NCBI GenBank assembly: GCA_023487865.1
Contig: JAMDBG010000003.1
Span: forward strand, 1-45,037
Origin: Deltaproteobacteria bacterium
GTDB lineage: Bacteria; Desulfobacterota; Syntrophia; Syntrophales; UBA5619
Direction: 5' to 3'
DNA length: 45,037 bases
Shown: positions 1-45,037 of the stretch, in pieces
How positions within the stretch are numbered: position 1 is the stretch's first letter
Layout: each line of letters opens with the position of its first letter
Translations under genes and position numbers: made by a program
The notes under the pieces: model-generated
The model's input: the letters and a program-made list of their open reading frames with translations, nothing else
What the model was told of the DNA's origin: nothing
The model's database searches: none

Positions 1-137
1 TTCCGAAGATTTTGAACCGCTGTAGATTTCCGTTTTTCATGTTTCCCCCTTTCTTTCTCCCAATCTTTAATGACTGCTACCTCAAACACGGAACAGGGTT
101 GACAATCCCTCTTTCCGCACCCACCTTCTTAACCTTC

Positions 138-1760
138 CTATAGTTCTCGAACGGCGTCGAATTGCTGAGGATAAGGCGAAGGGTCCATCCTCGCCTCGAT
201 GAGCTTCGGCAAACCATCGGTGGAATTCAGAGCAGTGGCCAGCGCCCCCCTCAACTCATCCTCGGTTTCAACAACCCACGTCGGAATGCCGAAACACCTG
301 CCCAGGTCCATGTAATTCAACCTCGTAAAACCCGTCCCCCTTGGCACGCCGTAACCTTTTTTTACCTGCTTCACATCAATCAGGCTTAATCTGCCGTCCG
401 AGAAAATGACCATCACGATCGGCAACCTGTACTGCATCGCCGTCGCCAATTCGGGAAGGCGCATCATGAAACCCCCGTCGCCGCAAAGCGATACGACCAT
501 CCTGTCCGGATGCAGCAACTGAAGCGCCAGTGCAGCAGGTATGGCATACCCCATCGTTGCCAGACCATTGGACATGAAGAAGGTCCCCGGCAGATAGGCA
601 TCCCAGAGTTCGATGACCAGCAGTTTGTTGGCGCCGACATCGATCGTCAGTAGTGCATCCCGGGGGATCGATTCCCGTGTGGTGTTGATCACCTGCACAG
701 CCGACAAACCGTCGACGCTGAAATTGAGGACCGCTTTCGTGTTTTCCCTGTAAGCATCTATCTCAGCGGTCCGCCAGCGGGATTCTGCGTCGCCACATTG
801 ATCATAAAGACTTTTCAAGGTGGAACTGATTTCACCGACCAACTCGATATCCGCATGGTAGTTTTCTTCAACATTGGGAATCATGTCCAGATACACAATC
901 GGCTGCCGATAACTCCACTTTTTGGGAAGCAGTTCGACCGGATCCAATCCGATCGCTATGAGAAGATCACTCTTTTCAATGATCCGCTGCTCCAGGTTCC
1001 CACCCATGAACACCCCGAGAGACCAGGGATGATTGTCCGGCAGAGAACCTTTGGCCTTTGCCGTCTTGAAAGTGGGGATATTGAACCTTTCCACAAAGCT
1101 CCGCAATTGCGCAAACACTTCCCTTTTTGCCGCTGTAATTCCCAGTCCGACGATGGCGACAGGTCTTTTTGCCCTGCTGATCCTCTCCAATCCCCTCTTC
1201 AGGTCATTGGCGTCCACTTCCGGCCAGGATTCCTCATTACCGATCGCGTTTCCCGAATCCGCCACCTCGGATTGCGACAGGTTGTTCGGAAAATCGATAT
1301 GGACCGGTCCTTTTCTCGGCAGCTTCGCGATTTTGATTCCCCGGGCCAGCATTTCGGACCAATTGGTTTTCGTCAGCCCGGCCGACAGTTTGGTCACGGG
1401 CTTGAAGAGATCGGCATGATCGATCTTCTGTCGATAGGCCAACTCGACGATCTCGGCGCCATAACGATCCGTGAATGCCAGCACGGGCGATCTGTCCAGA
1501 TAGGCCTGGGCCAAACCGTTACACAGGTTCAAAGCGCCCGGTCCCAAAGTTGAAAGACAGGCACCGGGAACTCCGGTCACATCCCCGCAAACACCCGCCA
1601 TGATCGCCGCGGACGTTTCGTGCTGGGTCAGGATAAACTTTATTCCTTCGTCTTCCGACGTGTTCATCAGGTCGGCTGAGCTTCCCCCGCCCGGTATGCC
1701 GAACAGGTAGTTCACACCGGAGCCTTTTAATACTTTACTGACTCCCTGAGACATATTCAT
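138..1760 (-). CDS. Thiamine diphosphate-dependent enzyme, acetolactate synthase/sulfoacetaldehyde acetyltransferase-like family (substrate unknown)
   Basis: 540 aa ORF; N-terminal 'FGIPGG...QHETSAAIMA' with the ThDP catalytic Glu context, and C-terminal 'SLCGDGGFMM' GDG ThDP-binding motif. Confidence 0.85.
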   Translation of the reverse strand: MNMSQGVSKVLKGSGVNYLFGIPGGGSSADLMNTSEDEGIKFILTQHETSAAIMAGVCGDVTGVPGACLSTLGPGALNLCNGLAQAYLDRSPVLAFTDRYGAEIVELAYRQKIDHADLFKPVTKLSAGLTKTNWSEMLARGIKIAKLPRKGPVHIDFPNNLSQSEVADSGNAIGNEESWPEVDANDLKRGLERISRAKRPVAIVGLGITAAKREVFAQLRSFVERFNIPTFKTAKAKGSLPDNHPWSLGVFMGGNLEQRIIEKSDLLIAIGLDPVELLPKKWSYRQPIVYLDMIPNVEENYHADIELVGEISSTLKSLYDQCGDAESRWRTAEIDAYRENTKAVLNFSVDGLSAVQVINTTRESIPRDALLTIDVGANKLLVIELWDAYLPGTFFMSNGLATMGYAIPAALALQLLHPDRMVVSLCGDGGFMMRLPELATAMQYRLPIVMVIFSDGRLSLIDVKQVKKGYGVPRGTGFTRLNYMDLGRCFGIPTWVVETEDELRGALATALNSTDGLPKLIEARMDPSPYPQQFDAVREL

Positions 1761-1792
1761 GTGAACAATCTCCCCTTATGAAGAATGACGAC

Positions 1793-1860
1793 CCTGTAAA
1801 AAGTCGCAGACACCTTGAACTTGGGATGGCTTCATAAAAAGGCCGCAGGCAAGGCGCGCA
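1793..1860. repeat. Truncated copy of a dispersed repeat (second copy at 40723-40880)
   Basis: 'gtaaaaagtcgcagacaccttgaacttgggatggcttcataaaaaggccgcaggcaaggcgcgc' closely matches 40726-40790; stops just before the stop codon of the 1864-3045 gene. Confidence 0.7.
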
Positions 1861-1863
1861 CCG

Positions 1864-3045
1864 TCAAGAATAGATTTTTCTGGAAACATAAACGCGTCCA
1901 TCCATGATCCTGCGGGCCGTCCTGCCCACTGTGCAACTGACGACATGGGGTCCGCTCTTCCCAAACGTCGCTTCCACTTTCACATCCATTACCCCAGAAG
2001 GATGGCCGATGACAACCTCATTTTTCGCCGGTGCCGGTGATCCTCCGAAAACCACCCGGTTCACAACGGAATCCGGAATGACCGCCCCGATTGCCGCCGG
2101 TATTCCCGCAGTGATGGCGAATGTCTTATGCATCTTCCCCATGGCCATCACGCGGGCCAGCATGCTGACCGTTCCTTTTTCAATCTTTGCTCCGGTGATC
2201 GTCCAGTAATCCCTCGCCGGGGCGATGAACGAAATTTTCGGAATGGACTGGCTCACCTGAATCCCCATCAGTTGACCGACCTTCGTGCGGATGGCCTCCA
2301 GTTTCGTCCATACCCTCTCGTCCTGATTTAATCCCGCCGGTAGTTCATCCCCGCGGAGATTCAGTTCCTCGGCACGGACGAATGCCGTCGGATTCCCCGC
2401 ATCCACAATGGTGACTGCATATTTTTCACCTGTGTCCAGCGTCAACTCATCCACCGCATTTCCGGTGGGAAGAAGCCTCCCCGTGGTCGCCCCGCCCGGG
2501 TCCATGAAACTCAGCTCGATTCTGGCCCCGGTCCCCGGACAACCGTCAATCGCGTAATCCCCGTCCGGGAAAAACTTCCCTTTTTTCACCGGGACTTTTG
2601 CATAAATCATCTTCTTCGTATTGGTGTTATAGATTCGGACAACGGTGAAAGGTTCCACTGCTTTCACCAGCCCCTTATCGACTGCATAAGGGCCGACCGC
2701 CGAGCTGATATTTCCGCAATTGGCGGAGTAATCCACGAAGGCCTTGTCGATCCCCACGGCGCCGAACGTGTAGTTGATGTCCCGATCCGGTTCCCTGGCG
2801 GGGGCGATGACCGCCAGCTTGCTCGTGAGCGAATCGGCCCCGCCCAAGCCGTCGATCTGGCGGATATCGGGACTCCCAAATATGGACAGGATGATCCGAT
2901 CCCTCAGGGCAAGATCTCCCGGCAGGTCCTTCTCCAACAGGAAGATCCCTTTACTCGTTCCGCCCCGCATGATCGTGCAGGGAAATTGGGTTTTTAATTT
3001 CATCACTTCCCTCTCCATAAAGTCCGGGACATCCCCTGCCGACAA
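1864..3045 (-). CDS. PrpF-family isomerase (2-methylaconitate isomerase / 4-oxalomesaconate tautomerase-like)
   Basis: 'FPCTIMRGGTSKGIFLLEKDLP', 'DGLGGADSLTSKLAVI', 'NCGNISSAVGPYAV' are PrpF-family signatures; the start is probably the internal ATG (MKLKTQFPCTIMRGG). Confidence 0.85.
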   Translation of the reverse strand: MSAGDVPDFMEREVMKLKTQFPCTIMRGGTSKGIFLLEKDLPGDLALRDRIILSIFGSPDIRQIDGLGGADSLTSKLAVIAPAREPDRDINYTFGAVGIDKAFVDYSANCGNISSAVGPYAVDKGLVKAVEPFTVVRIYNTNTKKMIYAKVPVKKGKFFPDGDYAIDGCPGTGARIELSFMDPGGATTGRLLPTGNAVDELTLDTGEKYAVTIVDAGNPTAFVRAEELNLRGDELPAGLNQDERVWTKLEAIRTKVGQLMGIQVSQSIPKISFIAPARDYWTITGAKIEKGTVSMLARVMAMGKMHKTFAITAGIPAAIGAVIPDSVVNRVVFGGSPAPAKNEVVIGHPSGVMDVKVEATFGKSGPHVVSCTVGRTARRIMDGRVYVSRKIYS

Positions 3046-3161
3046 TCACCGCTGTCGTCAAGGGGATTCCCCCCGGAACGCTGACCGACGACCGTATCGG
3101 CGGCGGGCATCCGACACAAACCTCAATACCCGCGAACAAGCGGGCGCGCGCTTTCCATCAC

Positions 3162-4655
3162 CTATAATCCTTGCAGCAGCTTCGGTTTCTTGAACAGAGG
3201 ATAGACGATGGAGAAAACGGCCGCTGCCAGCAGAACTGCGCTGATGGGCCGGCTCACGAGGATCAGGGGATCCCCGAGAGAGAGCAGGAGCGATCTTCTC
3301 ATGGCGAGCTCCGCCATGTCTCCCAGGACGAGTGCCAAAATGGCCGGGGCGACGGGGATGTCGAATTTCCTCATCACATAGCCGATGAGTCCGAAGGCGA
3401 ACATGACAAAGAGGTCATCCACGCTGTTCTGCAATCCGAAGGCGCCGACCACGCAAAGGACGATGATCGCGGCGGAAAAGACTGAATAGGGTAGACGGTT
3501 TAACTCCAGAAAGAACCGGATCGCCATGATCGTCAATACCAGGAGGAAGAGATTGGAGAGGAGCATTGCGACAAAGATCCCGTAGATGATGTCCGGACGG
3601 GAGGAGAGCAGCATGGGACCCGGCTGCATCCCGTGGATCATGAAAGCGGCGATCATCATGGCGGTCGTGTTGCTCCCCGGCAGCCCCAGGGAGAGCAGGA
3701 TGGTCATGGATCCGCCAGTCGAGGCGTTGTTCGAGCACTCCGCGGCCATCAGGCCATCCACGGCGCCGTGGCCGAACTTCTCCGGTTCTTTCGAGGTCCT
3801 GGCCGCCTCACCGTATGCCAGGAATGAAGCGATGGTCGCCCCGGCGCCGGGCAGGGCGCCGACGACCGTTCCGATGATCGGGGAACGGATCATTACGTTG
3901 AACCAGTTCTTCCGATAGAGGGAAAACTCGGGCATCTCGGCCCTCATGCCGCGGTATCCGACGTGCCCCTTGTACTCCTTGAAAGGCTCCTCCGCTTCGA
4001 TGAGGATCTCCGAAACAGCCAGAAGCCCCACCATCGCTGTGACAAAATTGATTCCTCCCAAAAGCAAAGTCGTATCGAAGGTGAAACGTTCCCCTCCCGT
4101 GATGCCGTCGGTCCCGATCGTCGCCAGGAAAAGGCCGAAGAAGCAGGAAAGAAATCCCTTCAGCAGAGACCCCCCCGAAAGGCTCGAAACGACGCTTAAT
4201 CCGAGGATGGTGAGGGCGAAGTATTCGGGCGGACCGAATTTCAGGGCAAAATTGGCAATCAGGGGCGTCGCCACCATCATGACCAGGACGCTGAAGATCC
4301 CCCCGTAGATGGAGCTGAGCAGAAAAATCCACAGAGCAGATGCGGCATGACCCTGCTTGGCCAGCGCATGCCCTTCGATCACGGTGGGGACCGCGGAGGG
4401 TTCACCCGGGATGCCGAAAAGGATCGACGTGATGGAACCGCCGGTGATCCCTCCACAGTAGGCGGCCACCAGCATGCAGAAGGCTGTTATCGGCGACATC
4501 GTATAAGTGAACGACAACAGAAGGACGACGCCCATCGACGTGCTGATGCCGGGCAGTGCTCCCGCCAGCAAACCCCAGAGTCCCCCCAACACCATCGCCA
4601 GGATGTTCTGCGGGAGGAGGACGATTGCAAAGGCATTCCAGTAATGTTCCCACAT
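3162..4655 (-). CDS. tctA: Tripartite tricarboxylate transporter permease, TctA family
   Basis: 497 aa hydrophobic protein; 'GALPGISTSMGVVLLLSFTYTM', 'GIPGEPSAVPTVIEGHALAKQG', 'ALPGAGATIASFLAYGEA' typical of TctA. Confidence 0.93.
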   Translation of the reverse strand: MWEHYWNAFAIVLLPQNILAMVLGGLWGLLAGALPGISTSMGVVLLLSFTYTMSPITAFCMLVAAYCGGITGGSITSILFGIPGEPSAVPTVIEGHALAKQGHAASALWIFLLSSIYGGIFSVLVMMVATPLIANFALKFGPPEYFALTILGLSVVSSLSGGSLLKGFLSCFFGLFLATIGTDGITGGERFTFDTTLLLGGINFVTAMVGLLAVSEILIEAEEPFKEYKGHVGYRGMRAEMPEFSLYRKNWFNVMIRSPIIGTVVGALPGAGATIASFLAYGEAARTSKEPEKFGHGAVDGLMAAECSNNASTGGSMTILLSLGLPGSNTTAMMIAAFMIHGMQPGPMLLSSRPDIIYGIFVAMLLSNLFLLVLTIMAIRFFLELNRLPYSVFSAAIIVLCVVGAFGLQNSVDDLFVMFAFGLIGYVMRKFDIPVAPAILALVLGDMAELAMRRSLLLSLGDPLILVSRPISAVLLAAAVFSIVYPLFKKPKLLQGL

Positions 4656-4673
4656 GAGATGATACCTCGACGG

Positions 4674-5174
4674 CTAATAGAAAAGACGGCTGAATTCAGC
4701 AAAGATCCCCTCGCCCTTGGGAAATGCAATTTTGATGAATTTTGCGAAAACGAGGATCGTGATGGCGGTGACCAGTAACGGCGAGATGATCAGGACCGAT
4801 TTTCTTCTCTCTTCAAGCGCCAGGGCGAACGCAGGGATGAAAAGAAACGTCGACAGGATAAAACCGATCCAGGGCATAACGATGATATAGACGAGGAGAC
4901 AGACGATGCTGAGCGCGACTTTCCTCCGTCGCCTCCCTGCCACGGCACTCGCCTCCGGTGAGGATTCCTCAACCGCTCTGCCCTTTGCCTTGGCGATCGT
5001 CGCGATCAACCAGCACACGCTCAGGAGCACCGATACACCGAGGGAGAGCATGGGCCAGAAGCCGCTGCCCACTTCACCGAAGCGCCCGACCCCATGCAAT
5101 TTGACCGCCTCGTAAAACATGAACGAAAAAAAAGCGACGCAGAACGCGCCGAGGGCGATTTCACCTTTTTTCAT
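4674..5174 (-). CDS. tctB: Tripartite tricarboxylate transporter TctB-like small permease
   Basis: 166 aa, four predicted hydrophobic segments, located between tctC and tctA. Confidence 0.8.
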   Translation of the reverse strand: MKKGEIALGAFCVAFFSFMFYEAVKLHGVGRFGEVGSGFWPMLSLGVSVLLSVCWLIATIAKAKGRAVEESSPEASAVAGRRRRKVALSIVCLLVYIIVMPWIGFILSTFLFIPAFALALEERRKSVLIISPLLVTAITILVFAKFIKIAFPKGEGIFAEFSRLFY

Positions 5175-5252
5175 GGCATACCTCGATGATCACCGGCTTG
5201 CGGAGAAGGTTCCTGCTTCCGCAAGCCGATGCCGGATGTTGAAAAGGGAAAA

Positions 5253-6227
5253 TTACTTCACATAACCAAGATCCTTTAAAACTTCCGTGAAGAATTTGAC
5301 CTCGTCGTCCCAGTATTTTCTCGTTTCCTCGGGACCCAGGTAGCCCTGACGGGCATAAAGGTGATTATCCTGAACGAATTTCTTATAAACAGGGACATCC
5401 AGGGCCTTCTTGATCACATCGTGAAGATACTTTATCCGGTCCGGCGGTGTGCCCTTCTTCACCCCCCAGGCCCGCATCAGTCCGTGGGTGTAATTGATGC
5501 CAAGCTCCGCGCTGCACGGCACGTTCGGGAGGGCCGGATGCCGCTTTTCCATGATCACCGCGAGTGATTTGAGTTTACCGGCTTCGATCAGGGGGAGTGT
5601 CTCGGCAAGCTCTTCCACGGCGCCATGAATATGTCCGCCCATGATGGCCGCCTTGATCTCCGCCCCGGAATCGAACGGGACGAATGTCACTACCACTCCC
5701 ACTGCCTTGAAGAAAGCCACCGTCTGGATCTCCGACCACCCCCCCGGCGAGGTCCCGGCAAACTTCAGCATCTTGGGATTCTTCTTTCCATATTCGATCA
5801 GATCGGCCAGCGTCTTGAATTTGGAATCTCCGGAAATCGTCACTGCCGACGTATCCCACTGAATCCTCATGATAGGATCAAAATCCCTCAACAATTGTGC
5901 ACGAGTTTTCGGTTTGACGGCGTCGATGAGATGGGACGTGGTAATGGCGAGGACCTCATAACCGTCGGCGGGTTGCTGAGCGACATAGAGCATCCCCTTG
6001 GTCGCCCCGCCGCCCGGCATATTGGTGATCACCAGCGGAACCTTCAAAAGGGGTTTCAGTCCTTCGGCCACAGCCCTCGCCGCCGTGTCGCTCCCGCCGC
6101 CGACACCGAACGGAACGATAATCTCGATGGCCCGGTCGGGATACGCCGCCGCTGCGCTGGTTGAGATTCCCATCACACATCCGACAAGAAACAAAAACGC
6201 CATGACAAATATCTTTGTTGTCTTCAT
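5253..6227 (-). CDS. tctC: Tripartite tricarboxylate transporter substrate-binding protein, TctC (Bug) family
   Basis: Signal peptide, then 'YPDRAIEIIVPFGVGGGSDTAARAVAEGL' and 'ITNMPGGGATKGMLYVAQQPADGY'. Confidence 0.93.
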   Translation of the reverse strand: MKTTKIFVMAFLFLVGCVMGISTSAAAAYPDRAIEIIVPFGVGGGSDTAARAVAEGLKPLLKVPLVITNMPGGGATKGMLYVAQQPADGYEVLAITTSHLIDAVKPKTRAQLLRDFDPIMRIQWDTSAVTISGDSKFKTLADLIEYGKKNPKMLKFAGTSPGGWSEIQTVAFFKAVGVVVTFVPFDSGAEIKAAIMGGHIHGAVEELAETLPLIEAGKLKSLAVIMEKRHPALPNVPCSAELGINYTHGLMRAWGVKKGTPPDRIKYLHDVIKKALDVPVYKKFVQDNHLYARQGYLGPEETRKYWDDEVKFFTEVLKDLGYVK

Positions 6228-6695
6228 GTCACTCCCTCCTTATCCTGATGTTATGACCCTATCGGACAGAAAAGTCCCCTTCCTACCCAACAAAGAATCC
6301 TGATCAAAACGGACGAACTCCGGGCCCACCGAATGACCCATGAACCGAACTGAATACGACTATTCGAGTAAAAATGTTTTGTTATATCGGAAATAGCAGT
6401 TTAATTTGATGCTTTATCTGGACGGTGGTTTATCTCAACGTTCTTCCCCCTGGTTCCGTAGATCCGCTGCAGAATGGATGGAACCGCACCCCCGGGTTTG
6501 GTAACACCACAATACAATCCATGTCAAGAAAATATTCCAGCCGCGAAAAACACTTTCCACCATAGCTGCGGCGCCCAAGAAAATGGATCCGGGCGCCTCA
6601 GCCAACGTAATGTAATGACCCATTCGATCGGAAGCCATTTCAACGCCCTATGGTTTGAAAAACACCGATCAGCGTTAGTGTATAAAAAAATTATC

Positions 6696-6724
6696 TTGAC
6701 ATGCAGGCGACATCTCCATATACT
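6696..6724 (+). promoter_or_regulatory. Candidate sigma70-type promoter for the nuo operon
   Basis: TTGACA (6696-6701), 17-nt spacer, TATACT (6719-6724); about 170 nt upstream of nuoA. Confidence 0.65.
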
Positions 6725-6895
6725 CCCGCCGCTTGCAGTCAAGCCCTTAGAGTTCCGGATATAATTTGTTGTTATTCATCAGGTTGCCCGGTCGGACGGT
6801 TAGACTCGGCCGATCGGGAAAGCAGGTTTTCGCGCACAAAAGCGTCAGCAGGAATGAAGCGAAACGCAGCTTGGATGGATTGAGCGATTATCATC

Positions 6896-7276
6896 ATGAC
6901 TACACTAAACCAATTTTCCTCTGTCTTGCTGTTTGCCGTCGTCGCCGTCCTGTTCACTTTGATTCCCATCTTTATCGCCTATATCCTGGCGCCGCGGACG
7001 AAAGGCGTAAAGACACTCGCCACTTACGAGTGTGGGATCGAACCGTACGGCAGCGCCTGGATCCGCTACAGCATCACCTATTATATTTATGCACTGATCT
7101 TTATCGCCTTTGACGTGGATATCCTCTATCTCTTCCCCGTGGCGCTGAGCTACACGCGTGGCGGAGCGATGCACGAGTTTTACGCGCTTCTGGCATTTGT
7201 ACTCATCCTTGCTCTTGCGGTTATTTATGCATGGGGGAAAGGGGTTTTCATCTGGAAAAGGAAATTATCCCGGTAA
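6896..7276 (+). CDS. nuoA: NADH-quinone oxidoreductase subunit A
   Basis: '[46 protein letters not shown]' is the NuoA signature. Confidence 0.95.
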
Positions 7277-7740
7277 AATTCGCCATGGTGGAGAAAGTCC
7301 TCGACCTGGCAAGGGCAAACTCGCTCTGGCCGGTGACCTTCGGGCTGGCCTGCTGCGCTATCGAGATGATGTCCACCTCCATGTCCCGTTTCGACATCGA
7401 CAGGTTCGGGGCAGGCGTCTTTCGGGCCTCACCGCGCCAGGCGGATTTTATGATTGTCACCGGTACGGTCACCAAAAAAATGGCCCCCGTCCTTACCACC
7501 CTCTACGAGCAGATGCCTTCTCCGAAATGGGTCATCGCGATGGGCAATTGCGCCATCTCTGGGGGACCTTTCGTTTTCGAAGGCCAGTATAACATTGTGG
7601 AAGGCGTTGACCTTCTTGTCCCGGTCGACGTGTATGTCCCGGGATGCCCGCCGCGACCGGAAGCCCTTCTGGAGGGTTTGCTGAAACTGGAAGAAAAAAT
7701 AACGGGGACCAGAAGATTCCCCCGGGTCGAGAGTGCATAG
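7231..7740 (+). CDS. nuoB: NADH-quinone oxidoreductase subunit B
   Basis: '[24 protein letters not shown]', '[11 protein letters not shown]', '[16 protein letters not shown]' N2 cluster-binding motifs; the start could be 7231 (overlapping nuoA) or a later internal start. Confidence 0.95.
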
Positions 7741-9311
7741 TGAGCGGTATTGCTGAAGAGATCAAAGCGAGTGTCATGGGTGCCGAGCCGGTCGAGGTCT
7801 CCTATCCGGAAAAGGGGTATCACTGTGCCCTGGAGACAAGCCCGGATAAGCTGCCGGACATCGTAAGGTTATTCGACGAAAAACGCTTTTACCTGGAATG
7901 CCTGCTCTGCACGGATTACACCGATTATCTCGAGCTGGTCTATTTGTTTAATACGCACCTGTCACCCTGCCGCGTGAAAGTCACCCTGAAAGTCGATCCG
8001 CAGCAGCCCGTTGCCCCGAGCATGTCGTCCATTTACGCCTCCGCCTACTGGTACGAACGGGAAATCCACGAATTTTACGGCGTCCTTTTTACGGGACACC
8101 CCAACATGACGTATCTGTTCCTCCACAACGACATCCATGACTACCCCCTGCGGAAGGGCAAGGTTCCTGTCCCTCCTGAAGACAAAGAGCGGCTCGACTC
8201 CTTCAAGCCCGGCGAACAGGAGGATACCTTCTTCATCAATCTCGGCCCCCAGCACCCCAGCACCCATGGAGTGTTACGCGTCGTGCTGAAGATGGACGGG
8301 GAATACATCGAGCAGGCCGAACCGGTGCTGGGCTATCTGCACCGCATGCATGAAAAAATGGCGGAGAACAGGAGCTACCAGCAATTCCTCCCCAATACGG
8401 GACGCATGGACTACCTGGGACCGATGTCCTTCAACCTCGGGTACGTGCTGGCTGTAGAAAGATTATGCGCCATTTCCGTTCCGGATCGGGCCATATTCGT
8501 GCGGATCATCGCCACGGAGTTGAACAGGATCTGCAGCCATCTTCTGTGGGTCGGCGCTTATCTGGCCGATCTGGGCGCCCTCACCCCCTTTCTGTTCGTC
8601 TTCGACGATAGGGAACAGATTCAGGATGTCCTGGAAGGGATTACCGGATCGAGGCTGACGTACTGCTACTTCCGATTTGGAGGCCTATACAACGACGTGG
8701 ATGATCAGTTCATCGCGGGAACCAAGGCCTTCGTCAAGCGGATGTGGGGCCGTTTTTCGCTTTATGAAAAACTCGTTACGGGCAACGTCATCTTCGTCAA
8801 CCGAACCAAAGGGATCGGAACCATCACCGGGGAGCAGGCCCGGAAGTACGGCGTTGCCGGTCCGGTCCTCCGCTCCGCCGGGATCGCGTGCGATTTGCGG
8901 AAGGTGGAATCCTACTCGGCATACAATGAGATGGAATTCAATATCCCCGTGGGAGAACACGGCGATGCCCTGGACACGTATAAGATACGCATTGCCGAGA
9001 TGGAAAACAGCCTTCGGATCATAGAGCAGGCGCTTGCCAAACTACCCGGCGGCCCGTTCATGGCGGAAAAGGTTCCCAAAAAACTCAAACCACCCCGCGG
9101 CGACATCTACCAGGTCGTGGAAACGCCGCGCGGCGAGCTGGGCATATATATCGTGAGCGATGAAAGCGACAGGCCCTTGCGGATGAAGTGGCGCGTTCCC
9201 TCTTTTTCCAATCTGATGATCTTTCCGGAACTGGCCAGAGGGATGCTCCTGGCCGACGCGGTTGCCATCCTGGGGAGTCTTGACCTCGTGATACCGGAAA
9301 TAGACAGGTGA
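7740..9311 (+). CDS. nuoCD: NADH-quinone oxidoreductase fused subunit C/D
   Basis: The ORF track starts at 7644, but a GTG at 7740 overlaps the nuoB stop (TAGTG). N-terminal 30 kDa NuoC domain ('[25 protein letters not shown]') continues into NuoD ('[25 protein letters not shown]'). Confidence 0.93.
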
Positions 9312-10294
9312 TATCGTCAATGGTAAACGAACTATTGAATATGGCGAGTTCGGATGCGGGAAAGATGGTCCTTGGGCTTATCGGGGTCCTGGTGTTTGTG
9401 GTCGTCAATGCCCTCCTGCTGACCTGGGCGGAAAGGAAGGTCGCCGGGCATATGCAGAGGCGGATCGGACCCAAGGAGGTGGGGCCCTTCGGTCTCATCC
9501 AGCCCATCGCCGATGCGATCAAGCTCCTGGGAAAGGAGATCCTCACCCCTGCAAAGGTGGACAAGCCGCTTTACTATCTGGCCCCGGTACTCATCTTCGT
9601 CCCCGTACTCGTCTCCTTCATCGTGATCCCCTTTGACGCCTCTTTGCAGGTTACGGATATCAATGTAGGGATCCTGGTCATCCTCGCTTTTTCATCCATT
9701 TCCGTCCTTTCCATCCTGATGGCCGGATGGGGCTCCGAAAACAAGTACTCGCTCATCGGCGCGGTCAGAAGCGTGGCCCAGAATATCGCTTATGAAATCC
9801 CCCTGCTGTTGGCGCTTCTGCCGGTGATCATGCTGGCCAATTCCCTGTCTCTCAAAGAGATCGTGGAAAAACAGGAGGGGCTGTGGTTTGTCGTCATCCA
9901 GCCGCTGGCCTTCATCATCTATTTTATCGCCTCGGTTGCCGAGACCAACCGGACGCCATTCGACCTTCCCGAGGCGGAGAGCGAATTGGTCGCCGGTTAC
10001 CATACGGAATATTCGGGGATGAGATTTGCCTTGTTCTTCCTGGCGGAGTACACGAACATCTTCATCGTGAGCGCCATTGCGGCAACATTTTTTCTTGGGG
10101 GCTATCAGGGGCCATTGCTTCCCGGTATTGTGTGGTTTCTCCTCAAATCCTATTTCCTGGTGTTTGTGATCATGTGGCTCCGCTGGACCTATCCCCGGGT
10201 GCGTTTTGACCAGCTCCTGAATTTTGCCTGGAAGGGGCTTATCCCCCTGGCCTTCGTGAATCTTATCATTACCGGAGGACTCCTGAAGATATGA
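9308..10294 (+). CDS. nuoH: NADH-quinone oxidoreductase subunit H
   Basis: '[36 protein letters not shown]', '[37 protein letters not shown]'. Confidence 0.96.
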
Positions 10295-10734
10295 TCTACG
10301 GATTCATCAAAGGCACTGCCTCCCTTATCGCCGGCCTCGGCGTGACGATCCGGGCCTTTTTCCAGCCGGTCGTCACCTCCCAGTATCCACGGGAGTTGCT
10401 GACGATCAGCCCGCGCTTTCGCGGGCATACCAGACTGCTCGTCGACCCGGAAAACCCGGAGAAAAACAAGTGCACCGCCTGCGGAATATGCGTAAAGAGC
10501 TGCCCGTCCGGATCCATCAAGAAAGTGGAGGGAGAAAAGAAAGAGGGAGAAAAGAAGAAGACGGCCACCGAGTATCTCCTGGATTTTACCACCTGCAGCC
10601 AGTGCGGCATCTGTGTGGAGGTCTGCCCCTTCGATGCGCTGGATTTTTCCCACGCTTACAACTCGGCAGGCTATAAGCGGGAAGATTTCCATTATGATCT
10701 GGTCAAGGAACTGATGAGGAATAGGGTGCAATGA
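10291..10734 (+). CDS. nuoI: NADH-quinone oxidoreductase subunit I (two 4Fe-4S clusters)
   Basis: [12 protein letters not shown] and [12 protein letters not shown] ferredoxin motifs; position in the operon. Confidence 0.94.
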
Positions 10735-11237
10735 CTCCCGGAGAATGGATTTTCATAGGGGTGATAACAGCCACGATGGCGGGAACGCTGGCGGCGGTAT
10801 TATCCGGTTCACTTATCTACGCCATGTTCGGTCTGGTCACGGCGATGTTCGGCATGGCGGGTATCTATATTTACCTGAATGCACCCTTTCTGGCCATGAT
10901 GCAGATCCTCATCTATGTGGGAGCGATTTCCATCCTGATCGCGTTTGCCATCATGCTTGCAGGCCCGATGTACCGGAGGCCCAAGGAGTGGACCACCCTG
11001 GCGAAATTTGCCGCAGCGCTGGCCGTTGCGCTTGTTTCCCTGCTGCTGCTGTTAAAAGTGGTCATCGGAGCCACCCACAACGCAAGCGAGGCCAAACCCC
11101 TCGTCGTGACCACTCAGGAACTGGGAAGGATATTTCTGGACAGGCTTACCCTGCCGTTCGAGCTTGTTTCTCTGCTCATCGTCGTCAGCATCATCGGTGC
11201 GATCATGCTGGCACTCTTCTCAAAGGGGGAGAAATGA
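10731..11237 (+). CDS. nuoJ: NADH-quinone oxidoreductase subunit J
   Basis: Hydrophobic; 'GIYIYLNAPFLAMMQILIYVGAISILIAFAIML'. Confidence 0.93.
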   Translation: MTPGEWIFIGVITATMAGTLAAVLSGSLIYAMFGLVTAMFGMAGIYIYLNAPFLAMMQILIYVGAISILIAFAIMLAGPMYRRPKEWTTLAKFAAALAVALVSLLLLLKVVIGATHNASEAKPLVVTTQELGRIFLDRLTLPFELVSLLIVVSIIGAIMLALFSKGEK

Positions 11238-11560
11238 CAGGAAATCTTTTGTATAACAACCTGCAGCTCTACCTCTTTATCGCCCTTTTTCTTTTAGGAT
11301 GCGGGCTTCTGGGTGTCATATACCGGCGCACGCTGATCGGGATGCTCATTTCCATGGAGCTGATCATGAACGGGGCCGGATTGAACCTTGTGGCGTTAAA
11401 CAGCTTTTCCGCTCAAGGAAACGCATACGGGATTGCCTTCACCCTGTTCATCATGGGGATCGCCGCAGCGGAGGCGGCCATCGCCCTGGGAATCATCATT
11501 GCCGTATTCAGGCGGTTCGGCCATATTGAAGGCGGGGAAATAAAGGAGATGAAAGGCTGA
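11234..11560 (+). CDS. nuoK: NADH-quinone oxidoreductase subunit K
   Basis: ATG at 11234 (within the longer ORF track entry); 'LLGVIYRRTLIGMLISMELIMNGAGLNLVAL...AAAEAAIALGIIIAVFR'; 108 aa. Confidence 0.93.
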   Translation: MTGNLLYNNLQLYLFIALFLLGCGLLGVIYRRTLIGMLISMELIMNGAGLNLVALNSFSAQGNAYGIAFTLFIMGIAAAEAAIALGIIIAVFRRFGHIEGGEIKEMKG

Positions 11561-11563
11561 CCT

Positions 11564-13033
11564 ATGGTGATCGAATCTGCACAGCCTCTTTTACCGATCG
11601 CGATCGTTCTTTGCGTTTCGGTCTTGATTCTCCTCTCCAGGAAAAAGCCGAACGTCCGGGAATTCTGGTCCATCGCCGGCGCCGTTCTGACCTTTGCCGC
11701 CGTGGTCATGATGGTTCCCCCCGTCTGGCGGGGCGACCGGCTCGTTTACACGCTTTCCACCATCGCTCCGGGGATCTCCCTCAACTTCAGAGTAGATGCC
11801 CTTTCACTCGTCTTCGGGATCGTCTCCTCATTTTTGTGGATCTTCGCCTCCGTTTACAATATCGGCTACATGCGGACGCTGAAGGAGCATGCGCAGACGC
11901 GCTACTATGTTTGCTTTGCCGTTTCCATTTTAGGAGCCCAGGGTGTCTCCTATTCAGGCGGCCTTTTTTCCCTTTACCTTTTTTATGAAATCATCACCCT
12001 CTTCACCTACCCGCTGGTCGCCCATCATCAGGATGAAGAGGGCTATGCCGGCGGGAAAAAGTACCTTGTCTATCTGATGGGAACATCGAAAGGTCTGCTG
12101 CTGCCCGCGGTCATCCTGACCTATGTCATGACCGGGACGCTTGACTTTTCCGATACGATCACCTCCGGCGTTTTCCCCGGCGGGGCGGACAATGTCTGGA
12201 TCACCGTGACCTACGTGCTTTTCATCTTCGGCTTTGCGAAGGCCGCCATCATGCCGTTCCATAACTGGCTCCCCTCGGCCATGGTCGCACCCACGCCGGT
12301 CAGCGCCCTGCTGCATGCCGTCGCCGTCGTGAAGGCGGGCGTTTTCTGCATAGCGCGGGTCATGCTTTCCACCTTCGGTACGGCGCTTCTGCAGGATTCC
12401 GGTCTCGGCTTGCTGACGGCCTATTTCGTATCCTTCACGATCCTTGCCGCCTCCATCATCGCCCTGACCAAGGACGATCTGAAGGCCAGGCTCGCCTATT
12501 CGACGGTCAGTCAGCTTTCCTATGTCATTTTAGGAGTCGCCCTCCTGGATAAGAGCGGGGTACTGGGCGGCATCATCCATATCTTAAACCACGGATTCAG
12601 CAAGATCACCCTGTTCTTCTGCGCCGGGGCCATTTTCGTGGCGAGCCGACGAAAAAAAATCAGCGACATGGCGGGCATCGGCTACGCCATGCCCTTCACG
12701 ATGGGGGCCTTTGCCATCGCATCGCTCAGTATGATCGGCGTTCCGCCCGTGGCGGGCTTCGTGACCAAGTGGTATCTCTTGAACGGTGCACTGGAGATCG
12801 GCAACCTGCCCATCATGATCATTCTGATGGCCAGCACGATCCTGAATGCCGGGTACTTTGTCCCCATCACGTTCAGGGCCTTCTTCACAGGGGACAAAAA
12901 GACATGGAAACAGGAAGGTATCGGGGAGGCGCCGCTCACCATGGTCATCCCTCTCGTCATTGCGGCCCTCATCTCAGTAGGATTGGGCCTCTATCCCAAT
13001 GCCTTTAGCTACCTGATAGGGAGGCTGTTCTGA
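11564..13033 (+). CDS. Mrp/NuoL-type proton-conducting antiporter-like subunit (MrpD-like)
   Basis: 489 aa; 'FSLYLFYEIITLFTYPLVAHHQDEEGYAGGKKYLVYLMGTSKG', 'PFHNWLPSAMVAPTPVSALLHAVAVVKAGVFCIARVM', 'LKARLAYSTVSQLSYVILGV'. Confidence 0.88.
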   Translation: MVIESAQPLLPIAIVLCVSVLILLSRKKPNVREFWSIAGAVLTFAAVVMMVPPVWRGDRLVYTLSTIAPGISLNFRVDALSLVFGIVSSFLWIFASVYNIGYMRTLKEHAQTRYYVCFAVSILGAQGVSYSGGLFSLYLFYEIITLFTYPLVAHHQDEEGYAGGKKYLVYLMGTSKGLLLPAVILTYVMTGTLDFSDTITSGVFPGGADNVWITVTYVLFIFGFAKAAIMPFHNWLPSAMVAPTPVSALLHAVAVVKAGVFCIARVMLSTFGTALLQDSGLGLLTAYFVSFTILAASIIALTKDDLKARLAYSTVSQLSYVILGVALLDKSGVLGGIIHILNHGFSKITLFFCAGAIFVASRRKKISDMAGIGYAMPFTMGAFAIASLSMIGVPPVAGFVTKWYLLNGALEIGNLPIMIILMASTILNAGYFVPITFRAFFTGDKKTWKQEGIGEAPLTMVIPLVIAALISVGLGLYPNAFSYLIGRLF

Positions 13034-13281
13034 TGAAACTGGCGGATATGATCGGAACGCTCAGGGACAATCTCAAAATCCTGAAGATGGCGATGATCGT
13101 CTATCTGGCGGTCCTGGTCGTCATTGATTTTTTCCTCTCAAGGGAACACGCCCATTACCTGATTGATAAAATTTACGCCTACTGGGCCGTATTCGGAACG
13201 GTCGGCTGCTTCCTCCTGATTAAATTCAGCAAGGGGGTCGCGCATCTGTTTCTTGCCAAGGATGAAGATTACTATGATTGA
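13033..13281 (+). CDS. Small two-TM membrane protein within the nuo operon, function unknown
   Basis: 82 aa; start overlaps the preceding stop (TGATG); two hydrophobic stretches; C-terminus '...KDEDYYD'. Confidence 0.75.
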   Translation: MKLADMIGTLRDNLKILKMAMIVYLAVLVVIDFFLSREHAHYLIDKIYAYWAVFGTVGCFLLIKFSKGVAHLFLAKDEDYYD

Positions 13282-13311
13282 CGGATTTAATGACTCTTTA
13301 ACGAGGGGACT

Positions 13312-15066
13312 ATGAATAGCTGGCTGCATCCGGCGCTTTTCTTTTTCGCGGGGAGTCTCCTGCTGCCTTTCTTTCAGGGAAAGGCCAGAAAGGCGATCCT
13401 CCTTCTTATCCCCATCCTCGCCATTATCGCCGTTGCCCTGGCGGAGCAGGGGATCTACGGCCAGTACCGCTTCTTGAACGTCAACGGTGTCTTTGGAAGG
13501 GTCGACAAACTGAGCCTGATATTCGCCTGGGTATTCACCATCATGGCGTTTCTCGGCGCTCTCTATGCCCTCCATGTCAAGGAAAGCGGACACCACATCG
13601 CCGGATTCCTGTATGTGGGAAGTTCGCTGGGAGCTATTTTTGCGGGTGACTACTTCACGTTGTTCATCTTCTGGGAGATCATGGCCTTTTCCTCCGTCTT
13701 CCTTGTCTGGTATCAGAGGACGAGAAAGTCCCTAGACGCGGGATTCCGCTACCTCCTCGTTCATGTCTTTGGCGGACTCCTCTTTTTTACGGGGATGATG
13801 CTCTACTACGGCAAGACGGGGAGTTTTGCCTTCAACAGCATCGCTCCGGCCGGCGCGGGGATCGCCGAATATCTGATCCTCTGCGGTTTTGCCCTGAATG
13901 CCGCCGTACTGCCCCTGCACGCCTGGCTTCCCGACGCCTATCCGGAGGCGACCGTCGAAGGCGCCGTATTCCTTTGCGCCTTTACAACGAAAACGGCGGT
14001 ATATGTGTTGGCGCGCGGATTTTCCGGCTTTGAAGTTCTGGCCATCATGGGAACGGCCATGACCGTCTTCGGTGTCTGTTATGCCGTCATCGAAAATGAT
14101 ATCCGGCGGGTGCTGGCCTATCACATCATCAGCCAGGTCGGGTACATGGTGGCGGGGATCGGCATCGGAACGCATCTGGCCGTGAACGGGGCGGCGGCCC
14201 ATGCCTTCGCCCACATTCTCTACAAGGCCCTCCTGTTCATGGGGGCCGGCGCCGTATTGTACATGACGGGAACGGCAAAATTGACCCGCCTGGGGGGGCT
14301 TTACAAAACCATGCCGCTGACGATGATCTTCTATATCGTCGGGGCTGTGTCCATTGCGGGATTTCCCCTTTTCAGCGGCTTCGTGAGCAAATCCATGATC
14401 GTGTCCGCGGCCCACCAGGAAGGGAGACTCTGGCTGATGAACTTCCTCAATCTGGCGGGGATAGGAACCTTCCTGTCCGTTGGACTCAAGGTGACCTATT
14501 TTGCCTTCTTCGGGAAGGGGGAGCCCGTCCAGGCCAAGGAACCGCCGGCGAACATGCTCTGGGCCATGGGCATCACATCGCTTCTTTGCTTCATCATCGG
14601 CGTTTATCCCGACGTCCTGTACGTCCTGCTTCCCTTCGCCACGGAATACCGGCCTTACAACCTGCCGCACCTCTCCGAGGCGCTGCAGCTCCTCTCCTTT
14701 ACCGGCCTGGTATTTTTCCTTCTTTTATCCAAGCTGGGACCGGAAGAAAAGATCAATCTCGATGTGGACTACTTTTACCGGAAGGGAACGGCCCTTTTCC
14801 TTAAGTTTGATGAAAAGGTGATCGGCGTCGGCGACACCCTCTGGGGGGAGCTTTACAGAACGCTCGGGCTCAGCGCGCTTTTCAAAAGCGCAGAGGCGTC
14901 ATACGGCTTTGACCGGAAGGTGATCGACGGAATCGTCGACGGTTCGGCAACCTCCACCGTAGGCCTGGGATCCGTGGTGAGGAAATTGCAGACGGGCCGG
15001 ATACAGACATACATCGGTCTGTCGCTGATGATTTTTTTCCTGGTGGTGTTGTTTGCGGTGATATAG
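13312..15066 (+). CDS. NuoL/MrpA-D-type antiporter-like subunit
   Basis: 584 aa; 'PLHAWLPDAYPEATVEGAVFLCAFTTKTAVYVLARGF', 'IRRVLAYHIISQVGYMVAGIG'; C-terminal extension 'VVRKLQTGRIQTYIGLSLMIFFLVVLFAV' resembles the terminal TM helix of NuoL. Confidence 0.87.
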   Translation: MNSWLHPALFFFAGSLLLPFFQGKARKAILLLIPILAIIAVALAEQGIYGQYRFLNVNGVFGRVDKLSLIFAWVFTIMAFLGALYALHVKESGHHIAGFLYVGSSLGAIFAGDYFTLFIFWEIMAFSSVFLVWYQRTRKSLDAGFRYLLVHVFGGLLFFTGMMLYYGKTGSFAFNSIAPAGAGIAEYLILCGFALNAAVLPLHAWLPDAYPEATVEGAVFLCAFTTKTAVYVLARGFSGFEVLAIMGTAMTVFGVCYAVIENDIRRVLAYHIISQVGYMVAGIGIGTHLAVNGAAAHAFAHILYKALLFMGAGAVLYMTGTAKLTRLGGLYKTMPLTMIFYIVGAVSIAGFPLFSGFVSKSMIVSAAHQEGRLWLMNFLNLAGIGTFLSVGLKVTYFAFFGKGEPVQAKEPPANMLWAMGITSLLCFIIGVYPDVLYVLLPFATEYRPYNLPHLSEALQLLSFTGLVFFLLLSKLGPEEKINLDVDYFYRKGTALFLKFDEKVIGVGDTLWGELYRTLGLSALFKSAEASYGFDRKVIDGIVDGSATSTVGLGSVVRKLQTGRIQTYIGLSLMIFFLVVLFAVI

Positions 15067-15130
15067 ACAATCCGGAGAGGAAGACCATCCGGTCTTTCCG
15101 GTGTCTTCTGATGACGAAGGAATAAGAAGC

Positions 15131-16615
15131 ATGGAAAAGTACCTCATAATGAACCCCCTCGATTTTCCCATCCTGTCGACGATTATCTTCCTTCCTCTGG
15201 TGGGGGTTGCACTGATCCTTCTCATGAGAAAGGAATTGGCAATCAAGGTCACGGCCCTGATCGCCAGTATCGCCACCCTGGTCCTTTCCGTGGTGCTTTG
15301 CGCCTATTTCGACCCGCGGACTCCCCGGTTCCAGTTCGGGGAATCTCTCTCCTGGATACAGATGTACAACATCAACTATACTCTGGGGGTCGACGGCATC
15401 ACGATCCTCCTGATTGTATTGACCGCCCTCGTTACCCCGGCTTGCGTCCTGTGTTCCTGGACCTCGATTTCACAACGGATCAAGGAGTTCATGATCTGCA
15501 TACTCCTCATGGAAACCTCCATGATCGGGGTTTTCTGCTCCCTGGATTTCATCCTTTTCTACGTCTTCTGGGAAGCGATGCTGATACCGATGTACCTTCT
15601 CATCGCCGTCTGGGGCGGACCGCAGCGGGATTACGCATCCATCAAGTTCTTTATCTACACCCTGTTCGGGAGTGTTTTTCTCCTGGTCGCAATCATTGCC
15701 CTGTACCTTGTCAACGGGACCTTCAGCATTCCCGAAGCCATGTATAAAAATTACCCCTTCCAGTTCCAGGCTTGGGTTTTCCTGGCCTTTGCCATCGCCT
15801 TTGCCATCAAGGTGCCCATGTTTCCGTTCCATACATGGCTGCCGGCGGCACATACGGAAGCACCTACCGCGGGCAGCGTCCTTCTGGCCAGCATTCTCCT
15901 GAAGATGGGCACTTACGGTTTTATGCGGTTCTGCCTTCCCATCACCCCGGTGGCGAGTTTTGCTTTTGCCCCTTATATCGTTGCCCTTTCCGTCATCGCC
16001 ATTATCTACGGAGGGTTTGTCTGTCTGAGCCAGACCGATATGAAGAAACTGATCGCCTATTCCAGTGTGGCGCATATGGGATTTGTCACTTTGGGGATAT
16101 TCACCTTTACAAAGATCGGATTCGAAGGGGCGATGTTGCAGATGATCAACCACGGAATCACCACCGGAGCGCTTTTTCTCTCCGTAGGGATTGTTTACGA
16201 GCGGACCCATAGCCGCGATATATACGATAACGCGGGTCTGGGAAAAATAACGCCCGTCTATGTCGGATTCTTTGGTCTGTTCGCCATCTCTTCCTTCGGA
16301 TTCCCCGGCACCAATAACTTTGTGGGTGAGCTCTACGTCCTCGTGAGCGCGTTTGCCTGGAGCAAGGCGGTGGGATTCCTGGCTGTGGTCGGCGCCGTCC
16401 TGGCGGCCGCCTATATGCTTCGATTGCTTAAACTGATCGTCTGGGGCAGAGAGGATAAAAGAACAATCCGGGACATGAACCTCCGGGAGGTGATCTATCT
16501 GCTGCCGCTGGGCGTCTTTGTGATCTGGATCGGCCTTTTCCCCCGGCCCTTTGTCCGGATGATGGAGATGACACTCAGTCATCTGCTCTGGCGATTGCAG
16601 GGTTTTTCCCACTAA
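15131..16615 (+). CDS. nuoM: NADH-quinone oxidoreductase subunit M
   Basis: 'YNINYTLGVDGITILLIVLTALVTP', 'FYVFWEAMLIPMYLLIAVWGGPQRDYASIKFFIYTLFGSVFLL', 'FPFHTWLPAAHTEAPTAGSVLLASILLKMGTYGFMRF'; ATG at 15131 is preferred to the 15101 start. Confidence 0.95.
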   Translation: MEKYLIMNPLDFPILSTIIFLPLVGVALILLMRKELAIKVTALIASIATLVLSVVLCAYFDPRTPRFQFGESLSWIQMYNINYTLGVDGITILLIVLTALVTPACVLCSWTSISQRIKEFMICILLMETSMIGVFCSLDFILFYVFWEAMLIPMYLLIAVWGGPQRDYASIKFFIYTLFGSVFLLVAIIALYLVNGTFSIPEAMYKNYPFQFQAWVFLAFAIAFAIKVPMFPFHTWLPAAHTEAPTAGSVLLASILLKMGTYGFMRFCLPITPVASFAFAPYIVALSVIAIIYGGFVCLSQTDMKKLIAYSSVAHMGFVTLGIFTFTKIGFEGAMLQMINHGITTGALFLSVGIVYERTHSRDIYDNAGLGKITPVYVGFFGLFAISSFGFPGTNNFVGELYVLVSAFAWSKAVGFLAVVGAVLAAAYMLRLLKLIVWGREDKRTIRDMNLREVIYLLPLGVFVIWIGLFPRPFVRMMEMTLSHLLWRLQGFSH

Positions 16616-16627
16616 AGAGGTTGGCTT

Positions 16628-18022
16628 ATGATGTTGTTGTTGCCTGAACTGTCCATGCTTTTGCTTTCCGTTGTTTTTCTTTTCCTATCCTTAGCGGACA
16701 GGAAAGAATCCCTCTTTTTTTGGGCAAGGGCGATGGCCCTGGCGGGGCTTGTCATGACCCTTGCCGGGGTTGCCGGGGAGGGAGAGCTCTTTTCCGGTGC
16801 CTATCGGGTCGATCTTTTCTCCCAAATCTTCAAGGTGCTCATTTCCGTCGGTTTCTGCTATGTGGTCTTTATGTTCGGCAGTGAAGACGAGGTGGACCGC
16901 CGCTATCTCCCCGACTACCTCATGTTTTTGACTTTTTCCACACTCGGCCTGATGATGCTGGCCAGCGCCGTGGAGCTCATCTCCATCGTCATCAGCCTGG
17001 AAATCTCCTCCTTCAGCCTCTATGCCGTCGTCCCCCTGCGCAAGTCGCAGACCAAGCTGCAGCTGGAGGCGGCGGTAAAGTACCTCTTCTTCGGCGCCGT
17101 TTCCACGGGCGTCATGCTTTTCGGGATGGGCTATCTCTACGCGATGGCCGGATCCACATTTCTTGCCGACATCGTCCGGACCTTGCCGGCGTTCATTTCC
17201 CAACCGATTGGCATTTTGGCCCTGATACTCACCATGACCGGATTTTTCTTCAAGCTTTCCCTCTTCCCGCTGCATTTCTGGGCACCCGATATCTACGAGG
17301 GGGCCTCCAATACGACGACGACATTTATCGCCACGGTCCCTAAAATCGCCGCGGTCGCCCTGTTGGTCAGGATCGCCATGCTGGCGCCTTCCGTTTCCCC
17401 GCCGCTGGCCAATATCCTGATTATTCTGGCGGCCCTGTCGATGACGATGGGAAACCTTGTCGGACTCATCCAGAGGGACGTCAAGCGCCTTCTCGCCTAC
17501 TCCGGCATCGCCCACGCAGGGTATCTGATGCTCGGCGTCATTTCGCTGAACAGCGACGGCGGCGCTTCTGCCATCTATTATATCGCGATTTACCTTTTCA
17601 TGAACCTGGCCTGTTTTTACGTGATCATCCTGATGTCAAGGAGTGGTGAAAATGTGATGGTGGATGATCTTGCGGGCCTGTCGAGGAGGTCTCCCCTGCT
17701 CGCCCTTACCCTCGCCGTTTCCGCTTTCTCCCTGGCGGGCATCCCCCCCACGGGAGGTTTCACCGGAAAGTTTTTTCTTTTTGTCAGCGCCTTTCAGGAA
17801 GGTTATCTCACCATCGTCATCATCGGCGCTGTCAATACCGTTATCTCCATCTTCTACTACTTGAACCTGGTACGGATGAGTTATTCCAGAGAACCGGAGT
17901 CCCGACCGACCATCGCTCTGCATTTTCATGAAAAGGCGCTCTGCTATACCCTCATCTTTATGATCCTCTATATGGGGCTTGTCCCCTTCGGACTGCTGGA
18001 CATCTTTCAGAGTGCCTTCTGA
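16628..18022 (+). CDS. nuoN: NADH-quinone oxidoreductase subunit N
   Basis: 'FFFKLSLFPLHFWAPDIYEGASNTTTTFIATVPKIAAVALLVRI', 'RDVKRLLAYSGIAHAGYLMLG'. Confidence 0.95.
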   Translation: MMLLLPELSMLLLSVVFLFLSLADRKESLFFWARAMALAGLVMTLAGVAGEGELFSGAYRVDLFSQIFKVLISVGFCYVVFMFGSEDEVDRRYLPDYLMFLTFSTLGLMMLASAVELISIVISLEISSFSLYAVVPLRKSQTKLQLEAAVKYLFFGAVSTGVMLFGMGYLYAMAGSTFLADIVRTLPAFISQPIGILALILTMTGFFFKLSLFPLHFWAPDIYEGASNTTTTFIATVPKIAAVALLVRIAMLAPSVSPPLANILIILAALSMTMGNLVGLIQRDVKRLLAYSGIAHAGYLMLGVISLNSDGGASAIYYIAIYLFMNLACFYVIILMSRSGENVMVDDLAGLSRRSPLLALTLAVSAFSLAGIPPTGGFTGKFFLFVSAFQEGYLTIVIIGAVNTVISIFYYLNLVRMSYSREPESRPTIALHFHEKALCYTLIFMILYMGLVPFGLLDIFQSAF

Positions 18023-18184
18023 AGTCTTTTAGAAACACCGGACAACCAGAGATCAAAACCCGCATCCTTTTCGTAAAAAAGAGTCATATGCGCCGTCGTT
18101 TCAGGCAGTTCCAATTATTGCTTGAACTTGGGCAAGAAAGGGGATATACAGCGCCTACTTCCAAATATAAGGAGAACAGCCGTA

Positions 18185-19024
18185 ATGGCTATGATGTTGA
18201 AAGATTCTTTACAGAACATACAGATTCATAAGGCCATGAGCCCCCACTACACGGAGCTCTTGGAAATCCTTGAGGAGATCCTGATCCTCCGGGAACAGCA
18301 CCGCCATCGGATACAAAGGGAGATTTTTCCCGTCGAGCAAAAGCTGATTGCCGCTAAACTGGCGGGAGGGCTTCCGCTGGTGGATTTTTCCGCCGTCACT
18401 TGCGACCTCACAGAATCCAAGGAGTATTTTCTGTCCCTCCTGGAAATCGCGGAAAAACGGTCGCCCGGTGAAACGGGAGAAATGGCCAGGAAAATCAGTG
18501 AAGGGGAAATCCGCTTCAACGACCTGATCTACGAATCATTCAACCCCCTGCCCCTGGAAGAAGAGACGGAAGCGGAAAAGGAAGAGGAGGATTCCTTCGA
18601 TCTGATAGAGCTCTTCATCGAAGAGAGCCTGAGACCGGCCCTGGAGAAGGTCGTGGAAGTATACGGCGACGTCGTCGGCAAGGCGGGATGGTCGGAGGGC
18701 TACTGCCCCATCTGCGGCCGGGAACCAAAGATCGGCGAGATCCGGGATGAAGAGGGAACTCGCTACCTCTTCTGCAACCAGTGCGGCTTCGAGTGGAGTT
18801 TTCGGAGGATCAAATGTCCCTTTTGCGGCAATGAGGAACAGCAGACCCTTGCCTATTTTACGATCGAAGAAGACGAACGGTACCGGGTCGACGTCTGCAA
18901 TGAGTGCAAACGGTACATCAAGATCCTGGACTTCAGGGATACCAAGGAAAAGGCTGACATGGACGTGGAGGACATCGCCACACTCCACCTGGATATGCTG
19001 GCCAATGATGAGGGTTACGATTAA
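18185..19024 (+). CDS. fdhE: FdhE-like formate dehydrogenase accessory protein
   Basis: Four CxxC motifs (CPICGREP...CNQCGFEW...CPFCGNEE...CNECKRYIKILD), typical of FdhE; ATG at 18185 preceded by AAGGAG. Confidence 0.87.
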   Translation: MAMMLKDSLQNIQIHKAMSPHYTELLEILEEILILREQHRHRIQREIFPVEQKLIAAKLAGGLPLVDFSAVTCDLTESKEYFLSLLEIAEKRSPGETGEMARKISEGEIRFNDLIYESFNPLPLEEETEAEKEEEDSFDLIELFIEESLRPALEKVVEVYGDVVGKAGWSEGYCPICGREPKIGEIRDEEGTRYLFCNQCGFEWSFRRIKCPFCGNEEQQTLAYFTIEEDERYRVDVCNECKRYIKILDFRDTKEKADMDVEDIATLHLDMLANDEGYD

Positions 19025-19048
19025 TCCCGGGCAATTTGTAAATACCAA

Positions 19049-19705
19049 ATGGATGACCGGCATATAGCGGAGATCATTCGTCTTCTCGAGAAGGAGCTCG
19101 AAAACCGCGAACTCCCCATTGTCTCGCAGCTTGCCCACGAGCGCTACGACCCGTTTGCAATCCTGATCTCCACCCTTCTGAGCCTCCGAACCAAGGATGA
19201 GGTGACGGCGGCGGCCACGCAAAGGCTCCTTGCTTTGGCCTCCACACCGGAGGGAATGCTCCGGCTTTCCAGCGATGAGATCCGGAAGGCGATCTACCCG
19301 GTAGGATTCTATCGGACCAAGGCGGAGACGATCCTCCGTGTCTGCCGGGAGCTGATCGACCGTTTTCACGCCCGTGTCCCCAATACGCTCGATGCGCTCC
19401 TTTCACTAAAGGGCGTGGGCCGCAAGACGGCCAACCTTGTCATCTCCCTCGGCTTCGGAGGGGCGGGCCTCTGCGTAGACACCCATGTGCACAGGATCTC
19501 CAACCGCCTCGGCTACGTCCGGACAAAGAACCCGGAGGAAACGGAATTTGCCCTCCGGGCGAAACTCCCCCCGAAATACTGGTCAAGAGTCAACACGCTT
19601 CTGGTCGCCTTCGGGAGAAATACCTGCCGTCCCGTTTCGCCCCTCTGCAGCACCTGCCCGATTGCTGCATACTGCGACCGGGTCGGCGTGAAGAAGAGCC
19701 GTTAA
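19049..19705 (+). CDS. nth: Endonuclease III
   Basis: HhH motif 'LLSLKGVGRKTANLVISLGFGGAGLCVDTHVHRISNRLG' and C-terminal 4Fe-4S 'CRPVSPLCSTCPIAAYC'. Confidence 0.95.
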   Translation: MDDRHIAEIIRLLEKELENRELPIVSQLAHERYDPFAILISTLLSLRTKDEVTAAATQRLLALASTPEGMLRLSSDEIRKAIYPVGFYRTKAETILRVCRELIDRFHARVPNTLDALLSLKGVGRKTANLVISLGFGGAGLCVDTHVHRISNRLGYVRTKNPEETEFALRAKLPPKYWSRVNTLLVAFGRNTCRPVSPLCSTCPIAAYCDRVGVKKSR

Positions 19706-19764
19706 AGGGATCCGTTGCCCTCCCGGCGGGATGTGTATACCGGCGAAAGGGCATTCCTTCCACA

Positions 19765-19792
19765 TTGACACATTTTTATATGGTGATACAAT
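19765..19792 (+). promoter_or_regulatory. Candidate sigma70-type promoter for the first GAPDH gene
   Basis: TTGACA (19765-19770), 16-nt spacer, TACAAT (19787-19792). Confidence 0.6.
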
Positions 19793-19832
19793 CCACTTGC
19801 GGAGGAATACATCCGCCCGCCACACCCGGTAA

Positions 19833-20864
<1,032 letters not shown>

Positions 20865-20960
20865 GAGATGACAAACCGCAGGAACGGTTTGAGAAAAATC
20901 CCCTGCCCTGCCCTCTTAAAAGAGATGAGAAAACGGGGAAAACAGTAAGGAGCGATGCAC

Positions 20961-22241
20961 ATGGCTAAAGTGGAGGTTTTTGAAAAGAAGCGCCCGGTCC
21001 TCGGCATCAACAGTTTGGGAAGAATAGGCAAGCTTACCCTGTGGCACCATATCGGAAGGAAATATTTTCAGGAAATCATCGTCAATGTCGGAAGGGGCGT
21101 GGGCACAGGTCTTTCCGCTATCGCCCAGCTGATAGAAAAGGATGCCACATACGGCAACATCCACAGGTTCCTGTATGGCATCAAGGCGAAACGGATGATC
21201 CAGATTGTTGATGAGAAAAAAGGCAAGCTCCTCATCGACGGCATCCCCGTGACCATACTGCGTGAAGCACGAAATCCGGCTGAGATCGGCTGGAGAAATT
21301 ACGGGGTCGACGTAGTGGCGGAATGTACCGGCAAATACCAGGACCCCACCGTTGCCCCGGATGATAAGAACGGCTCCATTATCGGGCACCTCGCCAGCGG
21401 CGCCAAGGTCGCTATCAATTCCTCGCCGTTCAAAATAAAAAACAAGGGATTGCCGATGCCGGATGAAGCGGTCACGCTGATTTACGGGATCAATCACACG
21501 GCCTTCGACTACAAGAAACATCAGGTTGTGTCGGCGGCTTCCTGCACCACAACGGGTTTGGCGCACATGATTAAACCACTCCTGGAAAACGAAGCCACCA
21601 GCAAAATCCTCACGGCCTCCATGTCCACGGTTCATGCGGTCACAAACTCGCAGAGCATTCTCGATAAGACGCCGAAATCCGGCGATAAGGATCTACGCAA
21701 AAGCAGAAGTACGCTCAATAACATCATCCTCACCTCCACAAACGCCGCCGAGGCGCTCTCTCAGGTAATCCCGGAGGTGAAAGATATCGGTTTCATGGCG
21801 GATTCAATCAGGGTCCCCACGAATACGGAATCGCTCATCGTTCTGAATGCCACCTTCCAAACCCATCGAAATACGAGCGGCAAAGATACCCCCCTGACTA
21901 CCGAGATGCTCAATGATATCTACCGGCGGGCATCGGGGAATGATCCCGAGCATCTCGTTGTCTTTTCAGATGAACAGAATGTATCTACCGATCTGATCGG
22001 AGTGGATGCGGCGGTGGTGATTGAAGGACAGTTCAACCACATCAGGACGGCATTCATCGATATCGATCTCTCTCATGTCCCGGACCTGCCGGAGGCATTT
22101 CTCAAGACCTTGTCACAGTCGACCATGCGGATACCCGTTGTCCACGCCAAGATATTCGGCTGGTATGACAATGAATACGGCAGTTACACGAACAGACTCG
22201 GCGATTTGACCACATACATCCACAAGAGCCTGTTTCCATGA
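20961..22241 (+). CDS. Divergent glyceraldehyde-3-phosphate dehydrogenase-like protein
   Basis: About 426 aa; 'VLGINSLGRIGKLTLWHHI', 'VSAASCTTTGLAHMIKPLL', 'STVHAVTNSQ', 'DSIRVPTNTES', 'GWYDNEYGSYTNRLGDL'; the GAPDH fold is recognisable but altered. Confidence 0.88.
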   Translation: MAKVEVFEKKRPVLGINSLGRIGKLTLWHHIGRKYFQEIIVNVGRGVGTGLSAIAQLIEKDATYGNIHRFLYGIKAKRMIQIVDEKKGKLLIDGIPVTILREARNPAEIGWRNYGVDVVAECTGKYQDPTVAPDDKNGSIIGHLASGAKVAINSSPFKIKNKGLPMPDEAVTLIYGINHTAFDYKKHQVVSAASCTTTGLAHMIKPLLENEATSKILTASMSTVHAVTNSQSILDKTPKSGDKDLRKSRSTLNNIILTSTNAAEALSQVIPEVKDIGFMADSIRVPTNTESLIVLNATFQTHRNTSGKDTPLTTEMLNDIYRRASGNDPEHLVVFSDEQNVSTDLIGVDAAVVIEGQFNHIRTAFIDIDLSHVPDLPEAFLKTLSQSTMRIPVVHAKIFGWYDNEYGSYTNRLGDLTTYIHKSLFP

Positions 22242-22266
22242 AGTTTGGCGAGTGAGGGCGGGGCGG

Positions 22267-25200
22267 TTAGAGGATTATTTTGAAAGATTCATCGGGGCCG
22301 ATTGCATGTTTTCCCGTATAGACGGCCCCGCTCCAGCCGTCAATACTGATGAAATCTCCGCTGCGGATGGTTTTATCGTCGACCCGGCTATACTCTTCCG
22401 ACTCATAGACATGGAGTTTATTGAAACCCACGACACCGACTTTGTTGAGTTGAGGGATCGTGACCGCCGCATGTGAAGTGCCGCCGCCCCTGGCAGTGAG
22501 GATACCTTCGACCTTCAGAATAATCCCGACGTCGTCCGGAACCGTATCAGGACGGATCAGAATGAGGGCTGTTTCCGGTTCCTTCTCCCGGAAATGTTCA
22601 ATCCCTTCTTCGGAATAGACCGCCCTGCCCGTCAATGCCCCGCCGCTCACCCCGATCCCCATGCCGAGAAAAGAGCGTTCCAGGTCGCCGTCACCCACAA
22701 AGGTTCTCACCATCCCCGTTTCCCTTTGAACCATATCGCGGGTCTGGAGGATATAGAGGCCCTTCTTTGTGGCATTTTCAAAGGTAAATTCGATTTCCTG
22801 ATGGCTGAATCCTTTATCATAGACCAGGAATTCCGCTATTCTGACAAGTTCCTTGTATATTTCCGGAAATCTCGTTTCCAGCGAGATCATCGACTCCCTT
22901 TTCTCCGCCGTCCTCTGCTTTTCCGATATGGGAAAGGTCTCCACGAGACCGGAAACGATATCGTCCCCCTGGACACCGAAAATGAAATCTCCATAAATGG
23001 AAACATCCTGCGATGAGCCCTTGGGATCCCGTGTCATGATGACACCCGAACCGGAGCATTCATTCAAGTTGCCGAACACCATGGCCTGGACGATGACGGC
23101 CGTGCCCCATTCATCGGAAAGATGCATCTGATGACGGAGGATCCTCGCCTGTTCGGAATTCCAGGAGGCGAAAACCTCCATAATGGCATGCTGGAGCTGC
23201 TGATAGGGATCGTTCGCAATCTTGATGCCTCTCTTTTCCATGGCCTCTTTATAGGAAAGGGCCAACAGTCTCATCTGTTCCGGATCGAACTGGATTTTCT
23301 TTTTCACGTCATAATGATTTTTAAAGGAGCTCATGATTTGATCGAAAATATTTCTCTCCAGCCCCTGGAACATTCCCCAGGTCTGCACGAGTCTCCGGTA
23401 AGAATCCCACGCCGCCCATTGATGGCCGTCCTGTCTGGCGAACCCCTCCGCAATCGTTTCATTGATGCCCACATTGAGAAAAGAACACATCATACCGGGG
23501 AGGGAAATCGTTGCACCGCTTCTCACGGAAAGGAGAAGGGTATTGTCGGGATCGCCGAAGGTTTTTCCGGTGATCCGCTCGAGATCTTTGATTTCCTTAC
23601 AGATCCTCTGCCAGAGGTCCTCAAAAATATATTCATACCCCATGACGCCTTCATAACCCCGAAAGACTTCGGTGGTGATCACAAAACCCGGCGGGACAGG
23701 CAGGTTGAAGGATGTCAGTTCCTTCAGGAAGTAAGCTTTGTTGCCGATGAGGATCTGGTTGTCCGTATCCCTGTTTTCTTTATAAAGGGTTGCTATGGCC
23801 AATTCCGGGATATAGGCCATGACAAGGTTGAGGATCTTCTTGTTGTCCTTGAATTTCTCCTGCTCCGCGCTCAGAGCCCTGATCACGGCATTAACGAAGT
23901 TATCCAGGACCTGCAGACCAAAGGCCGAGGCGATGATGGAACGGATGAAGTTTTCCGAGTATTGATAAAAGACCCGCTGCTCTTCCTTGGCGATGGTTTT
24001 TCTGTCCCTGTTTTCATCGTAATCCATTATCCGGCCGATAATGACAGGCAGATTGGAGCGATGGGCGTCGATATAGTAATCGCGGGTGATATCCTGAATG
24101 CCTTTGGCAATGAACTGGAAGATATCGATATACTGATCGATGGAAAACTGCCGTATCTGCAGGGCATTCGTTATATACTTCAGCTTTGCCACAAGTCCTT
24201 CCGTCGCCACCCCTTCCAGGTCGAGGGCTTTGACATAGAGCCACAGGTATTGATGAATCTTCATCAAGGTGCTTTTGGTAATGAACTTGAGGTTCAGGGA
24301 TTCCACCAACCTCTCAAAGAGCGTTGTCGCGAAACACTCGAGGCGGAGAGACAGACCCATGGCTTCGAATTTCTCTTCCCGGTAGGTCCCGTACATGGAA
24401 GGGATACCGGCGGCGATATGCCGTTTATAATAGATATTTTCAAATGAATCCGTCTTTTTTGAGGAAAGGATCCTCTCCTTCAAGCCTCCGATCATTCTGA
24501 GAATGATGATCAGGCTTCTGTAATCGTCCTTTTTTGCCAGTGACCGTTTGAGGGAGCGGACTTTTCGCGGATCGAGCAGGGCGGATGCTTCAAGGTCTTT
24601 CACGATATCGATATGCTGATGGTAATATTTCTTGTAGATCAGCTGATAGAACCTGATCATCAGCCCGGCACGCTCCTTTTCCCTTTCCAGGACGCCACTG
24701 ACTGCATTGATTTCTCTTGATATCTTCCCCTCATCCCATTGAAGAAGTGCAGAAACATCACCATGGGTCTTTTGAAACAGGCTGCCGAACAGGACATGCA
24801 GGTCGTCAAAATATTCACCTGACGCCCGAACCTCATTGAAAACCTCGCCAGGCAAGTGATCCTTCAGATATTCTCTTTCACCGGAATTCCAGTAACGAAA
24901 GATATCCTCGATGAAGGACACCAGACGACTGTTGCTTTCGACGTGCGACTGCTTTCTTAAAAAATAGATGAGTCTGTCATTTCTGGCGGAAAGCTCATCC
25001 ACCGCAGTCGATATCGCCCGCAACTCCCCCTCTGCACCGATCTCGCTGAAAAAAACCGGAAAAATTCTCAGGAGCTGTTTGACCAGATTGTAGGCGGGCA
25101 GGATATCTGAATTCAGCAGCAGGGAGATGTCCTTCTGAAGAAGGTCCGTATCCCGGACAAAAACCCCTCCCAGCTTCAGATTGATAATGAGGGCCGAGAG

Positions 25201-26481
25201 AAGTTTCTTTGTCCATCTTGGTTTGCGGGAAATAATCTCAAGCCAGGAGCGGATGTTTTTAATGTGAGTCGGGTTCACCCGGATTTGCCATTCAGCAGTA
25301 GGTCCCTGGACATCGGGATGCTGAAAACCGAAGGCCACAAGTTCTTCAAGGAAGGTATCCACGAGAGGATGGCTGTTGGACTCAAAAACTTCCTTCGCCA
25401 GTGTGGTGATGCAATCGAGGATGGAACTCCGGTATTGATTCTGTGCAACTGTCTTTTTCAATAAACGGAAGACCTTCTGCACAAGATCATTAACATTCCG
25501 ATCACTTTCTTCTTTTAACGCCCGCCCCAGACAGCGATTAATCTCGATCAGACACGCGTTGCGTATATCCGACAGTCCGTCAACATTCATCATATTGAAA
25601 AGAAAATCGAGTTTCACAAGATAACGGCGGCCTTTAAAAGCGTCGGATTTTTCGAGGGCATCCGCAATGACAAGGTATCCGTTGGCGATCTGCACATGGT
25701 CGGGCAGATCCAGGTAGGGTGAAATCGGGTCCGGAACAGTCAGCACCTGCCGGTCGAGGACCTCCAGACGGGCGAGCAGCTCACGGATATGTTGATGGGA
25801 AAGGGGCATGATCAGCTCTCGATACGCGTCCTTGTCTTCTTTGGTCTCGCCCTCCGCGGAGAACCATTGGGAAGGATCCGCTTGCGTCAGCCAGAAACGG
25901 TATGTCGATCTGAATACGGACGAGAGAAGCCCACTGACCTCATAATGCTCCGTCTTGATTGGAATCTCCATTAAAAGCTTTGCCGTCGCCTTCATATAAC
26001 TAGATGATTTTTTTAGTAAATTGTTATGATTCCGTGACAGATCGGCGAGCAAACGAAAGAAGGGAGAAAACAGGGGGGTGTTTCTCTCAAGCAGATGGTT
26101 GCTTTTGGAAAGAACGGTATTGAGAAACTCAAAGCAGTAACGGACGGCACTGTCCCGGACCTCTTCGTCCTTGGCCGAAGAGAGGACGACAAGATAAATA
26201 TCCGCCAACTTTTTCAGTGCGGGCAATCCCCTTTCATGGGTGTTGAAATCATAGAAATCGCCGATGGAAAGGCCCTTGAGCTGGGTAAGAACATATTCCC
26301 AGTTCACAAAGGGGTGGTGAAGCTCGATAAGAAGCTCTTCCGTCCGTTTCAACACCCCGTAATGGTTCTTCGCGACATCCAGGAGTATCCTGTATTCGTC
26401 GGGGATCTGCACAACTGCCCTGGTTCGCTCCAGATTGATTTCCAAGGCGCTCAAGGGTTGTGTATCTACTTTTGTATCCAT
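22267..26481 (-). CDS. PEP synthase/PPDK-like phosphotransferase: ~900-aa N-terminal region of unknown function, ATP-grasp (PPDK N) domain, C-terminal phosphohistidine domain; no PEP/pyruvate barrel
   Basis: 1404 aa; 'LIGNKAYFLKELTSFNLPVPPGFVITTEVF', 'LLLSVRSGATISLPGMMCSFLNVGIN', 'GSGVIMTRDP'; His domain 'GILTARGGGTSHAAVTIPQLNKVGVVGF' close to the C-terminus. Confidence 0.85.
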   Translation of the reverse strand: MDTKVDTQPLSALEINLERTRAVVQIPDEYRILLDVAKNHYGVLKRTEELLIELHHPFVNWEYVLTQLKGLSIGDFYDFNTHERGLPALKKLADIYLVVLSSAKDEEVRDSAVRYCFEFLNTVLSKSNHLLERNTPLFSPFFRLLADLSRNHNNLLKKSSSYMKATAKLLMEIPIKTEHYEVSGLLSSVFRSTYRFWLTQADPSQWFSAEGETKEDKDAYRELIMPLSHQHIRELLARLEVLDRQVLTVPDPISPYLDLPDHVQIANGYLVIADALEKSDAFKGRRYLVKLDFLFNMMNVDGLSDIRNACLIEINRCLGRALKEESDRNVNDLVQKVFRLLKKTVAQNQYRSSILDCITTLAKEVFESNSHPLVDTFLEELVAFGFQHPDVQGPTAEWQIRVNPTHIKNIRSWLEIISRKPRWTKKLLSALIINLKLGGVFVRDTDLLQKDISLLLNSDILPAYNLVKQLLRIFPVFFSEIGAEGELRAISTAVDELSARNDRLIYFLRKQSHVESNSRLVSFIEDIFRYWNSGEREYLKDHLPGEVFNEVRASGEYFDDLHVLFGSLFQKTHGDVSALLQWDEGKISREINAVSGVLEREKERAGLMIRFYQLIYKKYYHQHIDIVKDLEASALLDPRKVRSLKRSLAKKDDYRSLIIILRMIGGLKERILSSKKTDSFENIYYKRHIAAGIPSMYGTYREEKFEAMGLSLRLECFATTLFERLVESLNLKFITKSTLMKIHQYLWLYVKALDLEGVATEGLVAKLKYITNALQIRQFSIDQYIDIFQFIAKGIQDITRDYYIDAHRSNLPVIIGRIMDYDENRDRKTIAKEEQRVFYQYSENFIRSIIASAFGLQVLDNFVNAVIRALSAEQEKFKDNKKILNLVMAYIPELAIATLYKENRDTDNQILIGNKAYFLKELTSFNLPVPPGFVITTEVFRGYEGVMGYEYIFEDLWQRICKEIKDLERITGKTFGDPDNTLLLSVRSGATISLPGMMCSFLNVGINETIAEGFARQDGHQWAAWDSYRRLVQTWGMFQGLERNIFDQIMSSFKNHYDVKKKIQFDPEQMRLLALSYKEAMEKRGIKIANDPYQQLQHAIMEVFASWNSEQARILRHQMHLSDEWGTAVIVQAMVFGNLNECSGSGVIMTRDPKGSSQDVSIYGDFIFGVQGDDIVSGLVETFPISEKQRTAEKRESMISLETRFPEIYKELVRIAEFLVYDKGFSHQEIEFTFENATKKGLYILQTRDMVQRETGMVRTFVGDGDLERSFLGMGIGVSGGALTGRAVYSEEGIEHFREKEPETALILIRPDTVPDDVGIILKVEGILTARGGGTSHAAVTIPQLNKVGVVGFNKLHVYESEEYSRVDDKTIRSGDFISIDGWSGAVYTGKHAIGPDESFKIIL

Positions 26482-26674
26482 GCCTATAGAGTAATGCGAA
26501 TTTCGGAATAATGCAATTCATAACTCACCCATCATTCACCCATTACGGCAAAAAAACATTGACGAAGCTGGACGGGCTGGCTATGATCCGCAATAATGAA
26601 AGCGGCAATCCATTATTCATGCAGAATGAAATCTCTCGCTCTGTGTATCGGCCGCACGTCATCTGGAGGCTGAT

Positions 26675-27424
26675 ATGATTCGACCGGTCATCGCTGGAAA
26701 CTGGAAGATGAATAAGACCGTAGCGGAGGCGGTGGATTTTGCCGTGCGTCTCCGGACGGCATACAGCACCCCCCCGGATCGGGAAGTAATCATCGCTCCT
26801 CCGTTCACAGCGCTTCAGGCAGTGGCGGACACCATCCGGGGGTCATTCATCCTTCTTGCCGCCCAGAATCTGCATGAGGAGGAAAAGGGGGCCTATACCG
26901 GTGAGATCTCAGGCAAGATGCTTCGCGAGGCAGGATGCAACTGCGTCATCATCGGCCACTCAGAGCGTCGCACCCTCTTTACCGAAAGCGATGACCGCAT
27001 CAACCGGAAGCTACGGGCGGCCCTGACGGCCGGCCTGAGACCGATCTTCTGTATCGGAGAGTCACTCCGACAGCGGGAAGAGGGTGAAACGGAGGCGGTC
27101 ATAGAGCACCAATTAAAAGAGGGATTGAATAATTTGACTGCCAATGATATAGAATCATGTGTCGTCGCCTATGAGCCGGTATGGGCGATCGGTACCGGCA
27201 AAACGGCGAGCCCGGAACAAGCCGAGAAGGTTCATCGCTTCATCCGGGAATGGATCGTCCGGCGGTACGGTCCGAAAAATGGGGCGGAGCTGGCCATCCT
27301 CTATGGGGGCAGTGTCACGCCGAAGAACATCGCCGAGCTGATGGCACAGCCGGATATCAACGGGGCGCTGGTAGGCGGTGCCAGCCTGGATGTCGATTCT
27401 TTCATCCAGCTTGTCGGTTGTTGA
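26675..27424 (+). CDS. tpiA: Triosephosphate isomerase
   Basis: 'VIAGNWKMNKT', 'VIIGHSERRTLF', 'VAYEPVWAIGTGKTASPEQAE', 'LYGGSVTPKN'. Confidence 0.97.
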   Translation: MIRPVIAGNWKMNKTVAEAVDFAVRLRTAYSTPPDREVIIAPPFTALQAVADTIRGSFILLAAQNLHEEEKGAYTGEISGKMLREAGCNCVIIGHSERRTLFTESDDRINRKLRAALTAGLRPIFCIGESLRQREEGETEAVIEHQLKEGLNNLTANDIESCVVAYEPVWAIGTGKTASPEQAEKVHRFIREWIVRRYGPKNGAELAILYGGSVTPKNIAELMAQPDINGALVGGASLDVDSFIQLVGC

Positions 27425-27448
27425 ATCAAATTAAAGGGGTATAAAAAA

Positions 27449-27808
27449 GTGCAAATTCTCGTCACCATATTACATGTGATCGTCTGCATCGTCCTGATCC
27501 TCGTCGTACTGCTGCAGGCGGGTAAGGGCGCCAATATGGGCGCCGTTTTCGGAGGTTCCAGCCAGACCATTTTCGGAAGCAGCGGCCCGGGGACCTTTCT
27601 CGGCAAGATGACGACCGGGGTCGCCATCATCTTCATGCTGACCTCGTTCAGCCTATCCTATACAGCCTCCCACAAGGGGACTTCCCTGATGGAGGGTGCC
27701 TCGCGACCCGCGGCCCAGAAAACGGCTCCCGTGCAGCAGCCGGCAGCACCGTCTGCCCCGGCAGCCCCGGCGCCACAGGCCCCGGCAGCACCCCCGACGG
27801 CCAAATAG
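27449..27808 (+). CDS. secG: Preprotein translocase subunit SecG
   Basis: GTG start; 'VIVCIVLILVVLLQAGKGANMGAVFGGSSQTIFGSSGPGTFLGKMT'; Ala/Pro-rich tail. Confidence 0.93.
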   Translation: MQILVTILHVIVCIVLILVVLLQAGKGANMGAVFGGSSQTIFGSSGPGTFLGKMTTGVAIIFMLTSFSLSYTASHKGTSLMEGASRPAAQKTAPVQQPAAPSAPAAPAPQAPAAPPTAK

Positions 27809-27928
27809 ATCCCTGTCCGGGAAAGCGGATGCTGTTCTTTTGATATTGACAAAGTCTTATTTAATAGGTAAGTTCCCGGCGAAAGTCCGCCCGGTGGTGC
27901 CTTTAGCGCCGGTGGTTGCGATACGAGT

Positions 27929-28015
27929 GCCGAAGTGGTGGAATCTGGTAGACACGCTATCTTGAGGGGGTAGTGAGCTACGCTCATCCGGGTTCAAGTC
28001 CCGGCTTCGGCACCA
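27929..28015 (+). tRNA. tRNA-Leu (anticodon GAG), CCA encoded
   Basis: Acceptor GCCGAAG/CTTCGGC, anticodon arm CTATC-TTGAGGG-GGTAG, long variable arm, T-arm CCGGG-TTCAAGT-CCCGG, ACCA end. Confidence 0.95.
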
Positions 28016-28033
28016 TTATACTGAAAATGCAAC

Positions 28034-28067
28034 GGGGAAACGGGCAGGCGCCCGGAACCCCCTTTTC
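28034..28067 (+). terminator. Candidate Rho-independent terminator after tRNA-Leu
   Basis: GGGG-AAA-CGGGC-AGGC-GCCCG-GAA-CCCC followed by CTTTTCTT. Confidence 0.6.
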
Positions 28068-28141
28068 TTACCTCTATCATCGGCGTCAATCGCACAAGGG
28101 ACCGATCTAAAAACCAGCGTTATGCAACGAAAAGGAAAATC

Positions 28142-28279
28142 ATGAACGAAGGCCTGCTTCTGATTGTCATCGTCGTAGGGTGGTTTATCCTGAACCGCTT
28201 TGTCCTGCCCCGCTTCGGCATCCGTACCTGAATCTGCCCTGACGGGAAGGATTCCCGTCCCGGTAAAGATGTAAAGTAA
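28142..28279 (+). CDS. Candidate 45-aa selenoprotein (UGA/Sec at codon 30); otherwise a 29-aa membrane miniprotein ending at 28231
   Basis: ATG at 28142 after AAAAGGAAAATC; MNEGLLLIVIVVGWFILNRFVLPRFGIRT-[TGA]-ICPDGKDSRPGKDVK-TAA; hairpin downstream of the TGA with GG in the apical loop. Confidence 0.45.
28241..28259 (+). promoter_or_regulatory. SECIS-like hairpin downstream of in-frame TGA
   Basis: GACGGGAA-GGA-TTCCCGTC, perfect 8-bp stem; 17 nt between the TGA (ends 28231) and the loop (starts 28249); no T-tract on either strand. Confidence 0.5.
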
Positions 28280-28610
28280 TTAAAGAACAGCAAATTTGCA
28301 CCGGAATAACCGGGTGGGAGGAATACCCGACGCTCCCCGGATTCAGGCGTGATCTCTATTCAATCTCTGACAATCCCCTCTTTTCGGCTTGTCTCTCCCC
28401 CCTCCACCAGTGACCGTTTTCCAGCGTATAGATCCAACCAGGACTGCAGGGCAGATCACAGACCACACCATGAGTCAACACACCACAAACGAAGCAAGCG
28501 AAAAAAGCTTAACATTTTCCGAAAAATCGGATAAGGTCACGGCGGTCCACAATAAAAAATCCTAATGCGGGAATGTATCAAGATATCGGTTGGCATCTAT
28601 ATTGGGTGCA

Positions 28611-29477
28611 ATGATGATCAATCAGCAGATTCGGGATTTTATCTCACATATGCCCAGGTTTTCCGCGACCGGAACAAAGGTGATGGAAGTCTGCAATCGC
28701 CCGACGACCTCATCACATGATCTCAACAGGGTGATTTCCTTGGACCCGGTTCTCACCGGCAAAGTTTTAAAACTGGTCAATTCCGCATACTATTCCTTGG
28801 GCAAGGAGGTGACCTCCCTGACCCATGCCTTCATCCTGCTGGGAATCAATACAGTGAAGAATCTTGCCTTGGGCACCGCTATTCTGGAGAGTATCGGTGG
28901 AAGGAGTTCGTTTCGCTGCCTGTCCATGGATGATTTCTGGCTTCACTCTCTGGGTGTGGGAGTGATTTCGAGATCACTGGCACGGCTGACAGGAATTCCC
29001 TTCGCGGAGGAAGAAGGATATTTCGTCGCCGGACTTCTCCATGACCTGGGGAAGATTCCTCTCAACTATTGTGATCCGGAGATGTACAACCGTGCTCTTG
29101 AAGCGGCAATTCTCCAACAAACCACTCTCTACGAGGCGGAAAAGACGTGTCTGGGCCTTGATCACTGTATCGTGGGCGGATGGATAGCTGAAAAATGGAG
29201 GCTGCATCGGGATTTTTTGGATGTCCTTCATTTCCACCATGACCAGAACAGCGGTAGAGAAAAATCCCCTTTCTTAGTCATCGTGTCCCTGGCGAACCTC
29301 TATGCAAACTACTGGAAGATCGGCTCGGCGGGAAACACAACGCCGGTCCATTTACTGATGGAACATCTTCAGAAAAGGCTGAACATTGCACCGGAGCAGA
29401 TTGCTGCGATTCACGATAAAGTTTTGGAAGATATAGATAAATCTCGAATTTTCCTGGAGGTGGCAACCGAGGGATGA
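28611..29477 (+). CDS. HDOD domain protein
   Basis: 'LNRVISLDPVLTGKVLKLVNSAYYSLGKEVTSLTHAFILLGINTVKNLALGTAIL' and 'FVAGLLHDLGKIPL' typical of HDOD; ATG at 28611 is preferred to the 28590 start. Confidence 0.9.
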   Translation: MMINQQIRDFISHMPRFSATGTKVMEVCNRPTTSSHDLNRVISLDPVLTGKVLKLVNSAYYSLGKEVTSLTHAFILLGINTVKNLALGTAILESIGGRSSFRCLSMDDFWLHSLGVGVISRSLARLTGIPFAEEEGYFVAGLLHDLGKIPLNYCDPEMYNRALEAAILQQTTLYEAEKTCLGLDHCIVGGWIAEKWRLHRDFLDVLHFHHDQNSGREKSPFLVIVSLANLYANYWKIGSAGNTTPVHLLMEHLQKRLNIAPEQIAAIHDKVLEDIDKSRIFLEVATEG

Positions 29478-29481
29478 GCGC

Positions 29482-30402
29482 ATGATGGATATTACGTTCT
29501 GGGGTGTGAGAGGGGGCATCCCCTCTCCGGGAGCGCACACGGTCAAATACGGAGGGAACACCTCCTGTGTGGAACTGTACTTCCCTGATTCTCACCGGCT
29601 CATCATCATCGATGCCGGTTCAGGCATCCGTAACCTCGGCAGCCGCATGGTGTCTCCGGATTACCGACAGACACCTATAGACGCGGATCTGTTTTTCACC
29701 CATACCCACAGCGATCACATTATCGGATTTCCTTTTTTTGCCCCCCTTTATATCCCAGGGACGAAACTCCGGATATACGGACCTGTGACCTATGACGAAG
29801 ACTCACTGGAAAAGATCATCAGCTCTCATATGTCCTATCATTTTTTCCCCGTCCGCCTGGCAGAACTCGCAGCTGAAATGGTCTATAACGAATTAAAAGA
29901 GGGATCCTATGAACTCGGCGACGGAATAACGGTGACCACCCGGTACCTGAACCATCCCCTGTTGTGTTTCGGTTACCGATTTGAGCATCAGGGGCGGGTC
30001 ATCTGTACGGCTTTTGATAACGAACCGTTTCGCAATCTATTCGCCCGGCATCCCGGTAAGCCTGACGACGATGACTCTATAGCTCTGGAGGGCGAGAATG
30101 TGGCTGCCCAGGAAAACACCCGTCTGGAAAACTTTTTCGCAGGGGCCGATCTCCTGATCTCTGACGCCCAGTACCTTCAGCAGGAATATGAATCTTCCCG
30201 ATTGGGCTGGGGTCATTCTCCCGTCGAACATGCCATAGACGCCGCTCGGCGGGCTCAAGTAAAACGGTTGGCTCTCTTCCACCACGATCCTGAACGCACC
30301 GACGCGCAGCTTGATACGCTGGAATCGTTTCACTGCAAACCCGATCCGAAGAAGGGGATGGAAATCTTTTTCGCCCGAGAGGGGATGCGGATCGAGATAT
30401 AA
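29482..30402 (+). CDS. Metallo-beta-lactamase-fold hydrolase
   Basis: 'MDITFWGVRGGIPSPGAHTVKYGGNTSCVEL', 'FFTHTHSDHIIGFPFF', 'SDAQYLQQEYESSRLGWGHSPVEHA', 'LFHHDPERTD'. Confidence 0.9.
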   Translation: MMDITFWGVRGGIPSPGAHTVKYGGNTSCVELYFPDSHRLIIIDAGSGIRNLGSRMVSPDYRQTPIDADLFFTHTHSDHIIGFPFFAPLYIPGTKLRIYGPVTYDEDSLEKIISSHMSYHFFPVRLAELAAEMVYNELKEGSYELGDGITVTTRYLNHPLLCFGYRFEHQGRVICTAFDNEPFRNLFARHPGKPDDDDSIALEGENVAAQENTRLENFFAGADLLISDAQYLQQEYESSRLGWGHSPVEHAIDAARRAQVKRLALFHHDPERTDAQLDTLESFHCKPDPKKGMEIFFAREGMRIEI

Positions 30403-30492
30403 ACCATTTACTTCCTTTTGCCCGCCGATACCGATCAAGCAAAGAATTTCATCACAACCAGCCGCGCGACATTGTTCCGGGAATGATGAGGA

Positions 30493-31554
30493 TCATGGAG
30501 TGCCCTGAAAAGCACACCTGGCCTCATGATGAAGGAGATCACCCATTTTCTTGTATTTTGGAGAAAAATGGAACAGCACCATGCGCTTTGCCCCCGCCTG
30601 TCTTGCCAGCATCCCGGCCTGCCTCGCCGTAAGATGGCACTTCTGTGCAGCGTTATCGGCATCTTCATGAAGAAAAGGCGCTTCGATAAAGATCAGATCC
30701 GATCCGCCACTCAGCTCTACGATCCGGCGCGCATTTTCATCACTGTAAAGGGCATCGGTGACGTACGATATCTTCTGCCCCGGTGTGATCTTCACGGCCT
30801 TTTGTCTCAGAACACCAAGCGGCACGACTTTCCAAACCATCCGACCGTCGGCATCCCGCCACCATGCCCGTACAGGAAGGTCATCCGGTCCCCCCTTCAT
30901 GACATGCGCCTTAAGCTCCAGCAGCCAGGTCCCTGTAGAAAGCCCCATATCCCGAAGGACATTCTTCTTGATATTGATGCGTGTCTTTTCTTCAAAACAA
31001 AAAGCCAAACAGGGCGTCCCGTGATCGAGAAATAACGCTCTGACGGTAAAGAAATCCCCTTGAACAAGGGTTCCGTCATAATCAGCGTGTTCCTCACCCT
31101 CCGGTCTGAAGGCATTCCGGCAATGATATTGTCTGCTGATTTGGTATTGCGGATGTATCTCCGTCACGAGCAATGCAAAGTCATTGGTGTAATTGGCAAC
31201 CAGATTCCAGGTATAGGAACGGAGCTTGTCTTCGACATTCTGCAGAAAATTGGGCGGTCCGTAAAGATGAATGCGCCGGTCTCTCCCCAGAGAAATCCTC
31301 AGGAGATGATCAAAACCGATGAAATGGTCCATGTGGGTGTGGGAAACGAATATGTAGCCGATCTTTAAAAGTTTGCGGGGCGGCAGCGCATGGATATCGC
31401 CGAGGTCGAAAAGAAAGGCTTCCTTTCGATACTTGAAATCCACATACACGCCTGGATCACCGAAGGGATCATTGATCAGAGAAGCGCTGTGAATCACTTT
31501 TCCCCATCCACTTATGCTAAGGCCGCAAAATAAAGTGAGGAAAGATAACTTCAT
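30493..31554 (-). CDS. RNase Z-like metallo-beta-lactamase-fold hydrolase
   Basis: 'FLFDLGDIHALPPRKLLKIGYIFVSHTHMDHFIGFDHLLRISLGRDRRIHLYGPPNF', 'YVTDALYSDENARRIVEL', 'LFHFSPKYKK'; the true start may lie downstream of the annotated one. Confidence 0.82.
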   Translation of the reverse strand: MKLSFLTLFCGLSISGWGKVIHSASLINDPFGDPGVYVDFKYRKEAFLFDLGDIHALPPRKLLKIGYIFVSHTHMDHFIGFDHLLRISLGRDRRIHLYGPPNFLQNVEDKLRSYTWNLVANYTNDFALLVTEIHPQYQISRQYHCRNAFRPEGEEHADYDGTLVQGDFFTVRALFLDHGTPCLAFCFEEKTRINIKKNVLRDMGLSTGTWLLELKAHVMKGGPDDLPVRAWWRDADGRMVWKVVPLGVLRQKAVKITPGQKISYVTDALYSDENARRIVELSGGSDLIFIEAPFLHEDADNAAQKCHLTARQAGMLARQAGAKRMVLFHFSPKYKKMGDLLHHEARCAFQGTP

Positions 31555-31599
31555 TAACCCTGTTTACATGGTTCTTATAGCATGAAGTGTGATTTTTTC

Positions 31600-32322
31600 C
31601 TAAAAAGGAGGAACAATATTGTTGGATTCGAATTTGCTGTCCGCAATATCCGCTGTCCCACCGTTGAAGATGCCGCTGCCGACGCGCGCCTCGTTTCCCT
31701 GAAATGTGCAATTTTTGACAATCAAAGTGCCATCGCTGTCTATGGCGCCGCCTATGTCCGCCCAGTTATTTAAAAACTCGCTGTCCGTGATGTTCACGGT
31801 TCCCTTATAGTTGAGGACAGCCCCTCCATAGGTGGCAAGGCGCGCAAAATTTTCCGTGAAACGACAGCGGTCGATGTTCAAAACAACCCCGCTATTGGCT
31901 CGGACACCGCCTCCATGGGGTGTACTGCCCTTTGCAATGACCAGATACTGGAGATTGACGGTCGGACCCCCTTGACTGATTTCAAATATCCCCACCAGGT
32001 AGTTTCCACTGATCTCGATCGACCAGTCCGTCCGGCCTTTGATCGTCAGGTTCTGGTCGATGTCAGGCAGGGGACTGCCCAATGTGAGGGTGCCGGTCAG
32101 ATCGTCACTGAAAACGATGATGTCCGCCCCGCTTCCCGCCTGGCAGTCTGGGGAGCCCGACTGGGTGTCGAGATTCGCGTTGATTATGGCCTCCCGCAGG
32201 GAACACCGGCTGTTTAGATTCTGCTCGTCGGCCAGCGTCGTGACGACTATTGTGGCGGCAACTGCCGGAGCGCACCAAAGGACCATGAATGCCGAAAATA
32301 GAATCCACCATCTCTTGGCCAT
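31600..32322 (-). CDS. CSLREA-domain, right-handed beta-helix (Pmp-like repeat) exported protein, possibly truncated at the C-terminus
   Basis: Signal peptide; 'IVVTTLADEQNLNSRCSLREAIINANLDTQSG'; beta-helix-like repeats 'NIDRCRFTENFARLATYGGAVLNYKGTVNITDSEFLNNWADIGGAI'; RBS AAGGAGG. Confidence 0.8.
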   Translation of the reverse strand: MAKRWWILFSAFMVLWCAPAVAATIVVTTLADEQNLNSRCSLREAIINANLDTQSGSPDCQAGSGADIIVFSDDLTGTLTLGSPLPDIDQNLTIKGRTDWSIEISGNYLVGIFEISQGGPTVNLQYLVIAKGSTPHGGGVRANSGVVLNIDRCRFTENFARLATYGGAVLNYKGTVNITDSEFLNNWADIGGAIDSDGTLIVKNCTFQGNEARVGSGIFNGGTADIADSKFESNNIVPPF

Positions 32323-32722
32323 GAAACAACCTCCTTTTTGAGGATACCCTTATTAAATGCCAGAAATGCCGGGAAGAAGTCTATCACCGCCCTTCTCCCC
32401 GCCCTGCACATCCGAAAAAGAGCCTTCTCTCACTTCACAACCGTCTCCAATGCCAGTTCCAGGGCGCCGCAACCCCGTGGGTGCTCACTGCCAAGAAAAA
32501 AACCAGGTAAAACATATGCCGCTATCGCTTCAACCATTCATCACCTCCTTATTCGGTAGATATGGGTTCAAAATGCTTAAAAGAGATCGAGATTTTTATA
32601 ACCGGCAAAAAAGGCCCGACTCGGTTTTCTGCCTCGTGCCGCCTACGAACGACGCTTCTATGAAAAACGACCGGCAGTATGAGATATCTGGTGGCTCTAT
32701 TGACCGCCGAACTCATTAATGG

Positions 32723-33301
32723 CTAGAACGCAAACCTGAGCCCGATGAGCCACGTGATAAAGAAGTTTTCATCCCGTACGTCAAGATTGGTAATATTAAA
32801 GAGGACGGATGCATCCAGCGATACCGCGTCTGTCAATTGATACTCGGCTCCTGCACCAAACGGCATCAGAAAGCTGGTATCGTCCTCTCGCTTCGATCCC
32901 TTCCGGTCTAAATCCGCATAGATAAATCCGATACCGGCCTGGACATGCGGTTTGAGCTCTGGAAAGCCAGCGATGCCGAAGGTATATTTTGCCTGTCCGG
33001 TAAGACCGACTTGGAAGAGATCACCCGTTAATCCCATCTGGAGAAGCGGTCCGATTGAGAATCGACGGGTAAGGTAGTAATCGCCATAGAGGCCAAGAGC
33101 ATAGGCCGTACCATCCGGGGTGTCGGTTTGCAGACCAAGGGCGGCGCCAGCAAAAAATCTCCCCGTGCTTTCATCTGCGGTGTTCTGTTGGGCCTCGGCG
33201 GTTGACCAGAGTGTAAACGAGAGTGCAATACTCACCATGATGGCAATGGCGACCGCAAGAAGAAAACGGATAACGTCTGCTTTTACGAGATTTGGTTGCA
33301 T
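32723..33301 (-). CDS. Outer membrane beta-barrel protein
   Basis: N-terminal hydrophobic signal, alternating beta-barrel pattern, terminal aromatic 'LIGLRFAF'; GGAGG before the ATG at 33301. Confidence 0.75.
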   Translation of the reverse strand: MQPNLVKADVIRFLLAVAIAIMVSIALSFTLWSTAEAQQNTADESTGRFFAGAALGLQTDTPDGTAYALGLYGDYYLTRRFSIGPLLQMGLTGDLFQVGLTGQAKYTFGIAGFPELKPHVQAGIGFIYADLDRKGSKREDDTSFLMPFGAGAEYQLTDAVSLDASVLFNITNLDVRDENFFITWLIGLRFAF

Positions 33302-33367
33302 TTTCAATCCTCCTTTCCCCCTCACTCAAGGTAGAGTCAGACACATGGTCTGTTGTTAACAATGGAT

Positions 33368-34363
33368 TCAGCCGCCGTGAGCCGGCCGACGACTCGCTTC
33401 AGAACCCTCAACGTTTCCTTTGAGGCGGACCGCTCGGACAAAATGCTTATTGAAGTACGGTATGTTTAGATTGTCAACGCGAACTCTCCGTTTATAGGAC
33501 GACGCGTGAACAAATTGATTATTGCCGATATAGATCCCCACGTGGCCCAGCCTCCGTCTCGTATTGAAGAAGAGAAGATCTCCGGCGACCAGTTCGCTCC
33601 TTTTCACGCGCAGTCCCACCAGGGATTGCTGAAAGGCCGTCCGCGGAAGGTCGATGTTGAAGAACTGATAGGTCTTCTTCACGAATGCCGAACAGTCGAG
33701 TCCCTTCACCGAAGTACCCCCAAAACGGTAGGGCGCACCGAGGAAACCCATCGCCACCTTGACGAGCATCCTCTGCTCTTCCGGATTTTTCCATTGACCG
33801 AACGGTGCGGCGTTCTCCTGCTCGTGCCGCTCGACGACAGGCCAGGCCCCGTCGCCGGCGCCCCCGCGATCCGCATCTTCCCCTTCCGGCTCCTGTTCCG
33901 ATTTTGCCTGATTCTTCACCGATTCGGCCCTTTCCTCCCCTTCACCCTCCTGACTCCGGTATCGCTCGATTTTCTGACCGACCTGCAAGACACTTCCCTT
34001 AAGCCGGTTAACCTCGCGAAGGTCAGCTATGGATATCCCTGTTTTATCGGCGATCTTCGCCAGAGTGTCTCCTTTTTTGACCTGATAGATTCTTTCATGG
34101 AGAGATGCGGAGCGCTGGGATTTTGTCTGAGAGACTTCAGAGACGGGAATGGTCAGGATCTGCCGGGGCTTAGGGTCGTCTTTGGTAAGGTGATTGGCTG
34201 CTCTCAGGGCGTCGGGGGTGACTCCGAGCCGCTCGGCGATACCGGAAATCGTATCGCCCTGCCGGACCTGGTAGGTCGAACTGGCCTGACCGTCCCGGCA
34301 AAGACTCCACGACACCAACAGGACACCGAGTCCTACCCAAAGGAAAATCCGCCGTCTCATCAT
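33368..34363 (-). CDS. Secreted peptidoglycan hydrolase: two LysM domains plus NlpC/P60
   Basis: 'YQVRQGDTISGIAERLGVTPDALRAAN' and 'YQVKKGDTLAKIADKTGISIADLREVN' LysM; 'GAPYRFGGTSVKGLDCSAFVKKTYQ...GDLLFFNTRRRLGHVGIYIGNNQFVHAS' NlpC/P60. Confidence 0.93.
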   Translation of the reverse strand: MMRRRIFLWVGLGVLLVSWSLCRDGQASSTYQVRQGDTISGIAERLGVTPDALRAANHLTKDDPKPRQILTIPVSEVSQTKSQRSASLHERIYQVKKGDTLAKIADKTGISIADLREVNRLKGSVLQVGQKIERYRSQEGEGEERAESVKNQAKSEQEPEGEDADRGGAGDGAWPVVERHEQENAAPFGQWKNPEEQRMLVKVAMGFLGAPYRFGGTSVKGLDCSAFVKKTYQFFNIDLPRTAFQQSLVGLRVKRSELVAGDLLFFNTRRRLGHVGIYIGNNQFVHASSYKRRVRVDNLNIPYFNKHFVRAVRLKGNVEGSEASRRPAHGG

Positions 34364-34777
34364 GAAGAACCTCCTATTGCTTCATCGGGGGCTATCCACT
34401 CCTGTTGCGGCACACAAATGTTGCTGATGTTTTGCTAATGGATGACAAACTGCACACGTTCTTTTGTCAGGAGTGGAAAGCTACCGCCCTGCATCGCCTG
34501 CCCCAGGAGGGGTGTTCCTCAGTTCTTGGTCACGATGTCAGCACTGTATCTCGGGTAACAAACGAGCACAGAATATGCCAACAGATGCCTAAGAAACCAA
34601 CCTACTGAATTCAGACAGTTTATGATGAAAATTACCTACAGCGTAGGGACGATTGTGCATGATATTCCAAACAGAAAGCGCAGGGGAGTGCAGGATTTTG
34701 CCTCCACCTAACCGATAAGAGACCTCCGGAGGCAAAACGGTGGGCGGGTAAATGCCTTGCGACCATATCACAACAAA

Positions 34778-34808
34778 GAAAAAGGGGCCGGTAACCTTAC
34801 CGAACCCC
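34778..34808 (-). terminator. Rho-independent terminator downstream of tRNA-Glu
   Basis: Minus strand: GGGG-tt-CGGTAA-gg-TTACCG-g-CCCC followed by TTTTTC. Confidence 0.8.
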
Positions 34809-34820
34809 ATGTATTTCTTA

Positions 34821-34895
34821 TGGTAGTCCCACGGGGAGTTGAACCCCGGCTTCCGGCGTGAGAGGCCAGCGTCCTAACCACTAGACGATGGGACC
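34821..34895 (-). tRNA. tRNA-Glu (anticodon CTC), CCA encoded
   Basis: Minus strand: GGTCCCA...CTGGC-CTCTCAC-GCCGG...CGGGG-TTCAACT-CCCCG-TGGGACT-ACCA. Confidence 0.95.
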
Positions 34896-34947
34896 GTGAC
34901 GGAGCATTGTTGTTTAATGAATGCCCGCTAAAAAGTCAAGGCCAAAA

Positions 34948-36363
34948 TCAACTGGCGGCCCCGATCCAGGCGACAGCCTTTTGAATTCTGCCGATCACCC
35001 TCTCCTTTCCAAGGGTGACCATTACCTCATCGATACCGGGACTTACAGTCTTTCCCGTAAGGGCGACGCGGAGCGTCTGAGCGATCCATTTAAGCTTTGT
35101 CCCGCGCTCCTCGGCAAGCGCACGCAGAAAGGACTCCAAACCATCCTTCGTATACTCCGCAAGACCGGGGATCCCCTCCGCCACTGCCACTAGATGGCCG
35201 GCGTATTCGGGCGTCAAGAATTTCGCCGCCGCCTCGGGATCGTAAGCCACCTCCTCCTGGAAATAAAAAACTCCTCCTTCAGCCATCTCCACCAGGGTTT
35301 TCGACCGTGTCCGGAGATCCGCTATCGCTTTTGCAACAAAGGGACGATCGGAGACATCGAATCCCCGCTTCTCCCAGAAGGGAAGAACCGACTCTACCAG
35401 ACGCTCTGCGGGATAAGCCATGATGTAATGCTGGTTCAGCCAGAGGAGCTTTTCCGGATTGAAGACCGCCGCCGATTTGCCGACCGCCTCCAGGGAGAAC
35501 TCCCGGACGAGTTCCTCCATCGTGAATATCTCCTGGTCCCCGTGGGACCAGCCGAGACGGACCAGGTAATTGACCAGGGCCTCGGGCAGATATCCCATCT
35601 CCTGGTAGGCCATCACCGACGTCGCGCCGTGACGCTTGCTCAGCCTGGCCCTGTCTGATCCGAGGATCATCGGCACATGGCCGAACAGGGGAACTTCGTA
35701 ACCCAGCGCCTCGTAAATCTGGATCTGCTTGGGCGTGTTATTGACATGGTCATCCCCCCGGATGACGTGGGTGATCCCCATCTGGGCATCGTCCACGACC
35801 ACCGCGAAATTGTAAGTCGGATAGCCGTCGGCGCGTTCGATGATCAGATCGTCCAGCTCCTCGTTGTTGAAGGAGATGTTCCCCTTGATCAGGTCGTGTA
35901 CGACGGTGACACCCACCTCGGGACCGCGGAAACGGACCACGGAGCCGGAAGATCTGGGCAATCCACGGTCGCGGCAGGTCCCGTCATATTTCGGCTTCCG
36001 CCCTTCGGCGAGGGCCTTCTTTCGCTTCGCCTCCAGCTCCTCCGGGGCACAGGTGCAGTAATACGCGTTCCCCGTATCGATCAGCTTCTGGACCATCTCC
36101 CTGTGGATATTCACCCGCTCCGCCTGGAAATAGGGGCCTTCGTCCCAGTTTAGGCCGAGCCACGCCATCGCATCCAGGATCGCCCGAGTCGATTCCTCCG
36201 TAGAGCGAACCTGATCCGTATCCTCAATCCGCAGGATGAATGTCCCAGCGTATCTGCGTGTATAGAGCCAGTTGAACAAAGCCGTACGAGCGCCGCCGAT
36301 ATGGAGAAATCCCGTCGGCGACGGGGCAAAACGCGTTCTCATTTTTCCCTTTGTCATTGTCAT
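34948..36363 (-). CDS. gltX: Glutamyl-tRNA synthetase
   Basis: '[26 protein letters not shown]', 'FILRIEDTD', '[27 protein letters not shown]' (KRHG variant of the KMSKS loop). Confidence 0.97.
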
Positions 36364-36845
36364 CCGCCTGATCGTGTTTTCCGGACCCGCTTCTGGTGTG
36401 CTATCGAAAAGTACCCCTCTTTTGCCTCTGCGGGTGAAGCGATTCCATCTTGATTGATGTAGTCTATAGGACCTCGCCTATCCTATTGTCAAGAAAGAAA
36501 AGGCGATGCCGGTCGAAGCGACACAGCGGATCGGGTCTCTTTGTCGGTAGCCACGGGCAAATGCATTATGCTGAAAAGAATCTGAGACCTGCTAATTTCA
36601 TTTGAATTTACATCCCATTCAGTTTATAAGTCCTCCCATAGCGTTCCAGGAAGGGGAAACGGGATGCACCGTCGCTTGGCCGCCGCTGCCTCAAGAACCA
36701 TCGAAAATCAGGCAAAGCATGAAAAACAGGACAGGTGATAAATTATCCTTGACAATCCAGCCGGTTTATAATTTACTTTAACCCTTTACACGGCGACTTC
36801 CGGTAACGGGAAATTGTCGTTTTCGCTGTCGGGAAAGGGCAATTT

Positions 36846-37385
36846 TTGAAGATCAGCGTAAACAAGATCCCCGAAGGGGGGATGAATCTCCGGTTTGAAA
36901 AGGATTGGGAATGGTTCCGGAATTTTCTTTCGGAAACGGAACCGTCCGATTTCGTCCTGGACCGGATCGCAGTTGCCTGCACCGTCAGGAGGATGAAGGA
37001 GACGGTCTTTATCGAAGGATCTGCAGCCACGACCGTGGAGGCACCCTGCAGCCGCTGTCTGACGACGGCCATCCTGCCGGTTAGATCCTCGTTCAAATAT
37101 ACCTTTTCTCCACCTCCCGACCGGCCGCAGGAGGAATGGGAGCTGAGCGCCGAGGATCTTGATTTTGCGTATTACGAGGAGGATACCATCGATCTGGACC
37201 CGCTGATCTTTGAACAGATCATTCTCCAGATCCCGATCAAGCCTCTGTGCACGGAAACCTGTAAGGGGCTGTGCCCCCATTGCGGTATCAATATGAATGT
37301 GGCCGGCTGTCGCTGTGAGACCAAATCCTTTGATGAACGCCTCGCCGCGTTGAAGCAGTTCAAGGTTCAATCCGAGAAACAATAG
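36846..37385 (+). CDS. DUF177 (YceD-like) protein
   Basis: 'CTVRRMKETVFIEGSAATTVEAPCSRCLTTAILPV', 'CTETCKGLCPHCGINMNVAGCRC', immediately upstream of rpmF. Confidence 0.9.
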   Translation: MKISVNKIPEGGMNLRFEKDWEWFRNFLSETEPSDFVLDRIAVACTVRRMKETVFIEGSAATTVEAPCSRCLTTAILPVRSSFKYTFSPPPDRPQEEWELSAEDLDFAYYEEDTIDLDPLIFEQIILQIPIKPLCTETCKGLCPHCGINMNVAGCRCETKSFDERLAALKQFKVQSEKQ

Positions 37386-37409
37386 AGAAGGAAAAAGGAG
37401 TAAGATATT

Positions 37410-37595
37410 ATGCCAAATCCAATAAAAAGACATTCCAAGTCCAGAAGAAACATGAGAAGGGCGCACGATTTTCTGAAGCCGGTTCTGGCATCCGCGTGTC
37501 CGCAATGCCATGCGCCCAAGCTTCCTCACCATGTCTGTCCCACCTGCGGGACATACAAGGGAAAGGAAGTCATCCCCATCGAAAAGGCATCCTGA
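37410..37595 (+). CDS. rpmF: 50S ribosomal protein L32
   Basis: '[23 protein letters not shown]...[26 protein letters not shown]'. Confidence 0.97.
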
Positions 37596-37617
37596 ACCGC
37601 CGGGCGAGGAAACACCC

Positions 37618-38559
37618 ATGGCTAAATACGGTGTCGTCTTTCCTGGACAGGGATCGCAATACCCCGGCATGGGTCAGGACCTTTACCGGGGAGATCAGCG
37701 TGTAAGGGACCTTTTTGCAGCAGCCGGGGATGTCTTCGGCCGGGACATGGTCTCTCTGTGCTTTAATGGACCACAGGAGGCCCTTGACCTGACGGTGAAC
37801 ACGCAGACTGCCGTTCTCACGGTGGATATCGCCGCCTGGCTGGCTTTTTCCGGACGGGTGGGCACAACACCGATCATCATGGCTGGCCACAGTCTCGGAG
37901 AATATGCCGCCCTTTATGCGGCCGGCGCCGTCGACCTGCGTGACGTCCTTGCCCTGGTTCACCTGAGGGCAAAATACCACCAGGAGGCCGTTCCCGTAGG
38001 TGAAGGGGCGATGGCGGCCATCCTCGGCCTTTCGAGAGACGTGGTGGAGGAGCTGTGCCGCCAGATTAACGGCGAAAATCATACCGTGGTTCTCTCGATC
38101 GAAAACGCCCCCGGACAGATCGTCGTCTCCGGACATACGACGGCCATAGAAAAAATCATCGCCGCCGCCGAGGCAAAAGAGGGCGGCCGGGCGGTGAAAC
38201 TTGCCATCAGCGTCCCTTGCCACTCTCCCCTCCTGCAGGGAGCGGCCGAGCGGTTCGCTGCGGAGCTGACCCAGGTCGATATCCGGGATTGCATAATCCC
38301 CGTGATTCCCAACCGCGACCCGGACATTCTCCATTCCCGGGAACGTACACGAGAGCTGCTGATAAGACAGATTACCTCTCCGGTCCGTTGGAAGGAGACA
38401 ATCGAAAGGATGGCCGCAATGGGCGTCGATACCATCGTGGAGCTCGGCCCGAAGAGGACCCTCTCCGGGCTGATCAGGCGGATTGACCGGCGATTGCGTC
38501 TCCTCAACGTCGAGGATGGTGAATCACTGAAGCAGACGGTGGCGGCATTGAACGACTGA
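37618..38559 (+). CDS. fabD: Malonyl-CoA:ACP transacylase
   Basis: 'VFPGQGSQYPGMGQDLY', 'MAGHSLGEYAALYAAGAV', 'VPCHSPLLQGAAERF'; ATG at 37618 is preferred to the 37510 start. Confidence 0.96.
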   Translation: MAKYGVVFPGQGSQYPGMGQDLYRGDQRVRDLFAAAGDVFGRDMVSLCFNGPQEALDLTVNTQTAVLTVDIAAWLAFSGRVGTTPIIMAGHSLGEYAALYAAGAVDLRDVLALVHLRAKYHQEAVPVGEGAMAAILGLSRDVVEELCRQINGENHTVVLSIENAPGQIVVSGHTTAIEKIIAAAEAKEGGRAVKLAISVPCHSPLLQGAAERFAAELTQVDIRDCIIPVIPNRDPDILHSRERTRELLIRQITSPVRWKETIERMAAMGVDTIVELGPKRTLSGLIRRIDRRLRLLNVEDGESLKQTVAALND

Positions 38560-38586
38560 GCGGGAACAAACCGCTGTTGCATTCCC

Positions 38587-38606
38587 ACCCCTGCCGTCGC
38601 AGGGGT
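38587..38606 (+). promoter_or_regulatory. Hairpin between fabD and acpP (possible attenuator, weak terminator or processing site)
   Basis: ACCCCTGC-CGTC-GCAGGGGT perfect 8-bp stem followed by CATTTTCATT; precedes the AGGAGG of acpP. Confidence 0.5.
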
Positions 38607-38630
38607 CATTTTCATTAGGAGGAAGTGTTC

Positions 38631-38876
38631 ATGACACTGGAAGAAAAGGTCATCAGTATTATAATGGAGCAACTGGATGTCACACGCGAGGAATGTGTTG
38701 CCGAGGCGTCATTCATCGACGATCTCGGGGCCGATTCTCTCGATCTCGTCGAATTGATCATGGAAATGGAAGAAACCTTCGACGTCCAGATCGCCGACAA
38801 TGAACTGGAAAAAATCCGTACCATCAAAGATGTGTTTGAGTTTCTCAAAAGCAGGGGCACCGTCTGGCAGGAATAG
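38631..38876 (+). CDS. acpP: Acyl carrier protein
   Basis: '[27 protein letters not shown]' phosphopantetheine site; AGGAGG upstream. Confidence 0.97.
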
Positions 38877-38951
38877 AGGCCGGCGATCGATTGCGTTTGC
38901 CGTTTCAACCTTGTCGGCCGGCAGTCCGATTTGTCGCAGCAGGGGGAGCAG

Positions 38952-40193
38952 TTGAAAAACAGGGTAGTCATCACGGGCATGGGCGCCGTCACACCGCTCG
39001 GCAACTCCGTCGCAGAGACCTGGGAGGGAATCTGCAGGGGAAAATCCGGCATCGGCCGGCTCACGAAATTCGACTGTACGGCTCATGAAACACGGATCGC
39101 CGGCGAGCTGAAGGATTTCGATCCGCTCCGCTTTGTAAATAAAAAAGAACTGCGGCGCCTGGACGACTTCATCATCTATGCCTTGGCAGCCGCAGAGATG
39201 GCCCTGGCCGATGCAGGCCTTGCCAGCGGTGCAGCCGAGGGGGAACGGACAGGGGTGATCATCGGTTCGGCCATCGGGGGGCTCGCCACCATCGAAAAAG
39301 AAAAGGAAGCGATCTTCCTGGGCGGGCCCCGGAAGATGTCTGCCTTCACCATCCCTGCGGTGCTGGCCAATCTCGCCTCCGGCCATGTGTCGATCCGTTT
39401 CGGAGCGAAGGGGCCGATCGGCTGCAGCGTCACGGCCTGCTCCTCGGGCGCCTGCGCCATCGGCGATGCCGTCCGCCTCATTGCCGAAGGTCATGCCGAT
39501 TGCATGATCGCCGGCGGAGTGGAAGCGGCCGTGACCCCGTTGTGCGTTGCAGGATTCAACGCCATGCGGGCGCTCTCCAAACGCAACGAAGAACCGGAAA
39601 AGGCGAGCCGCCCTTTCGACCGGGACCGCGACGGATTCGTCATCGGCGAAGGCTGCGGCATCGTGATTCTCGAAGCCCTGCCCCGCGCATTAGACAGGGG
39701 CACCCGCATCTGCGGCGAAATCGCAGGGTACGGTAACACCAGCGACGCGTTTCATATGGCGGCCCCGCCGCCCGGGCATGAGGGTGCCGTCCGATGTATG
39801 CAGGCCGCCCTGCGGGATGCGGGGATGGAAGCCGCCGGAATTGATTACATCAACGCCCACGGGACTTCCACCCCCCTGAACGACGCATACGAGACGGAAG
39901 CGATCAAAACGGTCTTCGGCGAACACACGCGACGGCTCGCCGTCAGTTCGACCAAATCGATGACCGGTCATCTCCTTGGGGCGGCCGGCGGCATCGAGAC
40001 GATCTTCTGCATGAAGGCGATCGACACGGGGATGCTCCCCCCAACGATCAACCTGGATCATCCGGATCCCACTTGCGATCTGGACTACGTCCCCCACCAG
40101 GCGAGAAAAGCGGCGATCCGCACCGCCATGTCCAATACCTTTGGTTTCGGCGGGGTGAATGCCGTCCTGATTGTGAAAAAATTCGAGGAATAA
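38952..40193 (+). CDS. fabF: Beta-ketoacyl-ACP synthase II
   Basis: 'VVITGMGAVTPLGNSVAETWEGI', 'VTACSSGACAIGDA', 'INAHGTSTPLNDAYE', 'KSMTGHLLGAAGG'; TTG start at 38952 likely. Confidence 0.96.
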   Translation: MKNRVVITGMGAVTPLGNSVAETWEGICRGKSGIGRLTKFDCTAHETRIAGELKDFDPLRFVNKKELRRLDDFIIYALAAAEMALADAGLASGAAEGERTGVIIGSAIGGLATIEKEKEAIFLGGPRKMSAFTIPAVLANLASGHVSIRFGAKGPIGCSVTACSSGACAIGDAVRLIAEGHADCMIAGGVEAAVTPLCVAGFNAMRALSKRNEEPEKASRPFDRDRDGFVIGEGCGIVILEALPRALDRGTRICGEIAGYGNTSDAFHMAAPPPGHEGAVRCMQAALRDAGMEAAGIDYINAHGTSTPLNDAYETEAIKTVFGEHTRRLAVSSTKSMTGHLLGAAGGIETIFCMKAIDTGMLPPTINLDHPDPTCDLDYVPHQARKAAIRTAMSNTFGFGGVNAVLIVKKFEE

Positions 40194-40196
40194 CGT

Positions 40197-40664
40197 ATGG
40201 CCATGGACAAGATCATCATCGGCGCGGATCATGCCGGTTATCCGCTCAAGGAGGCGCTCAAACCCTTTCTCAAGGAGATGGGGTTCGCCGTCACCGACAC
40301 AGGGACGGACAGCGACCGGCCCGCGGACTACCCCGATTTCGCGGCCCGAGTGGCCGAAAAGGTCTCTGCAGGCGTTTTTAGGAGGGGCATACTGATCTGC
40401 GGTTCCGGGGTGGGGATGTCGATCACCGCCAACCGGTTCCCCGGCGTGAGGGCCGCCCTCTGCCTCGACGAAGAAACGGCACGTATGAGCCGGATGCACA
40501 ATGATGCCAACATCCTGGTCCTTGCGGGGAGGAAAACCGATGCGGTTACAGCGCGTGCGATCACCCGGGTGTGGCTGGAAACCCCGTTTGAGGGAGGGCG
40601 TCATCAGAAACGTCTCGATAAAATCAGGGATGCGGAATTGGGATTGCGACATAAAAGAAATTAA
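40197..40664 (+). CDS. rpiB: Ribose-5-phosphate isomerase B
   Basis: 'IIIGADHAGYPLKEALKPFLKEMG', 'GILICGSGVGMSITANRFPGVRAALC', 'SRMHNDANILVLAGR'. Confidence 0.96.
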   Translation: MAMDKIIIGADHAGYPLKEALKPFLKEMGFAVTDTGTDSDRPADYPDFAARVAEKVSAGVFRRGILICGSGVGMSITANRFPGVRAALCLDEETARMSRMHNDANILVLAGRKTDAVTARAITRVWLETPFEGGRHQKRLDKIRDAELGLRHKRN

Positions 40665-40722
40665 TTTTTTAACCAGCAAAATCATGTTCCCATTCGTGTG
40701 AGGGAGCATGGAAGATGATGCC

Positions 40723-40880
40723 CTCGTAAAAAGGTCACAAAAGCCTTGAATTTGGGACGGCTTCGTAAAAGGGCCGCAGGCAAGGCGCGCGAAAACCGAG
40801 GAGTGAGACGTACTTTGCCGTACGCCGCAACGACGAGGGATGAAGCGCAACGCAGCATCCGGATTTTTTACGAAGCCGTC
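40723..40880. repeat. Dispersed repeat with 15-bp perfect inverted arms, immediately upstream of glyA
   Basis: GACGGCTTCGTAAAA at 40756-40770 and its reverse complement TTTTACGAAGCCGTC at 40866-40880; truncated copy at 1793-1860. Confidence 0.75.
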
Positions 40881-40910
40881 AAAGATAGCCATCGGGAGAA
40901 TACCAATTAC

Positions 40911-42167
40911 ATGTCTTATTTAATGCAGGCCGACCCGGAGGTCGGAGAGGCCATCCGGCAGGAAACCCGCAGACAGGCGGGAAAACTTGAAATGATCGCT
41001 TCGGAAAACTTTGTCAGCGAGGCCGTCCTGGAAGCCCAGGGGAGCGTGATGACGAACAAGTATGCCGAAGGCTACCCCGGCCGCCGTTATTACGGGGGAT
41101 GCGAGTTCGTCGATATCGTGGAGCGGCTCGCCATCGAACGGAGCAAGCGGCTCTTCGGGGCAGAGCACGCCAATGTGCAGGCGCATGCGGGCGTTCAGGC
41201 CAACATGGCCGTTTATTTTTCAGTCCTTGCTCCGGGAGATACGATTTTGGGCATGAACCTCTCCCACGGCGGCCATCTCTCGCACGGGAGCCCCGCCAGT
41301 TTTTCCGGACGGTTTTACCATGGCGTTTTCTATGGAGTGGATCGGAAGACCGAAACCATCGACTTCAACGAAGTGGAGACACTCGCCAGGCAGCATCGGC
41401 CGAAGATCATCGTCGTCGGCGCCAGCTCCTATCCCCGGACGATCGATTATCGGAAGTTCCGGGACATCGCCGACCGGGTCGGGGCGCTGATCATGGCCGA
41501 CATCGCCCACATCGGCGGCCTGGTCGCCGCCGGTCTGCATCCTTCCCCCGTCCCCGTCTGCGAATTCGTCACAATGACCACCCACAAAACGTTGCGAGGT
41601 CCCCGGGGGGGGCTGATCCTGTGCAAGAATCCATTCGCCCAGGCCCTTGATGCGAAGATCTTCCCGGGGATGCAGGGCGGACCCCTCATGCATATCATTG
41701 CCGCCAAGGCGGTCGCTTTGAAAGAGGCCCTTACCGACGACTTCAAGCAATATCAGGCCCAGATCCTTAAAAACGCCCGGACCCTTGCCGATACCCTGCT
41801 GGCGGAAGGTTTTCGACTCGTTTCCGGCGGTACGGACAACCACCTGATGCTCGTCGATCTGACCCATCTGGGCATCACGGGAAAGGAAGCGCAGGAGACC
41901 CTGGACCGGACAGGGATCACGATCAATAAAAATCCGATTCCCTATGACACGAAGAGCCCCCAGGTGACCAGCGGCATACGCATCGGAACACCTGCACTGA
42001 CCACACGGGGGATGAAAGAGGCGGAGATGAAGCAGATCGGTGGAATCATCACGGAGGTGCTCCGGAATATCCATAACGAAAAACGCCTGACCGAGATCCG
42101 GGAAGAGGTCAGATCCCTCTGCGAGCGATTCCCTCTCTACCCGGAACGGTTAAGGGAAAACCGGTAG
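40911..42167 (+). CDS. glyA: Serine hydroxymethyltransferase
   Basis: '[68 protein letters not shown]', '[12 protein letters not shown]'; starting at 40746 would translate the repeat. Confidence 0.96.
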
Positions 42168-42197
42168 CGGCCCCCGGGGCGAAAGCGGACTTCAGAC

Positions 42198-42683
42198 ATG
42201 GCAGAACCTGAAACAGGAAAGCAGTCGGACGGCAGGGCTGAATCCGACCGGCCCGAGTGGGACGATTATTTTCTCGATATCGTCGGGCTCGTCGGCAAAC
42301 GCGCCACCTGCCTGAGGCGCTGTGTCGGCGCCGCTCTGGTCCGGGACCGGCGGATCCTTTCCACCGGATACAACGGCGCCCCTTCGGGGCTCCGTCATTG
42401 CCTGGAGATCGGCTGCCTCAGAGAGCAGAATAATATCCCTTCCGGTGAACGCCATGAGCTCTGCCGCGGGCTCCACGCCGAGCAGAACGCCATCATCCAG
42501 GCGGCGCTGCACGGGGTCAGCGTCAACGGGGCGACCCTTTACTGCACGAACCATCCCTGTATCATCTGCGCCAAAATGATCATCAATGCCGGAATCGTTC
42601 GGATCGTCGTCGCGGGAGAGTACCGCGATCGTCTTGCCGAAGAGATGCTGGCGGAGGCAAACATCGAGGTAAACAGGCGATGA
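42198..42683 (+). CDS. dCMP deaminase / ComEB-like cytidine-deoxycytidylate deaminase
   Basis: '[45 protein letters not shown]' Zn-binding motifs. Confidence 0.94.
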
Positions 42684-43165
42684 AATGTCCTTTTTGCGCC
42701 CATTGCGACAACAAGGTGATCGACTCGCGGATCAGCAAGGACGGCGACGCCATCCGGCGGCGGCGGGAGTGTCTGGGCTGCAGCAAACGCTTCACAACCT
42801 ATGAATACGTCGAAGAGGTCCTGCCGGTGGTCGTCAAAAAAGATGGCCGCCGCGAGCCTTTCGATCGGACAAAGATCCGGATCGGGATCAAGAAGGCCTG
42901 TGAGAAACGTCCGATCAGCACCGACGCCATCGAAACCGTGGTGGACAATGTCGAACGGTCCTGTCAGGAATTCCAGGACAAGGAGATCCCCTCCGCGGCG
43001 ATCGGCGAAAAGATCATGCGGGAACTCCAGACCCTCGACGGCGTCGCCTATGTCCGCTTCGCATCGGTTTACCGTGAGTTCCGGGATGTCAGCGACTTTG
43101 TAGAGGAATTGAAGGATTTCCTCCGTGACAGAAAAATAGGGAAGGGAAAAAAGAAGGAGGGATAG
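42680..43165 (+). CDS. nrdR: Transcriptional repressor NrdR
   Basis: '[46 protein letters not shown]' zinc ribbon plus ATP-cone. Confidence 0.97.
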
Positions 43166-43168
43166 AGG

Positions 43169-43837
43169 GTGTTCACGGGAATTGTAGCCGCCATGGGATC
43201 CGTCCGGCGCCTGTCGCTCCGGGGTGAAGATGCCCTGCTGGAGGTCGACGCCTCCCTGGAGCTGGGCGACGTCCGGATCGGCGACAGCATCTCCGTCAGC
43301 GGTGCCTGCCTCACCGTCACCGCGCTGAAAGATACGGGATTCACGGCGGATGTATCGGCGGAGACCCTCTCCCGGACGACGCTCAAGACCATAAAGGCAG
43401 GCGATCCGGTGAATCTTGAAAAGGCCCTGCGCGTCGGGGATCGGCTCGGAGGACACATCGTCCTGGGCCACGTGGATGGTGTGGGCAGGATCCTTGAAAA
43501 ATCCGTCCTTTCCCAATCGGTCATTTTCTGCTTCGGGATTGATCCGGGACTGACCCGCTATGTGGTCGCCAAGGGATCGATCGCGGTGGACGGGATCAGC
43601 CTGACCGTGAACCGCTGTGAAAAGGACCGTTTTTATGTTAATATCATTCCTCACACGGCGGCCGGAACGACCCTCGGAGTGAAAAAGACATCGGAGTCCG
43701 TCAACATCGAAACGGATATCCTGGCCAGGTATCTGGAGAAACTGATCAAGGCCGATCCGGCGGGCGTTGATGAGAAAGGCAATCCTGCCGGCGGAGTGGA
43801 CATGGCCCTTCTCGCCCGGCACGGATTCTTGAAATAG
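43169..43837 (+). CDS. ribE: Riboflavin synthase, alpha chain
   Basis: 'MFTGIVAAMGSVRRL', 'DSISVSGACLTVTAL', 'GGHIVLGHVDGVGRI'; GTG start. Confidence 0.95.
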   Translation: MFTGIVAAMGSVRRLSLRGEDALLEVDASLELGDVRIGDSISVSGACLTVTALKDTGFTADVSAETLSRTTLKTIKAGDPVNLEKALRVGDRLGGHIVLGHVDGVGRILEKSVLSQSVIFCFGIDPGLTRYVVAKGSIAVDGISLTVNRCEKDRFYVNIIPHTAAGTTLGVKKTSESVNIETDILARYLEKLIKADPAGVDEKGNPAGGVDMALLARHGFLK

Positions 43838-43851
43838 AAAATGGAGAAGTT

Positions 43852-45037
43852 ATGGGTGTCAGCACCATCAAGGAAGCCATCGTCGATATCAAAAGCGGCA
43901 GGATGGTCATTCTCGTCGATGACGAGGACCGGGAAAACGAGGGCGACCTCTGCATAGCGGCCCAGTTCGTTACACCGGAGGCGATCAACTTCATGGCCAG
44001 ATACGGCCGGGGACTCATCTGCCTCACATTGACCGAGGAGGACGCAGACAAGCTCCGCCTGACGCCGATGGTCCGGGACAACCGCTCCCGCTTCGGCACC
44101 GCCTTTACCGTCTCCATCGAGGCAAAGCAGGGTGTCACGACAGGGATCTCGGCGGCCGATCGGGCAGCGACGGTCCTTGCCGCCGTCGCCGACGGCGCGA
44201 AACCGGATGACCTGGTCAGTCCCGGCCACATCTTTCCCATCCGCGCCAAGAAAGGCGGCGTCCTGGTGAGAACCGGCCAGACGGAAGGTTCGGTCGATCT
44301 GGCGCGTCTCGCCGGCCTGAAGCCCGCCGGTGTCATCTGTGAAGTCATGAAGGACGACGGGACGATGGCCCGCATGCCCGACCTGGAGACATTCGCCCGG
44401 GAGCACAATCTGAAGATCGTCACGATCAAGGATCTGATCGATTTCCGGATGCAACACGAATCCCTGATCCGACGGGCGGCGACGGCCATGATTCCCACCC
44501 GGTACGGAGGCGAGTTCAAGCTGATCGTCTACGAAAACGACGTGGACGAGATGAAGCATCTGGCCCTCGTCAAGGGGGAAATCACACCCACGGATGAGGT
44601 CCTGGTCCGTGTCCATTCGGAATGCCTGACCGGCGATGTCTTCGGCTCCGAGCGCTGCGATTGCGGCGATCAGCTCCACCAGGCCATGAACATGGTGGCG
44701 GAGGCCGGCAAAGGGGTGATCGTCTACATGCATCAGGAGGGCCGTGGAATCGGTCTGGTCAACAAGATCAAGGCTTACGAACTCCAGGAGCAGGGGCATG
44801 ACACGGTGGAGGCCAACATCGCCCTCGGGTTCAAGGAAGATCTCAGGGATTACGGCATCGGCGCCCAGATCCTGGCCGATATAGGGGTCCGGAAGATGCG
44901 ACTCCTGACGAACAATCCCAAAAAGATCGTCGGATTGGAGGGGTATGGACTCACCATCACCCAGCGCATCCCGATCGAGATCAAGCCGAACGAATGCAAC
45001 ATCCAGTACCTCCAGACGAAGAAAAAGATCAACCATC
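43852..45037 (+). CDS. ribBA: Bifunctional 3,4-dihydroxy-2-butanone-4-phosphate synthase / GTP cyclohydrolase II (partial, runs off window)
   Basis: Read directly from + strand: 'VDDEDRENEGDLCIAAQFVTPEAINFMARYGRGLICL', 'HSECLTGDVFGSERCDCGDQL', 'MHQEGRGIGLVNKIKAYELQEQG'. Confidence 0.96.
   Translation, partial: MGVSTIKEAIVDIKSGRMVILVDDEDRENEGDLCIAAQFVTPEAINFMARYGRGLICLTLTEEDADKLRLTPMVRDNRSRFGTAFTVSIEAKQGVTTGISAADRAATVLAAVADGAKPDDLVSPGHIFPIRAKKGGVLVRTGQTEGSVDLARLAGLKPAGVICEVMKDDGTMARMPDLETFAREHNLKIVTIKDLIDFRMQHESLIRRAATAMIPTRYGGEFKLIVYENDVDEMKHLALVKGEITPTDEVLVRVHSECLTGDVFGSERCDCGDQLHQAMNMVAEAGKGVIVYMHQEGRGIGLVNKIKAYELQEQGHDTVEANIALGFKEDLRDYGIGAQILADIGVRKMRLLTNNPKKIVGLEGYGLTITQRIPIEIKPNECNIQYLQTKKKINH

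What the first reader, a model, noticed from the sequence alone, without database searches (positions are those of the whole stretch)
22267..26481. 1404-aa PPDK-like phosphotransferase with a ~900-aa unknown N-terminal region and no PEP-binding domain
The C-terminal ~500 residues (about 23760 down to 22267) contain a PPDK/PEP-synthase-type ATP-grasp domain followed by a phosphohistidine swivelling domain. The His of 'GGGTSHAA' is encoded at 22471-22473, about residue 1337. The protein ends about 65 residues later, so the TIM-barrel PEP/pyruvate domain of PPDK and PEP synthase is missing. ATP-grasp plus a C-terminal His domain without a PEP barrel is seen in rifampicin phosphotransferases, so the acceptor substrate is open. 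The long N-terminal region reads as mostly helical with no family I recognise; it may be the acceptor-binding or a regulatory module. It sits inside a glycolytic gene block, which suggests a link to central carbon phosphoryl transfer, but that is inference.
Basis: partly seen in the sequence, partly recalled or inferred. Interest (0 to 1): 0.62.

Follow-up and report, generated by a model that had tools for sequence, protein, structure and literature searches.

The report
GAPDH-paired dikinase without PEP barrel
This bacterial enzyme has the energy-loading half of pyruvate phosphate dikinase joined to a 900-residue helical arm instead of the usual pyruvate-binding domain, and across 591 sampled genomes it occurred in exactly the same 133 as an unusual second GAPDH, so the two almost certainly work together at an unrecognised step of sugar metabolism.

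Summary
The 1404-aa ORF (22267-26481, minus strand) is one intact gene. It carries a PPDK-type ATP-grasp domain (residues 902-1257), a phosphohistidine swivelling domain (1271-1391, His1337), no PEP/pyruvate barrel, and an all-helical N-terminal region with no Pfam match. All catalytic residues are invariant across 34 diverse homologues. It is not a broken PPDK: full-length copies occur in Desulfobacterota, a few Acidobacteriota, Riflebacteria and Gemmatimonadetes, and this genome has an ordinary PPDK elsewhere.

The main new result is its partner. The convergent neighbouring gene (20955-22241) encodes a divergent 428-aa GAPDH (Gap2) with intact catalytic residues but without the NAD-selecting Asp. 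In 394 Desulfobacterota and 197 Acidobacteriota genomes, X and Gap2 occur in exactly the same genomes (128/128 and 5/5), even where the genes are unlinked. In two complete genomes Gap2 is the only GAPDH found; PGK is still present there.

Best reading: X loads a phosphoryl group from ATP onto His1337 and delivers it, through the helical arm, to the Gap2 step (3-phosphoglycerate/1,3-bisphosphoglycerate/GAP), probably in gluconeogenesis. Partnership is strongly supported; the acceptor is inferred. The closest precedent is VadK, a barrel-less PPDK that regulates metabolic enzymes.

The parts
22267..26481 (-). X: 1404-aa barrel-less PPDK-like phosphotransferase
25282..26481 (-). X residues 1-400: N-terminal helical solenoid; no similarity to the f73 sister family in the best pairwise BLASTP alignment
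   Evidence: AF2 model; sister alignment starts at residue 402 in the best pair
23782..25281 (-). X residues 401-900: helical core shared with the f73 sister family; holds most invariant N-terminal residues (R488, D495, D502, R509, K510, H513, E681, K686, R687, H688)
24379..24444 (-). X residues 680-701: conserved beta-hairpin (motif YYKRHIAAGIPSMYGTY), the main sheet element in the N-terminal region, low-confidence tip; candidate functional arm
22711..23778 (-). PPDK-type ATP-grasp domain, residues 902-1257 (K915, R987, E1231, Q1246, R1248 = PPDK K22, R92, E323, Q335, R337)
   Evidence: Foldseek to 1kbl E 1.5e-29
22309..22671 (-). Phosphohistidine swivelling domain, residues 1271-1391
22471..22473 (-). 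Codon of catalytic His1337 (GGGTSHAA), aligned with the PPDK catalytic His
20955..22241 (+). gap2: divergent 428-aa GAPDH, obligate partner by co-occurrence
19857..20864 (+). gap1: canonical type I GAPDH (NAD type, keeps the Asp of NDxxD); immediately upstream of X in several other lineages
26675..27424 (+). tpiA, divergent neighbour of X

Best explanation
X is the dedicated phosphotransferase partner of Gap2 at the 3-phosphoglycerate / 1,3-bisphosphoglycerate / glyceraldehyde-3-phosphate step. SHOWN by sequence and models: an intact PPDK-type ATP-grasp and phospho-His domain, no PEP barrel, a 900-aa helical N-terminal module, and exact co-occurrence with Gap2. INFERRED from PPDK chemistry: ATP (with Pi, as in PPDK) phosphorylates His1337, giving AMP and PPi; the His domain then swings away from the ATP-grasp. 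INFERRED from anatomy and co-occurrence: it swings to the conserved helical core (residues 400-710), where Gap2 and its substrate are presented. MOST LIKELY acceptor (inference): the carboxylate of 3-phosphoglycerate, giving 1,3-bisphosphoglycerate handed directly to Gap2, which reduces it, probably with NADPH. The net effect is an ATP -> AMP + PPi driven, and so nearly irreversible, gluconeogenic entry to triose phosphate that runs beside PGK and Gap1. The same reaction reversed would recover ATP from PPi. Partnership with Gap2: about 0.85. The specific acceptor: about 0.3.
For: (1) X and Gap2 profiles run on the same 394 Desulfobacterota genomes give 128 and 128 genomes, identical sets once 3 partial hits to a sister family are set aside; in 197 Acidobacteriota genomes, the same 5. 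(2) Pairing holds when the genes are unlinked: in single-contig G071 X is at 0.31 Mb and gap2 at 2.73 Mb; also G224 and G416. (3) Within the window's own genus both are present (G000, G002, G006) or both absent (G001, G003, G004, G005). (4) gap2 lies beside X in 62 of 80 loci, convergent or in a gap1-X-gap2-pgk operon; in G085 X stop and gap2 start overlap as ATGA. (5) X/Gap2 distance matrices correlate at r = 0.94 over 57 loci (shared ancestry contributes). (6) In complete genomes G085 and G120 Gap2 is the only Gp_dh_C protein and PGK is present. (7) Gap2 keeps the catalytic Cys, His and phosphate-site Arg/Thr but in 59/59 lacks the NAD-selecting Asp and has an invariant Gly-Arg there. (8) All PPDK ATP-site residues and the catalytic His are invariant in X.
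Against: No assay exists. PGK is present in every X-positive genome checked for it except a few incomplete MAGs, so 1,3-BPG can already be made, and a second route is not obviously needed. The N-terminal module matches no known small-molecule site; its only fold hits are HEAT-like scaffolds with poor TM-scores, which suits protein docking at least as well as substrate binding. The sister family shares residues 402-1393 but its genomes lack Gap2, so the core did not evolve only for Gap2.
Confidence: 0.4

Rival explanations
1. X is a regulatory kinase of Gap2 (VadK-like). It autophosphorylates at His1337 according to ATP, Pi, AMP and PPi levels, and its HEAT-like arm binds Gap2, phosphorylating or gating it so that the gluconeogenic GAPDH is active only at high energy charge.
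For: VadK, a PPDK without barrel, autophosphorylates on its His and binds methylcitrate synthase and dehydratase (PMC13400623). The N-terminal arm resembles protein-binding solenoids. The sister family has a same-length (592-aa) sigma54-type regulator adjacent in all three loci seen, a signalling context.
Against: A pure regulator would be expected to be lost somewhere while the enzyme stays; no sampled genome of 591 has Gap2 without X. VadK has no 900-aa N-terminal module.
Confidence: 0.3
2. X is a small-molecule dikinase with an unidentified acceptor (for example glycerate or another C3-C4 acid or sugar), bound in the conserved helical core; Gap2 acts on a later intermediate, so the link is one of pathway rather than complex.
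For: RPH, HpeHI and PpsAB show that this catalytic pair is reused for diverse small molecules (PMC12167813). Many invariant charged residues in 400-710 suggest a ligand site. Near-complete pairing would also follow from a two-step pathway.
Against: Where Gap2 is the sole GAPDH found (G085, G120) it most simply makes or uses 1,3-BPG/GAP, and it often sits next to pgk, which ties the pair to the GAPDH step itself.
Confidence: 0.22
3. X is an ATP-driven replacement of PTS Enzyme I, feeding HPr/EIIA proteins.
For: In Thermodesulfobacteria the gap1-X-gap2 genes directly follow hpf-ptsN-rapZ-EIIA-like genes. 9 of 23 tested X-positive genomes lack the EI N-terminal domain against 0 of 14 X-negative.
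Against: 14 of 23 X-positive genomes keep Enzyme I; the PTS linkage is lineage-specific, whereas the Gap2 linkage is general.
Confidence: 0.04
4. X is a degenerate or mis-assembled PPDK, or hides a PEP barrel in its N-terminus.
For: None beyond the shared catalytic half.
Against: Own genome has an ordinary PPDK on C64; the AF2 N-terminal model is helical; full-length orthologues occur in well over 100 genomes; X is separate from local PPDKs in the tree.
Confidence: 0.01

Closest known systems
VadK (Rv1127c), barrel-less PPDK of mycobacteria (PMC13400623)
   Same: PPDK-derived ATP-grasp plus phospho-His domain, PEP/pyruvate barrel missing, tied to a central-metabolism enzyme by interaction.
   Different: VadK is described as only those two domains; X adds ~900 helical residues and pairs with a divergent GAPDH rather than methylcitrate enzymes. 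A direct sequence comparison with VadK was not run; X scores 294 bits against a short PPDK model (NF004531, cut-off 456).
Pyruvate, phosphate dikinase (PPDK; TIGR01828, 1kbl)
   Same: ATP-grasp and swivelling His domain with the same key residues; about 30% identity in the Foldseek alignment.
   Different: No PEP/pyruvate barrel, shorter linker between the two domains, 900-aa N-terminal module.
Rifampicin phosphotransferase and two-component dikinases HpeHI / PpsAB
   Same: ATP-grasp and His swivel domains serving a non-PEP acceptor.
   Different: Weak sequence match (39 bits), different domain order, no RIF-type acceptor domain.
NADP-type gluconeogenic GAPDH (B. subtilis GapB-like) for the partner Gap2 (comparison from memory)
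   Same: Second GAPDH beside a canonical one; loss of the NAD-selecting Asp.
   Different: About seven conserved insertions, SCTTN changed to SCTTT, obligate pairing with X; below the TIGR01534 cut-off (280 vs 367).

Membership tests
PPDK | ATP-grasp domain with K22, R92, E323, Q335, R337 equivalents | tested here: met
   K915, R987, E1231, Q1246, R1248 invariant
PPDK | Phosphohistidine domain with TSH motif | tested here: met
   T1335-S1336-H1337 invariant; PF00391 E 3.6e-12
PPDK | C-terminal PEP/pyruvate TIM barrel | tested here: not met
   Protein ends 67 aa after His; no Pfam match elsewhere; N-terminal model all-helical
PPDK | Scores above NCBIfam equivalog cut-off | tested here: not met
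   TIGR01828 367.7 vs 843.45
PEP synthase | Equivalog score and barrel | tested here: not met
   TIGR01418 51.3 vs 739.75
Rifampicin phosphotransferase | ATP-grasp / RIF-binding / His order and family score | tested here: not met
   NF041857 39.4 vs 999; order differs
VadK-like barrel-less PPDK | PPDK-derived, ATP-grasp plus His domain, no barrel | tested here: met
   definition from PMC13400623
VadK-like barrel-less PPDK | Two-domain protein without a large extra module | tested here: not met
   900-aa N-terminal region
VadK-like barrel-less PPDK | ATP-dependent autophosphorylation of the His | not testable with these tools
   needs purified protein
Glucan, water dikinase | His domain precedes a C-terminal ATP-grasp; starch-binding N-terminus | tested here: not met
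   Order here is ATP-grasp then His; no starch-binding Pfam match. GWD order recalled, not looked up
GAPDH type I (for Gap2) | Catalytic Cys and His, phosphate-site Arg | tested here: met
   C197, H227, R286 in 59/59
GAPDH type I (for Gap2) | Scores above NCBIfam equivalog cut-off | tested here: not met
   TIGR01534 280.5 vs 367.2

The most novel reading that the evidence does not exclude
X and Gap2 form a two-protein machine that reduces 3-phosphoglycerate to glyceraldehyde-3-phosphate using ATP -> AMP + PPi and NADPH. It would be a PGK-independent, effectively irreversible gluconeogenic step (or, run backwards, a PPi-driven ATP-recovering glycolytic step), with 1,3-bisphosphoglycerate channelled through a 900-aa helical arm.
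Probability: 0.22. Interest if true: 0.88.

Novelty: new variant of a known kind. Interest (0 to 1): 0.64.

Why it matters
Glycolysis/gluconeogenesis is assumed to be fully mapped. About a third of the sampled Desulfobacterota genomes (a phylum of sulfate reducers, syntrophs and sulfur disproportionators) carry this pair, and in two complete genomes Gap2 is the only GAPDH detected. If X drives or gates Gap2, flux models and energy budgets of these low-energy anaerobes need revision, and PPDK-type dikinases gain a new class of target. The exact pairing makes a focused biochemical test possible.

Tried and rejected
PGK replacement: PGK is found in 56 of 61 relatives, in all 41 good-quality ones, in this genome (C36), and in all 23 X-positive genomes of a second check. 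Cryptic TIM barrel or frameshifted barrel ORF: rejected (25-bp gap to gap2). Defence system: no PADLOC hit. PTS Enzyme I substitute: not general. Fold of the N-terminus: PDB Foldseek gives only HEAT/karyopherin-like solenoids at E ~1e-3 and TM < 0.2, so no homology is claimed. Profile search of PDB sequences with the N-terminal alignment: only designed helical repeats at E > 0.06. Pfam on 32 N-termini: no shared family. Papers: no description of this family or of the Gap2 pairing found in the library searched. The tree places X apart from local PPDKs, but the sister-family branch is long and the root is only a midpoint.
Full report
WHAT IS THERE. The ORF at 22267-26481 (minus strand) encodes 1404 residues without interruption. 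Pfam finds PPDK_N at 958-1257 and the PEP-utilising mobile domain at 1306-1385, and nothing in the first 900 residues. Alignment to solved PPDKs extends these to 905-1261 and 1271-1397. No barrel follows: 67 residues remain after His1337, and the next gene, gap2 on the other strand, ends 25 bp away.

THE CATALYTIC HALF IS PPDK-LIKE. NCBIfam scores are 368 bits for PPDK, 294 for the short PPDK model PRK05878, 51 for PEP synthase and 39 for rifampicin phosphotransferase; none reaches its family cut-off. The AF2 model of residues 205-1404 matches PPDK 1kbl at E 1.5e-29, with PEP synthase and RPH much weaker. The ATP-site residues (K915, R987, E1231, Q1246, R1248) and T1335-S1336-H1337 are invariant in 34 diverse homologues. 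The genome has a separate ordinary PPDK on C64, and in a tree of the catalytic half the local PPDKs group apart from X (X as a single group has only moderate support, 85/69).

THE N-TERMINAL HALF. The AF2 model of residues 1-905 (mean pLDDT 87, pTM 0.80) is helices throughout, plus one beta-hairpin at 680-701 carrying the conserved motif YYKRHIAAGIPSMYGTY. Foldseek finds only HEAT-type scaffolds (karyopherins, CRM1) with E near 1e-3 and TM below 0.2, so the fold is solenoid-like but no homologue is claimed. Invariant residues cluster at 385-530 and 660-710, including R488, D495, D502, R509, K510, H513, E681, K686, R687 and H688: what a docking or acceptor site would look like. A sister family of about 1490-1550 aa (L147-L149) shares residues 402-1393 in the best pair at 27% identity. 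So residues 400-900 plus the catalytic half form an older core; residues 1-400 were outside the best alignment.

DISTRIBUTION. Full-length relatives were found in most of 80 loci of the GTDB collection: Syntrophales/Smithellaceae, Syntrophorhabdus, Thermodesulfobacteriota including the isolate Thermosulfurimonas dismutans, Acidobacteriota, Riflebacteria and Gemmatimonadetes. With the N-terminal profile alone, 128 of 394 sampled Desulfobacterota genomes have it; three further weak hits are the sister family. In Acidobacteriota it is rare: 5 of 197.

THE PARTNER. The gene convergent with X encodes a 428-aa GAPDH relative (Gap2), 35% identical to the canonical gap1 beside it. gap2 neighbours X in 62 of 80 loci; many of the rest are cut by contig ends. 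In Thermodesulfobacteria the order is gap1-X-gap2-pgk, often followed by tpiA. In G085 the X stop and gap2 start overlap as ATGA. A Gap2 profile run on the same genomes gives 128 of 394 and 5 of 197, exactly the genomes with X. This is not only linkage: in single-contig G071 and G224 and in G416 the two genes are far apart, and X has other neighbours (G071) or sits behind gap1 alone (G416; G224). Within the window's own genus both genes are present or both absent. Outside this sample, 15 of 17 X-bearing assemblies have Gap2 whole or as fragments; the two exceptions have X on contigs cut just beyond it and unknown completeness. Among the relatives, G019 has X without a detected gap2 and G012 has a gap2 end at a contig edge without X; both may be assembly gaps. 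X and Gap2 distances correlate at r = 0.94 over 57 loci, to which shared ancestry contributes.

WHAT GAP2 IS. Gap2 keeps the catalytic Cys197 and His227, the Thr and Arg of the substrate-phosphate site and the Arg residues near the inorganic-phosphate site. In 59 of 59 sequences it lacks the Asp that selects NAD and has an invariant Gly-Arg instead; SCTTN is SCTTT; and it carries about seven conserved insertions. By analogy with known NADP-type GAPDHs (own knowledge) this suggests NADP(H), hence gluconeogenic use; that is inference. In the complete genomes G085 and G120 it is the only Gp_dh_C protein while PGK is present, so there Gap2 most simply serves the GAPDH step; other GAP-oxidising enzyme types were not searched. 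G393 matches the T. dismutans genome G454 in place and score, which puts G085 and G120 in the same family; such organisms are not known as sugar users (own knowledge), again pointing to gluconeogenesis.

MECHANISM. Shown: intact catalytic residues, missing barrel, helical module, obligate pairing. Inferred from PPDK chemistry: ATP plus Pi gives AMP, PPi and phospho-His1337. Inferred: the His domain swings from the ATP-grasp to the N-terminal core, where Gap2 and its substrate are presented. Because no sampled genome in 591 keeps Gap2 without X, I favour X being needed for Gap2's reaction, with 3-phosphoglycerate (or 1,3-BPG) as the phosphoryl partner. The main rival is regulation. VadK, a PPDK lacking the barrel, autophosphorylates on its His and binds methylcitrate synthase and dehydratase (PMC13400623), so a barrel-less PPDK can act on an enzyme rather than on a metabolite. 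PGK's presence counts against a strict need for a second route to 1,3-BPG. Present data do not separate the two; the coupled assay under decisive steps would.

NOVELTY. Known kind: the PPDK/PEP synthase/RPH/VadK dikinase superfamily. New: the 900-aa helical module, the wide and uniform family, and exact pairing with a divergent GAPDH. I found no description of it in the papers searched, but that library lacks most subscription journals.

Noticed in passing
L147 3873-8330, L148 3734-8365, L149 3349-7830 (genomes G330, G395, G410): Sister family of X (about 1490-1550 aa, same domain order, 27% identity over X 402-1393) in genomes without Gap2; in all three loci a 592-aa sigma54-type regulator lies directly downstream, so this dikinase may work in signalling.
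   Followed up: partly
L102, L106, L110, L168: In Thermodesulfobacteria the X-gap2 block follows hpf/ptsN/rapZ/EIIA-like genes; 9 of 23 tested X-positive genomes lack PTS Enzyme I (PF05524) while 14 of 14 X-negative have it.
   Followed up: partly
L170, L173, L174: In three lineages where gap2 is unlinked, X (with gap1 in L170 and L174) sits next to genes that read as glycogen/starch synthase and chorismate synthase (identified by eye only).
   Followed up: no
window 7644-9311: Fused NuoC-NuoD (Complex1_30kDa + 49kDa) in a complex I cluster where no NADH-module genes (nuoEFG) were noticed between about 6.9 and 18 kb.
   Followed up: no
window 138-6227: Thiamine-diphosphate enzyme, PrpF-like isomerase and a tripartite tricarboxylate transporter set (large and small membrane subunits, binding protein) in a row; identified by eye only.
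   Followed up: no
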